Shown here: piece by piece, positions 1-64,000 of the stretch | Layout: the number at the start of each line of letters is the position of its first letter | Position numbering within the stretch: position 1 is the first letter of the stretch | From: Nitrosomonas sp. | Lineage (GTDB): Bacteria > Pseudomonadota > Gammaproteobacteria > Burkholderiales > Nitrosomonadaceae | Assembly (NCBI GenBank): GCA_028577615.1 | Contig: JAJSDU010000006.1 | Coordinates: 27,291-91,290 of the forward strand | Length of the DNA: 64,000 nt | Reading direction: 5' to 3' | Program-made: the position numbers and the translations under genes | Notes under the pieces: model-generated | Told to the model about the DNA's origin: nothing | Database searches by the model: none | What the model saw: only the letters and a program-made list of their open reading frames with translations

Positions 1-550
1 CGCCCCGCCACGGTATTTGCCGGTACATGGCCAGCAGCAGACGGGTAAACACATTGGAACGGGCTGCACCGCCACGTTTCAGGATAGCTTCGCGCGCACG
101 CGCCATGTGCGGCTCATCCGGCAAGTCTCCCGCCAGTTTCAATGCATAATAGGACTTGATCGTGCAGCTGATGTCGAAATCACCACCATAGTACAAAGGC
201 CAGCCATCATGTGACTGGTCCTGTTTCGACCGGATAAAACGGGCTATCTTCTTTTCGAGCAAGACATCCACTTCATCCATAAAATGCATCATCAAAATAT
301 ATTCCGCCGGGATAGTGCAATCCGCCTCCAGCGGGAAGCACCAGTGACCATCAGGATTCTGCGATGCCAATAATGCCGAACGCGCTTTATTGAACTGTTC
401 TTCCAGCGCCGGCAGAATTGCTTCATCTTTTCCGGTTAAACCGTCATCTTCCTTGACTCTCAAGCTTTCATGCATTCCGTTCATAAAATCATCGTTAGGG
501 TTAATCTCATTCTCAGCAATTCGTATGTTTTTATTGCCTGTACGCTTCAT
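1..550 (-). CDS. shc: squalene-hopene cyclase, N-terminal part (cut by window edge)
   Basis: Cyclises squalene to hopene/hopanol, the first committed step of hopanoid synthesis, on the membrane. Only the first ~183 codons are in the window; the C-terminus with the catalytic DxDD motif lies outside. The visible part reads as the family N-terminus, with QW-type repeats (QNPDGHW; QDQSHDGW) and the stretch EADCTIPAEYILMMHFMDE. The ATG at 548-550 is the first start after an in-frame TAG. It follows mlaA and hpnA on the same strand, which supports a hopanoid role. The first ~50 residues before the QW repeat are polar and not family-typical. Confidence 0.9.
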   Translation of the reverse strand, partial: MKRTGNKNIRIAENEINPNDDFMNGMHESLRVKEDDGLTGKDEAILPALEEQFNKARSALLASQNPDGHWCFPLEADCTIPAEYILMMHFMDEVDVLLEKKIARFIRSKQDQSHDGWPLYYGGDFDISCTIKSYYALKLAGDLPDEPHMARAREAILKRGGAARSNVFTRLLLAMYRQIPWRG

Positions 551-578
551 TCCGGAAATTTTCCATTCTCTCGATTGC

Positions 579-1472
579 TTATTCTAATTGATCATTGCCC
601 GAAGGTTCCGCGCCGGGAACCTTATTTTCAGGCTTCACATCAAAAGGATTGTCCTGGAATAACTCATCATCGTAAAGTCTGAGCGGTGGATTGCCATCGT
701 GGATTAAAAATTCGCGCTGTTGCAGCGATGCTTCCCGCACGAACAAATAGGGATCCAGTGCCGCCTGGTCGCGAATGCGCATCGGTCCGGCCAGGCGCGC
801 ACGTTTGTCGATTGCCCCCAGTACTGTCAGCGGTACAAAAACAGGCGCTCCAACAACATAACCGGCATAAAAAAGCATGTTGGTGACAACGGTTACAGGC
901 ACGCCGATCACATCCCGCTTGCTGCTCGGCCCTAAAATCGGGATAAACAGATAAGAACCGGAGTCGAATCCCCAGACTGCAAGCGTCTGACCAAAATCCT
1001 CATCATGCTTTTCCAGCCCCATATGCGTGGCCATATCAAACAAACCCAGCATGCCGACAGTGGAATTCACCGCGAAACGCAATCCGTCGAAAAATCCCTG
1101 CTTTATCTTGCCCTGCAAAAAGGCGTTAAGCACGACATTAGGATAGGACAGATTGTCATAAAAATTTCCAATAGACCGCTGCGCTGCATCAGGCACATAG
1201 TCAGCATAAACATCAGCTACCGGTTCAAAGAGCATGCGATCAACTTTATCCGTAAAATCATAGGATATGCGATTGATATCTTCATGCGGATCAATCGGGT
1301 CGACATCGGCAGCATCTTTTTTCGACATCGATGAACATCCCAGGAGAAACGCGCAGCACATCGATAAAAAAATAAGTCTGATCAAGCGATTTAATGTCCT
1401 GGGATATAAGTTCTTGATAAAAAAGAACTGTGCATTCATTGCGCAATACAACCGGAAGCTCTGTATAAACAT
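579..1472 (-). CDS. mlaA: MlaA (VacJ) family outer-membrane lipoprotein
   Basis: Outer-membrane component of the Mla system, which removes misplaced phospholipids from the outer leaflet (family knowledge). The 297-residue reading has a lipoprotein signal ending in LLGC, with Cys at about residue 46, followed by the MlaA core with typical motifs (DPHEDINR, NLSYPNVVLNAFLQGK, YLFIPILGPSS). The ATG at 1470-1472 and the one at 1437-1439 are both possible; neither has a clear ribosome binding site, and the second gives a more usual signal length. It lies between hpnA (49 bp upstream) and shc (28 bp downstream), so it is probably cotranscribed with hopanoid genes. No mlaBCDEF is nearby. Confidence 0.9.
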   Translation of the reverse strand: MFIQSFRLYCAMNAQFFFIKNLYPRTLNRLIRLIFLSMCCAFLLGCSSMSKKDAADVDPIDPHEDINRISYDFTDKVDRMLFEPVADVYADYVPDAAQRSIGNFYDNLSYPNVVLNAFLQGKIKQGFFDGLRFAVNSTVGMLGLFDMATHMGLEKHDEDFGQTLAVWGFDSGSYLFIPILGPSSKRDVIGVPVTVVTNMLFYAGYVVGAPVFVPLTVLGAIDKRARLAGPMRIRDQAALDPYLFVREASLQQREFLIHDGNPPLRLYDDELFQDNPFDVKPENKVPGAEPSGNDQLE

Positions 1473-1521
1473 GCTATTGTAATACGAGATACGTGCATCA
1501 TGTTATAAAATATCCCTGCAA

Positions 1522-2538
1522 CTAGATCCGCTGCCGCAACGGTAAACGGCGTTCGATCAATCCTTGCTCGAGCAACCATTCAATTTCATCCGACAGCGCC
1601 TGATAGATGGAATTCTGCGGCAATCCCAGTTCCTTGATTGCTTTATCGCTGTCAAAATACATGGGATAGCGCGCCAGCCTGACACCGGTCAAAGGAGCCC
1701 GTGGCTGACGATGCGTTATATAATCAGCCACAAATTCACTCACAGTACCCGCAGCTAAAGCAACCCAGAAAGGAATACGTCTTTTCGGCATCGCCAGTCC
1801 CGTGATTTTCTCGATCAAACTCAGAAATCTGCTCAGTGTTATGTTTTCATTACCCAGTATGTACCGCTCCCCATACCGGCCATGCTCGGCAGCAAGTATG
1901 TGTCCGGCAGCGACATCACGCACATCGATCATATTGAAACCACACTCAAGATAAGCCGGACTGGAACGGTTGATAAAATCCAGTATCATGCGCGTCGGCG
2001 GCGTGATCCTGCGGTCGCCGGGACCGATCGGTAGCGTCGGCGCGACGATCACAACCGGCAGTCCATCAGCCGCGGCTTCAAACGCCGCCTGCTCGGCAAG
2101 GAATTTTGAGCGGCAGTATAGTCCGGGCATTTCCTGAATCAACCGTTTCGCGGCTGAATCAACCATGGTTTCATGGCGTCGCTTACCAGTCAGAATGGAT
2201 TCGGTGGAAGTATAAACAATAACCTCAAGATCATGCTTTGCCGCTTCCTGCAGAACCGTGCAGGTGCCTTCATAATTGACGCGCCTGAAATCAGTTTTAT
2301 CGCGCGCCCATAAATTCGGGTTGGCTGCAAGATGATAAAGCCTGTCCACATCTTTTAATGCCTTGCTCACTGTATAGGCATCGCATATCGATCCACGCAC
2401 CACTTCGACATCAATAGGCAACGGAACATCGGACAATTCCAGTACTCTGACGGTTTCACCGCGCTCCAGCAATTGCTGAACAAGATGCAAACCAATAAAA
2501 CCGCCTCCGCCCGTAACCAGTACACGGCGATCACTCAC
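1522..2538 (-). CDS. hpnA: hopanoid-associated sugar epimerase HpnA
   Basis: Extended short-chain dehydrogenase/reductase, 338 residues, related to dihydroflavonol reductases and named HpnA when linked to hopanoid genes. The N-terminal NAD(P) fold has GGGGFIG at residues 10-16, and the catalytic YxxxK pair is at Y141/K145. It starts with GTG (2536-2538) directly behind a near-perfect Shine-Dalgarno (AAAGGAGGT). Family members are thought to act on the sugar part of extended hopanoids; the exact substrate is unknown. The order hpnA-mlaA-shc on one strand supports the assignment. Confidence 0.88.
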   Translation of the reverse strand: MSDRRVLVTGGGGFIGLHLVQQLLERGETVRVLELSDVPLPIDVEVVRGSICDAYTVSKALKDVDRLYHLAANPNLWARDKTDFRRVNYEGTCTVLQEAAKHDLEVIVYTSTESILTGKRRHETMVDSAAKRLIQEMPGLYCRSKFLAEQAAFEAAADGLPVVIVAPTLPIGPGDRRITPPTRMILDFINRSSPAYLECGFNMIDVRDVAAGHILAAEHGRYGERYILGNENITLSRFLSLIEKITGLAMPKRRIPFWVALAAGTVSEFVADYITHRQPRAPLTGVRLARYPMYFDSDKAIKELGLPQNSIYQALSDEIEWLLEQGLIERRLPLRQRI

Positions 2539-2670
2539 GCCGACCTCCTTTGTTTATGTCGGTAAAAAACAGAATTCGTCTGTTGATATGTGGATATAAG
2601 AAAAGCCGATCCGTTGCAGCTTCAGTGACGGTAAAAATGAAAATGACAAAATATGTGATTGATCAATGAC

Positions 2671-3306
2671 TCAGACAGGATATTCGCTTTTAACATTTGC
2701 CGCGGCACGCGCACCCTGGACAATTTCAACCAATTTCAAGGCCTGCAATTCCATTTCAATCGTCAGCGCATCAACTTTGGCCCTGAAGTGACGGTAGAAT
2801 ATCATGCTCGGAATAGCAACCAGTATGCCAAATGCGGCATTGTAGAGCGCAACGGAAATACCGTAAGCCAGTTGCGCCGGATTGCTGCCCGTTGGCGAAT
2901 TCGAGCCGAAAATCTCGATCATCCCGACCAATGTGCCAAACAAACCCATCAACGGACTCAGTGCCGCAATCGTTCCGAGCGTCGTCAGGTTGCGGTCCAG
3001 GTCATGCGTAACCACGCGCCCAGCTTCCTCGATCGATTCCTTCATAATTTCACGCGTACTGGTTTCGTTTTGCAGTCCGGCGGCAAAAATACGACCCAAG
3101 GGGGAATGCTGCTGAAGCTTTTTGATCATTTCCTGCGTCACGCCGCTTCGCTTGTATTCATTCAGTACTCTGGACAACAGATCCCTGGGCACAACGACAC
3201 CTCTTCGCAACGACCACATGCGCTCACCAATGATGCCTACCGCAATAATGGAAGCGAAAATAATCGGCCACACCGGCCAGCCCGCAGCTTCAATCAAGGA
3301 CAACAC
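2671..3306 (-). CDS. exbB: ExbB/TolQ/MotA-family proton channel protein
   Basis: Inner-membrane subunit of a proton-driven energy transducer (ExbB/TolQ type), 211 residues. There is an N-terminal membrane segment (WPIIFASIIAVGIIGERMW), a cytoplasmic middle part, and two further segments including the family stretch LSPLMGLFGTLVGMIEIF. GTG start (3304-3306) behind GGGAGG. The usual partner ExbD/TolR is not next to it: only 132 bp separate its end from hpnA. Whether it works with a distant exbD cannot be seen here. Confidence 0.85.
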   Translation of the reverse strand: MLSLIEAAGWPVWPIIFASIIAVGIIGERMWSLRRGVVVPRDLLSRVLNEYKRSGVTQEMIKKLQQHSPLGRIFAAGLQNETSTREIMKESIEEAGRVVTHDLDRNLTTLGTIAALSPLMGLFGTLVGMIEIFGSNSPTGSNPAQLAYGISVALYNAAFGILVAIPSMIFYRHFRAKVDALTIEMELQALKLVEIVQGARAAANVKSEYPV

Positions 3307-3653
3307 GCCATTTCCTCCCGGTTAATTAATTTAGCAAGTATAGAGCAGTTTAAGCAAATTCTCTGGCACGCGAAGCGATCGAACTGATTTGCTTTCAACC
3401 AGGATCCGGACGCAAATACCGCACATCAGTTTATCAACTATTTTAAAAACACAAATCCTGGTCACCACCGAAAAATCTCGAAAATTCCACCCCATCTGCC
3501 GACCAGACACGAATTATATTCATTTATACACTAATAAACAACATGTTATAATTATCTACTACAGAAAAACAAACACAGTCAATGGTAACCGCTCTCACAA
3601 AAACAGATTATGATGAAATTTTTACCAGAACGTATACGCATTTCCATATCAAT
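3307..3653. other. divergent intergenic region exbB / xseA
   Basis: About 350 bases between the divergent exbB and xseA. AT-rich in the right half. It holds one good promoter candidate for xseA (listed separately). An open frame extending xseA upstream to 3582 exists, but its residues do not look like XseA. Nothing else recognised. Confidence 0.5.
3544..3552 (+). promoter_or_regulatory. extended -10 promoter candidate for xseA
   Basis: TGTTATAAT at 3544-3552 matches an extended -10 (TGnTATAAT). The matching -35 (TTATAC, 3524-3529, 17 bp spacing) is weak, as is common with extended -10 promoters. It lies about 100 bp before the chosen xseA start. Confidence 0.5.
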
Positions 3654-5009
3654 ATGACATCTCTCATCACGCTCGAAATTCCACATTCTATTATAACGGT
3701 CAGCGAATTGAACCGTAATGTCAAAACCGTCCTGGAGAGCAACATTCCCTTGCTTTGGGTCAAAGGAGAGATTTCCAATATCAAACGCTACCCTTCGGGG
3801 CATTGGTATTTTTCACTGAAAGACGCAAGCGCACAAGTGCGCTGCGTCATGTTTCGCCACAAAAACCAGTTCATCGATTGGAACCCGAAAGATGGCGCAC
3901 AGATTGAAGCATTAGCGCTGGTAACGCTCTACGAGGCGCGCGGCGATTATCAATTGAATATCGAAACCCTTCGCCAGGCCGGCCTGGGCGCACTGTTCGA
4001 AGCCTTTGAACAGCTCAAGAACAAGCTGCAAAAAGCCGGATTGTTTGATCCGACGCGAAAGCGAAACCTTCCCGCTTTCCCAAAACAAATCGGCATTATT
4101 ACGTCTCCCGCCACAGCCGCACTGCACGATGTACTTACCACGCTGAAACGCCGCATGCCGATACTGCCGGTCATTATCTATCCAACGCCCGTGCAGGGCA
4201 AAGATGCGGCACTAAACATAGCGACGGCAATCACGACAGCATCAGATCGGCAGGATTGCGACATTTTGATTCTTTGCCGCGGGGGCGGCAGTATTGAGGA
4301 CTTATGGGCATTCAATGAGGAAATTGTCGCACAGGCTATCGCCGCATGCGCGATTCCGATTATCTGCGGCATTGGTCATGAAACCGACTTTACCATCGCC
4401 GATTTCGTAGCCGACAAACGCGCACCCACCCCGACCGGCGCAGCGGAGTTAGTCAGCACTTCCATGGAAGAATTATTGCAGCAATTGAAGCGATTGCAGA
4501 AAAATCTACAGCGCGCCGCACTACGACGCATCGAGAACCACATGCAACAAATAGATCTGCTTGCACACCGGCTCACTCATCCGGGCGAACGAATCAGCCA
4601 TCAGCTTGCGCATCTGCGCCATTTGCGAGAACGCATCGCCAATAACCGGAATTATCACATCGCGCAAAAACAATGGAAAATCAATGAACTGGAACAGCGC
4701 CTGCTGCGCACTCTGCAAAACCACACCGATCTGTCGCGCTCAACCGGACTGATTGACCGGCTATCGACGCGCCTTCAACAGGGGCTGACACGTTATTACG
4801 AAACATTATCGGCTCAATTGCAGCACTATCAGGCCAGATTGGCAAACCTTAATCCACAAGCAGTGCTGGAACGCGGTTACAGCATTACTTATTCCACGCA
4901 CGGAGAGATTATCCGCAGTACGAATCAACTCCGTAAGAATGATAAAATTCAGGTAAAATTCGCGCAGGGGCAGATCGACGCGCAGATTCAAAACATCAAC
5001 AAAAACTAA
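3654..5009 (+). CDS. xseA: exodeoxyribonuclease VII large subunit
   Basis: Large subunit of exonuclease VII, which degrades single-stranded DNA to oligonucleotides in the cytoplasm; it works with several XseB subunits. With the ATG at 3654 the product is 451 residues, close to the E. coli length. The N-terminal OB-fold (ITVSELNRNVKTVLE, LWVKGEISN) and the nuclease core (GIITSPATAALHDVL, CRGGGSIEDLWAFN, GIGHETDFTIADFVAD) are clear. A frame opening at 3582 would add 24 untypical residues. xseB is not in the window. Confidence 0.93.
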   Translation: MTSLITLEIPHSIITVSELNRNVKTVLESNIPLLWVKGEISNIKRYPSGHWYFSLKDASAQVRCVMFRHKNQFIDWNPKDGAQIEALALVTLYEARGDYQLNIETLRQAGLGALFEAFEQLKNKLQKAGLFDPTRKRNLPAFPKQIGIITSPATAALHDVLTTLKRRMPILPVIIYPTPVQGKDAALNIATAITTASDRQDCDILILCRGGGSIEDLWAFNEEIVAQAIAACAIPIICGIGHETDFTIADFVADKRAPTPTGAAELVSTSMEELLQQLKRLQKNLQRAALRRIENHMQQIDLLAHRLTHPGERISHQLAHLRHLRERIANNRNYHIAQKQWKINELEQRLLRTLQNHTDLSRSTGLIDRLSTRLQQGLTRYYETLSAQLQHYQARLANLNPQAVLERGYSITYSTHGEIIRSTNQLRKNDKIQVKFAQGQIDAQIQNINKN

Positions 5010-5083
5010 AAATTACCGACGATCCGAGACTCAATGTACATGAATTTCAACAATTTCCAAAATCCAAAAAAGGAAAATCAGCA

Positions 5084-5470
5084 ATGCCTAAATTTTTTCT
5101 TATGCTGGGCGCCATCAATACTTTCATTTGTATCGCACTGGGCGCATTTGGCGCACATGGCCTGAAACATATTCTCTCCGAAGAAATGCAGGTGATTTAT
5201 CATGCCGGCGTGCAGTATCATTTCTACCATGCCTTTGGTCTACTTTTTGTCGGTCTGTTACTGTTGCATTACACGAAATCACGCCTGATCGAGTTGTCCG
5301 GCTGGCTCATGTTGCTCGGCATCATTCTTTTCAGCGTCAGCTTGTATGTCATCAGTCTGACAGAAATGCGCGGCCTCGGCATGATTACACCTTTTGGCGG
5401 CATAGCTTATCTGGCCGCGTGGGCTGTATTGAGCATTGCCATATGGAAAGCAATCAAAACACAAGATTAG
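5084..5470 (+). CDS. DUF423 family small membrane protein
   Basis: Integral inner-membrane protein of 128 residues with about four hydrophobic segments and the DUF423 (YgdD-like) signature near the N-terminus (GAFGAHGLK). The function of the family is not established. The ATG at 5084 has AAGGAAAA upstream. It runs directly into the next gene: its stop at 5468-5470 is followed at once by the GTG of the methyltransferase, so the two are probably translationally coupled. Confidence 0.85.
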   Translation: MPKFFLMLGAINTFICIALGAFGAHGLKHILSEEMQVIYHAGVQYHFYHAFGLLFVGLLLLHYTKSRLIELSGWLMLLGIILFSVSLYVISLTEMRGLGMITPFGGIAYLAAWAVLSIAIWKAIKTQD

Positions 5471-6658
5471 GTGCGCTTGGAACCTGATGCCTTGCAGTTT
5501 TTTGCACCCTGCCCGCGGGGGCTTGAGACCGTTCTGGCTGATGAATTGATCGCGATGCACGCCACCGCGGTGCAGACAACCAGCGGCGGCGTGCATTTTC
5601 AGGGCAACTGGTTAACCTGCTATCATGTCAATCTTCGCAGCCGTATCGCCAGCCGTGTCTTATGGCAAGTCGCAAAAAAACCGTACCGCAACGAACAGGA
5701 CATTTACGACACAACGGCTGCATTGCCCTGGCCCGAGTGGTTCCCCCCCGAACTGACCATTCGCGTCAATCTTGCCGCAGTCCAGTGTCCCTTGCGCAGT
5801 CTTGAATACATTACCTTAAAAATCAAGGACGCCGTTTGCGATAAATTTCGAAAAGTTTCCGGCAAGCGCCCAAGTGTTAATACTGTAGCACCCGATATAC
5901 GTATACATGGTTTTCTGGATGCACGACAGTTTACGCTTTATCTGGATACCTCCGGTGAAGCGCTATTCAAGCGGGGCTATCGGAAAAACAGCGGCAATGC
6001 ACCCTTGCGCGAAAATCTGGCGGCGGGAATACTGCATCTTTCCGGCTGGCAACCGGGAATCCCTTTTCTCGATCCCATGTGCGGCAGCGGTACTTTCCTG
6101 ATCGAAGCGGCTGAAATGACATTTAACATCGCGCCCGGCCTGCGGCGTCATTTTGCGTTTGAACAATTCAAACGATTCGACCAGATACAATGGCAAAAAT
6201 TGAAGGATCAGGCATCCTCGGCACAGCTCCCGGTAACACAAATCCCTGTCTACGGCAGCGATCTATATGGCTATGCGCTTGCAGACACACGTATCAATCT
6301 CGAAGCAGCAGGCCTGTTCGATGCGGTACATCTCAAACAGGCTAATGTTTTAGAAACCTCCTCTCCGCAATCACAGGGCATACTGGTCACTAATCCTCCC
6401 TACGGCGTACGCATCGGGGAAACCGGATTACTGGCCGAATTCTATCCAAAACTGGGCAATGTGCTGAAAAACAAATTCATTGGTTGGAACGCCTATATTT
6501 TTACGGCCGATCCATCGTTAGCGAAAACCATACGTCTGCAAGCTTCCCGGCGCATCCCTTTATTCAATGGTGCACTGGAATGCCGTCTGCTGGAGTATAA
6601 AATTATTGCGGGCAGTATGCGGACAAAAAACAAATCCGGCAATGAAAGTCTGTACTGA
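5471..6658 (+). CDS. THUMP-domain RNA methyltransferase, RlmL-like
   Basis: SAM-dependent class I methyltransferase of 395 residues with an N-terminal ferredoxin-like/THUMP region (residues ~1-165), a SAM-binding motif DPMCGSGTFL at 201-210 and the catalytic NPPYG motif near residue 308. This matches the N-terminal half of E. coli RlmL, which makes N2-methylguanosine at 23S rRNA position 2445; single-domain versions are common in other bacteria. GTG start immediately after the DUF423 stop. The exact target base is inferred from the family. Confidence 0.88.
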   Translation: MRLEPDALQFFAPCPRGLETVLADELIAMHATAVQTTSGGVHFQGNWLTCYHVNLRSRIASRVLWQVAKKPYRNEQDIYDTTAALPWPEWFPPELTIRVNLAAVQCPLRSLEYITLKIKDAVCDKFRKVSGKRPSVNTVAPDIRIHGFLDARQFTLYLDTSGEALFKRGYRKNSGNAPLRENLAAGILHLSGWQPGIPFLDPMCGSGTFLIEAAEMTFNIAPGLRRHFAFEQFKRFDQIQWQKLKDQASSAQLPVTQIPVYGSDLYGYALADTRINLEAAGLFDAVHLKQANVLETSSPQSQGILVTNPPYGVRIGETGLLAEFYPKLGNVLKNKFIGWNAYIFTADPSLAKTIRLQASRRIPLFNGALECRLLEYKIIAGSMRTKNKSGNESLY

Positions 6659-6730
6659 CAGGAACAGTAGATTCTATTGAATTCAATGTATATTGAAAAC
6701 CGAGAATAAAATGGAAATCAGCGATAGTAT

Positions 6731-6759
6731 TTGACATTTAAGGTGGTCTGAAATAGAAT
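6731..6759 (+). promoter_or_regulatory. sigma70 promoter for rplM-rpsI
   Basis: Perfect -35 TTGACA at 6731-6736, a 17 bp spacer, and -10 TAGAAT at 6754-6759. It predicts a transcript starting about 30 nt before the rplM GTG. It is the best promoter match I found in the window, as expected for a ribosomal protein operon. Confidence 0.8.
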
Positions 6760-6796
6760 CACCGGCTCTTTTTGAATATGTATGATAGGTTATTTT

Positions 6797-7231
6797 GTGA
6801 AAACATTTTCAGCCAAGCCACATGAAGTCAGCCACGACTGGTTTGTCATTGACGCGACTGACAAAGTATTGGGCAGACTTGCTTCAGCAATTGCGCATCG
6901 CCTGCGCGGCAAACATAAAGCCATATATACGCCACATGTTGATACCGGCGACTATATCATTGTCATCAATGTCGACAAACTCCGCGTGACCGGTAATAAA
7001 GTGGATGACAAAAAATATTACAGACACACAGGCTATCCTGGCGGTATATATGAAACCAGCTTTGGAAAAATGCATGCGCGATTTCCCGCCAGACCACTGA
7101 TGAAAGCGGTTAAAGGCATGCTGCCAAAAGGCCCTCTGGGATACGCAATGATAAAGAAACTCAAGCTATATGCCGGGGATGCGCATCCACATGCAGCACA
7201 ACAACCACAACCCTTGGAAATCAGAGCTTAG
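6797..7231 (+). CDS. rplM: 50S ribosomal protein L13
   Basis: Ribosomal large-subunit protein L13, 144 residues. I choose the GTG at 6797, giving the family N-terminus [11 protein letters not shown], over the ATG at 6782, which adds five foreign residues. An AGG lies 7 nt upstream of this GTG. The motifs are typical: [25 protein letters not shown]-like ([10 protein letters not shown]) and MLPKGPLG. It precedes rpsI by 5 bp, the standard rplM-rpsI operon. The ~123-bp upstream region carries the consensus promoter. Confidence 0.96.
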
Positions 7232-7236
7232 AATAT

Positions 7237-7629
7237 ATGGCCACTCAGCATAATTACGGCACAGGACGACGCAAAAGCGCAGTAGCGCGTGTCTTTATTA
7301 AACCTGGAACAGGTTCGATTATTGTCAACAGCAAACCTGTTGATGAGTTTTTTTCCCGCGAAACAGGACGCATGATCGTACGCCAGCCACTTGAATTGAC
7401 CGATCATCTGACGACTTTTGATATTATAGTAAATATTCACGGCGGTGGTGAGTCAGGACAGGCTGGCGCAGTGCGTCACGGCATTACACGTGCATTGATT
7501 GACTATGACGCAGCGCTCAAGCCAGTCTTAAGCAAAGCTGGATTCGTGACGCGGGATGCGCGTGAAGTTGAAAGAAAGAAAGTTGGATTGCGCAAAGCCA
7601 GACGGCGCAAGCAATTCTCCAAACGCTAG
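7237..7629 (+). CDS. rpsI: 30S ribosomal protein S9
   Basis: Small-subunit ribosomal protein S9, 130 residues, whose basic C-terminal tail reaches toward the P-site tRNA in the ribosome. Sequence landmarks are [14 protein letters not shown] at the N-terminus and a C-terminus ending in [11 protein letters not shown], the conserved SKR end. It is the second gene of the rplM operon and is followed by a strong intrinsic terminator. Confidence 0.97.
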
Positions 7630-7655
7630 CCTTCTACGCAATGCAAGCATCCAGA

Positions 7656-7686
7656 AAGCCGCTTTAAACGAGCGGCTTTTTTATTT
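7656..7686 (+). terminator. intrinsic terminator of rplM-rpsI
   Basis: Perfect 8 bp stem AAGCCGCT/AGCGGCTT (7656-7663 with 7671-7678), a 7-base loop, then a T-rich run, 27 bp after the rpsI stop. Confidence 0.92.
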
Positions 7687-7743
7687 TCTTTTTGACAATT
7701 TTTAATAACCATCAGACATTAAAATTTTTAACGGGAATCCAAC

Positions 7744-8778
7744 ATGATACATGTAGGCATTGTCGGAGGCACGGGGTATACAGGTGTTGAGTTATTGCGG
7801 CTTCTCGCGCAACATCCGGAAGTCAAAATCACAACGATCACATCGCGCAGCGAGGCAGGCATGGCAGTTGCCGATCTGTTTACCAGCCTGAGAGGACATA
7901 TTGATCTCAGATTCAGCGATCCTGCCAATTCGAGGCTTGACGAATGTGATCTGGTATTTTTTGCAACTCCGAACGGAATCGCCATGCAACAGGCTGAAGA
8001 ACTGATACAGGCAGGCGTAAAAATAATCGATTTATCTGCCGATTTCCGCATTAAAGATGTTGCCGTATGGGAGAAATGGTACGGCATGCATCATGCCTGC
8101 CCGGATCTGGTAGCAGAAGCAGTATATGGTTTGCCTGAGATTAATCGCGCCGAGGTAAAGCGTGCACGACTCGTCGCCAACCCAGGCTGTTATCCTACGG
8201 CCGTTCAGCTGGGTTTTCTTCCATTAGTAGAAGCCGAGCTGATAGACATCGATCATCTGACCGCCGATGTAAAGTCCGGCGTATCCGGCGCCGGAAGAAA
8301 AGCGGAAGTACATACTCTGCTTGCGGAGGCTGCTGACAATTTCAAGGCATACGGCGTTCAAGGGCATCGCCACCTCCCTGAAATCAGGCAGGGATTGTCC
8401 AATGTTGCGAAGAAACCGGTCGGCCTTACATTTGTGCCGCATTTAGTACCCATGATCCGTGGCATTCATGCCACACTTTATGCGCGATTAACCCGGAAAA
8501 GAAAAGTTGATCTGCAGGCATTATATGAGACACGTTACGCTGATGAGTCATTTGTCGATGTACTGCCATCAGGCAGTCACCCTGAAACCCGCTCAGTACG
8601 GGGTTCCAATATGTGCCGTATTGCAGTACACAGACCGCAAGGCAGCGATACAATAGTCATCCTGTCAGTTACTGACAATCTGGTCAAAGGTGCAGCCGGA
8701 CAAGCTATCCAGAACATGAATCTCATGTTCAATATGCCAGAAACACTGGGGATCAGCCAGATACCACTATTGCCTTAG
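7744..8778 (+). CDS. argC: N-acetyl-gamma-glutamyl-phosphate reductase
   Basis: Arginine biosynthesis: NADPH-dependent reduction of N-acetylglutamyl phosphate to the semialdehyde, in the cytoplasm. 344 residues. N-terminal GGTGYTG nucleotide-binding motif (residues 8-14), catalytic Cys149 in NPGCYPTA, and the SGVSGAGRK and GHRHLPEI stretches of the family. It sits alone between the rpsI terminator and three genes found next to argC in several betaproteobacteria (DUF6776-like, bactofilin, erpA). Confidence 0.96.
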
Positions 8779-8818
8779 TCGCTATCGTTGCTCTTTCTGT
8801 TGCTGGAAATATCGCCAA

Positions 8819-9562
8819 GTGTTCAAATTATTCAATAAAAAATCGGAAATCCATTCTTCTCGCATGGTGGTGCGCCCCTATGTTTCATGGTCACTTCGAT
8901 TAATGGCGACAGTGATCATATCCCTTTTTTTACTGCTACTATCCTGGGGCATGTATGAAGCAGGAAAACGGAACGCAATTGAAAAAAAAGAATCCATATC
9001 TCACATAAAACAAGGAGAATGGTATGATGCTGTAGAATGCTTAAAGAAAAATGGAGAGTCATTGTGTGTGCAACTGGCAGAACTGACCCGGCAGTTTCAG
9101 ATACTGCAAACAACAAATGACGACCTGATCAAACAGACCAAGCAGCTGAGTAAAGAAAACAATCTATTGAAAGGCGAATTGGACTTTTTTGAGCATGTCA
9201 TGGCAGGCAATACAAAGCTGGATAGCGGTATTTCCATTCATCACCTCAGTTTAAAGAAAGATATTAATCCGAATATCTACCGGTATTCGCTTTCATTGGT
9301 TCAGGGCGGACCACGAACGCAAGAATTTAACGGCTATCTGAAGCTCATGGTTAATTTACGACACAATGAGCAACGAAAAAAAGTCATGCTGACCAACAAT
9401 AATGCACAACAAAATTTTTCGGTTTATTTCAAGTTCTATCATAGAATAGAAGAAAATTTTAAAGCGCCACCCGGCATGGAAGTTGAAAGTATTGAAGTAC
9501 AGGTATTTGAGAAAAATGATCGGCAGGCAAGGCTGACAAGAACGGTCGATCTGTCGTTATAA
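8819..9562 (+). CDS. membrane-anchored coiled-coil protein (DUF6776-like)
   Basis: 247-residue protein, function unknown. There is a short basic N-terminus, one membrane segment at about residues 29-47 (LMATVIISLFLLLLSWGMYEA), a periplasmic coiled-coil region (~residues 80-120), then a beta-rich C-terminal domain with the family-like stretch YRYSLSLVQGG. The start is taken as GTG 8819; an ATG 45 bp later (8864) is possible. It is 10 bp upstream of the bactofilin gene, so cotranscription and a shared envelope-shaping role are plausible. The family name is from memory. Confidence 0.75.
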   Translation: MFKLFNKKSEIHSSRMVVRPYVSWSLRLMATVIISLFLLLLSWGMYEAGKRNAIEKKESISHIKQGEWYDAVECLKKNGESLCVQLAELTRQFQILQTTNDDLIKQTKQLSKENNLLKGELDFFEHVMAGNTKLDSGISIHHLSLKKDINPNIYRYSLSLVQGGPRTQEFNGYLKLMVNLRHNEQRKKVMLTNNNAQQNFSVYFKFYHRIEENFKAPPGMEVESIEVQVFEKNDRQARLTRTVDLSL

Positions 9563-9572
9563 AGAGCAAATC

Positions 9573-10013
9573 ATGTTCGGCAAAAAGAAAAAAACCAAAT
9601 TTAACAGTCATATTGATACATTGATTGGTACAAACACACAAATAAAAGGCGATATCAGCTTTACCGGTGGCTTACGGATTGACGGGCGTATCGATGGAAA
9701 CGTCATCGCCGAAGACGAGGAACACAGTACACTGGTACTGAGCAATGCAGGTCAAATCAACGGTACAATTCAAGTTGCCAATGTAATTATCAACGGCATT
9801 GTGAGTGGCCCCATCATGGCGACAAAGTATCTTGAATTACAGAGCAATGCGCAGATTCACGGCGATGTTTATTATGAAGTCATTGAAGTACAGCTTGGCG
9901 CATCGGTTGACGGAAAAATGATACGTGGTGATCGGAAAATTCAAACGAATCATACACCCGCATTAGTTTCTGCAGCACCCGATCACAATCCGGAAAATAA
10001 AGATGATGCATGA
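9573..10013 (+). CDS. bactofilin (polymer-forming cytoskeletal protein)
   Basis: Bactofilins form nucleotide-free filaments near the inner membrane and position cell-wall enzymes (family knowledge). 146 residues with a short basic N-terminus (FGKKKKTKF) and a central right-handed beta-helix made of short repeats (GDISFTGGLRIDGRIDGNV, INGTIQVANVIINGIV, QIHGDVYYE). The unstructured C-terminus is usual for the family. It follows the single-pass coiled-coil protein by 10 bp and precedes erpA. No lytic M23 gene directly adjoins it, although one lies at 11.6 kb on the other strand. Confidence 0.9.
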   Translation: MFGKKKKTKFNSHIDTLIGTNTQIKGDISFTGGLRIDGRIDGNVIAEDEEHSTLVLSNAGQINGTIQVANVIINGIVSGPIMATKYLELQSNAQIHGDVYYEVIEVQLGASVDGKMIRGDRKIQTNHTPALVSAAPDHNPENKDDA

Positions 10014-10094
10014 AACTGGGCAGTGAAATGTGTGCTCTAATGTATTTTTATAACAATTTTCTAGATAATATTAACTGAGACCGAAGCTTCTGGC

Positions 10095-10430
10095 ATGGAA
10101 AACCCACCACTTGCATTTACCGAAAGCGCCGCCGATAAGGTCAGGCAATTGATCGAGGAAGAAGGCAATCCCGCACTGAAACTCAGAGTTTTTATCAGTG
10201 GCGGCGGTTGCTCCGGCTTTCAATATGGATTTACATTTGATGAAACAATCAACGATGATGATATGATCACGGAAAAAAACGGTGTGCAGCTACTGGTTGA
10301 TTCCATGAGTTATCAATATCTGGCTGGCGCCGAAATTGATTATCAGGAAAACATACAGGGCGCGCAATTTGTAATCAAGAATCCAGCCGCATCAAGTACG
10401 TGTGGATGTGGTTCATCGTTTTCTGTTTAA
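10095..10430 (+). CDS. erpA: iron-sulfur cluster insertion protein ErpA
   Basis: A-type carrier that passes Fe-S clusters to apoproteins such as IspH. 111 residues with the three conserved cysteines C39 ([11 protein letters not shown]), C103 and C105 (TCGCGSSF). It may be cotranscribed with the bactofilin gene 81 bp upstream, although the AT-rich spacer could hold its own promoter. A client enzyme, ispH, is 7 kb away. Confidence 0.94.
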
Positions 10431-10506
10431 AAGAAAAACCGGGGATTTCTCTCTTTAATGAAAAAAAATGACGGGTGGCATGCTTTTTGTTGTTTCCAAT
10501 GCCTTT

Positions 10507-11607
10507 TCAGGCTGGATAGATAGCGCCAAGTACCCGCTTTCCTTTTGCACCGGTTACCGAAGGCACATTGCCCGTCTGCCCGCAAATGGTTTGCTGTGCA
10601 AGCCAGGCAAAAGCATAAGCTTCGACCCAGTCAGCCGGGACACCGAGTTCATCGGTCAGCGCCACCTTTCTGCCAGACAATTGTTTCTTTAGCGTGTTGA
10701 ACAACACCCTGTTATGCGCTCCGCCACCGCATAAATACACTTCATCAGTTGCAGGATAATATTGATTGATCGCCGATACAATGGAAAGTGCAGTCAATTG
10801 CAGTAATGTGCACTGAACATCTTCAGGAGACTCGCCGCCCTGCAGGTGCCGCTCCAGCCAGCTGAAATCGAACAAATCTCTGCCCGTACTCTTGGGTGGA
10901 GGACTGGCAAAGAAATCATCGGCATAGAATTTTTCGAGTAAATCGGGAAGCACTTTTCCGGCCGCAGCCCACCGGCCATTCTTGTCATAGGGTTGTCCGA
11001 GATGATACGAGCACCATGCATCCATCAATAAATTTCCCGGTCCGCAATCAAAGCCTGTCAGCGGCTCGCCTGCATCGAGATAAGTTATGTTGGCGATGCC
11101 GCCGATATTAACAATGATACGCTGATGCCCGGAATCCATGAACAGCGCCTGATGAAAAGCAGGCACTAGTGGAGCGCCCTGGCCGCCGGCTGCGATATCC
11201 CGACTCCTGAAGTCCGCAACAACTGTAGTCTGTGTTAATTCAGCAAGTAACGCCGCATTAACAAGTTGTATAGTGTAGCGTTTACCGTTTTGCGGACAGT
11301 GCCGGATGGTCTGACCATGACAACCAATCGCCAATACATTCTGCAGCAGACATATATCATTCTCGAGCAGGCCGTTAATGGCCCGCGCATACAGATCAGC
11401 CAATTGGTTAGCCATCAGCGCCGCTTGATTCAGCTCGTCGTTATTCGGATACTGCAACGCCAGCAATTTTGCTTTCAACGTACAGTCATAAGGTAGAAAA
11501 AAAGTTTTGATCAGTTCGCGCCGTTGCAGTCCTAAGTCGACCAGTACTGCATCGACGCCGTCCAGGCTTGTGCCTGACATGATACCGATATAATAAGTTG
11601 ATTCCAA
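10507..11607 (-). CDS. anmK: anhydro-N-acetylmuramic acid kinase
   Basis: Cell-wall recycling enzyme: phosphorylates and opens 1,6-anhydro-MurNAc to MurNAc-6-phosphate. 366 residues. The phosphate-binding MSGTSLDGVD is at residues 10-19; the ASKHA fold is supported by GCHGQT, NIGGIANIT, DCGPGN and CGGGAHN. The start is taken as TTG at 11605-11607, which places SGTSLDG at its usual distance from the N-terminus; no better ATG exists upstream. It lies 21 bp downstream of an M23 peptidase gene, a common pair in betaproteobacteria. Confidence 0.92.
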   Translation of the reverse strand: MESTYYIGIMSGTSLDGVDAVLVDLGLQRRELIKTFFLPYDCTLKAKLLALQYPNNDELNQAALMANQLADLYARAINGLLENDICLLQNVLAIGCHGQTIRHCPQNGKRYTIQLVNAALLAELTQTTVVADFRSRDIAAGGQGAPLVPAFHQALFMDSGHQRIIVNIGGIANITYLDAGEPLTGFDCGPGNLLMDAWCSYHLGQPYDKNGRWAAAGKVLPDLLEKFYADDFFASPPPKSTGRDLFDFSWLERHLQGGESPEDVQCTLLQLTALSIVSAINQYYPATDEVYLCGGGAHNRVLFNTLKKQLSGRKVALTDELGVPADWVEAYAFAWLAQQTICGQTGNVPSVTGAKGKRVLGAIYPA

Positions 11608-11628
11608 AAACTGATCAGATTTATAAAA

Positions 11629-12969
11629 CTAATCCAATGCGGCGAAATGCATATTCCGGATAATATCTAACCGCGCGACCAGCGACTCGGCTTCGCTTCG
11701 AAAAGCAGGCATGTCCTTCTTGGCAATAGGCGTCGCGGCCGGCAAAGCAACTTTTGCAGGATCGCGCTGCACGCCGCTCACTCTCAACTCATAGTGCAGA
11801 TGCGGACCTGTTGCCATGCCTGTCATACCCACATAACCGATGATGTCACCTTGTTTGACGCGCGAACCATTTGCAATTCCCTTTGCAAAACGGGATAAAT
11901 GACCATAGGCTGTTTCATAGGGACCGTTGTGCTTAAGCACAATCAACTTACCATATCCTCGCTGAGTACCGACGAAATTCACCGCACCATCCGCTGTTGC
12001 TTTGACCGGCGTTCCAGTGGGCGCGGCATAGTCTATTCCCTTGTGTGCGCGCCATTCTTTGAGAACCGGATGAAAGCGGGCATTGGAAAAACCTGAACTG
12101 ATGCGTGAAAAATCAAGTGGAGCCATAAGAAAAGCCTTGCGCAGACTTTTCCCTTCCGGGGTGTAATATCCGAAATCACCATTGGACGATTGAAAATAGA
12201 CAGCCTGATAAGTCCTGTCTTTATTGACAAACTCTACAGCCAGAACCTTGCCAACTTTTGCATGTTCTCCATCGTTATTAATCAACGTCTCATAAACAAC
12301 AGCAAAGCGATCCCCTTTATGCAAATCACGGTGGAAATCGATATCGGAGGCCAGGATCTCTATCATCTGCATCGTGATTGTATTAGGGATACCCGCACTA
12401 TCCGTCGCGGCAAACAGCGAACTGTTCACGATACCGGATTTCATATGTACCTGAGTCTCAAGTTCAATTTTTTGCTCGGACATTATAAAGCCGTTGTCCG
12501 TTTTTTCCATCAGAAACAATTCTTCCTGACCGAAGAAATAGCGCAGTGTGATTAATTCCCCATCTGCTGTGGTCTGTGCCTGCATCGTTTTGCCTGGAAC
12601 CAGCTGGCGCATTGCACGGCTGTTTCGCGCTACGCGCATGAATTCTACTTTATCTTGTGGATTGATATTCAGCCGGTCGAGTATTGCTGAAACGGTGTCA
12701 CCGCGACGAATATTCTCCTGTTGCCAGAAAGGTTCGTTCGATGTGGTTTCAAGCTCAGGAAGAACATCGGGTAAATACAGGTCACGAACAACTTCTTCAA
12801 TCGGAACGTCCTGATACAATGTAGAACTGGGTGCTATACCAAACGCAGTCACAAAACCAAACAAAGGTATAGTAGATAGAACAATTAACCAGCGTAGTTT
12901 TTTTTTGGTCAGTCGAGATGATTTTTGCGCTAAAATTCCGGATTTGCTGCGTATTGGCATAAATCGCAT
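11629..12969 (-). CDS. M23 metallopeptidase, MepM-like, membrane-anchored
   Basis: Probable peptidoglycan DD-endopeptidase of 446 residues that cleaves cross-links to allow wall growth. There is one N-terminal membrane anchor (~residues 27-47), a LysM-like/opacity-associated region (RRGDTVSAILDRLNI), and a C-terminal M23 domain with intact zinc ligands: HKGIDYAAPTGTPV and HLHYE. This fits MepM/YebA rather than an inactive activator. The ATG at 12967-12969 has GGGG upstream; a second ATG lies three codons in. It precedes anmK and diverges from tyrS, a frequent arrangement in betaproteobacteria. Confidence 0.9.
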   Translation of the reverse strand: MRFMPIRSKSGILAQKSSRLTKKKLRWLIVLSTIPLFGFVTAFGIAPSSTLYQDVPIEEVVRDLYLPDVLPELETTSNEPFWQQENIRRGDTVSAILDRLNINPQDKVEFMRVARNSRAMRQLVPGKTMQAQTTADGELITLRYFFGQEELFLMEKTDNGFIMSEQKIELETQVHMKSGIVNSSLFAATDSAGIPNTITMQMIEILASDIDFHRDLHKGDRFAVVYETLINNDGEHAKVGKVLAVEFVNKDRTYQAVYFQSSNGDFGYYTPEGKSLRKAFLMAPLDFSRISSGFSNARFHPVLKEWRAHKGIDYAAPTGTPVKATADGAVNFVGTQRGYGKLIVLKHNGPYETAYGHLSRFAKGIANGSRVKQGDIIGYVGMTGMATGPHLHYELRVSGVQRDPAKVALPAATPIAKKDMPAFRSEAESLVARLDIIRNMHFAALD

Positions 12970-13073
12970 GTAGGTCGGCCCCCTTTGCTTATTTAGCTTT
13001 ATATTAATTCATATCATGCTACAAAAAAATCTTTGCGATTCTAACATGAAAAATTGCAAGCCATGTACTAAAG

Positions 13074-13092
13074 TACAATTTACGAAATTGTA
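13074..13092. promoter_or_regulatory. 19-bp perfect palindrome between mepM-like gene and tyrS
   Basis: TACAATTT (13074-13081), ACG, AAATTGTA (13085-13092). It lies 77 bp before the tyrS start and 105 bp before the divergent peptidase start, so it could be an operator for either. The protein that would bind is unknown. Confidence 0.4.
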
Positions 13093-13168
13093 GCCTCAAA
13101 CGTGGCGGGCACGTGGGTTTTGCAGCGCCGATCAGTTTCAGGGAATGTTTTTTTAAGACTTATTAATC

Positions 13169-14371
13169 GTGAACATATCTATCAGCCAGCATTTGGAAAT
13201 CATTAAACACGGTAGCCATGAACTTCTCATCGAGAAAGAACTGGAAGTCAGATTGCGCACCGGGAAACCATTACGGGTAAAAGCCGGATTTGATCCCACC
13301 GCACCTGATTTACATCTGGGACACGCCGTATTGCTCAACAAAATGCGACAGCTACAGGATCTGGGGCACCATATCTTATTTCTGATTGGCGATTTCACCG
13401 GCATGATTGGCGATCCGAGCGGTAAAAATGCAACGCGCCCCCCGTTGACACGCGAACAAGTGGCTGAAAATGCGAGATCGTACACTGCTCAGGTATTCAA
13501 AATTCTGCATCCCGAAAAAACTGAAATTGTCTTTAATTCTACCTGGATGAATCAGTTCAATGCGGCAGATCTTATCCGTCTGGCCGCAACTTATACTGTT
13601 GCCCGTATGCTTGAACGCGATGATTTTGAGAAACGCTATCGAAACAATCAATCTATTGCGATACATGAATTTTTATACCCGTTAGTTCAAGGTTATGATT
13701 CCGTTGCACTAAAAGCCGATCTCGAACTCGGCGGTACTGATCAGAAATTTAATCTCCTGATGGGACGCGAATTGCAGCGGCATTTTGACCAGCCCCAGCA
13801 ATGCATACTCACGATGCCGCTTCTGGAGGGTCTCGATGGCGTCAATAAAATGTCCAAATCACTGAACAACTACGTCGGCATTACCGAGAATCCCAAGGAA
13901 ATTTTTGGCAAACTGATGTCCGTATCGGATCAGTTAATGTGGCGCTATATCGACCTGCTCTCTTTTGAGTCCTTGGAGACCATTCGCACATGGCGCAAAG
14001 AAGTCAGTGACGGACGCAACCCAAGAGACATCAAAGTACTTTTTGCGCAGGAAATAGTGACACGTTTCCATAACCGCAAGGAAGCCGAAGCCGCATTGAT
14101 CGATTTTGAGACACGCTTCAAACGTGGATCATTACCCGATGACATGCCCGAAAAAATCCTGCACATTACCGATAGCGATATTTTTCTAACACAGCTTTTA
14201 AAACAGACCGGATTGACCGCCAGTACCAGTGAATCGCAGCGCATGATTGATCAGGGTGCGGTGAAGCTGGACGGAGAAAAAATTGAAGATAAATCGTTGA
14301 AGCTATCCCGCGGCGCATCGGTTGTCGTTCAGGTCGGTAAACGAAAGTTTGCAAAAGTGACCATCAATTAG
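13169..14371 (+). CDS. tyrS: tyrosyl-tRNA synthetase
   Basis: Charges tRNA-Tyr with tyrosine. 400 residues, of the TyrRS subfamily with HLGH as the HIGH motif ([10 protein letters not shown]) and KMSKS ([12 protein letters not shown]), plus a C-terminal S4-type RNA-binding domain (residues ~335-395). The GTG at 13169 is the first in-frame start and gives a family-typical N-terminus. It diverges from the M23 peptidase gene across a 199-bp region. Confidence 0.96.
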
Positions 14372-14511
14372 TTTGTCTGATTTCAATACAAAAACAACGT
14401 ATTCTGGCTGAAAAATGATCAACACGAAAAACAAGCAAAGGTGAATGAACCTTGCAGAAAACCATAAATCTAATCGTTTGTTATTTTTTCGATTTTCCGA
14501 TTCAATTTCCT

Positions 14512-14961
14512 ATGACGCTTGATAAAATTTATACCTTGCAAACGGGAGTCAGCCTGAAAGTCTCTACTGAAGCACTGCAACAACTGATTGCCATGAACAG
14601 GAATGGACAGATTCTTACAGAGTTTGAGAAAATTCGTTGTACTGCGGATTTGTACGATTTTCTGACTGTTACTGTTCTTCACGGCGCGGAAGATTTGATA
14701 AGGCGAAGACAACCGTGGATCAGTCAAAAAAACAAATCTGATCTGATCGCTGCGCAACCTGTCCCCTTCCAGGATTTTTGTCTTTTTTTCTGGAGAAATC
14801 TGGATGAAACGGATCCTGACGGTGATGAATGGAACCGCGCCATAGCAGCAGACAGTTTCAACCTGCAGTTAAGCACGTTATTAAATAAACTACGCACAGC
14901 GGTGCAACAGAAAAAAAAGGATATGACCTTGATTGCGGATTTTAATTTTGGTTCGGTGTAA
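14512..14961 (+). CDS. hypothetical protein
   Basis: Not recognised. From the ATG at 14512 the product is 149 residues; the same frame is open back to a TTG at 14452, but the added residues are hydrophobic and aromatic and look untranslated. The protein appears soluble and mostly helical, with a charged middle (EDLIRRRQPWISQKNKSD) and a Trp/Asp patch (FFWRNLDETDPDGDEWN). It lies 140 bp after tyrS on the same strand. No clear ribosome binding site marks the start. Confidence 0.55.
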   Translation: MTLDKIYTLQTGVSLKVSTEALQQLIAMNRNGQILTEFEKIRCTADLYDFLTVTVLHGAEDLIRRRQPWISQKNKSDLIAAQPVPFQDFCLFFWRNLDETDPDGDEWNRAIAADSFNLQLSTLLNKLRTAVQQKKKDMTLIADFNFGSV

Positions 14962-15197
14962 AGCAAACAGCCCGGATGACTGACTGGTTATTGTCAATCA
15001 CAAACAAGGCCATGCGCATTTCTCAATCAATGCGGTAAAATCACATCTGGCAAGAGTTCCGGTTATGTAATTTTTAGTACGCAACCGGGAATTTCCTGCC
15101 TAATTCAATGATATACAGACAAAGCAACCTTCTTTGCATCTGTCAGCTATATCAGTATGCTCAATGTTCAAATTAATCGTAATAAAAGGAAATCTTA

Positions 15198-15788
15198 ATG
15201 ACTGCTAATATCCCTGGATATACCTACGGTACAACTGAAGTAGCAACTTCCCCTATCTCTGTGGATGATTTTGCAAAACTAAAGCAGGCCGCTCTGTTTG
15301 GCGAAGATGATATACGTTATTTAAAAATGTCTCACGATATTTTGAAAGGACAAGTCGAGGAAATTTTGGACGTCTGGTACGGTTTTGTCGGTTCAACGCC
15401 TTTTTTACTGCACTACTTCACAAAAGCCTCGGACGGCCAACCCAATATGGATTATCTTGGTGCCGTACGCAAACGTTTCGGGCAATGGATTCTGGATACC
15501 GCCAACGCCGACTACGACCAAAACTGGCTTAACTATCAATATGAAATCGGATTACGTCACAACAGTATAAAAAAGAATAAAACCGACGGCGTCGATTCTG
15601 TACCTATCATCAATTTACGTTATATTCTTGCACTTCAGGTGCCGATCACGACTACATTGCGCCCATTCCTGGAGAAAAGCGGTCATTCAAGCCAGGATGT
15701 CGACAAAATGCAGGATGCCTGGCGTAAGTCCGTACTGATGCAAGTCATTCTGTGGTCACAGCCTTATGTTCACGATAATCAGTTCTAA
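15198..15788 (+). CDS. protoglobin-family heme protein
   Basis: Single-domain globin of the protoglobin/globin-coupled-sensor lineage, 196 residues. The likely proximal heme ligand is His121 in GLRHNSIKKNKTDGVD. The Trp60-Tyr61 pair lies where the archaeal Methanosarcina protoglobin has its distal Trp and Tyr (family knowledge). Strong ribosome binding site (AAAAGGAAA) before ATG 15198. There is no output domain and no partner next door, so the role (O2, CO or NO sensing, or NO detoxification) is open. NO handling would suit an ammonia oxidiser, but that is inference. A strong inverted repeat follows the gene. Confidence 0.88.
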   Translation: MTANIPGYTYGTTEVATSPISVDDFAKLKQAALFGEDDIRYLKMSHDILKGQVEEILDVWYGFVGSTPFLLHYFTKASDGQPNMDYLGAVRKRFGQWILDTANADYDQNWLNYQYEIGLRHNSIKKNKTDGVDSVPIINLRYILALQVPITTTLRPFLEKSGHSSQDVDKMQDAWRKSVLMQVILWSQPYVHDNQF

Positions 15789-15840
15789 GAAAAACAAGGA
15801 ACACCATAATCACTGTTCCTGCACTCTTCCGCTTTAATTC

Positions 15841-15879
15841 CCAGTGAATCATTTCCGGATCGGAAATGATTCACTCTGG
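15841..15879 (+). terminator. long inverted repeat after protoglobin gene
   Basis: A 15 bp perfect stem (AGTGAATCATTTCCG, 15843-15857, with 15861-15875) around a 3-base loop, 54 bp after the stop. The T-run that follows is short (CTTTTC), so termination is likely but not textbook. Confidence 0.65.
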
Positions 15880-15960
15880 CTTTTCTGGCACGCCAAAAAT
15901 AACCCGATCCGCTCATAAGTCTGTGCTTCTTATAATTTGAGCCACACCAACCTTTAACGT

Positions 15961-17124
15961 ATGAAACCGCTGATGCTTACAAAACACGACATCATGATTG
16001 CAGGGGCAGGCGTGATCGGTCTGGCTACGGCATTAAAACTGCTGGAAAGTGGCGCAAAAGTTAGCATTCTTGAGCGTGGACAAACCGGTATGGAGTCTTC
16101 CTGGGCGGGCGGTGGCATTCTCTCGCCGATCTGCCCCTGGGATTATACCGATGCTGTAACACGATTGGTCCATTACAGCACCACCTTGTTTCCTGACTGG
16201 GTCGCCGCATTGCATAAAGCAACCGGCATTGACCCTGAATATCATCAATGCGGCATGACTGTATTACCACCTGTGGATATACAAAACGCCGCAGCCTGGT
16301 GCGCAACACATGACGTTAATATGCGACGGCAAATACTACCCATGCCTTTCCCTGCTGACGAAAATCAGCGCACCGCCGATGGTGCCCCGGATAATATCGA
16401 AGCTGTCGTTCTGCCCGGCATAGCACAAATCCGTAATCCGCGATTGCTGCAGGCGCTGCGTCAGCGCGTGATCCAGCTTGGCGGTCAAATCGTTGAAAAC
16501 TGCTGTGTGCGAGATTGGAAAATTCAACAGAATAAGGTTCTATCCGTCCAATCAGCGTGCGGCATCTTTACAGCGGACAGTTACATCATTGCAGCTGGTG
16601 CATGGAGCCAGCGATTGCTCGGCAAACATGCCCTGGGCCTGAATATTCAGCCTATCAAAGGACAGATGTTGTTATTTAAATTTGACACGCCGCCAATATC
16701 AACAATTGTTGTCAAAGAAAATCTCTATCTTATACCGCGGAAGGATGGCCATTTGTTACTCGGCAGCACACTGGAAGATATCGGCTTCGATAAACGGATT
16801 ACCGCATCAGCCCGACAGAAATTGCTGAAGCAGGCGCAGCCCATTTTGCCGAAACTGCGTGAAAGCCCTGTTATCCGGCAGTGGTCCGGATTACGTCCGG
16901 GATCTCCACTGAACATTCCGACCATAGGTCGACATCCGGAATTGATCAACCTTTATTTGAACAGCGGTCATTTTCGTTATGGCGTAACCATGGCACCAGC
17001 AAGCGCCGAAATTCTTGCCAATGTGCTCACTGGCTCAATGCAGCACCCTGGACTTGACACCAGTCCCTATCAGTCAGGATGGTCGCAATCCGATTCATTA
17101 CTTCCCATCCATACCATGCTGTAA
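15961..17124 (+). CDS. thiO: glycine oxidase ThiO
   Basis: FAD-dependent oxidase that makes the glycine imine (dehydroglycine) used for the thiazole part of thiamine. 387 residues with an N-terminal FAD fold (IAGAGVIGLATALKLLE), SSWAGGGILSP and the C-terminal GHFRYGVTMAPASAEILA stretch typical of ThiO. No other thi gene adjoins it, and I see no TPP riboswitch consensus in the 170 bp upstream. The DadA-like amino acid oxidase family is the alternative, but the C-terminal motif favours ThiO. Confidence 0.88.
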   Translation: MKPLMLTKHDIMIAGAGVIGLATALKLLESGAKVSILERGQTGMESSWAGGGILSPICPWDYTDAVTRLVHYSTTLFPDWVAALHKATGIDPEYHQCGMTVLPPVDIQNAAAWCATHDVNMRRQILPMPFPADENQRTADGAPDNIEAVVLPGIAQIRNPRLLQALRQRVIQLGGQIVENCCVRDWKIQQNKVLSVQSACGIFTADSYIIAAGAWSQRLLGKHALGLNIQPIKGQMLLFKFDTPPISTIVVKENLYLIPRKDGHLLLGSTLEDIGFDKRITASARQKLLKQAQPILPKLRESPVIRQWSGLRPGSPLNIPTIGRHPELINLYLNSGHFRYGVTMAPASAEILANVLTGSMQHPGLDTSPYQSGWSQSDSLLPIHTML

Positions 17125-17260
17125 ACAGGGGCTGATTACACTCAGGAATCAGGACATCAAAAATCTCCTTAATCCGGATGAAAGATTAAATGAACGATCA
17201 GGAATCCTGAATTTTAAGGTACGGGTTATTCAAAATGACTGGTTTTTGCGGACGGTTTTT

Positions 17261-18211
17261 TTATTCTATACCCTTAGGCATCGGGAAAACCACCGACTCG
17301 ACAACGCCACCAAGTTCCTCGATAGTCACTGCCTCACCGGTCTGCTGCGCACCAATCTGTTTAATCCGGGATAAAACCTGCTGCACCAGAATTTCGGGCG
17401 CCGATGCTCCCGCAGTAATACCGATATGATGCTTGCCGACAAACCATTCTTCTTTTAACTGTTCAGCATTATCCACCATATACGCTTCGACATTGGCATT
17501 ACGCGCAACTTCGCACAACCGGTTGGAATTCGAACTGTTCGGTGAACCGACCACGATCGCCAGATCGCATTGTTTCACCATTTTCTTGACAGCATCCTGC
17601 CGATTCTGCGTCGCATAACAGATATCATCTTTTTTAGGACCGCTGATCTTCGGGAAACGCATTTTCAAAGCATCAACAATGCGCGCGGCATCATCGACAG
17701 ATAAAGTTGTCTGCGTGACATACGCCAGATTGGATTCATCCTTGACTTGCAGTTTCTGAACGTCTTGTTCGGTCTCAACAAGATACATACCCGTGTCGCC
17801 ACCCTCAACCTGACCCATCGTGCCCTCAACTTCAGGATGACCTTGATGGCCAATCATGACAATTTCCTTGCCTTCCTTGCGCATTTTTGCGACCTCGACG
17901 TGCACTTTGGTTACCAGCGGGCAAGTAGCATCAAATACCTTGAGTTTACGCTTGGCCGCCTCACGGCGTACAGCATGTGAAACACCATGCGCGCTGAAAA
18001 TCAAAATGCTGTTTTTAGGCACTTCATCGAGATTTTCAACAAACACAGCCCCCTTTCTCTCCAGATCCTCAACCACAAAACGATTGTGCACCACCTCATG
18101 GCGTACATAAATCGGCGCACCATGCATCGAAAGTGCTCGCTCGACAATTCCGATGGCGCGATCAACCCCGGCACAAAATCCCCTTGGATTGGAAAGCAAT
18201 ACCTTAATCAT
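17261..18211 (-). CDS. ispH: 4-hydroxy-3-methylbut-2-enyl diphosphate reductase
   Basis: Last step of the MEP isoprenoid pathway: a 4Fe-4S enzyme that makes IPP and DMAPP. 316 residues with the three cluster cysteines C13 ([10 protein letters not shown]), C97 (DATCPLVTK) and C198 ([10 protein letters not shown]). Isoprenoids feed hopanoids (shc at the left edge) and quinones. The ThiO gene ends 136 bp away on the other strand (convergent). It is separated by 43 bp from the upstream DAHP synthase gene, so the two may share a transcript. Confidence 0.96.
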
Positions 18212-18254
18212 TTACTCATCTCCACAAATGCTTATCAGACAAAAAAACATGCGA

Positions 18255-19376
18255 TTATTCACCCTTTTGATACTGCCTGACCAGTTCAGCGCGCTTCAAA
18301 TAGGTGTCTCGTGCGATTCGGATATCGTCCAGAAACAACGGCAATTCCTTTAACAACAACGCTTGAGGTCCATCAACCAGCGCTTTGCTCGGCGACGGGT
18401 GAAAATCAACCAGCACCATATTGGCCCCTGCTATGATACCCTGCGCCGTCACATGCATGATGTCCAGAATGCCATCAGGTGAAGCCGCTCGTGTCCCGAC
18501 AGAGTGCGAAGGATCAATGCAAACCGGCATGCGCGTTAGCCGTTTGACCACAGGAACATGCGCAAAATCGACAAAATTGCGATGCGGATCGCCCATGTTG
18601 GTTTTCATGCCACGCAGGCCGAAAACAACCTTGCGATTGCCTTCGGAAGCAAGATATTCGGCCGCATTTAATGACTCATCCAACGTGATGCCAAATCCAC
18701 GTTTAATAAGCACAGGAAAATCCTGTTGACGCCCGACAATTTTTAATAATTCAAAGTTCTGTGTATTCCTGGTGCCGATTTGCAGCATGATGCCTGTTGC
18801 ATTCCCAGTTTGATGCAGTGCGGTACGGATCTCGTCCAGATGAACCTCATGCGTTATTTCCATCGCGATGACTTTAATGTCGTATTTGCCCGCCAGATCA
18901 AAAACATAAGGCAGACAAGACTTGCCATGCCCCTGAAACGAATAAGGACTGGTTCGTGGTTTATAGGCACCCATTCGGGTGCAGGCCTGCCCATTTTCCC
19001 GCAACGCCCGCATCATGCTTTCAACATGCTCCAACGTATCGACTGCACATAAGCCGGCAAACACATTTAATGTTTCCTGACCGAAAACCACGTCGTTATA
19101 GGTAAAACTGGTCGAGCGTTCGTCATTCTGATGACGACCTAGAATACGGTACTCTTCAGAAACCCGCACAACACGATCAACGCAGGGGAGGTTTCTGATG
19201 TCATCGACAGATAACGCCTTGGTATTCCCGATGAGATACAATTCGGTCAAAGTTTGCTCTGTACCGACTTCGGTATGCACACGCGTAGTGATACCCGGCA
19301 GGTTATTGAGATGTGTCAATAACTGCTTATACTCCAAGCTGTCTGGATGGGTATTGGGGAATAAAATCAGAATCAT
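18255..19376 (-). CDS. 3-deoxy-7-phosphoheptulonate (DAHP) synthase
   Basis: First step of the shikimate pathway: condenses phosphoenolpyruvate and erythrose-4-phosphate. 373 residues. The first ~90 form a ferredoxin-like regulatory domain (ILFPNTHPDSLEYKQLL), followed by the TIM barrel (GAYKPRTSPYSFQGHGK, KRGFGITLDESLNAAEYL, CIDPSHSVGTRA). This layout is the type I-beta (AroA(Q)/KDO8P synthase-like) form rather than E. coli AroF/G/H. It lies just upstream of ispH on the same strand. Confidence 0.9.
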   Translation of the reverse strand: MILILFPNTHPDSLEYKQLLTHLNNLPGITTRVHTEVGTEQTLTELYLIGNTKALSVDDIRNLPCVDRVVRVSEEYRILGRHQNDERSTSFTYNDVVFGQETLNVFAGLCAVDTLEHVESMMRALRENGQACTRMGAYKPRTSPYSFQGHGKSCLPYVFDLAGKYDIKVIAMEITHEVHLDEIRTALHQTGNATGIMLQIGTRNTQNFELLKIVGRQQDFPVLIKRGFGITLDESLNAAEYLASEGNRKVVFGLRGMKTNMGDPHRNFVDFAHVPVVKRLTRMPVCIDPSHSVGTRAASPDGILDIMHVTAQGIIAGANMVLVDFHPSPSKALVDGPQALLLKELPLFLDDIRIARDTYLKRAELVRQYQKGE

Positions 19377-20033
19377 AAAAATTACATTGATTGATAGGCT
19401 TTGCTTTATTCCAGGAAAGCGTAACGCGCACTCAATCTCAACAAGCTGTTACCACACAAGGAAAATCGTCAACGCATTCTAACCGAAAAAAAGATCTGTC
19501 GCCATGATCCTGTCATCCGGTATCTTCACGGTTTATTCATTCTTCGACTCTTATATGCCGGACGATTTCCGCAACATTCATCGCAGAACATTAATCTTTC
19601 CGGAATCTGTCTGTACTTGTTCTTCCTTATTACGTATCATGAATGTTACATTGTTACAACAACTTCAGTTCGAGCACAGTACCAGCAAAGTGTAATGATC
19701 GCTGGGTTTGTCAAAAATTGGCCCACATTCAATCTTAAAGCCAAAACTGATCGGCGTCACCAGAACATGGATTCACACAGCAAATCTTTTTTGGATGGGT
19801 ATAGATAGCCCAGCTGGCAAAGCGTTAAAGATGCGCACAGTAGTGCAGAATCCAGATACCCCTGAATATCCCAGAACTATCCAAAATAATTGACGCCAAA
19901 TTTTACAATGCAGCGAGTATAAATAGATGCCGCTGCGACAAAATGTCGCATGGTCATTCGGCTTGATTTAGGCTAAGGTAATATTTACATTTCAAAAAAA
20001 TCACAGTTCTCAAATACTGCAAACACTCGAATC
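19377..20033. other. 657-bp intergenic region upstream of regB
   Basis: Divergent region between the DAHP synthase gene and regB. Short open frames exist (19504-19695, 19708-19893) but show no family likeness, no ribosome binding site and ordinary intergenic composition. The right end contains the RegA-box-like palindrome. The middle (about 19680-19870) could be decayed sequence; nothing recognisable. Confidence 0.5.
19934..19950. promoter_or_regulatory. RegA/RegR-box-like palindrome
   Basis: Perfect palindrome TGCGACA-AAA-TGTCGCA, 83 bp before regB. It contains GCGAC-N5-GTCGC, which fits the GNGRCR..NNGNCGC pattern described for RegR/RegA-type regulators except for the two central T positions. 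Since regA follows, autoregulation is the simplest reading. Confidence 0.6.
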
Positions 20034-21296
20034 ATGCTTAACAGCATCAGCCAAGCACCACTCAGTAAAAATCTGCAACGCCTGTTCATGCTCAGAAACA
20101 TCGCGATTCTCGCACAGTGCCTGGCATTCATGCTGGTGTACAAAATCATCGCGCTGGATATTCCGTGGACTGAAATGATCGTTGTCGTTGTTTTACTGGC
20201 CGTATTGAATCTGTTGACCTGGATACGCCTGCACCGAAAATGGCCTGTATCGAATATTGAGTTTTTTGCGCAATTACTCATCGATATTTTTGCGCTCAGC
20301 GCGCTACTGTATTTCAGCGGCGGCTCCACCAATCCATTTATTTCACTGTATCTGCTGCCGATCACCATAGCGGCGGCCACTTTACCCTGGCGCTACACCT
20401 GGGCATTATCGGCGATCACGATCGGCTGCTATACCATTCTGCTGTTTAATTACATTCCGCTGCCCCATGATCACAGCAAGCATCTGGTTGAGTTCAGTCT
20501 GCATGTATCCGGCATGTGGCTGACATTCGTGCTGAGCACGGTTATCATCGCCTGGTATGTCGTTAAAATGAGTACTTCAATTCGCGATCGTGATCGCGAC
20601 CTTGCGCTGGCGCGTGAACAGGCACTGCGCAATGAGCAGATCATCGGACTGGGCACACTGGCTGCCGGTGCTGCACACGAACTGGGTACGCCGCTATCCA
20701 CAATGGCTGTCATTACCGGCGAATTACAGAAAGAATATCCGGAAAACAGTGAATTTCAAAACAATATTCAGATTCTGCGCGATCAGATTGCGCACTGCAA
20801 ACAGACACTGACACAATTACTGGCCAAGGCCGGACAGACACGCGTGGAAGGCGTCAGTCAGGTGCCCGTAGATAAATTCATGAACTCGGTGCTGGAAAAA
20901 TGGAAACTGATACGACCTTCGGTTAAATTTAGCTATCACATCGATGGCCCGCGCCCCACGCCAAAAATCATGGATAGTCAGTTACTCGGTCAGTCCATAT
21001 TGAATCTGCTCAATAACGCTGCCGATGCATCCTCGGAATGTATTGAGATTACCAGTTATTGGAACAACCGCAACCTGCATCTTGAAATTATCGATGACGG
21101 AGAGGGACTGTCCGCTGAAGCCGCGCAGCGCGCCGGGGAAGCATTCTTCACCAGCAAAGCCCCGGGGCAGGGATTTGGCATCGGCCTGTTTCTGGCCAAC
21201 GCCAATATCGAACGCCTGGGTGGCACTGTGCACTTGTTCAATCTCGAAAAAGGCGGCGCCTGCACCCAAGTAACCATACCTTTGATAGAAAAATAA
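20034..21296 (+). CDS. regB: redox sensor histidine kinase RegB/PrrB
   Basis: Membrane histidine kinase, 420 residues, sensing respiratory redox state. Six membrane segments lie in residues ~20-178 and include the quinone-contact motif GGSTNPF (96-102). The H-box HELGTPL has the phosphoacceptor His215. Cys255 lies 40 residues after it, the same distance as the redox-active Cys265 from His225 in Rhodobacter RegB. The ATPase domain (NLLNNAADAS, DDGEGL, GQGFGIGLFL) is intact. It forms an operon with regA (5-bp gap) behind the palindrome at 19.9 kb. Confidence 0.94.
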   Translation: MLNSISQAPLSKNLQRLFMLRNIAILAQCLAFMLVYKIIALDIPWTEMIVVVVLLAVLNLLTWIRLHRKWPVSNIEFFAQLLIDIFALSALLYFSGGSTNPFISLYLLPITIAAATLPWRYTWALSAITIGCYTILLFNYIPLPHDHSKHLVEFSLHVSGMWLTFVLSTVIIAWYVVKMSTSIRDRDRDLALAREQALRNEQIIGLGTLAAGAAHELGTPLSTMAVITGELQKEYPENSEFQNNIQILRDQIAHCKQTLTQLLAKAGQTRVEGVSQVPVDKFMNSVLEKWKLIRPSVKFSYHIDGPRPTPKIMDSQLLGQSILNLLNNAADASSECIEITSYWNNRNLHLEIIDDGEGLSAEAAQRAGEAFFTSKAPGQGFGIGLFLANANIERLGGTVHLFNLEKGGACTQVTIPLIEK

Positions 21297-21301
21297 ATGC
21301 G

Positions 21302-21892
21302 ATGCCGGAATTCAGATACAACAATACACTCTCTGCGCACGACATGATCGAAGATATCTCCGAGCTACCCACATTGCTCATCGTTGACGACGATGAAATC
21401 TTCTGTGATGTTCTGGCCAAAGCAATGACAAAACGCGGCTTCAGCGTGGAAATCACGCATAATATAGAAGATGCGCTGACAAAAGCTGAAACGGCCACAC
21501 CGGAATACGCCATTGTCGATCTCAAACTGGACAGCGAATCCGGACTGGTGCTGGTTGAGAAACTCAAAGCACTGGACCCGGGTACGCGCATCGTCATGCT
21601 GACCGGTTACGCCAGCGTGGCAACAGCTGTTGAAGCCATTAAGCTCGGCGCCACACACTATCTGGCCAAGCCGGTGGATGCGGATGAAATCATGGCGGCT
21701 TTTGATCGCACAAGCGGCGAAGCCGACACACCGATCAGCGCCAGTCCCTTGTCTGTTGGGCGATTGGAATGGGAATACATTCAACGCATTTTGACCGAGA
21801 ATGATAACAATATATCGGTAACCGCCAGAATACTGAATATGCATCGCCGTACCCTGCAGCGCAAGCTGGCCAAAAAACCACATCGCAATTAA
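21302..21892 (+). CDS. regA: response regulator RegA/PrrA
   Basis: Cognate regulator of RegB. 196 residues: a receiver domain with phosphoacceptor Asp73 (AIVDLKLD) and Lys123, then a short linker and a Fis-type helix-turn-helix (NISVTARILNMHRRTLQRKL), nearly invariant among RegA/ActR/PrrA proteins. The start may be the ATG at 21302 or at 21344. The system balances respiratory and carbon-fixation genes in other proteobacteria; prk and the cytochrome gene in this window are reasonable but unproven targets. Confidence 0.94.
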   Translation: MPEFRYNNTLSAHDMIEDISELPTLLIVDDDEIFCDVLAKAMTKRGFSVEITHNIEDALTKAETATPEYAIVDLKLDSESGLVLVEKLKALDPGTRIVMLTGYASVATAVEAIKLGATHYLAKPVDADEIMAAFDRTSGEADTPISASPLSVGRLEWEYIQRILTENDNNISVTARILNMHRRTLQRKLAKKPHRN

Positions 21893-21972
21893 CCGCAGGC
21901 AAGGACAGGAACAACACCCTGATCTTTATATCCGTCGCATTTCATGATCCGCCCGCCTATAGCCCGACAGCC

Positions 21973-21998
21973 AGCATTCTTCGGAGGCGAAGAATGCT
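21973..21998. terminator. hairpin between regA and rapA
   Basis: Perfect 11 bp stem AGCATTCTTCG/CGAAGAATGCT around GAGG. No T-run follows, so it may be a factor-assisted terminator or an RNA-stabilising hairpin at the end of the regBA transcript. Confidence 0.45.
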
Positions 21999-22085
21999 TG
22001 ATTCAGAATCTTGCAGCATGACAAGAATAAAGCAAAACTTTTCCGCTTTCGTGTACTCTATTACGTTTTTTTCAAAGTTTCAGGC

Positions 22086-24986
22086 ATGAATGACTTCAAA
22101 CCCGGTCAGCGCTGGATTTGTGATTTCGATTTACAACTGGGTCTGGGCACAGTGCGTTCCGTGGAAGAACGCATTGTCAGTATAACCTTTGCTGCGGCCA
22201 ATGAAACCCGTTCCTATGCACGCCAGTCCGCACCACTGACCCGAGTTGTTTTCAACATCGGCGACAGCATTTCCAGCCAGCAGGATGTTGTCATACAGAT
22301 CTCAGCCGTGCAGGATAACGGCGGACTATTGGTCTATACCGGCACTGATGCGCACGGCCATGTCCTGAAACTGACAGAAGATCAGCTTGCGCATCATGTT
22401 CAATTCAACCGACCCACTGACCGGTTATTTAACCTGCATATCGACGCGGACAAATGGTTTCAGATCCGCTACCAAACTTGGGAATACATCCACCGGTTGG
22501 GCAAAACGCCGCTGTTTGGATTGCTTGGCGCGCGCACCAGTCTCATTCCGCATCAACTCTTTATTGCGTATGAAGTGGGGCAGCGTTATGCGCCGCGCGT
22601 ATTGCTCGCCGATGAAGTGGGACTGGGAAAAACCATCGAAGCCGGCCTGATCCTGCACCAGCAATTACTGACCGGACGCGCCGCGCGCGCACTTATCGTC
22701 GTTCCAGAAACGCTGGTGCATCAATGGCTGGTGGAAATGCTGCGGCGCTTTAATCTGGCTTTCAGCATCCTTGACGCGGAGCGTTGCGCCGCAATCGAAG
22801 AAAGTAATCCGAACGACAATCCATTTCACAGCGAACAACTGGTTTTGTGCAGCCTGGATTTTTTGTGCAAAAATCCCGGACATTGCCAGTCCGCACTGGA
22901 CGGTGAATGGGATCTGCTGATTGTCGATGAAGCGCATCACCTGGAATGGTCAGAAGCTGCGCCGAGCCAGGCATACCAGATTGTCGAGCAACTGGCGGCG
23001 CGCATCAGTGGTGTGCTGTTGTTGACGGCAACGCCCGAACAACTGGGAAAAACCAGTCATTTCGCACGCCTGCGATTGCTGGATCCGCACCGGTTTGGCG
23101 ATTATGCACATTTCCTGGCGGAAGAACACGCCTATGAACCTGTTGCCAACGCCGTTGAAGCGCTGCTCAGCACACAAACATTGACAGAGACTGTTCGGAA
23201 AACCATTTTATCGTATGCCGATAGCGCGCGCACGCTGTCTTTACTTGACGAACTGGATAAAACGGAATTTGAAAATGAGAAAAGAGCGCAATCAAGACAA
23301 TCACTTGCCGCATCTCTGCTCGACCGGCACGGCACCGGACGCCTGTTATTTCGTAACACGCGCGCCGCAGTCAAAGGCTTTCCGGAAAGAAAGCTGATCA
23401 TCGAACCGCTACCGCTACCCGTGCAATATGATGCCGCATTGAGCGCTTTTGAATCTGAACAGCTTTCGCAACCGCAATTACTGCTCTACCCCGAATTAAT
23501 CTATCAGGCAGGCGATGATCAAGCGGTCGAGGCAGAATGGACAACATTCGACCCGCGTATCGAATGGCTGCATAAAACCTTCCTCCAGCTCAGACCGGAA
23601 AAGGTTCTGGTCATTACAGCCAGCGCACTCACCGCGTGTGACATCGCCTATGCACTCAAAATGCGCACAGGAAAACATTTTCCGGTATTTCACGAGCAGA
23701 TGCGCTTACTGGAACGGGACCGTGCGGCCGCATTCTTTGCCGATCACGAGACTGGCAGTCAGGCATTGATTTGTTCCGAAATCGGCAGCGAAGGCCGCAA
23801 TTTTCAATTTGCGCATCATCTGGTTTTATTTGATCTACCGCTCAATCCAGACCTGCTGGAACAACGTATCGGTCGTCTGGATCGCATCGGTCAGACGGAA
23901 ACCATCCGAATTCACGCACCCTATCTGCAAAACAGCGCGCAGGCTGTCATGTTGCACTGGTACCACGATGGTCTCAACGCGCTGGAAAAAATATGTCCCG
24001 CAGGTCAAATGGTTTATCAACGCGTCGAACAGGATCTCGTAGCTGCATTGCATCAGCGTGATCTCGAATCAGCAGCCTTTTTTGAATTAATCGGTCATAC
24101 GCAAAAAACCCGTCAGTTGCTGAATGAAGCCCTTGATCGCGGGCGTGACAGATTGCTGGAATATCATTCGTGCAAACCGCACATCGCCGAACAGCTCTAT
24201 CAAACAGCACGCGCGCAGGATTCCGATCCCGCGCTGCAGCGTTATATGGATACCGCCTTTGACTGCTTCGGCGTACATGTCGAAGCGCACCGCGCCGATT
24301 GTTACCGTATTGAACCCGGCGAACACATGACATCAGCTTTTCCGGGTCTGAGCGACGAGGGAACAGTGATTACTTACCATCGAAATACTGCGCTGGCTAA
24401 TGAAGATATGCAGTTTATCACCTGGGAACATCCCATGGTCATTCATGCCATGGATCGTGTTATCGGCAACGAGTCCGGCAATACATCGGTCGCCAGTTTT
24501 ACGCACCGCACCGCACGGCCGGGCACGCTATATCTGGAATGTATCTTTATTCTGAATATCGCATCGATAAATGCCGCCAACAGGCGCAATCTGCCCCCCG
24601 TGATGATACGCACTTTGATTGATGAACAAGGCCGTTCAGACCATCCATCGCTGAACCACCAGGCAATCAATCAATGCCTGTCTGCGGTATCACCCGATAT
24701 CGCCCATCAGGTCATTATGCTGAAGCAGTCAGCCATCAAGGAAATGATCTCGGCAAGTGAAGCGCTTGCCAAAAAGCGGATGCCAGCCTTGATTGAGCAG
24801 ACTCGCAATCAGGCCGAAGAAATGCTGATCACTGAAATAGAACGGCTCAAGGCGCTCAGCATGATCAATCCGAATGTACGAATGGAAGAAATTCTTTTTT
24901 TTGAAAAACAATTGCAGGATGTAACTCAGGCGCTGAATGCGGCGCATTTTCGGCTGGACGCCATCCGGATACTGGTGGCGACCTGA
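22086..24986 (+). CDS. rapA: RNA polymerase-associated helicase RapA
   Basis: Swi2/Snf2-type ATPase that binds RNA polymerase and helps its recycling. From the ATG at 22086 it has 966 residues, matching E. coli RapA (968); an upstream TTG frame at 22011 adds unlikely residues. There is an N-terminal Tudor-like region (FKPGQRWICD, GLGTVRSVEERIVSITF), helicase motifs LLADEVGLGKTIEAGLIL and LIVDEAHHLEW, motif V/VI (SEIGSEGRNFQFAHHLVLFDLPLNP, here shown only in part; RIGRLDRIGQ), then the RapA C-terminal domain. It is a monocistronic-looking gene with pyrF after it. Confidence 0.94.
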   Translation: MNDFKPGQRWICDFDLQLGLGTVRSVEERIVSITFAAANETRSYARQSAPLTRVVFNIGDSISSQQDVVIQISAVQDNGGLLVYTGTDAHGHVLKLTEDQLAHHVQFNRPTDRLFNLHIDADKWFQIRYQTWEYIHRLGKTPLFGLLGARTSLIPHQLFIAYEVGQRYAPRVLLADEVGLGKTIEAGLILHQQLLTGRAARALIVVPETLVHQWLVEMLRRFNLAFSILDAERCAAIEESNPNDNPFHSEQLVLCSLDFLCKNPGHCQSALDGEWDLLIVDEAHHLEWSEAAPSQAYQIVEQLAARISGVLLLTATPEQLGKTSHFARLRLLDPHRFGDYAHFLAEEHAYEPVANAVEALLSTQTLTETVRKTILSYADSARTLSLLDELDKTEFENEKRAQSRQSLAASLLDRHGTGRLLFRNTRAAVKGFPERKLIIEPLPLPVQYDAALSAFESEQLSQPQLLLYPELIYQAGDDQAVEAEWTTFDPRIEWLHKTFLQLRPEKVLVITASALTACDIAYALKMRTGKHFPVFHEQMRLLERDRAAAFFADHETGSQALICSEIGSEGRNFQFAHHLVLFDLPLNPDLLEQRIGRLDRIGQTETIRIHAPYLQNSAQAVMLHWYHDGLNALEKICPAGQMVYQRVEQDLVAALHQRDLESAAFFELIGHTQKTRQLLNEALDRGRDRLLEYHSCKPHIAEQLYQTARAQDSDPALQRYMDTAFDCFGVHVEAHRADCYRIEPGEHMTSAFPGLSDEGTVITYHRNTALANEDMQFITWEHPMVIHAMDRVIGNESGNTSVASFTHRTARPGTLYLECIFILNIASINAANRRNLPPVMIRTLIDEQGRSDHPSLNHQAINQCLSAVSPDIAHQVIMLKQSAIKEMISASEALAKKRMPALIEQTRNQAEEMLITEIERLKALSMINPNVRMEEILFFEKQLQDVTQALNAAHFRLDAIRILVAT

Positions 24987-25062
24987 TTGCCTGCGATAAA
25001 ACCGGATGACGAAAAATAAAGATGCCGTTAATATTGCTCACTTTAGCGCTCCGGATCAGATA

Positions 25063-25764
25063 ATGAATGTGAATGAACCTCGTATTATTGTTGCACTGGA
25101 CTTCAGTTCGGCCGGACAGGCACTGAATCTGACATCCCGCCTGAATCCGAGTCTTTGCCGGCTCAAAGTCGGCAAAGAGCTTTTTACCGCCGCCGGCCCC
25201 GGTTTGATTGAGCAACTGGCGCGCGATGGCTTTGACATCTTTCTCGATCTCAAGTATCACGATATTCCAAATACCGTCGCGAATGCCTGCAAAGCAGCAG
25301 CTGATATGGGTGTATGGATGGTCAATGTGCATGCGATGGGCGGCCGGAAAATGCTGTCGGCTGCACGCGAAGCTATCACTCCGGGTACCGTCAAACTGAT
25401 TGCAGTAACACTGCTGACTAGTATGGATCAGCATGATCTGGACGATATTGGCCTGCAAGGCAATCCTGAACAGATTGTTCTGCGTCTGGCAGCATTAGCC
25501 CGGGATTGCGGACTTGACGGCGTCGTGTGTTCCGCGCTTGAAGCGCAGCAACTGAGGCGAAAAATCGGACCTGATTTTCTGCTGGTTACACCCGGCATCC
25601 GGCCACAGGAGAATGCTGGCGACGATCAAAAAAGAATTGCCACGCCAGCGGCGGCGATACAAAACGGATCGGACTATCTGGTCATCGGCAGACCGGTTAC
25701 ACAGGCGCAAAACCCGTTGCGCGTCCTGGAGCAGTTCAATCAGGAAATCCGTCAGATACTGTAA
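25063..25764 (+). CDS. pyrF: orotidine 5'-phosphate decarboxylase
   Basis: Last step of UMP synthesis: decarboxylates OMP. A TIM barrel with the catalytic FLDLKYHDIPNTV signature and the phosphate-binding TPGIRP. Start uncertain: the ATG at 25063 gives 233 residues beginning MNVNEPRIIVALDF; an in-frame ATG at 25006 gives 252. Neither has a convincing ribosome binding site. It lies just after rapA on the same strand (20 bp from the 25006 start), so it may be cotranscribed. Confidence 0.93.
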   Translation: MNVNEPRIIVALDFSSAGQALNLTSRLNPSLCRLKVGKELFTAAGPGLIEQLARDGFDIFLDLKYHDIPNTVANACKAAADMGVWMVNVHAMGGRKMLSAAREAITPGTVKLIAVTLLTSMDQHDLDDIGLQGNPEQIVLRLAALARDCGLDGVVCSALEAQQLRRKIGPDFLLVTPGIRPQENAGDDQKRIATPAAAIQNGSDYLVIGRPVTQAQNPLRVLEQFNQEIRQIL

Positions 25765-25806
25765 TTGATCGTATTGAGTCTCTCACACTGCCGCTAAAAA
25801 GAGCGA

Positions 25807-26433
25807 TCAGCCATAAAACGACGGTAGTGACATACCCATCCACAATAGCATCAGGATAACCATCGTAATGCCGACGCCTATCGTCCCTACAATCATGCCG
25901 ATCAGAATCGTAACGCCGTCTTTACTTAACAACCCCAGCGACATAATCAGAATTCCCCAACCGGGCGGGAAATTAGTCAGCGGAATGGGCAGTGCTATCG
26001 ATATTGCGAATACAAAAGCGAAAATACCGATAACTCTTTCCCAGGTATGAATACTGATATAGGTCAGACGCGGTTGCAGACGTTTTTCGATTTTCTTAAG
26101 CCATGGATTGGCCTTGATTACCAGTTTCTCGAGACTCGTGCGTTTGATTTCCTTTTTTTCAATCCAGATAGGCAGCCACGGTGCCTGCATGCCGATTATC
26201 ATTTGTATCGAAAAAATAAACAATGGAATGGAAAACAACGTCGTATAGCCCGGCGGCACAGGTATAGGCAGGCAAAGCGGCAAAGCGGCAATTGCCAGCA
26301 AAACACCAAAACCACGCTCATGCAGTGAATTTTTTATCTCGCCGATTGTTATCGTATCGCTGCGATAGACAACGACGACATTCTCCAGCAATTCGGATGT
26401 GGATCGTTCATTATTGTTATCATTGGTGCTCAT
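25807..26433 (-). CDS. ExoD-family membrane protein
   Basis: Integral membrane protein of 208 residues in the ExoD family, named for a rhizobial gene affecting exopolysaccharide production and alkali sensitivity; its biochemical role is unknown. The polar N-terminus (residues 1-45) is followed by hydrophobic helices (LLAIAALPLCLPIPVPPGYTT; second repeat IALPIPLTNFPPGWGILIMS). The repeated P-I-P...PPG motif is typical. Convergent with pyrF (43 bp) and 77 bp upstream of the MacB-like permease gene on the same strand. Confidence 0.85.
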   Translation of the reverse strand: MSTNDNNNERSTSELLENVVVVYRSDTITIGEIKNSLHERGFGVLLAIAALPLCLPIPVPPGYTTLFSIPLFIFSIQMIIGMQAPWLPIWIEKKEIKRTSLEKLVIKANPWLKKIEKRLQPRLTYISIHTWERVIGIFAFVFAISIALPIPLTNFPPGWGILIMSLGLLSKDGVTILIGMIVGTIGVGITMVILMLLWMGMSLPSFYG

Positions 26434-26510
26434 TGTGTGCTTCCTTAAAAACCAATCGCTATCTTTTCGGATAAAGCATATTTGGTAAAGTAACGGCGCA
26501 ACGCCGGCGA

Positions 26511-27734
26511 TTATTCATAACGCAGCGCATCAACGGGTTTAAGGGATGCGGCTTTGCGGGCGGGATAAAAACCGAAGAAAACACCCACTCCGGATGCAAA
26601 AGCGAATGCCAGTAAAATCATACCCAACGTGATAACAATCAGCATGTCTACCAGCTTACTGACCAGCCATGCACCGCCTACGCCGAGCAGTACACCCATC
26701 ATGCCGCCCATGAAACAGATCATCATGGCTTCCAGCAGAAATTGCAGCAGAATAGCCCGCCGATTGGCGCCGATAGCCATGCGGATGCCAATTTCACGGG
26801 TACGTTCGGTAACCGATACCAGCATGATATTCATGATGCCAATGCCGCCGACCAGCAATGAAATCGAAGCAATCGCACCGAGCACGATGGACATGATTCT
26901 GGCGGTGCCGGTAGCAACATCCGCAATGGCCGTAAGATTGCGCACGGTAAAATCATTTTCCGCGCCCTCGGACAAGCGATGACGCTGACGCAACAGTTGC
27001 GTAATGTCAATTTCAGCTTCATCCATAATGTCGGCGGATTCACCCTGCACCATCATATAGCGTATGGAACCAGGGAATTGATTACCGGTAATCTGTCTTT
27101 CGCTCGTTGTGATCGGGATCAGGACATTATCATCCTGGTCCCGCCCACTCAGGCTTTGTCCCTTGACGGCAAGCACGCCAACGACCAGAAAAGGACGATT
27201 GGTAATGCGAATGGTTTTACCGACCGGATTGACCGGTCCAAACAATTTATCGGCAGTAACTGCACCCAGCACGGCAACGCGAGCGGCCGACCGGACATCT
27301 GACTCCGAGAAAACAGTACCTTCTGCTATTTCCCAGTTTCCAATCGTGAAGTAATCCGGCGTGGTGCCCGTAATCATCGTGCTCCAGTTTCTCGCGCCGT
27401 AATTCAATTGCGCTGTTCCACTGATGACAGGACCCGTGGCTCTGATCGACGGCAATTCAGCAATAGCAATCGAATCATTGATCGTCAGCGTCCTCACACT
27501 GCCGCTGCCAAAGGTCAAACCACCCGAAGATGTCGCGCCCGGCAGAACAATAAACAGATTACTCCCCATTGTTTCAATGGATTGATTGATTTTTGTTTGC
27601 GCGCCTTGTCCGATGGAAAGCATTAACACTACGGCAGCGACGCCAATCACCATCCCAAGCATGGTCAGGCCGGTGCGCAATCGGTTCATGCGCAAAGCCC
27701 GCAGTGCTTCTCCCAGAATGGTGGCGAAATTCAT
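26511..27734 (-). CDS. MacB-like ABC transporter permease (FtsX family)
   Basis: Permease half of a tripartite MacAB-type efflux or lipoprotein-handling transporter, 407 residues. Four membrane segments: one near the N-terminus (TMLGMVIGVAAVVLMLSIG), three near the C-terminus, with a large periplasmic domain between; TREIGIRMAIGA is the FtsX-family signature. I start at the ATG 27732-27734, where the MacB-like MNFATILGEALRALR begins; the open frame reaches 27827, but that part does not resemble the family. The ATPase is a separate gene upstream, unlike fused E. coli MacB. Confidence 0.9.
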   Translation of the reverse strand: MNFATILGEALRALRMNRLRTGLTMLGMVIGVAAVVLMLSIGQGAQTKINQSIETMGSNLFIVLPGATSSGGLTFGSGSVRTLTINDSIAIAELPSIRATGPVISGTAQLNYGARNWSTMITGTTPDYFTIGNWEIAEGTVFSESDVRSAARVAVLGAVTADKLFGPVNPVGKTIRITNRPFLVVGVLAVKGQSLSGRDQDDNVLIPITTSERQITGNQFPGSIRYMMVQGESADIMDEAEIDITQLLRQRHRLSEGAENDFTVRNLTAIADVATGTARIMSIVLGAIASISLLVGGIGIMNIMLVSVTERTREIGIRMAIGANRRAILLQFLLEAMMICFMGGMMGVLLGVGGAWLVSKLVDMLIVITLGMILLAFAFASGVGVFFGFYPARKAASLKPVDALRYE

Positions 27735-27783
27735 GTGGTTTAAAAAATACAGAGAATAAAAAAACAGTTTTAACCGTTCCGCA

Positions 27784-28518
27784 TCATACCGCCTTGACCG
27801 GCCTGTTCTCAAGCGCCTGATCACCATCGTATACGATACGGCCGTCCTTGATTTGAATTAAACGGTGCGCATATGCGGCAATATCATCCTCATGCGTGAC
27901 CAGCACGATGGTCATTCCCTGCTCGCGATTCAATTGTTCAAACAACGCCATAATTTCTGCACTGGTATGCGTATCCAGGTTGCCGGTGGGTTCGTCTGCG
28001 AGAATCAACGGCGGCTGATTGATCAGCGCGCGACTGATTGCAACACGCTGTTGCTGCCCGCCGGATAACTGGTTGGGATGGTGCAGGGCGAACTTCTCCA
28101 GTCCGGTACGACGCAATTGTTCGAGCGCTTTCGCACGGCTTTCAGAGCGCGTTTGCCCAGCATACAGCAGAGGCGTTGCAACATTGTCCAGCGCGGTCAT
28201 CCGCCGCAACAAGTTAAATCCTTGAAAAACAAAACCAATATAACGATTACGAATACGCGCCAGTGCATCGTTGGACAATGCGGCCACGTTCTGGCCGGCC
28301 AGCCAGTAGTCGCCGCTTGTAGGCGTGTCAAGACAGCCCAGTATATTCATGAGTGTCGATTTGCCTGAGCCGGAATGCCCCATAATGGCGACAAACTCGC
28401 CTTTCTCGATATCCAGATTGATATCGTGCAGCACCGGCGTCTCAATCGTGTTGCCCTCCGCATCACTGAGACTGTAACTTTTGTGCAGCTGCCGTATCCG
28501 GATTAATCCAGTTGTCAT
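27784..28518 (-). CDS. MacB-like ABC transporter ATP-binding protein
   Basis: ATPase subunit of the same exporter, 244 residues, of the LolD/MacB class. All motifs are intact: Walker A GHSGSGKST, the Q-loop FVFQGFNLLRR, signature LSGGQQQRVAISRAL, Walker B LILADEPTGNLD and the switch His in VLVTHEDD. It lies between the adaptor gene (21 bp upstream) and the permease, forming the set adaptor-ATPase-permease. The outer-membrane TolC-like partner is not in the window. Confidence 0.93.
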   Translation of the reverse strand: MTTGLIRIRQLHKSYSLSDAEGNTIETPVLHDINLDIEKGEFVAIMGHSGSGKSTLMNILGCLDTPTSGDYWLAGQNVAALSNDALARIRNRYIGFVFQGFNLLRRMTALDNVATPLLYAGQTRSESRAKALEQLRRTGLEKFALHHPNQLSGGQQQRVAISRALINQPPLILADEPTGNLDTHTSAEIMALFEQLNREQGMTIVLVTHEDDIAAYAHRLIQIKDGRIVYDGDQALENRPVKAV

Positions 28519-28539
28519 GATGGGTAAATTACAGGTCGT

Positions 28540-29688
28540 TCAAAACATCCGGAAACGGAATTGCGTTGCTGAATCTTTTTTGCTGTTTTTCTCGCGAATG
28601 ATTACAGCATCACCCTCTTTTAACTCACCTGTTACAACTTCAGTATAATTGCCATCGGTAATTCCTGTCGTTACGCGGGCAGCCACACGTATCCCGTCAA
28701 TCAGCCGGTACACTGTCATCTGGCCATCAGATTTCTTTTGTACCCGGACTCCCGTTGAACCGGCGGATTCGATATCGTCAGGCTGATATCGTAACGCCGC
28801 ATTGGATAAGCGCAGCACATTCTGCCGTTGATCGACAACAAAATGAATATTCGCCGTCATGCCAGGCAAAAGCGCGCCCTCATCATTGCTGACCATGGCA
28901 ACGACATTATAGGTAACAACATTTTCCTGAATTGTCGGATTGAGCCGTACCTGTTTAACCGTACCGGAAAATGTACGATTCTGATAGGCATCAACCGTAA
29001 AATTAATCGGTTGGCCAATATGCAGCAGGCCGATATCCGCTTCGGAAACGCTGATATTGATCTGCATTTCACGCAAATCCTTGGCAATCTGAAACAATAC
29101 GGGCGTCTGAAAATTTGCCGCAACAGTCTGTCCGATATCAACATCACGCGCAATGACCACGCCTGAAATCGGTGACTTGATAATGCTGTAGTTCAAATTG
29201 GCGCGATCCCGCTCAACCTGCGCCCGGCTGACCGCCAGTTGCGCACGCGCGGCATCCAGTTCCTGCCTGACAACGTCGAGCCCTTCCGCTGAAATGAATC
29301 CCTGTTCATACAGTCTTTGATGACGATCGAGCTTGCTTTTGGTGATGTTGTACTGCGTCTGCGCACTCAGCAGATTGGCGCCGGACTGCTGCAATTGCGC
29401 CTGCAGCAACGCGGGATCGAGTTCAGCAAGAATCTGCCCGGTTTTCACCTCGTCGTTGAAATCGACATGCAGTCGGGCGACAGTACCGGAAATTTGCGTG
29501 CCGACATTAACCAATACGACAGGCGTCAGCGTTCCGTTAGCGGATATGGTCTGAATGATATCGCCACGATCGAGCGTGCGCGTTAGATAAGAATTGGCTT
29601 TGTTTTCATCACTGTCACGCGTGAACCAGTAAATTGAAACAGCAATGATCAGCAATAAGACTATAGAAGAAGATTTGGCGTTGCGCAT
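28540..29688 (-). CDS. MacA-like periplasmic adaptor (HlyD/RND family)
   Basis: Membrane-fusion protein, 382 residues, that would link the ABC pair to an outer-membrane channel. There is an N-terminal membrane anchor (residues ~9-25), a biotinyl-lipoyl half (GTQISGTVARLHVDFNDEV), a long alpha-hairpin (residues ~110-180: LLSAQTQYNITKSKLDRHQ; DAARAQLAVSRAQVERDR), a second lipoyl half (SPISGVVIARDVDIGQTV), and beta-barrel and membrane-proximal domains. First gene of the three-gene operon. The substrate (macrolide, peptide, siderophore or other) cannot be told. Confidence 0.9.
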   Translation of the reverse strand: MRNAKSSSIVLLLIIAVSIYWFTRDSDENKANSYLTRTLDRGDIIQTISANGTLTPVVLVNVGTQISGTVARLHVDFNDEVKTGQILAELDPALLQAQLQQSGANLLSAQTQYNITKSKLDRHQRLYEQGFISAEGLDVVRQELDAARAQLAVSRAQVERDRANLNYSIIKSPISGVVIARDVDIGQTVAANFQTPVLFQIAKDLREMQINISVSEADIGLLHIGQPINFTVDAYQNRTFSGTVKQVRLNPTIQENVVTYNVVAMVSNDEGALLPGMTANIHFVVDQRQNVLRLSNAALRYQPDDIESAGSTGVRVQKKSDGQMTVYRLIDGIRVAARVTTGITDGNYTEVVTGELKEGDAVIIREKNSKKDSATQFRFRMF

Positions 29689-30108
29689 AAATTCGTGTTA
29701 AAAAAACAACGTGCTTCAGAATCTGATCAACCGGTTGGCAGATAAAACGTCTATCTTAACTGAGAAATCAGCCTGAACACCAATACTTCGTTGCAGCAGG
29801 TGATGGCAAAAACAAAACTTGTGACCCGGCGCATCCGGCGTGGTTCAATGGACGGAATGACTTTTGAATCTTTTCGCACAAGCGGGTAAATAAAATTGGT
29901 CGAATTCCGCCATGTTTATAGTAAATTTTCCAATCACTTGCTAAAATTACGCACTTGTCTTTATGAGATGCCCAGGAACTAAACAAAGAGGGATGCTTGG
30001 AAAAACCTGCTGCGCAGTCATCTGACCGCTCACTGCGGTTTCGTTTAGTTTCTCCAGGTACCCGAATTTACAAAAACACTCAACTTTACAATAACACTAG
30101 GATTTTTC
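29689..30108. other. intergenic region with possible structured leader
   Basis: 420 bases between the divergent adaptor gene and the aminotransferase gene. The left half shows nothing recognised; an open frame on the minus strand (29768-29986) has no family likeness. The right half contains a possible multi-stem leader, listed separately. Confidence 0.5.
29971..30056 (+). promoter_or_regulatory. possible structured 5' leader of the aminotransferase gene
   Basis: An 8-bp closing helix AACTAAAC/GTTTAGTT (29977-29984 with 30043-30050) encloses two hairpins: CTGC/GCAG (30007-30017) and ACCGC/GCGGT (30025-30039). It ends about 50 nt before the ATG at 30109. It does not match a riboswitch class I know. 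Confidence 0.35.
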
Positions 30109-31326
30109 ATGGCTATCGAAAATTATCGTCCCCAAAAAAAATTAACAACATTTTACCCACCGCAACGCATGTTGATGGGGCCCGGTCCATCGGACACCCA
30201 TCACCGCGTACTGTCAGCCATGGCGCGTCCAACCCTGGGTCACCTTGATCCGGTTTTTGCCGAGATGATGGAAGAGATCAAGGATTTGCTGCGTTACGCT
30301 TTTCTGACCAAGAACAAAATGACTTTTTCAGTTTCCGGTCCAGGCTCTGTGGGTATGGAAATGTGTTTCGTCAATATGATTGAACCGGGCGACAAAGTCA
30401 TCGTCTGCCGCAATGGTGTATTTGGTTCGCGCATGATCGAGAATGTCGAGCGGCACGGTGGCATTGCTGTCGTCGTCGATGACAAATGGGGTGAGCCGGT
30501 TGATCCACAGAAAGTGGAAGATGCGCTTAAACAACATCCTGATGCCAGAATTCTGGCTTTTGTCCATGCAGAAACCTCAACCGGCGTGCTGTCTGATGCT
30601 GAAACACTGTGTGCGCTTGCACGCAAGCACGATTGTATGACTATTGTCGATACGGTAACTTCTTTGGGGGGTTCTCCTATCAGAGTAGACGAATGGGGTA
30701 TCGACGCAATTTATTCCGGCAGTCAGAAATGTCTGTCATGTCCACCCGGACTATCGCCGGTCAGTTTTTCCGAGCGCGTGACGGAATTCGTTAAAAACCG
30801 CAAAACCAAGGTACACAGCTGGTTCATGGACATCAACCTGCTGCTGGGCTATTGGGGTTCGGCAGCGCGCACTTATCATCATACCGCGCCAACCAATGCA
30901 TTGTATGCCTTGCACGAGTCTCTCATCATGCTTTACGAGGAAGGCCTGGAACATTCCTGGGCGCGCCATCAGCGCAATCATGAAGCTTTCAAGGCGGGTC
31001 TGGAAACCATGGGTATCCGGTATGTCGTCGATGAAAAATACCGCCTGCCTCAGTTAAATTCGGTTTATATTCCGGATGGCATTGATGACAAAACGGTTCG
31101 CGCCAGACTGCTTGATGAATACAGTCTTGAAATCGGCGCCGGACTGGGAGACTTTGCCGGAAAGGTATGGCGTTTTGGTTTAATGGGCACTTCAAGCAAA
31201 GTTGAAAATGTGGTGATATGCTTGAATGCGCTGGAAAAAGTGCTATCCGGCATGGGCATGAAACTCAGCCGCGGCGCGGCTGAGTCAGCTGCACATCAGT
31301 GCTATGCCAATCATCCAATGCCTTGA
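30109..31326 (+). CDS. class V aminotransferase, alanine/serine-glyoxylate type
   Basis: PLP-dependent aminotransferase, 405 residues, most like alanine-glyoxylate or serine-glyoxylate (serine-pyruvate) aminotransferases. MGPGPSDTHHRVL begins the fold; the PLP lysine is Lys207 in SGSQKCLSCPPG, and the PLP-aspartate is in IVDTVTSLGG. In an autotroph it could return glyoxylate from phosphoglycolate to glycine, but amino donor and pathway are inferred. It stands alone; a weak terminator and a short repeat element follow. The possible structured leader upstream suggests regulation at the RNA level. Confidence 0.87.
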   Translation: MAIENYRPQKKLTTFYPPQRMLMGPGPSDTHHRVLSAMARPTLGHLDPVFAEMMEEIKDLLRYAFLTKNKMTFSVSGPGSVGMEMCFVNMIEPGDKVIVCRNGVFGSRMIENVERHGGIAVVVDDKWGEPVDPQKVEDALKQHPDARILAFVHAETSTGVLSDAETLCALARKHDCMTIVDTVTSLGGSPIRVDEWGIDAIYSGSQKCLSCPPGLSPVSFSERVTEFVKNRKTKVHSWFMDINLLLGYWGSAARTYHHTAPTNALYALHESLIMLYEEGLEHSWARHQRNHEAFKAGLETMGIRYVVDEKYRLPQLNSVYIPDGIDDKTVRARLLDEYSLEIGAGLGDFAGKVWRFGLMGTSSKVENVVICLNALEKVLSGMGMKLSRGAAESAAHQCYANHPMP

Positions 31327-31350
31327 TGTCGGTTAATTAAGAAATACTTT

Positions 31351-31376
31351 CCGGGATTTTGCCGGTTTTCTTTTTG
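31351..31376 (+). terminator. weak terminator candidate
   Basis: CCGG/CCGG stem of 4 bp (31351-31354 with 31362-31365), a 7-base loop and a strong T-rich run, 25 bp after the aminotransferase stop. Confidence 0.45.
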
Positions 31377-31391
31377 GGTCGTTTTTCTATT

Positions 31392-31499
31392 TATATTTGT
31401 CGCGCTTCAAAATCCGGTCACAGTACTTCCTCTCCATCAGGGGGAAAAATTGGATCAGAAACTATAAGAAAACAAATTTTGAAGCGCGATGGATAAATT
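31392..31499. repeat. short terminal-inverted-repeat element, copy A
   Basis: About 108 bp bounded by inverted ends sharing a perfect 14-mer: TCGCGCTTCAAAAT at 31400-31413 and its reverse complement at 31476-31489. The left end (from ATATTTGTCGCGCTTC on through CCGGT) aligns over 26 bases, with three differences, to the left end of a second element at 54301. No coding capacity. It lies between the aminotransferase and the glycosyltransferase genes. Confidence 0.65.
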
Positions 31500-31548
31500 A
31501 GCAGGATGGAAAACGGTATTTATATAATTGATCTGGAACGATCCAATC

Positions 31549-32550
31549 ATGATGTTTCTGGATTTTCCTATCGCCGTGACAGCAGCATCCATACTGGCAG
31601 TTTTGATATCCTATTTCGTAAATTTGTTGTTCATACAGTGGAAGGTCGCTGCGATACTGGATTATCCAAATTCAAGATCTTTACACGAGACACCCGTGCC
31701 ACGCATTGGCGGACTGGGTTTGCTGCTGGGCGCAATGTTGTCATGGGGTCTTTTTACGGTCGGCCTCCCTGTTTCCATCTGGCTCGGCGTAGCCTTGCTG
31801 GTCAGCATTTCTATAGCGGACGATCTTTGGAAAATGCCCGTATGGAGCCGGTTATGCGTACATAGTCTGACCGCAGCTGTTTTCTCATTTTTAACCATCG
31901 ACACTCAAGACTGGCATATTCAAATATGTCTTATACTGGCGATCATCTGGATGACGAATCTGTATAACTTCATGGATGGATCTGATGGACTGGCGGGCGG
32001 CATGACACTAATCGGTTTTGGTTATTACGGACTGGCTGCCTATTTGTCAGACAATATTGATTTTTCAGTGGTCAATTTTTCGATTGCGGCGGCCGCGCTT
32101 GGTTTTCTGTTGCATAATTTTCATCCCGCGCGCATTTTTCTCGGCGACTCCGGCGCCATCCCGCTTGGTTATCTGGCTGCTGTCATGGGCTTTCTCGGCT
32201 GGCTGCATGAATTATGGTCTCTGTGGGTTCCACTGCTGATCTTTTCACCATTCATAACCGATGCCTCGGTCACACTGGTCAGACGTTTCTGTCGCGGCGA
32301 AAAAATCTGGCTGGCGCACCGGGATCACTATTATCAGCGATTAGTGCAAAGCGGCCTCGGTCACCGGAATACCGCGCTTCTCGGTTATGGATTGATGCTT
32401 GCCGCCGGTGCCTGTGCTGTCTGGATGAATACTCAGGATCTGACAGCGCAATCCATCATGGTTGCGGTCTGGGGCGGTCTTTATCTGGGATTGATGTTGA
32501 TGTCAGATATGAACAACAAGCCTTATTCGAATGAAAAAATAAAACAATAG
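31549..32550 (+). CDS. undecaprenyl-phosphate glycosyl-1-phosphate transferase (WbpL/WecA-like)
   Basis: Integral membrane enzyme that starts polysaccharide or O-antigen units by moving an N-acetylhexosamine-1-phosphate from its UDP-sugar to undecaprenyl phosphate. About 333 residues with ~10 membrane helices. Conserved loops: NLYNFMDGSDGLAGG (Mg-binding Asp pair), ARIFLGDSGAIPLGYL, and LAHRDHYYQRL, the His motif of the WbpL subgroup. The ATG at 31549 (or 31552) is chosen over an upstream TTG at 31528. Its stop is 1 bp from the next gene, so they form an operon. Confidence 0.9.
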   Translation: MMFLDFPIAVTAASILAVLISYFVNLLFIQWKVAAILDYPNSRSLHETPVPRIGGLGLLLGAMLSWGLFTVGLPVSIWLGVALLVSISIADDLWKMPVWSRLCVHSLTAAVFSFLTIDTQDWHIQICLILAIIWMTNLYNFMDGSDGLAGGMTLIGFGYYGLAAYLSDNIDFSVVNFSIAAAALGFLLHNFHPARIFLGDSGAIPLGYLAAVMGFLGWLHELWSLWVPLLIFSPFITDASVTLVRRFCRGEKIWLAHRDHYYQRLVQSGLGHRNTALLGYGLMLAAGACAVWMNTQDLTAQSIMVAVWGGLYLGLMLMSDMNNKPYSNEKIKQ

Positions 32551-32551
32551 C

Positions 32552-34420
32552 ATGTTTGGAAACAAGTACGGGATACGCTCTGTCATTGCATTCATCCATG
32601 ATCTGATCGCCGTAGCGGCATCGTGGTTATTTGCTTTCCTGTTTTATGCCAATTTCAAAGTTGCAAATGTTCCCTTTACGTTATTAGGGGATATTCTGTC
32701 ATGGATTCTGCCGGTGCAGGCTGTATTTTTCTTATGGTTTGGCTTGTACCGGGGACTGTGGCGGTATGCCAGTCTGCCCGACCTGAAGCGCATCACCGTT
32801 ACCGTGCTGTTAAGCGCTGCACTGGTTACGAGTGTTTTCTGGCAACTGGCGCTGCTGGGCATCGTTCCCTATTCAGTCAATATACTTGCTCCGATCCTGC
32901 TGCTGCTGATTATGGGCGGCAGTCGCCTGATTTATCGCGCATGGAAAGAGCGCCGTCTGTATAGTCTGAAAAATTATGAGGGTAAGCTGGTTCTCATTCT
33001 CGGTGCCGGCAACACCGCGCTGAATCTGGTCAAGGATTTGGCGGGCAATCAGGACTGGCATGTTGTTGGCATGCTCGACGACGATCCCGGCAAACTGGAT
33101 ACGCGCCTGCACGGTGTGCGCGTTTTGGGCACTATCGATGATCTACCGCACTGGGTTCACAAGCTGAACGTGGGACATGTCATTATCGCCATGCCATCGC
33201 TTTCACATCGCGCCCATCGCCATATTCTGGAAATGTGCTCGGAAATGAGTGTCAAGGCGATGATCATACCGTCATACCAGGATCTCATCAACGGAAAAAC
33301 CACGGTCTCGCAGATTCGCGAGATTCAGCTTGATGACCTGCTCGGCCGGGAGCCGGTTGTACTGGATGACGAAGGACTGCATGGCTTGCTTACTGGAAAA
33401 ACCATTCTGGTTACCGGCGCGGGCGGTTCCATTGGCGCTGAGCTATGCCGTCAGATTGTCGCCTTCCAGCCCGCGCACCTGGTTTTGCTCGAGCTCAATG
33501 AATACGCACTTTATTGCACTCAGGAGGAATTCCAGACAAATTTCCCTGACACGCGCATGTCATTTGTAATTGGTGATATCAAGGACAATGCGCGCCTGCA
33601 GCAGATTTTTGCGCAGTACCGGCCATCCGTGGTGTTTCATGCCGCAGCTTATAAACACGTGCCATTGATGGAACATGAAAATGCCTGGCAGGCTGTATTG
33701 AATAACGTCATGGGCACTTATATATTGGCCGACACCGCGATCCATTACGATGTTGAAAAATTCGTTCTGGTATCCACCGACAAGGCAGTGAATCCGGTCA
33801 ACACCATGGGCGCCAGTAAACGGCTTGCGGAAATGGTCTGCCAGGCAATGCAGCAGTCGACATTGAATCAGCAGCACGGCACCTGTTTTGTCATGGTGCG
33901 CTTCGGCAACGTTCTCGGCAGCGCCGGCAGTGTTATTCCCAAATTCCGCAAGCAAATCGCCAGTGGCGGGCCGATCACGGTTACGCATCCGGACATGACG
34001 CGCTATTTCATGTCCATACCTGAAGCCGCGCAACTGGTGTTGCAGGCCGGTCTGATGGGTGGTTTGAAAGGCGGCGGGGAAATTTTTGTCATGGACATGG
34101 GTGATCCGGTGAAAATCACCGAACTGGCAAGTGACTTGATTCGTTTGTCCGGCTTGGGGGAGGATGATATCCGTATTGTATTTACCGGCTTGCGTCCAGG
34201 TGAAAAACTGCACGAAGAGCTACTGTCAGCGAATGAAAATACCGTGCCTACACCACACGCAAAATTGCGCATCGCACAGGCGCCCGAAGTTAATGAACAG
34301 TGGCTGGCGGCGCTGATCACACGTTTCGAGAAAATCAAGGCGCTGAACGATGTCGAAGCGCGCGCCGAACTGGCGCGATGGGTGCCAGAATATACGCCGA
34401 ATGGCGAAAGCATGCATTAA
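32552..34420 (+). CDS. membrane NDP-sugar 4,6-dehydratase (WbpM/PglF/CapD-like)
   Basis: Makes a 4-keto-6-deoxy sugar nucleotide, probably from UDP-GlcNAc, at the inner membrane. 622 residues: four N-terminal membrane helices (~residues 10-125), a first Rossmann-like domain (LILGAGNTALNLV), then the catalytic SDR domain with TGAGGSIGAELCRQ and the family signature TDKAVNPVNTMGASKR, where the usual active-site Tyr is replaced by Met as in WbpM and PglF. With the upstream phosphosugar transferase it would supply and start an N-acetylated deoxyhexose glycan. Confidence 0.9.
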   Translation: MFGNKYGIRSVIAFIHDLIAVAASWLFAFLFYANFKVANVPFTLLGDILSWILPVQAVFFLWFGLYRGLWRYASLPDLKRITVTVLLSAALVTSVFWQLALLGIVPYSVNILAPILLLLIMGGSRLIYRAWKERRLYSLKNYEGKLVLILGAGNTALNLVKDLAGNQDWHVVGMLDDDPGKLDTRLHGVRVLGTIDDLPHWVHKLNVGHVIIAMPSLSHRAHRHILEMCSEMSVKAMIIPSYQDLINGKTTVSQIREIQLDDLLGREPVVLDDEGLHGLLTGKTILVTGAGGSIGAELCRQIVAFQPAHLVLLELNEYALYCTQEEFQTNFPDTRMSFVIGDIKDNARLQQIFAQYRPSVVFHAAAYKHVPLMEHENAWQAVLNNVMGTYILADTAIHYDVEKFVLVSTDKAVNPVNTMGASKRLAEMVCQAMQQSTLNQQHGTCFVMVRFGNVLGSAGSVIPKFRKQIASGGPITVTHPDMTRYFMSIPEAAQLVLQAGLMGGLKGGGEIFVMDMGDPVKITELASDLIRLSGLGEDDIRIVFTGLRPGEKLHEELLSANENTVPTPHAKLRIAQAPEVNEQWLAALITRFEKIKALNDVEARAELARWVPEYTPNGESMH

Positions 34421-34488
34421 CAACCTAATGGACGCCTCTAACAGATGCATGCGATTATCTAACGACTCGCTCCACGACTCCTGAGTGT

Positions 34489-36174
34489 TTAGCCTTCACC
34501 GGAAATAACAATTTCTCCTGTTTCCAGCAGCAGAATCCGGTCAATTCCTTCCCGGCAGGCCGGCATAATCGGTAACAAGAGTATTGTTGTGCGATTCCGC
34601 ATCACTGCCGTGAGCGCTTTGAACACATCGTCCGCCAACTCCTGCGCATGTCGCGGCCAGAGATCATCGATGATCAGGATCGGTGGATTTCTCAGAAAAG
34701 CGCGCGCGACAGCAACAAGCTGCCATTGCTTGCGCGTCAGGCTCGCGCCACTGTCATCGATTCGTGTTTGCAAGCCCTCCGGCATGTCACGCACAAAACC
34801 CGCGACCCCGGTTGCCTGGATTGCATGCATAATGCCCGCTTCATGCGCGCAACCGGTATCACCATAAGCAATATTACCCGCGATGCGATCACTGAGAACA
34901 ACCGGAATACCGGAAATGACCGCAAACTGCGCGAGCAAATCGCAATGTCTGATCCGGCCGTAATCATGTCCGTCCAGCTTTATTTCACCCGTTGCCGGTG
35001 GACTGAAGCCCAGCAACAAATCCATGAGCAGCAATCTTGCCGCGCTGTCATCAGTAACCAGAGCGATCGTCTCCCCCGGTCTGATGTTCAAATTGAGTGT
35101 ATACGGCCGGCATGAAGCTTTTTCACCGCATCGCACATGCACCTGATCCAGCGTTAATTCTCCGCGTACTTCAGTTAAACTGACAGTGCCATGCGCTGAT
35201 ATTGCGGCAAGATCAAACACTGCAAGCAATTGCTCCAGTTGTCGCTGTATCAGTCCAGGTACACGGGACACTCCGGCCAGACGACTGATGGGCATTACCA
35301 GCAACAACATGATGGCGATGAAGGCACCGGCCTGGTCAATCGATAATGTATTGTCAATAACCTGTTGCATCAGCAGATAAACCATCGCTATGCCAATCAG
35401 GACAATCAATAGCTGACAGAGCATTGCAGCGAACGCCTTATAGTCATTTTGTTGATTCTCGCTGTTCAGAATGGACTGGGCGGTACTGCCGAGATGCTGG
35501 CACTCCTGCTGTTGTCCGCCCAACAGTTGAATATGGCGAAAGTTCTCGAGACAATGGCGCAAGCGGTCTGTCAGCCCGGTATTAGCGGGCTCGGCGTTTT
35601 GCATACCGGCATCGGAATAGCATTTTTGCTGGCCGGTTGTAACCTGAAGCATCAGAAAAACAAAAGGAATCAGCAGGCAAATCAGTATCGCAATTTCCCT
35701 ATTCAAATAAAAAAGGCATGCAATCAGTCCTGCAACGGCAAGCGTATCCCGCATCAATACAGTCAGTGTTTGCATGCTTGTCTTCGATATCGACCGGGCA
35801 TGGTGTAATGCCGCATGAGCAGCATGATTTTCGTCCGCGGATTGATAATACCGCACGGGCAGACGAAGCAATTTGTCAAACAATACGCTGTTCAGTTGCA
35901 TAACGAGCTGTTTGTCTGCTTTTCTCATCCAGTACTGGCCGATATATCCGGAAACACTGTAAATGATGACAAGTATAATAAAAACGAGCAGTGCGGTTTT
36001 CGCACATGATTCGTCCTGTTCGATCAAGGCGGCGTGCAGAATGCGCTGAATCTGTATCGGCAGGAAGGCCATTGTTGCTGCCATGGTTATCATGGCCAGC
36101 GCGGCCCAGAAAACAGAATGCCCGCAGGCTGTCATCATTCTTGCAAGACGCCGGTAATAGTGTACTTGAATCAT
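34489..36174 (-). CDS. MsbA-type ABC exporter with degenerate nucleotide-binding domain
   Basis: 561-residue full-length half-transporter. The first ~320 residues are a six-helix exporter domain; residues ~338-561 align to an ABC ATPase but every catalytic motif is changed. At the Walker A site (373-382) VTDDSAARLL replaces G-x-x-G-x-G-K-S/T. The Q-loop reads ISGIP without Gln. The signature (479-483) is LTRKQ instead of LSGGQ. Walker B ends in Asp503-Asp504 instead of Asp-Glu, and Pro535 occupies the switch-His position. The frame is open and has no internal stop, so it is probably an expressed, non-hydrolysing protein rather than a pseudogene. AGG precedes the ATG. It lies beside polysaccharide genes on the other strand; no partner ABC gene adjoins it. 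Confidence 0.85.
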   Translation of the reverse strand: MIQVHYYRRLARMMTACGHSVFWAALAMITMAATMAFLPIQIQRILHAALIEQDESCAKTALLVFIILVIIYSVSGYIGQYWMRKADKQLVMQLNSVLFDKLLRLPVRYYQSADENHAAHAALHHARSISKTSMQTLTVLMRDTLAVAGLIACLFYLNREIAILICLLIPFVFLMLQVTTGQQKCYSDAGMQNAEPANTGLTDRLRHCLENFRHIQLLGGQQQECQHLGSTAQSILNSENQQNDYKAFAAMLCQLLIVLIGIAMVYLLMQQVIDNTLSIDQAGAFIAIMLLLVMPISRLAGVSRVPGLIQRQLEQLLAVFDLAAISAHGTVSLTEVRGELTLDQVHVRCGEKASCRPYTLNLNIRPGETIALVTDDSAARLLLMDLLLGFSPPATGEIKLDGHDYGRIRHCDLLAQFAVISGIPVVLSDRIAGNIAYGDTGCAHEAGIMHAIQATGVAGFVRDMPEGLQTRIDDSGASLTRKQWQLVAVARAFLRNPPILIIDDLWPRHAQELADDVFKALTAVMRNRTTILLLPIMPACREGIDRILLLETGEIVISGEG

Positions 36175-36190
36175 GGACCTGTGATTTATT

Positions 36191-36215
36191 TAATGTCTCT
36201 CATTGTGAGACATTA
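36191..36215. promoter_or_regulatory. palindromic operator-like site before the degenerate ABC gene
   Basis: Perfect 9 bp arms TAATGTCTC (36191-36199) and GAGACATTA (36207-36215) around 7 bases, 17 bp upstream of the ABC gene start and about 190 bp from rfbA. It could be an operator or a leader hairpin. Confidence 0.45.
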
Positions 36216-36406
36216 TTTTAAGTCAGAAGCAGCGATTCTCGCTGCAAGTTTTATAGCGTAGATATAGTACAATGCGCATTTCACTTAATCTCAGTCGGGA
36301 AATCACGCATACTGCTTATTTTAGTCAGCATCCGGCGCGCGCCTGAACTTGACATTTACCCGCATACCGTATCGCACTGCTCTGATTTAACGGAATAAAC
36401 GAAGTG

Positions 36407-37333
36407 ATGCAATCAACACAACAGATCGAAGAAAATAACATTCAGCAGCGTACGCCACAGAGAAAAGGCATTGTGCTTGCCGGTGGTTCAGGAACAAGAC
36501 TTTACCCGGTGACCAAGACTGTTTCCAAGCAGCTGTTACCGGTTTTCGACAAGCCCATGGTCTATTATCCGCTCAGCACACTGATGCTCGCTGGTATACG
36601 CGATCTGCTGATTATATCAACACCGCAGGATATCGCCGATTATGAACTGTTGCTCGGTAACGGGCATCAATGGGGATTGAATATCGCTTACGCGATTCAA
36701 CCCGAACCAGGCGGACTGGCGCAGGCTTTTCTCATTGGCGAATCCTTCATCGGTAATGATTGTTCGGCCCTTGTGCTCGGCGACAATATTTTCTATGGCC
36801 ATGATTTCTGTCATTTACTGTCCAACGCCATGCAGAAAACATCCGGCGCCAGTGTCTTCGCTTATCATGTGCAGGATCCCGAACGTTATGGCGTAGTCGA
36901 GTTTGATACACAGGGACAGGTATTGAGTCTGGAAGAGAAACCGTTGAATCCGAAATCGAATTATGCAGTAACCGGACTATATTTTTATGACCGCAATGTT
37001 GTTGATTACGCCAAAAGCATTAAGCCTTCGCATCGCAACGAACTGGAAATCACGGATGTTAACCGGATTTATATGGAGCATTCAGCGCTGAATGTTGAAA
37101 TCATGGGGCGCGGTTATGCCTGGCTGGATACCGGAACGCACGAATCACTGCTCGAAGCAAGTCATTTTGTAGCGACGATAGAACATAGGCAGGGATTAAA
37201 AATTGCCTGCCCGGAAGAAATTGCTTTCCGTCAGGGCTGGATTGACGCCGCACAGCTGGAAGCACTCGCAATGCCCTTAGCGAAGAACGGTTACGGCCAG
37301 TATCTGCTGCAAGTCCTCAAGCGCAAACATTAA
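36407..37333 (+). CDS. rfbA: glucose-1-phosphate thymidylyltransferase
   Basis: First step of dTDP-rhamnose synthesis: dTTP + glucose-1-P to dTDP-glucose. ATG at 36407 (a GTG three bases earlier is also in frame), about 308 residues. Nucleotidyltransferase signature [22 protein letters not shown] split over residues ~21-42 and the Mg-binding [10 protein letters not shown]. The first ~18 residues before GIVLAG are longer than usual and polar. Followed 13 bp later by rfbC. rfbB and rfbD are not in the window. Confidence 0.93.
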
Positions 37334-37346
37334 AGAGCCTTAAAGC

Positions 37347-37904
37347 ATGAATGCGACACAACTGGCAATACCCGATGTTTATCTTCTGCAACCGGAAGTT
37401 TTTGGCGATACGCGTGGCTTCTTCTATGAAAGCTTCAATCAACGGCAATTTGATCAAATTATTGGCAAACACGCGGCTTTCGTGCAAAACAATCATTCCC
37501 GCTCGATGAAAAATGTACTGCGCGGCCTGCATTATCAAATAAGACAACCGCAAGGCAAGCTCGTGCGTGTCGTTGCGGGGGAAGTGTACGATGTTGCCGT
37601 TGATTTGCGCCATTCTTCGCCGACTTTTGGTCAATGGGTGGGTGAAATACTGAGCGCCGAGAACAAAAAGCAGCTTTGGATACCGGAAGGATTTGCGCAC
37701 GGTTTTGTTGTGCTCTCGGATTATGCCGAATTTCTGTACCAGACTACCGACTACTGGGCACCTGAACATGAACGCTGCATTATCTGGAACGATCCCACAC
37801 TCGCCATCGACTGGCCTGTTGATGGAGAACCGGCGCTTTCCGCCAAGGATGCGCAGGGTAAATCATTCAAAATGGCGGAAATCTATACGGATAGTCAGAC
37901 GTAG
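37347..37904 (+). CDS. rfbC: dTDP-4-dehydrorhamnose 3,5-epimerase
   Basis: Cupin-fold epimerase of dTDP-rhamnose synthesis, 185 residues. It has the conserved RGFFYESFNQRQFD start, the catalytic His in RGLHYQ, GEVYDVAVDLR, and the IPEGFAHGF and YAPEHE-type stretch (YWAPEHERCI). Paired with rfbA in one transcript. A complete dTDP-rhamnose pathway would also need rfbB and rfbD elsewhere in the genome. Confidence 0.94.
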   Translation: MNATQLAIPDVYLLQPEVFGDTRGFFYESFNQRQFDQIIGKHAAFVQNNHSRSMKNVLRGLHYQIRQPQGKLVRVVAGEVYDVAVDLRHSSPTFGQWVGEILSAENKKQLWIPEGFAHGFVVLSDYAEFLYQTTDYWAPEHERCIIWNDPTLAIDWPVDGEPALSAKDAQGKSFKMAEIYTDSQT

Positions 37905-37937
37905 CTCACGATCTCTCTATCACCTGGCGGATTGCTG

Positions 37938-39290
37938 ATGGTTAAACAAAAATCAGTCTATGTATGCACCGAATGCGGCGGACAAACCTTGAAATGGCAA
38001 GGTCAGTGCCCGCACTGCCAGTCATGGAATACGCTTGTTGAAACCGCGACCGGGAAGGAAATTTCACGTTTCAGCCCGGTATCCGATACTGACCAGCTAC
38101 AAAATCTGTGTGATATTGAAACGCAGGAAGAACCGCGCTACTCCACCGGCATTTCCGAATTGGACCGCGTACTCGGCGGCGGTATGGTGCGCGGCGGCGT
38201 AGTGCTGCTCGGCGGCGATCCGGGTATCGGTAAATCCACGTTATTGCTGCAAGCGCTGGCGCATATGTCTGCTGACTGTAAAGTGCTGTATATCAGCGGC
38301 GAAGAATCCGCCCAGCAGGTAGCGCTTCGCGCCAGAAGACTTGCGCTCAATGTTCAATCCGTACCACTTCTCGCAGAAATACAGCTGGAAAAAATACAGC
38401 AGATGTTGAATGAGCATCAACCACGCGTAGCCGTGATTGATTCGATTCAAACGATTTATTCGGAAACACTTCAGTCCGCGCCCGGCTCAGTCGCGCAAGT
38501 ACGCGAATGTGCCGCGCAGCTCACGCGGCAAGCCAAGTCCAGCGGCACTGCGATTATTCTCATCGGTCATGTAACAAAAGAAGGTGCCCTGGCAGGACCT
38601 CGCGTACTGGAGCATATGGTGGATACCGTTTTGTATTTCGAAGGTGATATGCATTCAAGCTTCCGCCTGATCCGCGCTTTCAAGAACCGTTTTGGCGCGG
38701 TCAATGAACTGGGTGTCTTTGCCATGAGCGAAAAGGGGCTGCGCGAAGTCAAAAATCCATCGGCTTTATTTCTGTCGCATCATGGTGGTCAGGTGGCCGG
38801 CTCGTGTGTCATGGTGACGCAAGAAGGCACACGCCCGCTGCTGGTTGAAATACAAGCCCTTGTCGATGAAGCGCGTGCGCCGCACGCCAAACGTTTATGC
38901 GTTGGTCTGGAACAAAACCGGTTGGCCATGTTGCTGGCCGTATTGCACCGTCATGCCGGCATTCCCTGTTTTGATCAGGATGTTTTCGTCAACGCTGTTG
39001 GTGGCGTCAAAATTACAGAGCCCGGCGCGGATCTCGCCATACTGCTGGCCATTGTTTCGTCGCTGAAAAACAAGCCTTTGGCGGAAAAGATGGTGGTTAT
39101 CGGCGAAGTAGGACTCGCAGGTGAAGTCCGCCCCGTTCAGCGTGGGCAGGAGCGATTAAAGGAAGCCGCCAAGCTTGGATTTATCCGCGCTATCATTCCT
39201 CAGGCGAACAAACCCAAACACCCTATATCCGGTATGGAAATCATCGCTGTCAATAATGTATATGATGCTGTTGGCCGGATGTATGATTGA
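37938..39290 (+). CDS. radA: DNA repair protein RadA
   Basis: RecA-related ATPase that drives branch migration in recombination. 450 residues from the ATG at 37938. N-terminal zinc finger (CTECGG...CPHC), Walker A GGDPGIGKST, Walker B VAVIDSIQT, the RadA-specific KNRFG motif (FKNRFGAVNELG) and a C-terminal Lon-like domain (NAVGGVKITEPGADLAILLA). Its last codons overlap the next gene start by 8 bp. Confidence 0.95.
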   Translation: MVKQKSVYVCTECGGQTLKWQGQCPHCQSWNTLVETATGKEISRFSPVSDTDQLQNLCDIETQEEPRYSTGISELDRVLGGGMVRGGVVLLGGDPGIGKSTLLLQALAHMSADCKVLYISGEESAQQVALRARRLALNVQSVPLLAEIQLEKIQQMLNEHQPRVAVIDSIQTIYSETLQSAPGSVAQVRECAAQLTRQAKSSGTAIILIGHVTKEGALAGPRVLEHMVDTVLYFEGDMHSSFRLIRAFKNRFGAVNELGVFAMSEKGLREVKNPSALFLSHHGGQVAGSCVMVTQEGTRPLLVEIQALVDEARAPHAKRLCVGLEQNRLAMLLAVLHRHAGIPCFDQDVFVNAVGGVKITEPGADLAILLAIVSSLKNKPLAEKMVVIGEVGLAGEVRPVQRGQERLKEAAKLGFIRAIIPQANKPKHPISGMEIIAVNNVYDAVGRMYD

Positions 39291-40116
39291 AACCGGCTAC
39301 AAACAGCATTTAAAAAGACTGAATCGAAGAGTACTGCGACAGCTATATTTTCTAGGCGCACTTTCTTTCCTTGTTATACTGATTGCAGCCGCACTGCCGC
39401 CGATCGCACAACCCCATGATTACCACGGATTCGCTGATCAGCGGTCGCTGCTGGGCATTCCTAATTTCATGAACGTGGCTTCCAACCTTGCCATTCTGTT
39501 CAGTGGAATCGCTGGTTTGGTATGTCTTCGACATGCAACGAACGGCAAACATGGATTCGATCGGCAACCGTTTAAAACTTCCACGGAGGTGTGGCCGTAT
39601 CGGATTTTTTTTCTCGGCACTATCATGACCGCCATGGGGTCAGCCAGCTACCATTGGCACCCCGATAATGTCACACTGCTCTGGGATCGCCTGCCTCTCG
39701 CTATCGGCATTATGGCGATGCTTGCCGCGGCACTGTCTGACCGTGTCGACCCCAAGCTCGGATTACATTTATTACCTGTGCTCGTGTCAATAGGTGCGGC
39801 AAGCGTATTGTACTGGTATTGGAGCGAACAGCAGGGTATCGGTAACCTGAATTTTTATATCGTTATACAGTTCTATTCATTATTACTCATAGCATTCCTG
39901 AACCTGATGCTGCCCGCAGCTTACACACACGGCGACATGGTGCTCAAGGCCATAGGGCTTTACGCGCTGGCAAAAATGGCTGAAACATTTGATCAGCAGA
40001 TTTTCGCCCTGGGACAGATAGTCAGCGGCCACACCTTGAAGCACTTGATAGCAGCGCTGGCGATCTGGTGGATTGTACGTATGCTGCAGAAAAGATCGTT
40101 AACGATTGATCGATGA
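39283..40116 (+). CDS. alkaline ceramidase-like (CREST superfamily) membrane protein
   Basis: Seven-helix membrane protein of about 277 residues in the alkaline (phyto)ceramidase family. The CREST-type active-site residues are visible: Ser and His in MGSASYHWHPD, Asp in LLWDRLP, and the two-His motif HTLKHLI near the C-terminus. Eukaryotic relatives split ceramide; bacterial relatives are uncharacterised and could hydrolyse another amide or ester lipid. The ATG at 39283 overlaps the radA stop (39288-39290), indicating coupled translation. The same frame is open upstream within radA, but that part is only the shadow of radA. Confidence 0.8.
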   Translation: MIETGYKQHLKRLNRRVLRQLYFLGALSFLVILIAAALPPIAQPHDYHGFADQRSLLGIPNFMNVASNLAILFSGIAGLVCLRHATNGKHGFDRQPFKTSTEVWPYRIFFLGTIMTAMGSASYHWHPDNVTLLWDRLPLAIGIMAMLAAALSDRVDPKLGLHLLPVLVSIGAASVLYWYWSEQQGIGNLNFYIVIQFYSLLLIAFLNLMLPAAYTHGDMVLKAIGLYALAKMAETFDQQIFALGQIVSGHTLKHLIAALAIWWIVRMLQKRSLTIDR

Positions 40117-40189
40117 CAATCTGATGAGACTCATATCAAGCACCTGATGAATATGCAATAATGAGCTTGTTCTATCAGCAAAATATAGC

Positions 40190-41338
40190 ATGAACACCCC
40201 TGATCATATCAGAAATCGCCTGTTGCAAAGCAAACTCGATGATTTGATCAGGCATGCAAAAGATAACGAAAAAAAGCAGGCACAGTACGAGACCTTCGGT
40301 TTTGAAATTATCGATGCGAACACGCCAGCAGAGCTGCGTTATTTATTATTGTCACAACTGAAAGTGCGCTTTCAGTTGCAAAATGTTGTGCTGTGCCTCA
40401 TTGATCAACATAAGGATGCGGCGCGCCTGTTCTTCGATCAGGATGAGAAATCCCGACCGAATTATGAAAACAGACTGCGGATACTTGATATTATCCACGA
40501 TTCCAAAGTCATAGATACATTGCACCAAGCATCATTAACAGGCGCGGATGTCCTTGAAAAATATCACTGGATGATCACTGACCTGAAAAACAGAGCCCTT
40601 TTAAAAAGTGCCGCATACCTTCCGTTAGTGCGTAGAAAACGCATTATCGGTGCGTTACTGCTCCTGAGTCATGACGCAAAACGATATCCGCAAGGCATTG
40701 GTACGTTTTTTCTGCAAAAATTATCCGCCATGATCGCAGTGGCCATTGAGAACTGCCTCAATCAGCAGCGACTCAGGGAAATCAGCTATCAGGACGTACT
40801 GACCCGGGTTTATAATCGCCGATACTTTGATTTGCGCTTAAAGGACGAAATTGCACGCAGCCTGCGCTGGAAAGATGATCTGGTGTGCATGTTTCTCGAT
40901 GTGGATTATTTTAAACGCATTAATGACACCTATGGCCATCAGATCGGCGATGATGTTTTAGTACACATAGCCAGTCTGATAAAAATGCAGGTACGCGCTT
41001 GCGACATTGTGGCCCGCTACGGCGGAGAAGAATTTGTCGTTGTCCTTCCGGCGACATCGCTGCAATCCGCTCACGAAATAGCCGAGCGTTTGCGCCAGTC
41101 GGTTTACTCGAATTTACACGATTTCCAAGGCGAACAATTCCGGGTATCCATTTCGATTGGCATGGCCAATCTGCAAAGCACCAGTACATCGCCACTGCAG
41201 GAGAAACCGAATTGCGAATCAATCGGAACGCTATTGCTCGCCAGGGCGGATGCAGCCTTATATCAGGCAAAAGAAGGCGGCAGAAATCAGATTGCGGTAT
41301 TTGCCAATGACGATATGAAACAGCAACCCCCTCACTGA
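40190..41338 (+). CDS. diguanylate cyclase with N-terminal GAF-like sensor
   Basis: Makes cyclic di-GMP from two GTP. 382 residues: a short coiled N-terminus, a GAF/DUF484-like sensory domain (~40-190), then GGDEF domain with active site GGEEF at 278-282 and an intact product-inhibition I-site RACD at 269-272. DVLTRVYNRRYFD starts the catalytic domain. No membrane segment, so cytoplasmic. A phosphodiesterase gene (REC-EAL) lies 0.5 kb away on the other strand, so synthesis and breakdown are encoded side by side. Confidence 0.93.
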   Translation: MNTPDHIRNRLLQSKLDDLIRHAKDNEKKQAQYETFGFEIIDANTPAELRYLLLSQLKVRFQLQNVVLCLIDQHKDAARLFFDQDEKSRPNYENRLRILDIIHDSKVIDTLHQASLTGADVLEKYHWMITDLKNRALLKSAAYLPLVRRKRIIGALLLLSHDAKRYPQGIGTFFLQKLSAMIAVAIENCLNQQRLREISYQDVLTRVYNRRYFDLRLKDEIARSLRWKDDLVCMFLDVDYFKRINDTYGHQIGDDVLVHIASLIKMQVRACDIVARYGGEEFVVVLPATSLQSAHEIAERLRQSVYSNLHDFQGEQFRVSISIGMANLQSTSTSPLQEKPNCESIGTLLLARADAALYQAKEGGRNQIAVFANDDMKQQPPH

Positions 41339-41526
41339 CACTCATAGTAACTGCATCACAATTGCACAAAGAATGTACCACCCCGTTACCGCCCTTAGAC
41401 GAGCTTCATTTGCATTCCATCGCGCAGAGGAGTTGTTTGATTAAGATCAATATGACTCAGAATCTTAATCGATAGTATGCAGCTGCTGTTAAAAGCAAAT
41501 CCTATAATGCGTACAAGGGGAGTTTT

Positions 41527-41718
41527 ATGAAATTTAGAAATTTTTTAGCTTTATCGATCGCTTTGATGTTGATTGCGTGTGGCGGCAGACCCACTGCACC
41601 GGAAACACCCGATCCTGATGCCTATGGCAAAACCATTCAGCCCTTCCACCAAATACCTTCTGGCGACCAGGAAGGTAGCGGCAAAGCCAGGTCGATTGAC
41701 TCAGATTCGACTTATTAG
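41527..41718 (+). CDS. small lipoprotein
   Basis: 63-residue predicted lipoprotein. Signal with lipobox LIAC (Cys at residue 18) and a short, Pro/Asp/Ser-rich mature part without recognised domain. GGGGAG lies just before the ATG. Mature position +2 is Gly, not Asp, so outer-membrane sorting is expected under the Lol rule. Possibly the LptM/small-lipoprotein class; I cannot assign it. It diverges from nothing and ends 76 bp from the convergent REC-EAL gene. Confidence 0.7.
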   Translation: MKFRNFLALSIALMLIACGGRPTAPETPDPDAYGKTIQPFHQIPSGDQEGSGKARSIDSDSTY

Positions 41719-41793
41719 GACGGCTTTTTACTCCATAGCGTTTTTTCTGTTGATTAAATGCTATGGCATTCAGCAAATAGAGCAACGGGTGTG

Positions 41794-43026
41794 TTAAGCG
41801 GAATCGCTAAGCAGCCTCTCCTGTCGCACACGATCATTCCACTCATGCATCCACGATATAAAGTTACCGGCCAGTAACGGTTTGGATACAAAATTACCCT
41901 GCGCATAGTCACAACCTGTCTGTTGCAAAAAAAGCCAATCCTTTTCATCTGCAACACCTTCCGCCACGACTTCCATACCCAGCTGCTTAGCCATGGAAAG
42001 GCTTGCATCATAGATTGCACGCAGTGTTTCATCCGCCCAGGCGCGGTGCACAAAGCCTTGATCAATCTTGAGCTCATCAAAAGGAATATCGCGTAGTTGC
42101 GCCATTGACGAATGCCCGGTGCCGAAATCATCAATCGACAGATGAAAACGTTTCAGCCGCAATCGCGTCAAAATTTCCAGAGGGACCCGTGCGTCTGCAC
42201 TCATCAACTGGCTTTCAGTCACTTCAAGTACAATATTCTGAGGCGAGAGACCGTTGTCGATCGCAAGATTGACAACAAGATCCTGGAAATTCAGCGATGC
42301 CAGATTATCCATGGAAACATTGATCGCCACCCGCAACACGTAACCACTTTCATGCCAGACCCTGGCCTGCGCCAATGCCTGACTCAGCACCAAAGAAGTC
42401 AGATCGTTGATCAACCCCTCTTGCTCTGCCGTCTTGATAAACTGATCCGGAAATACCAGTCCATCGGTTGGATGCTGCCAGCGCACCAATGTCTCAGCAC
42501 CAATCACTGCACCGGTCTTCACGGCTACCTTGGGCTGATAATAATTCACCAGCTCGCGATTGGATATTGCGTTTTTCAAAGCGGCGGCATCATAGTTTTT
42601 TTTGACCGTTGAGGGTGCTTGATCATTCCCCTCTGGCGGAGCCCATTTTTTTATCAGATTAACCAGTTTGTCCGGACTGACCGGTTTATGGAGATAACCC
42701 AGCATCGTTATCTGATGTGCATGCACGAGCTTCTCTGCCGTTTTCAGCATACGTTCGTCTTCCCCGCTGACGAGCACAAGACTACCTTGATAGCGCCTTT
42801 CAACCAGATACCTTACAAATTCAATGCCATCCATATCCGGCATATTGAGATCCAACAGAATCAAATCAGGTCGCGTTTGAGGATGATCGATCTTTTTAAG
42901 CGCATCGGGTCCGTTATCACAAGCCACAATTGATTTAAAACCATGGTTGACGAGCATCTTGGTCAGCAGCTTCAGTATAAATGTGTCGTCGTCGACAAGC
43001 AGAATCTTAAGATCGACAGCTTCCAT
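41794..43026 (-). CDS. response regulator with EAL cyclic-di-GMP phosphodiesterase domain
   Basis: 410 residues: an N-terminal receiver domain with phosphoacceptor Asp59 (LILLDLNMPDMDG), then an EAL domain (~residues 155-395). Catalytic motifs are ETLVRW (EALLRW type), NVSMDNL, LEVTESQL, IDDFGTGHSS, LKIDQGFV and VAEGVADE, all keeping the metal and catalytic residues, so it is probably active. The partner histidine kinase is not in the window. Convergent with the diguanylate cyclase/lipoprotein pair. Confidence 0.93.
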   Translation of the reverse strand: MEAVDLKILLVDDDTFILKLLTKMLVNHGFKSIVACDNGPDALKKIDHPQTRPDLILLDLNMPDMDGIEFVRYLVERRYQGSLVLVSGEDERMLKTAEKLVHAHQITMLGYLHKPVSPDKLVNLIKKWAPPEGNDQAPSTVKKNYDAAALKNAISNRELVNYYQPKVAVKTGAVIGAETLVRWQHPTDGLVFPDQFIKTAEQEGLINDLTSLVLSQALAQARVWHESGYVLRVAINVSMDNLASLNFQDLVVNLAIDNGLSPQNIVLEVTESQLMSADARVPLEILTRLRLKRFHLSIDDFGTGHSSMAQLRDIPFDELKIDQGFVHRAWADETLRAIYDASLSMAKQLGMEVVAEGVADEKDWLFLQQTGCDYAQGNFVSKPLLAGNFISWMHEWNDRVRQERLLSDSA

Positions 43027-43093
43027 TTTTTTCTTTTTCTTCGCGCTGTGGTATCGATAACATGGAGACTAATTTTTTAATTTTATAAGCAGA

Positions 43094-43110
43094 TAGTTAA
43101 CGTTTAACTA
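43094..43110. promoter_or_regulatory. 17-bp perfect palindrome
   Basis: TAGTTAA-CGT-TTAACTA, 68 bp upstream of the REC-EAL start on the minus strand. Operator-like; binder unknown. Confidence 0.4.
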
Positions 43111-43221
43111 CTTATGAGCATAACAGTCAAAATTGATTTATACCAGTTTTTTTTCTCCGACATAATCGCATTAATCCGCCGCACCAGTCTACTTCAACAA
43201 AGCTTTTTATTTAACGCGAGA

Positions 43222-43247
43222 AACCCGCAGGTCGGGTTGTTTCTTTT
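43222..43247 (+). terminator. terminator-like hairpin
   Basis: AACCCG/CGGGTT stem (43222-43227 with 43233-43238), loop CAGGT, then GTTTCTTTT. On the plus strand there is no annotated gene it would end, which hints at a short transcript. Confidence 0.4.
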
Positions 43248-43390
43248 GGATATCAAGACACAAACACACTTCACAGAACATCTGATAGTGTATCAACTCG
43301 ACAGAAAGGAAAGACTGAAAAGCATCCTATTAGGCAATGCACATCAAAATAATAGCCCGACAGTATCCTGAATTCATGGCAGGTTGATCG

Positions 43391-43430
43391 AACAATAAAA
43401 AAGCCAGCTTAAGTTGACTTTCTTATTGTT
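43391..43430. terminator. bidirectional hairpin downstream of small membrane gene
   Basis: AACAATAA and TTATTGTT form the outer stem, continued by AAAG/CTTT and CA/TG with single mismatches. It lies 32 bp beyond the stop of the minus-strand gene at 43463. Confidence 0.5.
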
Positions 43431-43462
43431 TACTTCTATATATCAAGCACACATGTCACTTA

Positions 43463-43738
43463 TCATAAAATGGTCAAATAAAGCCACTCCAGATACATTA
43501 ATGCCAGAAAAGCCAGGGGTGCCATCACGTAAGGCAGTAAATCGCTGCTGACGAGCCGATTGAACAATTTTTTAATGGCTTGCTTTAAATCGCACAAATA
43601 CGTGCCAGCTTGCGCAGTTACTTCCTTTTTTTTCGATAAATTGATTTTGAAACGTAGCGTAGGCATTTTTCGATAAAAATCATAAAAATATATTTTATTG
43701 GTATCGGCATTACGCGTTTCAACATTAACCACAAACAC
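43463..43738 (-). CDS. hypothetical small membrane protein
   Basis: 91 residues from GTG 43736-43738, which follows a good Shine-Dalgarno (GGAG, 5 bp spacing). The N-terminal half is polar with an aromatic patch (YFYDFYRKMP); the C-terminus is one membrane segment (LLPYVMAPLAFLALMYLEWLYL). No family recognised. A hairpin follows the stop. The ribosome binding site and a clean membrane helix argue that it is real. Confidence 0.5.
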   Translation of the reverse strand: MFVVNVETRNADTNKIYFYDFYRKMPTLRFKINLSKKKEVTAQAGTYLCDLKQAIKKLFNRLVSSDLLPYVMAPLAFLALMYLEWLYLTIL

Positions 43739-43889
43739 TTCTGCTCCGGTTTATTCATCAAAATTCTCAGGCCGCAGGGATTCAGGTAGAATACGATTTA
43801 TTCGGTTCGTATGGTCGGGTCGTACAAAACGGTTAAAAAAATCGAATTCATAGCATCAATCATCGCAAATCTACCAAAGGAGAAACTAA

Positions 43890-44078
43890 ATGAAAGTTAA
43901 AGCGAGTGTCGTTTGCATTTTTGGCCTCAGTATCGTTCTAATCGGTTGCGACAGCTTACCAGAAGCAAATACAGTGAACTGCTCGGGAAGAGGCATGGAA
44001 CAATCACTGGCGGTATTCAAAAATGACGAAGCCGCACGTCAGGCATTCATTGACAAATGCAATGCTTTAATGAAATAA
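43890..44078 (+). CDS. small entry-exclusion-like lipoprotein
   Basis: 62-residue predicted lipoprotein with strong ribosome binding site (AAAGGAG) and lipobox LIGC (Cys at residue 20). +2 is Asp, which by the E. coli Lol rule would favour inner-membrane retention. The mature part has two further Cys and the stretch FKNDEAARQAFIDKCNALMK. Similar short lipoproteins occur in betaproteobacteria; function unknown, and the entry-exclusion likeness is only superficial. Confidence 0.65.
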   Translation: MKVKASVVCIFGLSIVLIGCDSLPEANTVNCSGRGMEQSLAVFKNDEAARQAFIDKCNALMK

Positions 44079-44190
44079 AAGAATAGCAGTCGAACAGGTA
44101 TCGATACTTTACCCCAGCGTTTTTTTCCGCAGTTTTTTCGACAAGAGAAGAAAGAACAGGCTGGGAGTCGGCTGAATAAAGCGAATGAAA

Positions 44191-46395
44191 TTATATTGGC
44201 GTCAGTTTTGCATACTCCAGCATCAACCACTTGGTACCGGCTTCGCTAAATTTTATCTGCACACGCGCGTCATTGCCTGCACCTTCATAAGCAACAATCA
44301 CGCCTTCCCCAAATTTGGCATGCCGGACAACTTGGCCGATCCGCCACTGTGCTGCAATTCCTGAAGGTTGATTATATGAATTTTTTCGGATTACACGGGT
44401 AAAACGGAAATCATTGCCGGAATCTGCGACAATAAAATTATCATTCGCTCTCGCTCCTGCAGTTGAGCTTAGCCATTTCATAAACTTTTCCGGTATTTCG
44501 TCCAGGAATCGCGATGGAATATTATAACGCGTCTGCCCATGCAGCATCCGGCTCTGCGCCAAGGTCAAGTATAAACGGCGACGTGCGCGTGTCATAGCGA
44601 CATACATTAAACGCCGCTCTTCTTCCAGTCCATTGGAATCATTCAAGCTGTTGTCATGCGGGAAAAGTCCTTCCTCCAATCCGCTCAGAAAAACAGTGTG
44701 GAATTCAAGTCCCTTGGCCGCATGCACAGTCATGAGTTGTAAGGCGTCCTGCCCACTCCCGGCCTGATGCTCACCGGCCTCAAGTGAAGCATGCGTCAGG
44801 AAAGCCACCAAACTGTCGTCATCGGCTTCGTGAACAAAGCTGGTTGCCGCATTGACAAGTTCATGCAGATTCTCAAGCCTGTCGGCGCCGTCACGCTCGT
44901 TTTTGTAATGCGGTATCAAGCCGCTCTGTACCAGTACGCGCTCCACAATCTGCGGCAACGGCAGACTCTCCCAATTCTGGCGCATTGACATGATCAGGTT
45001 AACGAATCCGGCCACGCCTTTAGAATTACTTCCGGCATTATTGTCGTTACTACTGCACTTTTGAGTCGCTGCCGCCCACAAGCTGCAACTTTGCTGATGC
45101 GCAGCATCCTGCAATTGTTCAAGGGAGCGGGCACCGATGCCGCGCGCCGGGAAGTTGATGATACGCAATAGGGCATTATCATCATCCGGATGAGCGATTA
45201 GGCGCAGATACGCCAATGCATGCTTAATTTCCATGCGTTCAAAAAAACGCGTACCACCGTATACACGATACGGCAACGCGGCGTTAAAAAGGCCATGTTC
45301 AAGCACTCTGGATTGCGCATTGGAGCGATATAACAATGCCATCTGCGCCAACGGTATATCTTTCGATTGCAAAGCCCTGACTTCATCGATAATAAAGCTG
45401 GTTTCATCAAAATCATTCAAGCCACGATAAACGCGCAATAACTCTCCCTGGTCATCCGCTGTCCATAGATGCTTCCCGAGTCGCTCGGTATTTTGTGCTA
45501 TAACGGCATTGGCAGCAGCAAGGATGTTGCCATGAGAACGATAGTTCTGTTCCAGCTTGATGACTTTAGCAATATCAAAGTCACGCTCAAAACTTCTCAT
45601 GTTTCCAGTATCCGCACCCCGGAAAGCATAAATGCTTTGATCGTCGTCACCGACGACAAAGACCGCGGCAGGATGATCAGTGCCAACTCCAGCCAGCAAT
45701 TTCAGCCAGTCATATTGAAGTCGGTTGGTATCCTGAAATTCGTCCACCAGAATATGATCAAAACGTTCCCGGTAATGGTCTCGCAGGGTCTCGTTACGGT
45801 TGAGCATTTCATAACTGCGCAGCAGCAATTCTGCGAAATCAACCACGCCCTCACGATCGCACTGCCGCTCGTATGCTGAATAAAATTCGAGTAAATGACG
45901 AGTATACTGGTCATCCGCAACAACATTGACCGCGCGTTGACCGGACTCCTTCGCGTTGTTGATGAACCATTGCACCTGACGTAGCGGAAAACGCTTGTCG
46001 TCAACCGAGAGGCCTTTCAGAATCCGCCTGATCATTGCCAATTGGTCCGCAACATCAAGAATCTGGAATGCCTGTGGCAACCCAGCCTCCTGATAATGCG
46101 TGCGCAACAAACGATTGCACAAACCGTGAAACGTTCCAATCCACATACCACGAGTATTGATCGGTAGCATGGCGTTTATACGCACCAGCATTTCCTTGGC
46201 TGCCTTGTTGGTAAACGTGACGGCGAGTATGCTGTATGGATTGACCTGACCGGACTGAATCAAATAGGCGATACGGGTAGTGAGTACTCTGGTTTTTCCA
46301 CTACCGGCACCTGCAAGCACCAGCACTGACTGTTTTGGCAGCGTAATGGCCTCCAGTTGTTGAGGATTCAAGTCTGCAAGCAGGGAGAAAGTCAT
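44191..46395 (-). CDS. uvrD: DNA helicase II (UvrD/Rep/PcrA)
   Basis: 3'-5' superfamily 1 DNA helicase for nucleotide excision and mismatch repair, 734 residues. LNPQQLEAITLP (Q-motif), Walker A LAGAGSGKTRVL, motif II VDEFQDTNRLQ, motif III GDDDQSIYAFRGAD, motif IV LEQNYRSHGNIL, motifs V/VI (TVHAAKGLEFHTVFLSG, YVAMTRARRRLYL), and the C-terminal Tudor-like domain of UvrD (VRHAKFGEGVIV). The start ATG is 17 bp from a perfect palindrome. No LexA-type box (CTGT-N8-ACAG) is seen upstream. Confidence 0.95.
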   Translation of the reverse strand: MTFSLLADLNPQQLEAITLPKQSVLVLAGAGSGKTRVLTTRIAYLIQSGQVNPYSILAVTFTNKAAKEMLVRINAMLPINTRGMWIGTFHGLCNRLLRTHYQEAGLPQAFQILDVADQLAMIRRILKGLSVDDKRFPLRQVQWFINNAKESGQRAVNVVADDQYTRHLLEFYSAYERQCDREGVVDFAELLLRSYEMLNRNETLRDHYRERFDHILVDEFQDTNRLQYDWLKLLAGVGTDHPAAVFVVGDDDQSIYAFRGADTGNMRSFERDFDIAKVIKLEQNYRSHGNILAAANAVIAQNTERLGKHLWTADDQGELLRVYRGLNDFDETSFIIDEVRALQSKDIPLAQMALLYRSNAQSRVLEHGLFNAALPYRVYGGTRFFERMEIKHALAYLRLIAHPDDDNALLRIINFPARGIGARSLEQLQDAAHQQSCSLWAAATQKCSSNDNNAGSNSKGVAGFVNLIMSMRQNWESLPLPQIVERVLVQSGLIPHYKNERDGADRLENLHELVNAATSFVHEADDDSLVAFLTHASLEAGEHQAGSGQDALQLMTVHAAKGLEFHTVFLSGLEEGLFPHDNSLNDSNGLEEERRLMYVAMTRARRRLYLTLAQSRMLHGQTRYNIPSRFLDEIPEKFMKWLSSTAGARANDNFIVADSGNDFRFTRVIRKNSYNQPSGIAAQWRIGQVVRHAKFGEGVIVAYEGAGNDARVQIKFSEAGTKWLMLEYAKLTPI

Positions 46396-46411
46396 GGAGT
46401 ACTCTAAAGAT

Positions 46412-46430
46412 TAATGGACTAATTCCATTA
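46412..46430. promoter_or_regulatory. 19-bp perfect palindrome upstream of uvrD
   Basis: TAATGGA-CTAAT-TCCATTA, ending 17 bp before the uvrD ATG, over the expected 5' leader or promoter. Could be an operator or an RNA hairpin limiting translation. Confidence 0.4.
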
Positions 46431-46548
46431 GATTGATTTCTTGAATTAAAAAATCGGAAACTGGTTTCGAATCAGATCAATGACCGCGACGGTAGCCTGT
46501 TAATCTGATTCGTGAATGCATTACTGCTACGGAAATATCAAAAAAGCA

Positions 46549-47418
46549 CTAAGCTCTGCTTTTCGCAACGAGCTCCGTAATTAATGGAGTCAAAATCAAT
46601 TCTATCGCCATGCCCATTTTACCCCCTGGAACAACAATCGTATTAGGACGTGACATGAATGAATCATGAATAAGCGCCAGAAGATTCCTGAAATCAACTT
46701 GCTTCGGATTTTTGAACCGGATTACGACCAGACTTTCATCGAGCGTGGGAATTTCCCTGGCGATAAATGGATTGGATGTATCCACTGTCGGCACACGCTG
46801 GAAATTGATATGCGTACGCGAAAACTGCGGCGTAATATAGTGCACATAATCATGCATGCGACGTAGAATGGTGTGCGTAACCGCTTCCGCCGAATAGCCC
46901 CGCGCGTTGGTGTCTCGAAATATTTTTTGTATCCATTCCAGATTGACGATTGGCACAACTCCAACCAGCAGATCCACATAGTTTGCAACATCAGCGGTAG
47001 CACTTTTAACACCACCATGCAGACCTTCATAAAAAAGGAGATCAGATCCCGGTGCAACAGGCGACCAAGGCGTGAATGTACCTGGTTTTTGATTCCAAGG
47101 CGCCGCTTCTTCTTCATTATGCAGATATAAACGTGTTTGCCCGGAACCACTTTCGCCGTATTCTTTGAATAGAGCTTCCAGCTTTTCAAATTCATTCGCT
47201 TCCGGACCAAAATGACTGATCGCTCGCCCGCCGTTTTTTTCTGATTCGGCAACAGCCACCTTCATGGCTTCACGATCATAGCGATGAAAGCTGTCCCCTT
47301 CAACGACAACGGCTTTTAAATTCTCACGTCTGAAAATATGCTCAAAGCTATTTTTGACCGTCGATGTTCCTGCACCAGACGATCCGGTAACAGCGATGAC
47401 CGGATGTTTCTGCGACAT
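46549..47418 (-). CDS. prk: phosphoribulokinase
   Basis: Calvin-cycle enzyme making ribulose-1,5-bisphosphate from ribulose-5-phosphate. 289 residues of the bacterial (class I) type. Walker A-like VTGSSGAGTSTVKNSF, VVEGDSFHRYDR, HFGPEANEF, and FYEGLHGG (catalytic Asp/Glu region). I start at ATG 47416-47418, which follows TTAGGAGAAA; the frame is open to 47541, but that part is not family-like. It stands alone rather than in a cbb operon. It is a marker of autotrophy. Confidence 0.95.
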   Translation of the reverse strand: MSQKHPVIAVTGSSGAGTSTVKNSFEHIFRRENLKAVVVEGDSFHRYDREAMKVAVAESEKNGGRAISHFGPEANEFEKLEALFKEYGESGSGQTRLYLHNEEEAAPWNQKPGTFTPWSPVAPGSDLLFYEGLHGGVKSATADVANYVDLLVGVVPIVNLEWIQKIFRDTNARGYSAEAVTHTILRRMHDYVHYITPQFSRTHINFQRVPTVDTSNPFIAREIPTLDESLVVIRFKNPKQVDFRNLLALIHDSFMSRPNTIVVPGGKMGMAIELILTPLITELVAKSRA

Positions 47419-47657
47419 ATTAATTTCTCCTAAAAAATAAAACAAAAAAATATCGGTAACGGTAAAACGATTGTCAACGATTTTGTTCAAATGCTTTATG
47501 ATACCTGTTTTAAGGCAGGTTTTGGGAAATAGAAATTTCATTCAGTTCTGATTCAGCTTGCACGTATTAACATGCATGCCACGATGATCTTCAAGTCTAA
47601 GAAAATATGGAAAAGTCATTTTACAGCGCCTTCATCCAAAGATATCAGTGGACTGAT

Positions 47658-48179
47658 ATGAGAAAATGGATAGACTTATGCCTCGTGTTGATATTAACTG
47701 GATTAACCATTAATCATTCTGCGTGGGCAAGAGGTGGTCACGGCGAAGGCAGTGTCATTGGCGGCGGAGGCGGTGATGGAGGAAGAGGCGGCGGTTTTAG
47801 CGGCGGTCATCAGCATTTTAATCATGGTCACAGCCATCATCATATTGGAATCGGCTTTGGTGGATTCTACGGTCCAGGCTTCTTTGGACCGGGTTTTTTT
47901 GGCTCCGGATACTATGGCTACCCGGGCTATCCTTATTCATACCGGTATCGCTACCCTGGCGCTTACTATTATCCGCGTGGCTATTATTCTTCCCCTTCGG
48001 TCATTGCGCCTTCCGCACCTGTCATTTATATCCAGCGCGAAACGCCTGTCACTTCACAAGCACAACCCGTACAAACCAGTTACTGGTATTACTGTCGCAA
48101 CCCGGAAGGTTACTATCCATACATTAAGCAATGCCCCGAAGGGTGGCTGCAAGTAGCGCCCCAACCCACGCCGCAATAA
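47658..48179 (+). CDS. secreted Gly/Tyr/His-rich protein, copy 1
   Basis: 173 residues from the ATG at 47658 (an in-frame ATG at 47607 would precede the signal peptide with 17 polar residues). Signal peptide ending near SAWA, then a Gly-rich part (VIGGGGGDGGRGGG), a His patch (HGHSHHHIG), Gly/Tyr/Pro repeats, and a conserved C-terminal domain YWYYCRNPEGYYPYIKQC followed by PEGWLQV, found in many proteobacterial envelope proteins of unknown role. It pairs with the next gene (lipoprotein); the pair is duplicated at 48820-49795. Function unknown. Confidence 0.75.
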   Translation: MRKWIDLCLVLILTGLTINHSAWARGGHGEGSVIGGGGGDGGRGGGFSGGHQHFNHGHSHHHIGIGFGGFYGPGFFGPGFFGSGYYGYPGYPYSYRYRYPGAYYYPRGYYSSPSVIAPSAPVIYIQRETPVTSQAQPVQTSYWYYCRNPEGYYPYIKQCPEGWLQVAPQPTPQ

Positions 48180-48201
48180 TGAATGCGAGAGAATATCAGC
48201 G

Positions 48202-48717
48202 ATGCGATCAAATTTGAAACTTATCTTTCGCGCCCTTCCTCTCCTGCTTTTAGCAGCATGCATTAGCATGCCAGATGGCCCGAGCATTATGGCTTTACCT
48301 GGGAATGGGAAAAATTTTGATCAATTCCGTCATGATGATTATGCATGCCGACATTACGCTCATGAACAAACTGGCAGCACTACAGCAAAAGGCGCGGCAG
48401 TTAATAGTGGCTTTAATAGCGCCGCTATTGGCGCCGCACTGGGCGCAATCGCTGGTGTTGCTTTCGGTGGTGGACAAGGTGCAGTCATCGGCGCGGGCAC
48501 GGGTGTTCTGGCCGGCGGATTGGTTGGCTCAGACAATGCCAGGACTTCCGGTCTGATCAATCAACAGCGTTATGATCAGGGTTATGTGCAATGCATGTAT
48601 GCAAAAGGCCATCATGTTCCTGTTGCAGGTACTTTCCGAAATGATCCATATGACAGCGGTCAAAATATTATTCCGCCCTCACCACCGGGGTATCCGCCTG
48701 CTCCAGTATACCGATAA
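48202..48717 (+). CDS. glycine-zipper lipoprotein, copy 1
   Basis: 171 residues. Lipoprotein signal with LAAC (Cys at about residue 20), a family-like stretch MPDGPSIMALPG, a region FDQFRHDDYACRHYA, then a glycine zipper (AAIGAALGAIAGVAFGGGQG; GAGTGVLAGGLVG) that probably inserts into a membrane, and a Pro-rich tail. Similar to proteins with a YMGG/Gly-zipper motif in the outer membrane of proteobacteria. 22 bp downstream of the Gly/Tyr-rich gene. Role unknown. Confidence 0.75.
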   Translation: MRSNLKLIFRALPLLLLAACISMPDGPSIMALPGNGKNFDQFRHDDYACRHYAHEQTGSTTAKGAAVNSGFNSAAIGAALGAIAGVAFGGGQGAVIGAGTGVLAGGLVGSDNARTSGLINQQRYDQGYVQCMYAKGHHVPVAGTFRNDPYDSGQNIIPPSPPGYPPAPVYR

Positions 48718-48819
48718 ACGCAAACCGGGCTCATTGATCTTCTATTCGCCCACCGTTTCTATTTAAGGATGATTTGATCAAAGCAAACAGCCAACAGTTA
48801 TCATCAATAAATTCCTAAC

Positions 48820-49233
48820 ATGAAAAAATTTTTCCGGTTATCTATCTTTGCACTAATGATGCTCACTACCAGTCATTTTGCAATTGCGCATGGCGGACAC
48901 TTTGATCATTTCAGTTTTGGAATAAATTTAGGTTATCCAGGTCTGTATGGTGGTTATGGTGGTTATGGTGGTTATGGTGGTTATGGGTTTTATGATCCTT
49001 TTTTTTATCCACCTTTTTACGGTGTTCCTCCTGTTGTAGCTCCTATGGCACCGCCGGTTATAGTACCGTCAACACCACCAGTCTACATTCAGCAGCAAGA
49101 GACACCTGCAGCGACTCAATCACAAACGCATTACTGGTACTATTGCACCAACCCCGAAGGCTATTACCCTTACGTTAAGCAGTGTCCCGGTGGCTGGCTG
49201 CGCGTTGATCCCAGACCGCCGATTCAACAATGA
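48820..49233 (+). CDS. secreted Gly/Tyr-rich protein, copy 2
   Basis: 137 residues; paralogue of the gene at 47658. Signal peptide ending near FAIA, a GGY repeat (LYGGYGGYGGYGGYGFY), a Pro/Val linker with the same PVIVPSTPPVYIQ pattern, and the same C-terminal domain (YWYYCTNPEGYYPYVKQC, then PGGWLRV). The His-rich patch of copy 1 is reduced to a short HGGHFDHF. Followed 16 bp later by the second glycine-zipper lipoprotein gene. Confidence 0.75.
   Translation: MKKFFRLSIFALMMLTTSHFAIAHGGHFDHFSFGINLGYPGLYGGYGGYGGYGGYGFYDPFFYPPFYGVPPVVAPMAPPVIVPSTPPVYIQQQETPAATQSQTHYWYYCTNPEGYYPYVKQCPGGWLRVDPRPPIQQ
48946..48987 (+). repeat. 9-bp tandem coding repeat
   Basis: TATGGTGGT repeated four times with a partial fifth unit, encoding the YGG repeats of the second secreted Gly/Tyr-rich protein. 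In frame, so copy-number change would alter repeat length without frameshift. Confidence 0.85.
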
Positions 49234-49249
49234 TCATGAGGTATGATAT

Positions 49250-49795
49250 ATGTTTACTGTCCGCAAATTACTTTATCCAGTTGCCCTTACACTCCTTGCC
49301 GCCTGTGTTGGCTTGCCCAACAGCCCGAGTATTATGGTATTGCCCGGCACCAATAAGAATTTTGAACAATTCCGCTACGATGATTACGAATGCAGGCGTT
49401 ATGCCTACGCACAAATTGGCGGCATCACACCAAGAGATGCCTCGGTTTCCAGCGGTGTCGAAAGCGCCGCTGTAGGTGCCGCCTTAGGTGCGGCAGCAGG
49501 TGCTGCGCTTGGCGGTGGAGAAGGCGCTGCAATTGGCGCCGGAACCGGATTACTCGCCGGAGGCTTGACCGGATCAGGCACATCGCGAACTTCAGGTTAT
49601 GAAGCCCAGTATCGCTATGACATCAATTATATTCAATGCATGTATGCAAAAGGACACCGAGTTCCCGTAACAGGTAGATTTTCCAATGAACAATCTCCAA
49701 CCTCATCCCAGCCAGCAAAAATTCTACCCCCTCCTCCCGGATTTACACCACCACCACCACCACCTGGCAATCCACCACCTCCACCGTCACAGTAA
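49250..49795 (+). CDS. glycine-zipper lipoprotein, copy 2
   Basis: 181 residues; paralogue of the gene at 48202. Lipobox LAAC, LPNSPSIMVLPG, FEQFRYDDYECRRYA, glycine zipper (AAVGAALGAAAGAALGGGEG; GTGLLAGGLTG), the shared YIQCMYAKGHRVPV stretch, then a poly-Pro C-terminus (PPPPPPGNPPPPPSQ). Together with the preceding gene it is a repeat of the two-gene cassette at 47658-48717. The two copies differ along their whole length, so the duplication is not recent. Confidence 0.75.
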   Translation: MFTVRKLLYPVALTLLAACVGLPNSPSIMVLPGTNKNFEQFRYDDYECRRYAYAQIGGITPRDASVSSGVESAAVGAALGAAAGAALGGGEGAAIGAGTGLLAGGLTGSGTSRTSGYEAQYRYDINYIQCMYAKGHRVPVTGRFSNEQSPTSSQPAKILPPPPGFTPPPPPPGNPPPPPSQ

Positions 49796-50175
49796 TCAAT
49801 TTTGAAGGTCGTTTATTCGCTTCTGGGGGCGTTAACAATTAGTGAGTTGTTCTGCCGGTGCCAATTCTGGGCTTCAGCAAGACAAAGTGAGCGAGTGTAA
49901 CCACACTACATGAGCGAATGATAACGCTGCATGGCACCATTTCAGGAGCAGCAGAAATAATTCACGCATTGTTAAAACCCTCCTGATCGCGGTCACGGTT
50001 TTTTTGTAAACGACCTTCTCAATTTACTTAACAAAAATAATCAATATTTTTAATTACGGGTTTTAAGCTAAAATACGCCATTGATATGTGCATATCATTT
50101 TATGGGAATGCGCTTTTCTGTTTTCAGTTCAGTATAACCAAATGATAAATAAGATATTCAGGGAGTAAAAAAACT
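49796..50175. other. 380-bp gene-free region with large imperfect palindrome
   Basis: No coding frame of note. The left half holds an imperfect inverted repeat (49832-49975); the right half is AT-rich and precedes the GTG-started gene at 50176, so it probably contains that gene's promoter. Confidence 0.5.
49832..49975. repeat. 144-bp imperfect inverted repeat
   Basis: The left arm starts TTAACAATTAGTGAGTT and runs to TTCTGC...GGTGCC (49857-49862). The right arm, read in reverse complement, has TTAACAAT, GTGAATT, TTCTGC and GGTGCC (49933-49938 on the plus strand) in the same order. The centre has AGTGT-AACC-ACACT. Compatible with a decayed small mobile element; no known family recognised. Confidence 0.5.
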
Positions 50176-50682
50176 GTGAATCCGATTGTACCTTTCATAA
50201 TGGCCGTTGGCGCCATTATATTTTTTATTGGATTATCTGTACTTATTCGCCTCAATTTTAAAAAAACAAAAACGATCGATTTTTTTGGAAAGACATACGT
50301 TACCTGGCGGTTTATTCTCACCACAGTACTTTCTGGCGTAGTTTTCATCATGAGCTCAATCTATTTAAACAAACTCTTTCCACCTGATACCCAGATCGTT
50401 ATGGACGGTGCCCCGGTCAATCTGTCCAGCAATCTGAAATATGAACTCAGCTCTATTTTGCCGACTGATGGGAACAATACCAAAATAATGGACGCAATCA
50501 ATCGCTTCCAAAAGGAATATCAGAATGCAATCTCAAAAGGAGATCAAAAGACGATGGAATTGCTCGTTCTCGAAATGTCCTTTTTAATAAGAACAGAGTT
50601 GGAAAAACAAAGCTATCCTTATCACCAGATAGGTTCTGAAGTTGAAAGGATTATGCGTTTCTTGAAACAAAAACCTGATTAA
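50176..50682 (+). CDS. hypothetical membrane protein
   Basis: 168 residues from GTG 50176 with GGGAG about 10 bp upstream. Two N-terminal membrane helices (FIMAVGAIIFFIGLSVLI; FILTTVLSGVVFIMSSIYL), then a soluble, mostly helical C-terminal domain (~residues 75-168). No family recognised. It lies in the same orientation 68 bp before the TIGR04073-like gene, which may share its transcript. Confidence 0.6.
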   Translation: MNPIVPFIMAVGAIIFFIGLSVLIRLNFKKTKTIDFFGKTYVTWRFILTTVLSGVVFIMSSIYLNKLFPPDTQIVMDGAPVNLSSNLKYELSSILPTDGNNTKIMDAINRFQKEYQNAISKGDQKTMELLVLEMSFLIRTELEKQSYPYHQIGSEVERIMRFLKQKPD

Positions 50683-50750
50683 TTAAAAAAAGCAGTAATC
50701 AGCGCAGTTTTATATATTTTTGATTCATCAAATTTAAAAGGGGTTCTTTC

Positions 50751-51110
50751 ATGAATAAAATGATTCAGATTTTTCTGCTATTCGCAACATTAGTATTTCT
50801 CTCCAGCAGTGCTATGGCGAACAACTACTCTACAAAAGTTGGTGAAAAACTGGGTACCGGCATAGCTAATGCCGTTACAGGCTTCGTAGAAATTCCTAAG
50901 ACCATGATAATAACAGGTCGCAGGCATGGAGCAACATATGGAATGACTGCTGGTCTCTTCACTGGCCTGTTCCACAGCATTGGTCGCAGCCTTGCAGGCG
51001 CATTGGATATCGCAACATTTCCCGTTCCCACGACACCGATTGTTCAACCCACCTACGTCTGGGACAATTTCGACCGTGAAACAACCTATCAAGAATGGAA
51101 AATGCGCTGA
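50751..51110 (+). CDS. exosortase-system-associated protein (TIGR04073-like)
   Basis: 119 residues with a signal peptide (cut near SAMA) and a mature part with the stretch GEKLGTGIANAVTGFVEIPK, which fits the TIGR04073 family often found in exosortase/PEP-CTERM genomes. A Gly-rich hydrophobic segment (ATYGMTAGLFTGLFHSIGR) may sit in a membrane. AAAAGGGG precedes the ATG. No exosortase gene is in the window. The link to exosortase is by family only. Confidence 0.7.
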   Translation: MNKMIQIFLLFATLVFLSSSAMANNYSTKVGEKLGTGIANAVTGFVEIPKTMIITGRRHGATYGMTAGLFTGLFHSIGRSLAGALDIATFPVPTTPIVQPTYVWDNFDRETTYQEWKMR

Positions 51111-51135
51111 AATAAAAATACTCAAAAAATAAAAG

Positions 51136-51183
51136 TAGCGCATGAAAGAATCTGGCTAACGCTTTTTCCATGCGCTATTTTTA
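51136..51183. terminator. bidirectional intrinsic terminator
   Basis: Perfect 9 bp stem TAGCGCATG/CATGCGCTA (51136-51144 with 51169-51177), inner AAAG/CTTT pairing, and T-run after, A-run before. It sits between convergent genes ending at 51110 and 51193, so it can serve both. Confidence 0.8.
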
Positions 51184-51192
51184 TTTGCAAAC

Positions 51193-51651
51193 TCAAACAC
51201 GCTCCCATTTCCAGCGAAGCAATATTCTCAGCCGCCGGAATTCCTCAGCATCAACACTATCCGGGAGAATAATCACACTTCGCAAATTCCAATAGCGAAC
51301 GGGTTGCAGAATCAGTACAGTCAGATAAGCAGAAACATACGATGTTCCCAGAACAATACATTCCTTTTCGCTGCCGTTGCGCATTTTGAGCACACAGTTT
51401 TTCCCGTCAGTTAATGTGAACGAGACCACCGAACACGGAAAATCAAGCAACGCATCCTGCCTTAAATAATAATACAAGCTGATCATCACCATAAGCGTGA
51501 TCGCACATTTGAAGCTGAACGCTACTGACAAGAGCCACGCCAAGGGTATAACAGCGCAATGCGCCATAATAAGCATGCACGTCAGTTGCCTGGAAGGTTT
51601 CAGGTGAACAACTACAGAAACTTGCTTGTGCGATTTTGAGCTGTATTGCAA
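51193..51651 (-). CDS. YgfX-like membrane protein
   Basis: 152-residue inner-membrane protein resembling YgfX/CptA: basic N-terminus with LKPSRQL, two membrane helices (~30-60), a beta part with FTLTDGKNCVLKMRNGS, and the C-terminal LPDSVDAEEFRRLRILLRW typical of the family. In E. coli YgfX was described as the toxin opposite SdhE; here sdhE is not adjacent. The start is taken as TTG 51649-51651, the first in-frame start, without a good ribosome binding site. It follows nlpD by 19 bp on the same strand. Confidence 0.75.
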   Translation of the reverse strand: MQYSSKSHKQVSVVVHLKPSRQLTCMLIMAHCAVIPLAWLLSVAFSFKCAITLMVMISLYYYLRQDALLDFPCSVVSFTLTDGKNCVLKMRNGSEKECIVLGTSYVSAYLTVLILQPVRYWNLRSVIILPDSVDAEEFRRLRILLRWKWERV

Positions 51652-51670
51652 TCGGTGAAATTGCCTGAAG

Positions 51671-52711
51671 TTATCCTGGATTTACAGGTAGAAACTCCAT
51701 TGGATCAACCGGTTTACCGTGCCGCCTGATTTCAAAGTGCAGCTGCGGAGAATCGGTATCAGTGCTCCCCATTTCTGCAATTTTTTGTCCCTGCGTAACG
51801 GTTTCTCCTTCTTTCACAAGCAATTTGCTGTTATGCGCGTATGCACTTAAAAGGGTATCGCTGTGCTTTATAATGATAAGATTGCCATAACCACGCAACC
51901 CATCGCCGCTATAAACCACTTCTCCCGCAGCAGTAGCCACGATGGCTTGTCCCATTTGTCCAGAAATTTTCAATCCTTTAGAATTGGCCGAAAAAGAAGA
52001 AAGTAATTGGCCACTTGTCGGCCAGATCCAATCTGACGCCGGGGCATGCATAGCCAGGTTGTTGGTTCTTTCCGCAGGCGGACTGGGCGCATTCTCCACA
52101 CGAGTGCCTGATCCAGAAGAAACAATTTGCTCTCTATCAGCCATGCTCAAAGAAGGATTGACAGAATGTTGTATAAGCGCCACATTCTGCTCCGAATAGG
52201 GCAGCTTAAGAGCTTTTGGAGATGTCTTAACTGTCTGCTGTAACGCAGCCTCCTGTGAGGCCGGATATTGAGTCGAACCTGCTGCATTTTCAGTCAAACC
52301 CAAGGATTGATCAACGATCGGCATCGTGGATTGTTGTGGTACTGCAAATAGAACTGGCCCTGTATTTTCGGAAGACAGCGACAAATTAATACGCTGCCCT
52401 GGTCTAATGGAGTGCGGGTCACTTATGTTATTCCACTCTGCCAGATCCTTCTGGTTAATGCCGTGCTTGAGCGCAATGCCGTAGAGCGTATCCCCCCGTT
52501 GAACAATATAAAATGGATCATTTTGCTCAGATGGGAGGGCGCTTATTGCCCTTTCTGGCACAGTAGCCGGAACAGCAGCACGCTCAGCAACAGGCGCCGG
52601 TCCTTTTGTCGTCTCACAACCAGTAAGCACCAATGAAAACAATAACAGCCATACTATAGCGACCGACGTCACACCGATATCGGCTTTCAATAATGTTTGA
52701 TTATGATCCAT
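51671..52711 (-). CDS. nlpD: NlpD-like lipoprotein with LysM and degenerate M23 domain
   Basis: 346 residues from ATG 52709-52711, which has GAGGA upstream. Lipobox LTGC (Cys ~32), a LysM domain (FYIVQRGDTLYGIALKHGIN), a long Ser/Pro/Gln-rich linker, and a C-terminal M23-fold domain in which the first zinc motif (HxGxD) is lost: KGLKISGQMGQ replaces it, while PQLHFEIR remains. Such domains activate the amidase AmiC rather than cut peptidoglycan. Gene order surE-pcm-nlpD is classical; rpoS, the usual next gene, is missing here. Confidence 0.9.
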   Translation of the reverse strand: MDHNQTLLKADIGVTSVAIVWLLLFSLVLTGCETTKGPAPVAERAAVPATVPERAISALPSEQNDPFYIVQRGDTLYGIALKHGINQKDLAEWNNISDPHSIRPGQRINLSLSSENTGPVLFAVPQQSTMPIVDQSLGLTENAAGSTQYPASQEAALQQTVKTSPKALKLPYSEQNVALIQHSVNPSLSMADREQIVSSGSGTRVENAPSPPAERTNNLAMHAPASDWIWPTSGQLLSSFSANSKGLKISGQMGQAIVATAAGEVVYSGDGLRGYGNLIIIKHSDTLLSAYAHNSKLLVKEGETVTQGQKIAEMGSTDTDSPQLHFEIRRHGKPVDPMEFLPVNPG

Positions 52712-52730
52712 TGCAATTTCCTCAGCATCA

Positions 52731-53387
52731 CTATTTTTTAACAACGCCGGATATAATGGGAACAAAATTTACCTCTTCCAGTATTCTTTCTGCGTAACCT
52801 TGCGGATTTCTTTCAATAATGCATAAATTCTGTTTTTGACTACCTCTGGGGAAAACAATTTTCCCACCAACAGCCAATTGTTCCAGCAGAGTGTCGGGTA
52901 TATGCGTTGTAACTGCAGTCATGATAATACCATCAAACGGGGCAGCATCAGGCAACCCAAGCAATCCGTCAGCATGCTTCAAATGAATATTTTTGACCTG
53001 CAGTTTGTGTAAGCGAATGCGTGTTTTTGTTAATAAAGGCCCTATACGTTCAATCGAATACACCGATCTCGCCAATTTCGCCAGTACAGCAGTCTGGTAA
53101 CCACAGCCAGTACCGATTTCCAAGACTTTATTGAGCGTTGAATTGACATGTAACAACTCGCTCATACGCGCCACCATCCATGGGCTGGAAATTGTCTGCC
53201 CGTAGTTAATCGGCAAAGCAACATCCTCATACGCACGACTGGCGAGTGCCTCTTCAACAAACAGATGACGCGGAATTGCGCCCATAACTGATAATACAAC
53301 TTCGTCAGTAATACCTTGAGCGCGGAGACGTTCAATCATGCGCATACGCGTTCGATGTGATGTCATTCCTATGCCCGAAAGATGCAT
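52731..53387 (-). CDS. pcm: protein-L-isoaspartate O-methyltransferase
   Basis: Repairs isoaspartyl residues in damaged proteins with SAM. About 218 residues; I take the ATG at 53385-53387 (a GTG two codons earlier is possible). Motifs: the substrate-binding IPRHLFVEEALASRAYED, INYGQTISSPWMVARM, and the SAM-binding LEIGTGCGYQTAVLA. It is between surE and nlpD, with 19 bp to nlpD. SurE and Pcm are often co-encoded in stress survival operons. Confidence 0.95.
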   Translation of the reverse strand: MHLSGIGMTSHRTRMRMIERLRAQGITDEVVLSVMGAIPRHLFVEEALASRAYEDVALPINYGQTISSPWMVARMSELLHVNSTLNKVLEIGTGCGYQTAVLAKLARSVYSIERIGPLLTKTRIRLHKLQVKNIHLKHADGLLGLPDAAPFDGIIMTAVTTHIPDTLLEQLAVGGKIVFPRGSQKQNLCIIERNPQGYAERILEEVNFVPIISGVVKK

Positions 53388-53479
53388 ATTCACCGGCCAC
53401 TATCCACTGGGTTATCGAGCGCTGTTAACTTCATGAATATATGATATTTTCATTCAGTGTTAATTGCACCAGTAATAAT

Positions 53480-54241
53480 CTATTCATCGATTGATATTTG
53501 CCTGCCCAACCATTCACTCACAAATCCCATCTGATCAAATCGTGTTAAATCAATCTGCAACGGTGTAACTGAGACATGATTGCACTGCACAGCATGGAAA
53601 TCCGTACCCTCACCTGCATCCTGCACAGCGCCTGCCGCACCCACCCAATATACGGTATCTCCACGCGGTGTCAGGGATCTGATGACAGGTTCAGCTTTAT
53701 GCCGTCGGCCTAATCGTGTTACCTTGATACCTTCAAGTTGCGCGTACTCAACATCGGGAACGTTGATATTCAACAGAATTGGAATTTTTAACTCATTCTG
53801 TTTAAACCGCTTAACCATATCAACAGCTACTCTTGCCGCTGCAGCATAGCATCCCTTCGTGACATCAGCCAGGGATACTGCCAGTGAAGGAACGCCCAAT
53901 AAAAAACCTTCCGTTGCCGCAGCGACCGTTCCCGAATAAATCGTATCATCCCCCATATTCGCACCATCATTGATACCTGAAATAACCATGTCTGGCAAGA
54001 CATCCAGCATGCCGGTTACCGCAAGATGAACGCAATCCGTTGGCGTTCCATTGACATAATAGAATCCATTGGACGAGCGACGTAAACTTAATGGTCGATC
54101 CAACGTCAAGGAATTGCTGGAGCCGCTTCTGTCACGCTCCGGTGCTACAACTATGATTTCGGCGACGCTGGATAGCGCTTCAGCTAAACATGCCAGCCCC
54201 GGTGAAAAATAGCCATCATCATTACTGACTAAAATACGCAT
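53480..54241 (-). CDS. surE: 5'/3'-nucleotidase SurE
   Basis: Metal-dependent nucleotidase/exopolyphosphatase, 253 residues from ATG 54239-54241. The N-terminal [15 protein letters not shown] carries the metal-binding Asp8-Asp9; further ligands are in [15 protein letters not shown] and [24 protein letters not shown]-type stretches. First gene of the surE-pcm-nlpD set; 92 bp separate it from pcm. A short repeat element sits ~60 bp upstream of its start, between it and the tRNA gene. Confidence 0.95.
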
Positions 54242-54300
54242 TATCAAATGTCATCTAGGAAATGGGATACCGAATCATGAAAAATGCAGTGATATTGATC

Positions 54301-54399
54301 ATATTTATCGTACTTCAAAATCCGGTTTTTCGTAAAACCACTCATCCTGCTTTCTTCCAGCGAAAGATATTGATATCAAATATGAAGTACGATAAATAT
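54301..54399. repeat. short terminal-inverted-repeat element, copy B
   Basis: 99 bp bounded by perfect 17-bp inverted ends: ATATTTATCGTACTTCA at 54301-54317 and its reverse complement at 54383-54399. The left end continues with AAATCCGG, as in copy A at 31.4 kb. Non-coding interior with no similarity to copy A that I can see. Located upstream of surE, next to tRNA-Pro. Confidence 0.72.
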
Positions 54400-54487
54400 A
54401 AATGAGCGCAGAATCTATTATTAATGACTTGAATCATTCTCTCAAACTGGAAAGCGATAGAAGCCAATCAAAATATGTATCTGACCG

Positions 54488-54564
<77 letters not shown>

Positions 54565-54635
54565 CTGATCGGGAATTATAGCAAACAAGCACGATATTAA
54601 ACACAGGAGATATGCCGGTATATGCGTAAAATAGC

Positions 54636-55025
54636 CTACTTGGATGCCAAAAAGCTTATTATGCTCTGGAGCTCATTGCGCAAATAACTCAGATCAACAA
54701 ATGATCCTGTCTGTTCAGCCCCAGCAACCGCTGCCTGTGAGAATTGCGCGCCTGATTCATTCTGTTCCAGGCGGCTTCGTGCACCGTTAATGGTAAATCC
54801 CTGATCATAGAGAAGCTCTCTGATTCTGCGGATCAGCAAAACTTCCTGATGTTGGTAATAACGCCGGTTTCCACGACGCTTAACTGGTCTAAGCTGTGAA
54901 AATTCTTGTTCCCAATAGCGTAAAACATGGGGTTTAACACCACATAACACGCCGACTTCGCCAATTGTGAAATAGCGCTTCGCCGGGATCGGTGGAAATC
55001 TAAGAGTTACTTTCTTGTTTTCCAT
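54636..55025 (-). CDS. MerR-family transcriptional regulator
   Basis: 129 residues from ATG 55023-55025, overlapping the end of ihfA by 26 bp. The helix-turn-helix [23 protein letters not shown] is MerR-type; a second helix pair ([22 protein letters not shown]) follows. It lacks the Cys residues of metal sensors. This regulator is regularly found after ihfA in betaproteobacteria; its target is unknown. Confidence 0.88.
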
Positions 55026-55311
55026 GATAATTTTGTTCAACCATGGTCTTGAGTTTCTGGCTGGCATGGAATGTTACAACGCGTCGGGCGGTAATCGGTA
55101 TTTCTTCCCCGGTTTTAGGATTACGGCCGGGCCGCTGCGGTTTAGTCCGCAAATGAAAATTGCCAAAACCTGATAATTTGACACCCTCACCTTTTTCCAA
55201 TGCTGCACGAACTTCTTCATAAAAAGACTCAACCATATCTTTCGCTTCGCGTTTGTTCAGTCCAACATTTTCAAATAACAGATCAGCCAATTCAGCTTTA
55301 GTTAGAGCCAT
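55000..55311 (-). CDS. ihfA: integration host factor subunit alpha
   Basis: DNA-bending nucleoid protein that pairs with IhfB, 103 residues. HU/IHF fold with [24 protein letters not shown] at the N-terminus and the DNA-inserting arm [20 protein letters not shown]. Usual position after pheT. Its 3' end overlaps the merR start, implying coupling. 214 bp of AT-rich sequence separate it from pheT and probably contain its own promoter. Confidence 0.96.
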
Positions 55312-55525
55312 TCTTTTCTCCGCATAGTTATCAGATTAGATTCTTCTTAAAATAGTGCTGTACTATGATTTACGCGTTGAGATATGTTTCGCCCTCATGT
55401 CTTGCTATCTCAGCATGCTTTAACACTATAAAGTCTTTATTATATCAATTATCAATAAAATGATTAGTCGTTATCGCATTATTTTTTCATTTATATTCAT
55501 AATTTTATGGCCACAAAACCACTTC

Positions 55526-57895
55526 TCAGGTTCTTAATGTCGCATTAAATTTTAGTTCAAGAACGTGAAGCAGGCTGGTTATTGCCTGATCAATATCTTC
55601 ATCAGTTAGTGTTTTCTCAATATCCTGCAACAGGACTTTAAACGCCAGGCTTTTTCTTTTCTCGCCGACAGATTTTCCGCGGTACATATCAAACAAGATA
55701 ATCTCGGTTACTATTTCCGGCTTACATCCCCACATCTCATCCAAAAGCGATTGCACCGCAACATGATTATCGACAATCACTGCGATATCTCTTCTAACGG
55801 GCGGATATTTAGACATTTCTTTCGCATGCGCCAATGACTTCGGCAGCAGGCTGTCGAGTAAGAACTCAAACAGAACAACAGGTCGAGGTAAGTCAAATTT
55901 TTTCTGCCAGTGCGGATGCAATTCGCCCAACCACCCGACGAGATTCTGTTCCACAATAACCCTAGCCGATTTACCCGGATGGAATACAGAATGCGATCCT
56001 GATTGGAAACTCAATTCGCGTCCATGAAATAGCGCTTCAATATCGGCCTTCAAATCAAAAAAATCAATCGTTCTCGCCGACTCACCCCATTGCTCTGGAT
56101 ATGCGTCGCCGTATCCCAATCCAGCTAATTTATCTAACTGGTGATAGTTGCCGTTCGAATCGCATTCAAAACAACTTCCCATCTCAAATAAACGCACCCG
56201 GTCCTGTTTACGGTTTAGATTAAACTGCAAATTAGCGATCAGTCCTCCGATCAAACTGCTGCGCATTACACTCATATGGCTGGCTATCGGATTTTTTAGT
56301 GCAATCGGGCAATTGTTCTGCAACAAATCCCGCTCCCAGAATTCATCCACAAAAGCATAATTGATTACTTCCTGATAATCGCGCATGACAAGCATCTGTT
56401 TGATCGCCGCAGGTGTATGCTTTTTTTCAGGCACCGCCAGCATCGAGAGCTCGGTTCTCGGCTGCTGTGCCTGAATAGCATCATAGCCATGAATACGCGC
56501 CAGTTCCTCGATAAAATCTTCTTCAATGACAAGATCAAATCGATAACTTGGTGGCGTTACATGAAAAATCCCATCATTTTCCGAGAAAACAAATCGCAGG
56601 CGTTTAAAGTATTCGAAGATTTGATCAACAGTCAGTGAAATGCCCAGTACACGCCTGACGCGATCAGTGCGCACAGCAATCTGATGCCTTTCGGGTAATT
56701 GATACTTCGCTTCAATTACCGGTCCGACTTTACCGCCGCAGATCGATTGAATCAGTTCAGTTGCATATTCAAGCACACTGCGTGTTGCCGCAAAATCGAC
56801 ACCGCGTTCAAAACGGTGAGCAGAATCTGAACTAAAGCCAAGTGTAAATGATTTACCCGAGATACAATTCGGGGTGAAAAATGCGCATTCCAGAAAAATA
56901 TCGACTGTACCCGGCACCACGGCGCTTTCCAGCCCCCCCATAATGCCGGCCAATGCCAAAGGCCTACAATCATCGGCAATTAATAACATATCAGGCGCAA
57001 GTATTATCTCGCTGTCATTCAGCAATGTTATCTTTTCTCCTGCTTTCGCATAGCGTACCTGGATCGCGCCATCCAATGTAGCTAAATCAAATGCATGCAT
57101 CGGCTGCCCAGTTTCAAGCAGAACATAATTGGTCGCATCGACCACAACATTGATAGAGCGCAAACCGCTTCTTTCCAGCCGCTGCTTCATCCACAAAGGC
57201 GTATCTGCATTTAAATTGATGCCTCGAATAATACGGCCGCAATACAGTGGGCATGCATCAGGCACTTTTACATGCACTTCGATCGTATCTGGAATTTCTT
57301 CAGATACATGACTTATTTTTAATGGCGCTAACACTGTGTCGGTAATCGCAGAGATTTCCCGCGCAACGCCGTAAACACTCAAACAATCCGCTCTATTCGG
57401 TGTCAGGCTTAATGTAAAAACTTTGTCATCTAATGTGTAGTAATCACGAAAGTTTTGACCCGTCGGCGCATCGTCAGGCAGGATTAACAATCCATCCGCA
57501 TTTTCATTGATACCCAATTCCCGAGCTGAACATAACATTCCAAACGACAAAACACCGCGCAGTTTCGCCTTCTTTATTTCAATACCAGGCAACTTTGCAC
57601 CAATCACCGCGCAAGGCACTTTAATGCCAGTTTTCACATTAGGAGCTCCACAGACGATCTGTAGCAGCTCTTTCGCATGCCCCCCTCCCACACAGACCTG
57701 GCAAATCTTTAATCGATCCGCTTCGGGGTGATTTTCAACACGTAATACTTCGGCTACGACAACATGCTCAAACAAAGCGGCAACAGGCTCTAGGTTTTCG
57801 ACTTCCAAACCAGCCATAGTCAATGCATGAGCAAGTTCATCGCTCGTATAATCCGGATTTACAAAAGTCCGCAACCAACTCTCAGAAAACTTCAT
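55526..57895 (-). CDS. pheT: phenylalanyl-tRNA synthetase beta subunit
   Basis: 789-residue beta chain of the alpha2-beta2 PheRS. N-terminal tRNA-binding EMAP-like domain (VVVAEVLRVENHPEADRLKIC), B3/B4 editing domain, B5 domain, catalytic-like core and the C-terminal FDX-anticodon-binding domain (KYPPVRRDIAVIVD). Follows pheS by 36 bp. Full length compared with the family. Confidence 0.96.
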   Translation of the reverse strand: MKFSESWLRTFVNPDYTSDELAHALTMAGLEVENLEPVAALFEHVVVAEVLRVENHPEADRLKICQVCVGGGHAKELLQIVCGAPNVKTGIKVPCAVIGAKLPGIEIKKAKLRGVLSFGMLCSARELGINENADGLLILPDDAPTGQNFRDYYTLDDKVFTLSLTPNRADCLSVYGVAREISAITDTVLAPLKISHVSEEIPDTIEVHVKVPDACPLYCGRIIRGINLNADTPLWMKQRLERSGLRSINVVVDATNYVLLETGQPMHAFDLATLDGAIQVRYAKAGEKITLLNDSEIILAPDMLLIADDCRPLALAGIMGGLESAVVPGTVDIFLECAFFTPNCISGKSFTLGFSSDSAHRFERGVDFAATRSVLEYATELIQSICGGKVGPVIEAKYQLPERHQIAVRTDRVRRVLGISLTVDQIFEYFKRLRFVFSENDGIFHVTPPSYRFDLVIEEDFIEELARIHGYDAIQAQQPRTELSMLAVPEKKHTPAAIKQMLVMRDYQEVINYAFVDEFWERDLLQNNCPIALKNPIASHMSVMRSSLIGGLIANLQFNLNRKQDRVRLFEMGSCFECDSNGNYHQLDKLAGLGYGDAYPEQWGESARTIDFFDLKADIEALFHGRELSFQSGSHSVFHPGKSARVIVEQNLVGWLGELHPHWQKKFDLPRPVVLFEFLLDSLLPKSLAHAKEMSKYPPVRRDIAVIVDNHVAVQSLLDEMWGCKPEIVTEIILFDMYRGKSVGEKRKSLAFKVLLQDIEKTLTDEDIDQAITSLLHVLELKFNATLRT

Positions 57896-57931
57896 GACCT
57901 TTATACTTATTATGAAATCACAATGATCTTG

Positions 57932-58957
<1,026 letters not shown>

Positions 58958-58994
58958 CTAAACTCAATATTTTATTCAAACTGTAAACAGTCAC

Positions 58995-59015
58995 TTAAAA
59001 CCTTTGGGTATTCAT
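58995..59015 (-). CDS. possible six-codon leader peptide before pheS
   Basis: ATG-AAT-ACC-CAA-AGG-TTT-TAA (MNTQRF) behind TAAGGGGGTGAT, an almost complete match to the anti-Shine-Dalgarno, with about 7 bp spacing. pheS begins 43 bp after its stop. The single Phe codon directly before the stop is suggestive, but I see no terminator hairpin of the classical attenuator kind between it and pheS. Confidence 0.35.
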   Translation of the reverse strand: MNTQRF

Positions 59016-59123
59016 GCAATCACCCCCTTACTACCTATCAATCACTTAGGCAACAATCGCAACTTCTAAAATTCCCAAGCTCCGGGGAAAACTCAATTCA
59101 GTATCCTCGCTCATGATCAATAT

Positions 59124-59158
59124 AAAAAGGGAGGCTTGGGTCAAACCCAACACCTCCC
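59124..59158 (-). terminator. intrinsic terminator after rplT
   Basis: Stem GGGAGG/CCTCCC continued by TTGGGT/ACCCAA (59129-59158) with a 3-base loop and small bulge, followed on the minus strand by TTTTT. It lies 20 bp after the rplT stop, ending the thrS-infC-rpmI-rplT transcript. Confidence 0.92.
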
Positions 59159-59178
59159 TATATCTCTTAAGAAAATAT

Positions 59179-59538
59179 TCAGATAGCCAAGCTTGCTTTA
59201 GCCCGCTCAGCAATTTTCTCGAAAGCAACTTTGTCAAATATTGCCAAATCTGCCAATACTTTTCTGTCGATTTCAATGCTCGCTTTTTTCAGACCATTCA
59301 TAAAAACACTGTAGGACAATCCATATTCCCGCGCTGCTGCATTGATACGTGTAATCCATAGTGCTCTGAACTGGCGTTTACGCTGACGCCTATCACGATA
59401 AGCATATTGCCCTGCTTTCATTACTGCTTGCTTGGCAATTCGATACACATTCTTACGACGTCCCCGATAACCCTTTGCAAGATTCAGAATCTTTTTATGT
59501 CGCGCATGCGCTGTGACACCACGTTTTACTCTAGGCAT
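59179..59538 (-). CDS. rplT: 50S ribosomal protein L20
   Basis: 119-residue rRNA-binding protein needed early in 50S assembly. Typical [18 protein letters not shown] start and [17 protein letters not shown]-like basic helix. In E. coli L20 represses its own operon by binding the rpmI leader; the 143-bp infC-rpmI gap could host such a site, but I cannot show it. Last gene before the terminator. Confidence 0.97.
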
Positions 59539-59547
59539 TGATAACCC

Positions 59548-59745
59548 CTATGCATAAGGCAACATCGAATGAACCGAAGCAGCATCACTTGGATGAACAC
59601 TGGTTATTCCTCTGAGTTGACGTTTATTCTTTGTCGTTTTTTTTGTCAATATATGACGCTTGAAAGCTTGTGCACGTTTAATACTTCCGCTAGCGCGAAC
59701 TTTAAAGCGCTTTGCTGCACTGCTTTTAGTCTTCATTTTAGGCAT
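59548..59745 (-). CDS. rpmI: 50S ribosomal protein L35
   Basis: 65-residue basic ribosomal protein, [16 protein letters not shown] start and KRQLRG near residue 45, as in the family. Nine bp before rplT. The long spacer to infC (143 bp) is AT-rich and might contain regulatory structure. Confidence 0.96.
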
Positions 59746-59888
59746 TACACCCTCCTTTATAATATGACTTAAGGTGTTTCCATATTCTTTACGAAAAACT
59801 TTTAGAACCCTTCATCACTTGTAATGTATTCACTTCTAATATTACGTACTTCTGCTGACACACAACCATAAAAACCTTGACCAACTCA

Positions 59889-60458
59889 TCATGTTGAAAC
59901 AGAATCACTGGCCGTTGTTTTTGTTTTACTCGTTTTTGTTTCTTTCTTCTTTGGCGATAACACCATCACCATTTGCCTGCCTTCCATTTTTGGAAACTGC
60001 TCTACTGTTGCATACGAGTCCAGATCATCTCGCACGCGCTCAAGAATGCGCACACCAAATTCCTGATGCGCCATCTCACGTCCACGGAACCGGAGTGTTA
60101 CCTTGACTTTATCGCCATCGTTCAAGAAATTTATCAAATTGCGCAACTTAATTCGATAATCGCCTTCATCCGTATTGGGTCTAAATTTGATTTCTTTTAT
60201 TTGTACTTGCTTTTGCTTCAGTTTCGCATCATGTTTTCGTTTACTTTCTTGATAACGAAACTTTCCATAATCCATCAACCGGCAAACTGGAGGTTGAGCT
60301 GTTGGCGCTATCTCCACAAGATCCACTCCTGCTTCTTCAGCCAGTTCATTAGCTTCGGTCAGTTTCACTATACCCAGCTGTTCACCGTCCAAACCGATTA
60401 AGCGTACTTCTGGCACATCTATTTCATCATTTATGCGCGCTGCCTTCTCTTGTACTAT
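59889..60458 (-). CDS. infC: translation initiation factor IF-3 (non-AUG start)
   Basis: IF-3 checks the start codon and the initiator tRNA on the 30S subunit. N-terminal domain ([16 protein letters not shown]), linker helix rich in Lys, and C-terminal domain ([32 protein letters not shown]) are complete. A GTG at 60416 would delete the first ~14 residues, including the conserved RINDEI. The frame continues upstream without any ATG/GTG/TTG at the right place; ATA at 60456-60458 has GGAG seven bases upstream and would give (M)[12 protein letters not shown], the family length (189 residues). ATT at 60462-60464 is the alternative, but it is one base from GGAG. A rare start fits the known AUU autoregulation of infC. 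Confidence 0.88.
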
Positions 60459-60487
60459 GGCAATTCTCCATATAATCTAAATGAAAA

Positions 60488-62395
60488 TCATCGCTTTAAT
60501 TCGACTTCCTTTTTAAGGCGCTCAATCAGATTCTCTAATGACATTTGCCCCAAATCCTGACCGCCACGCACGCGCACTGAAATCAGATTAGTATTTACTT
60601 CCGCGTCTCCGACGATAATCTGATAAGGAAGCTTCTGTAAGCTGTGCTCCCGGATTTTATAGGTTATTTTCTCATTTCTCAAGTCTTGTATTACTCTGAA
60701 CCCACTCTGTTTTAATTCTTTTGTCACTTTCTCCACATATTCAGCTTGCCCCTTGGATATATTCAGCACAACTACTTGAATCGGAGCCAGCCACAAAGGA
60801 AACACACCAGCATAATGTTCTATTAAAATACCGATAAAACGCTCCAACGAGCCCAGAATAGCTCTGTGTAACATGACTGGTATTTGTCGTGTATTGTCTT
60901 CAGCAACATATTCCGCACCCAAGCGTTCAGGCATGGAAAAATCCAGCTGTAGAGTACCGCATTGCCATATTCGACCAATGCAGTCTTTTAATGCAAATTC
61001 TATTTTTGGTCCGTAAAATGCACCTTCTCCCGGCTGCAATTCCCATTCCAGTCCTGCTTGTTTGAGTGCAGCTTCTAACGCATTTTCAGATTTATTCCAT
61101 TGTGCATCTGTGCCCACGCGCTTTAGCGGGCGCGTCGACAGCTTGACCAGAATATCCTTAAATCCGAAATCTGCATAAACAAGTTTTAACAAGCTTATAA
61201 ACTTAATCACTTCGTCCTGAATTTGATCTTCCGTACAAAAAATATGCGCATCATCCTGCGTAAATCCACGAACACGCATAATACCGTGCAATGCGCCAGA
61301 AGCTTCGTTACGATGACATGAACCAAATTCTGCGAGCCTCATTGGCAAATCTCGGTAACTTCTGAGTCCTTGCTTGAATACCTGCACATGTCCAGGGCAA
61401 TTCATCGGTTTAATCGCAAAACTTCGATCTTCGGTTTCTGTGATGAACATATTTTCACGAAAATTATCCCAATGACCGGATTGCTCCCATAATTCCTTGT
61501 CCAAAACTTGGGGGGTTCGGATTTCCTGATATTCATTTTCATCCTGAACATTCCGCATATATTGCTCGATTTGCTGCCACAACGCCCATCCTTTCGGATG
61601 CCAAAATACCATGCCGGGCGCTTCTTCTTGTGTATGGAACAAATCCAGCTGTTTGCCTATTTTGCGATGGTCTCTTTTTTCAGCTTCTTCAAGTTTGTAT
61701 AAATAATTATTCTGATCATCTTTAGTTGTCCATGCCGTTCCGTAGATTCTCTGAAGCATTTCATTTTTCGAATCACCCCGCCAATAAGCTCCAGCAACTT
61801 TCATCAACTTAAATATTTTGAGCTTAGAAGTATTTGGAACGTGAGGACCTCGGCATAAATCGGTAAAATTGTCCTGTGTATACAGCGTCAAGTCTTCTTC
61901 GCCGGGTATAGACTCAATTATCTGCGCTTTGTAGTGTTCACCCAATTGCTTAAAAAAATTGATTGCTTCTGAACGCTCCCAGACTTTTCTCTCAATATTG
62001 ATACTCCGTTTGCTAATCTCCAGCATTCGTCGCTCAATAGCTACGAGATCTTCCGGCGTAAACGGACGTTTATAAGAAAAATCATAGTAAAAACCGTCTT
62101 CGATCACTGGTCCGATAGTTACTTGCGCCTCGGGAAATAATTCTTTTACGGCATGCGCTAATAAGTGCGCACTGGAATGTCTGATAATCTCAAGGCCATC
62201 AGCATCTTTCTCTGTAATAATTGCAAGTTCACTATCTTCTTTGATCAATCGATCAAGATCGACCAATTTTCCATTGATCTTCCCTGCTATAGCTGCACGC
62301 GCCAATCCTGTTCCTATTGAAGCGGCCACATCCATTACGGTCACAGGGTGTTCAAATACTCGTTCTGAGCCGTCCGGCAATCGAATTACAGTCAC
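60488..62395 (-). CDS. thrS: threonyl-tRNA synthetase
   Basis: 635-residue ThrRS. N-terminal TGS domain ([21 protein letters not shown]), editing domain with the [12 protein letters not shown] zinc-type motif, class II catalytic core ([20 protein letters not shown]; the zinc ligands include this Cys) and anticodon-binding domain. GTG start (62393-62395) with AGGA eight bases upstream. First gene of the thrS-infC-rpmI-rplT operon; 29 bp to the infC start. Confidence 0.97.
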
Positions 62396-62449
62396 TTATT
62401 TTTTCCTAATTTAGAAGTATTCAAAATCATCCGATCTCATAATCACGTA

Positions 62450-63205
62450 TCAACTGATAATAGATCTTTTATACCAATTCGTAAGTTTTTTCAATCCGCG
62501 CAGACATATCGGTGCAAATCCAATAGCAACCGCATCAACTAGGCAATACCAAGCTGCGACACCGCTTGGCGGATTCCCTTGCGACCAATCAAAAACCGGC
62601 TCAATCTCTGCCCATCTCCAGGTGCCGGCAGCTGTTCCGATAATTTCGAGCCATGTGCAAATAAAAAAAGCCCCCAGATAAACTAAAGGCGATCGCCCTT
62701 TTAGTACGCATATTACAAAAATCACAAAAAGAAATGCACCCACCTGATCACCCTGCTCAGGTATTCCACTGATCCCCCACAACGACCATAACCCACCTGT
62801 AACAAATACAAAAATAGCTATCTTACGCGCATACATCTGAAAATAGCCTGATCGTGCCAACGCAACTGCAGTCAAATAAACCATGCCGTGACCTGGCGGC
62901 ACATAATGCGGAACATTTCCAAAACGATATGTATATCCTTCCATATAAATAGAGGCAAAATGTTCGCCGGCAGTTGCAAACGCAACCGCAATAATGACTT
63001 GCATTCTTACTTCGTTATTTTCTCCCACAAGAAGTACAAATAAAAAAATCCATGCGATGATGCCCAATAGATTTTGCGTTTCAAGGCTTGCACTGCCATC
63101 AATGACAAGGCTTACTGCAACACAAAAAAATGTAAACCCAGCAATAAAATAATCGCGGCTGCGATGCGCATATTGCACACCCGGATGTGACAAGTGATTC
63201 AACAT
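62450..63205 (-). CDS. hypothetical polytopic membrane protein
   Basis: 251 residues from the ATG at 63203-63205, which has GAGAG upstream; the frame is open further, but an intrinsic terminator lies in that stretch, so the long form is unlikely. About seven to eight membrane helices. Polar loops carry EHFASIYMEGYTYRFGNVPHYVPPGHG and TWLEIIGTAAGTWRWAEIEP, which look like active-site loops (Glu, His, Trp), but I do not recognise the family; a distant likeness to carotenoid-type membrane proteins is only an impression. It lies between thrS and the cytochrome gene. Confidence 0.75.
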   Translation of the reverse strand: MLNHLSHPGVQYAHRSRDYFIAGFTFFCVAVSLVIDGSASLETQNLLGIIAWIFLFVLLVGENNEVRMQVIIAVAFATAGEHFASIYMEGYTYRFGNVPHYVPPGHGMVYLTAVALARSGYFQMYARKIAIFVFVTGGLWSLWGISGIPEQGDQVGAFLFVIFVICVLKGRSPLVYLGAFFICTWLEIIGTAAGTWRWAEIEPVFDWSQGNPPSGVAAWYCLVDAVAIGFAPICLRGLKKLTNWYKRSIIS

Positions 63206-63215
63206 AGATACTCTC

Positions 63216-63241
63216 AAAAAAAAACCCGCTGAATGCGGGTT
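63216..63241 (-). terminator. intrinsic terminator just upstream of the membrane-protein gene
   Basis: Perfect 7 bp stem AACCCGC/GCGGGTT with loop ATTCA and a run of about nine T on the minus strand, ending some 10 bp before the ATG at 63205. It may be a leader attenuator or the end of a short separate transcript. Confidence 0.85.
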
Positions 63242-63278
63242 ATCACTCTTCTGATGCGCTACAGGAAATAATACCTTA

Positions 63279-63287
63279 ATTATACCA
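63279..63287 (-). promoter_or_regulatory. extended -10 promoter candidate
   Basis: TGGTATAAT on the minus strand matches the extended -10 consensus. It would start RNA some 35 bases before the terminator stem at 63216-63241. No good -35 at 17 bp. Confidence 0.5.
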
Positions 63288-63353
63288 ATCACCCACAAGG
63301 CACTAACATATTAAAATTCAGGTCTTATTTACCAAATGTCCAATGTCGCTCTG

Positions 63354-63381
63354 GCATGACCAGATATAATTCTGGTCATGC
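63354..63381. terminator. perfect hairpin downstream of the cytochrome gene
   Basis: GCATGACCAG/CTGGTCATGC, 10 bp stem with an 8-base AT loop, 103 bp after the cytochrome stop. No T-run in either direction, so it may protect an RNA end rather than terminate. Confidence 0.45.
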
Positions 63382-63483
63382 TTCTCAAGCGTTAATTAGC
63401 GATAGAAATCATACACAAAAACTTCAACCCGTTCGAGGATTCAATCAAATCTAAAAACAGATATTTAAAAACGTGACAAAGGT

Positions 63484-64000
63484 TTAATTGTCGTCGTCAT
63501 CATCATCATCGTCGTCTTCATCCTCATCTGCCCCATCCCAATCATCCCAACCGTCAGCCTTTAATACCAGCTTCTTCTGCTCACGACTCGCATCCAGATC
63601 CGTCATCGGCGCTTCTTCATGCACCAGATTCTGATGACAATCTATACAGGTCGCACCATGCGTCTCCATCCGTTTATGCGCCGCCTGCGCGTCTTCACCC
63701 GGCGGATCAGGATTCTTATGACAGTCACGACATGTCACACTGTCCCATTTCTTCAAATTCATCCGCGCATCGTGCGCCATGATCAATCGCCGCTCATTGA
63801 ATTTCTCCAGCGTCGAATAATCATTCACCAGCTCCAGCCACAATTCACGCGCACCATCCACTACGTGCGTATATACCGCCAAATGAAAGTTCCTGAATCC
63901 CTGCGGTATATGACAATCCTTGCAGCCAGGGTTAACGCCCAACGCCCCATAGTGCGTCGATTCCTTCAACTCCTCCTGCGGGTATGTCATCGAATGGCAG
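63484..64000 (-). CDS. cycB: NapC/NirT-family multiheme cytochrome c (cM552-like), C-terminal part
   Basis: About 172 codons; the N-terminus with the membrane anchor is outside the window. Three full heme motifs are seen (CKDCH, CRDCH, CIDCH), and the last residues of another (CHS) are at the right edge, consistent with a tetraheme NapC/NirT protein. Nitrosomonas cM552, encoded after hao and cycA, belongs here and is thought to pass electrons from hydroxylamine oxidation to quinone. The identification as cM552 is inferred from family, organism type and the acidic tail. The C-terminus ends in an extreme acidic run (DEDEDDDDDDDDDN). Confidence 0.82.
   Translation of the reverse strand, partial: CHSMTYPQEELKESTHYGALGVNPGCKDCHIPQGFRNFHLAVYTHVVDGARELWLELVNDYSTLEKFNERRLIMAHDARMNLKKWDSVTCRDCHKNPDPPGEDAQAAHKRMETHGATCIDCHQNLVHEEAPMTDLDASREQKKLVLKADGWDDWDGADEDEDDDDDDDDDN

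Follow-up and report, generated by a model that had tools for sequence, protein, structure and literature searches.

In a normal ABC transporter the ATP site is built from the Walker A motif of one half and the LSGGQ motif of the other. It is disputed whether an ABC exporter's membrane portion can still accomplish anything useful when ATP plays no part. According to excerpts of the pertinent papers, E. coli MsbA without its nucleotide-binding domain (NBD) moved ethidium by means of a pH gradient, and the full-length protein without K382 showed no ethidium efflux in cells (PMC4979069); a strain requiring MsbA was rescued neither by the variant lacking K382 nor by the one lacking the NBD (PMC8660845). 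The loss of lipid A genes is already known from two species of the family discussed here. In the excerpted part of Opiyo 2010 only lpxK was found in N. europaea, and only lpxA is cited, after the genome paper, for N. multiformis (PMC3087551). A paper on Caulobacter, in the sections available, names N. eutropha as one of the bacteria that have a sphingolipid cluster, and proposes that export of the sphingolipid involves second Lpt parts (PMC11324152).

The window, i.e., the whole stretch of 64,000 nucleotides of Nitrosomonas sp. that was analysed, contains an exporter gene of this kind, the product of which we call pseudo-MsbA. It is almost certainly the MsbA ortholog of a family without LpxC, its ATP site being destroyed and its transmembrane domain (TMD) as well as the remaining NBD being kept under purifying selection. 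The gene and its parts are:

34489..36174, minus strand: pseudo-MsbA, full-length ABC exporter reading frame of 561 aa, ATG start, uninterrupted, ATPase motifs lost
35290..36096, minus strand: transmembrane domain ABC_membrane, residues 27-295 (Pfam PF00664, 73.2 bits)
34663..35097, minus strand: nucleotide-binding domain core ABC_tran, residues 360-504 (Pfam PF00005, 37.3 bits)
36178..36180, minus strand: AGG upstream of the ATG with 3 nt spacing, weak ribosome site

Both domains exceed their Pfam cut-offs, 28 bits for PF00664 and 25 for PF00005, which places the protein in the ABC exporter superfamily. The PF00664 match extends over profile positions 7-273 of 274, and the six membrane helices of the first-pass annotation are predicted from this nearly full-length match. 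The same annotation had described a full-length exporter free of stops and frameshifts and with its ATPase motifs gone; indeed, the frame is open over all 561 aa, and one of ten key ATPase residues is left. The AGG that it noted before the start is present, yet has to be rated as a weak ribosome site because it lies just 3 nt before the ATG. The top NCBIfam model is MsbA, TIGR02203, with 280 bits, which is below the curated cut-off of 602. A structure prediction reached a pLDDT of 33 from an input of two rows only, the window protein and its 86% identical Nitrosomonas relative L037.

The motif residues were read in E. coli MsbA numbering from an alignment with 24 canonical MsbA sequences. The A-loop tyrosine Y351 is replaced by C. 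In Walker A, G381 has become A, K382 R, and residue 383, which should be S or T, L. The Q-loop Q424 is G, S482 and G484 of the signature are T and K, the Walker B E506 is D, and the switch histidine H537 is P. D505 of Walker B is the only one of the ten that is kept. The corresponding segments are:

35029..35055, minus strand: former Walker A, TDDSAARLL, residues 374-382, no G-x4-G-K-S/T
34897..34923, minus strand: former Q-loop, AVISGIPVV, Gln replaced by Gly
34717..34743, minus strand: former ABC signature, SLTRKQWQL, LSGGQ changed to LTRKQ
34663..34680, minus strand: Walker B, ILIIDD, Asp kept, catalytic Glu replaced by Asp
34561..34584, minus strand: former H-loop, ILLLPIMP, switch His gone

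An intact Walker A, Q-loop, LSGGQ, Walker B Glu and H-loop, as expected of an MsbA, are thus all missing. That every motif is replaced, as had been claimed, holds for Walker A, Q-loop and switch His, but Walker B still has its Asp next to the changed Glu, and the signature its final Gln (LTRKQ).

The ancestry of the protein was clarified by a careful tree of 48 rows, comprising 22 of the 119 family rows, 23 outgroup MsbA (G094 omitted), E. coli MsbA and two TIGR02204 paralogs as root. The family rows form a single clade with a support of 100/100 amid the outgroup MsbA rows. The fork that nests the family within the outgroup MsbA has a support of 88/85, less than the program's own threshold, and the sister group is left unresolved. 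G095 and G090, which a quick tree with 68 of the 119 family rows had presented as sisters of the family, were dropped as such, since the careful tree does not resolve the sister. By its position in the tree, the window protein is the family's ortholog of MsbA, sharing common descent with it. Of 17 canonical paralogs that had at first been taken for MsbA, the six covered by a later profile search all score as TIGR02204. The TIGR02203 cut-off is passed in 22/24 outgroup genomes versus 0/37 Nitrosomonas genomes; a tally over the whole family gives 6 of 125 genomes above and 119 below it. In five of these six the rows are shown, and GK[S/T] is absent there too.

The surroundings of the gene are likewise recurrent. 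Its neighbours in the window are:

32552..34420, plus strand: convergent neighbour, nucleotide-sugar dehydratase of the Polysacc_synt_2 family (PF02719, 390 bits)
31528..32550, plus strand: next neighbour, WecA/MraY-like sugar-phosphate transferase, Glycos_transf_4 (PF00953, 99.8 bits)
36404..37333, plus strand: divergent neighbour rfbA, glucose-1-phosphate thymidylyltransferase (TIGR01207, 502 bits)
37347..37904, plus strand: rfbC, dTDP-4-dehydrorhamnose 3,5-epimerase (TIGR01221, 278 bits)

Lipid-linked glycan genes thus do adjoin, as stated in the first-pass annotation, but they are not its operon: being convergent or divergent, they leave pseudo-msbA standing alone. Dehydratase and rfbA recur around the Nitrosomonas genes. 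With L001 omitted from the neighbour count, a convergent sugar dehydratase lies at most three genes downstream in 46/76 loci of Nitrosomonas (g1), 17/22 of g27, 3/8 of g28, 1/6 of g26 and 1/22 of the outgroups, and rfbA is divergent upstream in 64/76 Nitrosomonas loci. Some of the gene clusters found upstream in g26-g28 are met again in outgroups, it being understood that single-linkage clusters may join paralogs. Elsewhere in the window, the neighbouring reading frames at 48202-48717 and 49250-49795 encode similar small glycine-rich lipoprotein-like proteins and look, by eye, like a duplication. Another one at the window end (63484-63990) combines three CxxCH haem motifs with a long aspartate tail.

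The family was represented by 125 genomes of four genera: g1 (Nitrosomonas, 85), g27 (23; we infer that it is Nitrosospira), g28 (9) and g26 (8). Its members are ammonia-oxidising bacteria. As outgroups served 24 genomes from other Burkholderiales families with 24 MsbA rows. A match to pseudo-MsbA at 1e-30 was seen in all 85 Nitrosomonas genomes, and orthologs, one row per genome, were recovered from 119/125 genomes: 82/85 Nitrosomonas, 23/23 g27, 8/9 g28 and 6/8 g26. The Nitrosomonas genomes G009, G031 and G048 offered only a paralog-like match of 23-24% identity and were excluded from the rows. The other genomes without a row are G110, G111 and G148; several of the six are incomplete, and G110 and G111 do have matches to the MsbA model. 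Rows cut by contig ends (outgroup G094; family G113, G063 and G021) were scored as misses where cut. Three rows, L101 (G068), L102 (G003) and L103 (G002), were reported with in-frame stops within the aligned span despite a nearly full-length open frame; these stops are probably match margins.

The loss of the ATP site is a property of the whole family. GK[S/T] of Walker A is found in 1/119 family rows versus 24/24 outgroup MsbA, and an alignment-free pattern search likewise yields 1/119. The sole keeper, G065, is a Nitrosomonas with a formal G-x4-G-K-T. The signature SGG is preserved in 2/119 family rows versus 23/24 in the outgroup, the A-loop Tyr in 3/119 versus 24/24; Walker B DE is still present in 87/119. 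Among the 82 Nitrosomonas rows GK[S/T] is missing in 81 and SGG in all 82, one of which (G021) ends before the signature. By group, the motifs are retained as follows:

GK[S/T]: outgroup 24/24; g27 0/23; g28 0/8; g26 0/6; g1 1/82
Q-loop Gln: outgroup 24/24; g27 3/23; g28 0/8; g26 4/6; g1 6/82
Signature SGG: outgroup 23/24; g27 2/23; g28 0/8; g26 0/6; g1 0/82
Switch His: outgroup 23/24; g27 8/23; g28 0/8; g26 0/6; g1 2/82
A-loop Tyr: outgroup 24/24; g27 1/23; g28 0/8; g26 0/6; g1 2/82
Walker B DE: outgroup 23/24; g27 16/23; g28 6/8; g26 4/6; g1 61/82

Two g27 genomes, G132 and G133, are intermediates: they have kept the Q-loop Gln, the signature SGG and the switch His, but not GK[S/T]. The simplest reading of the counts per genus is that Walker A was lost first, before the genera split, and that the remaining motifs eroded later and separately. 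The erosion differs along the protein. Of the columns that are invariant in the outgroup, the 20 of the nucleotide motifs have a mean retention in the family of 0.37, the 60 others of the NBD one of 0.63, and the 36 of the TMD one of 0.52. Retention is 0.15 or less for each of the following: A-loop Tyr, Walker A Gly two and three, Q-loop Gln, the two signature Gly and switch His. In Walker A, the Lys taken alone reaches 0.61 and the first Gly 0.59. At the other extreme, N436, I437, Y439, G440, F462, G469, R493 and T531 of the NBD show a retention of at least 0.96. These highly kept columns, which are remote from the nucleotide motifs, presumably lie on the side facing the membrane domain.

Selection was estimated as dN/dS (omega) by the method of Nei and Gojobori with Jukes-Cantor correction, using 31 pairs that share no row and have a dS of 0.1-0.6. 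The median omega is 0.26 overall (range 0.12-0.36), 0.23 for the TMD and 0.20 for the NBD (NBD range 0.10-0.60), the NBD value being lower than that of the TMD in 17/31 pairs. For the window gene and its nearest relative, G040, the values are 0.27 overall, 0.32 for the TMD and 0.17 for the NBD. Stop-to-stop frames of at least 540 aa are seen in 116/119 family rows; the other three end at contig ends. When random point mutation was simulated, 0.1 per site left 0/1000 frames open and 0.05 per site 71/1000. These values indicate that pseudo-MsbA, its dead ATPase domain included, is under purifying selection. An omega near 1, stops or frameshifts, as expected of a pseudogene, are not seen. The first-pass annotation was therefore right in denying a random pseudogene, and the decaying gene that it named as the alternative is not what emerged, because relatives share the losses family-wide and dN/dS is about 0.26. 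What it missed is that the protein is the MsbA ortholog itself, that the motif loss is common to the family, and that the host lacks LpxC.

LpxC is the committed enzyme of lipid A synthesis. In a profile search it was found in 24/24 outgroups and in 0/125 family genomes. The lipid A pathway that an MsbA host should have is thus not recognisable by its LpxC, and because the enzyme is missing from all 125 family genomes, lipid A is probably not made in the family. The terminus of the Lpt path is nevertheless there without LpxC: LptD was detected in 30/30 family genomes tried and in 6/6 outgroups. The own genome of the window also contains a serine palmitoyltransferase with 577.7 bits (cut-off 500), which is grouped with an acyl-AMP ligase, an SDR-type protein and an acyl carrier protein. 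This ceramide four-gene set is complete in 14/15 regions read, and three of its genes occur in the remaining one; the 15 regions had been chosen by a hit of a weaker model, NF047600. NF047599 (serine palmitoyltransferase) matched all 15 rows read, which are from the family only. NF047600 itself was discarded as a serine palmitoyltransferase model, since 0 genomes exceed its cut-off; the family scores 334-363 bits (32/32), the outgroups 305 or less (8/8). Since LpxC is absent, LptD is kept, the ceramide genes are present and the cluster of N. eutropha is published, ceramide lipids have probably replaced lipid A in the family.

In three genomes (G081, G083 and G037; loci L282, L283 and L291) pseudo-msbA and the ceramide operon are a few kb apart, and the intervening genes resemble the window's rfbA, rfbC and 452-aa reading frame by size and order. 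In 2/15 regions an ABC exporter with intact motifs adjoins the serine palmitoyltransferase (L284:10230-11978 and L288:7097-8815); L003 of the own genome was judged by eye to be a close relative of these two. The exporter beside the serine palmitoyltransferase is a candidate for the ceramide-lipid flippase, i.e., the new pump. TIGR02204 was rejected as a universal replacement flippase, as it exceeds its cut-off in 31/37 Nitrosomonas genomes and 8/24 outgroups.

A second lipid A protein has been altered as well. LpxK is found in 82/85 Nitrosomonas genomes and in 0/40 genomes of the other three genera. Single absences are soft, because the model misses 2/24 outgroups, G085 and G090, both of which have LpxC. 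The LpxK rows read were 22 from Nitrosomonas (of 82 genomes; L255, which is C6 of the own genome, L256-L274, L231 and L232) and 22 from outgroups. GN and GG of the P-loop are each retained in 0/22 Nitrosomonas rows versus 22/22 outgroup rows, DDG[LM]QH in 0/22 versus 21/22. The frame is kept, and omega is 0.14-0.17 in four pairs, three of which share rows. A CPxC tail, presumably Trm112-like, is attached to 11/22 Nitrosomonas proteins versus 0/22 in the outgroup. Since GKT is kept in 14/22 and the Lys in 20/22, LpxK is less degenerate than MsbA; its evolution may be running in parallel, towards a lipid-binding protein without catalytic function.

What does pseudo-MsbA do? Our best explanation is that after the loss of lipid A it became an ATP-independent lipid-handling protein. 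Two copies, clamped to each other through their pseudo-ATPase domains, would form a homodimer, and the former MsbA cavity would take up an anionic lipid or glycolipid. The bound lipid might equilibrate between the leaflets or be handed on, with the proton gradient as a possible aid. An intact ABC exporter together with the retained Lpt path would see to the active export of whatever replaces lipid A, probably ceramide lipids. Taken as a whole, the near-certain statement on ancestry, ATP site and selection together with this ATP-independent lipid handling has about an even chance of being correct. The more specific version, a flippase or scramblase for the replacement outer-membrane lipid that works independently of ATP or is driven by protons and uses the former motor domains as a structural clamp, perhaps with LpxK as a parallel case, is tentative: possible rather than probable.

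The lipid ring provides arguments in both directions. Over 119 rows R78 is basic in 91, R148 in 74 and K299 in 70, and E149 is acidic in 111. Such a partly kept ring, together with the precedent of MsbA without an NBD, makes ATP-independent lipid handling our best guess. The basic ring weakens in Nitrosomonas, where R148 is basic in 37/82 and K299 in 36/82 rows, and this counts against lipid handling. The acid at D41, which is linked to proton coupling in E. coli, is missing in 109/119 rows, including 82/82 of Nitrosomonas; this is a further point against it, as are the failed rescue by E. coli MsbA without K382 or NBD and the lack of ethidium efflux in cells with the full-length protein without K382. 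The E. coli ring residues D252 and R296 are uninformative because they are unconserved even in the 24 outgroup rows. The persistence of Walker B DE in 87/119 rows has also to be booked against the best explanation. Moreover, a pure transporter domain need not retain a selected NBD; this favours a role in binding or as a scaffold.

The main rival takes up just this point. A pseudo-enzyme that does not transport at all but serves other envelope proteins as membrane scaffold, chaperone or lipid sensor, comparable to pseudokinases, would better account for the constrained NBD; we consider it conceivable, if somewhat doubtful. In its favour, the dead NBD is constrained like the TMD, with the lower omega in 17/31 pairs, and LpxK as a second lipid A enzyme has lost GN and GG of its P-loop in 22/22 rows with frame and low omega (0.14-0.17) maintained. 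Against it, the cavity residues of the TMD are still partly retained; LpxK, with GKT in 14/22 and Lys in 20/22, is the less degenerate of the two, and its 0/40 in the other three genera makes pseudo-MsbA independent of it. Nor is an operon partner seen, the conserved flanking genes being in the other orientation. Persistence of some non-canonical nucleotide binding or hydrolysis is improbable. Walker B DE in 87/119 rows, the formal G-x4-G-K-T of G065 and the retention of the Walker A Lys (0.61) and first Gly (0.59) would fit it, yet A-loop Tyr, the other Walker A Gly, Q-loop Gln, signature Gly and switch His, each at 0.15 or below, do not.

The two remaining readings fit poorly. The first-pass annotation had thought of the inactive half of a heterodimeric exporter, the partner of which would supply the working ATP site. 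Exporters with one degenerate site are common, according to an excerpt of PMC7756269, SGG is still found in 2/23 g27 rows, and an intact exporter adjoins the serine palmitoyltransferase in the 2/15 regions mentioned. A degenerate half should, however, offer an intact signature or Walker A, and in Nitrosomonas SGG is found in 0/82 and GK[S/T] in 1/82 rows; with 81/82 rows lacking GK[S/T] and 82/82 SGG (one row being cut before the signature), no partner would find the counterpart for a normal ATP site. Within the stretch read around the gene, a second exporter-like frame occurs in just 2/119 family loci (G044 and G047). The nearest canonical paralog, TIGR02204, is above its cut-off in no more than 31/37 Nitrosomonas genomes, and G033, a 100% complete genome, has no match to it at the threshold used. 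The idea was not borne out and must be regarded as quite unlikely. A relic that decays slowly after the loss of lipid A is very unlikely. Decay would agree with the loss of LpxC, with the strong divergence of the rows from species to species, with a reduced length behind the H-loop (median 22.5 aa in Nitrosomonas versus 46.5 in outgroups) and with the 6/125 genomes that gave no row. It is contradicted by an omega of 0.12-0.36 in all 31 pairs, by 116/119 frames of at least 540 aa with the remaining three stopping at contig ends, and by the neutral simulation, in which the frame breaks fast.

Pseudo-MsbA is thus best described as a selected pseudo-ABC exporter left behind after the loss of lipid A. 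In the openly accessible literature searched we found no description of an ATP-dead MsbA that is retained and selected. The family offers a natural experiment on the disputed usefulness of an ABC exporter's membrane part without ATP, since intact relatives, the intermediates G132 and G133 and the end state are all available for comparison. It also reveals a fate of lipid A proteins after the loss of LpxC: at least two ATP-using members have been kept under selection with altered ATP sites. Finally, it concerns a large and environmentally important group of Gram-negative bacteria, the outer membrane of which probably relies on another lipid with LptD being kept.

Compared with known systems, pseudo-MsbA is closest to MsbA itself (TIGR02203, E. 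coli). It is its ortholog by tree, has the same domain order and a similar length, and keeps part of the ring residues. It differs by the lost ATP site, the host without LpxC and scores below the TIGR02203 cut-off in 119/125 genomes. With the heterodimeric exporters (TAP, TM287/288, the ABCC family and Pdr5) it shares substitutions in Walker A, Walker B, H-loop or signature, as far as the excerpt of PMC7756269 goes. There, however, one site is intact, whereas a homodimer of pseudo-MsbA would have both sites dead, and a canonical partner would be unable to complete a site with it. The SbmA-like peptide transporters, in the excerpted description, have an ABC-type transmembrane fold without ATP hydrolysis (PMC13316013), which would be a real likeness if the proposed mechanism is right. 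In contrast to pseudo-MsbA with its selected pseudo-NBD, SbmA draws its energy from the proton gradient, and that excerpt compares it to a TMD alone (PMC13316013). The truncated or K382-deleted E. coli MsbA, finally, is also an MsbA TMD without a working ATPase, as presented in the excerpts of PMC4979069 and PMC8660845. These variants were engineered, whereas pseudo-MsbA is natural, family-wide and at home in hosts without LpxC.
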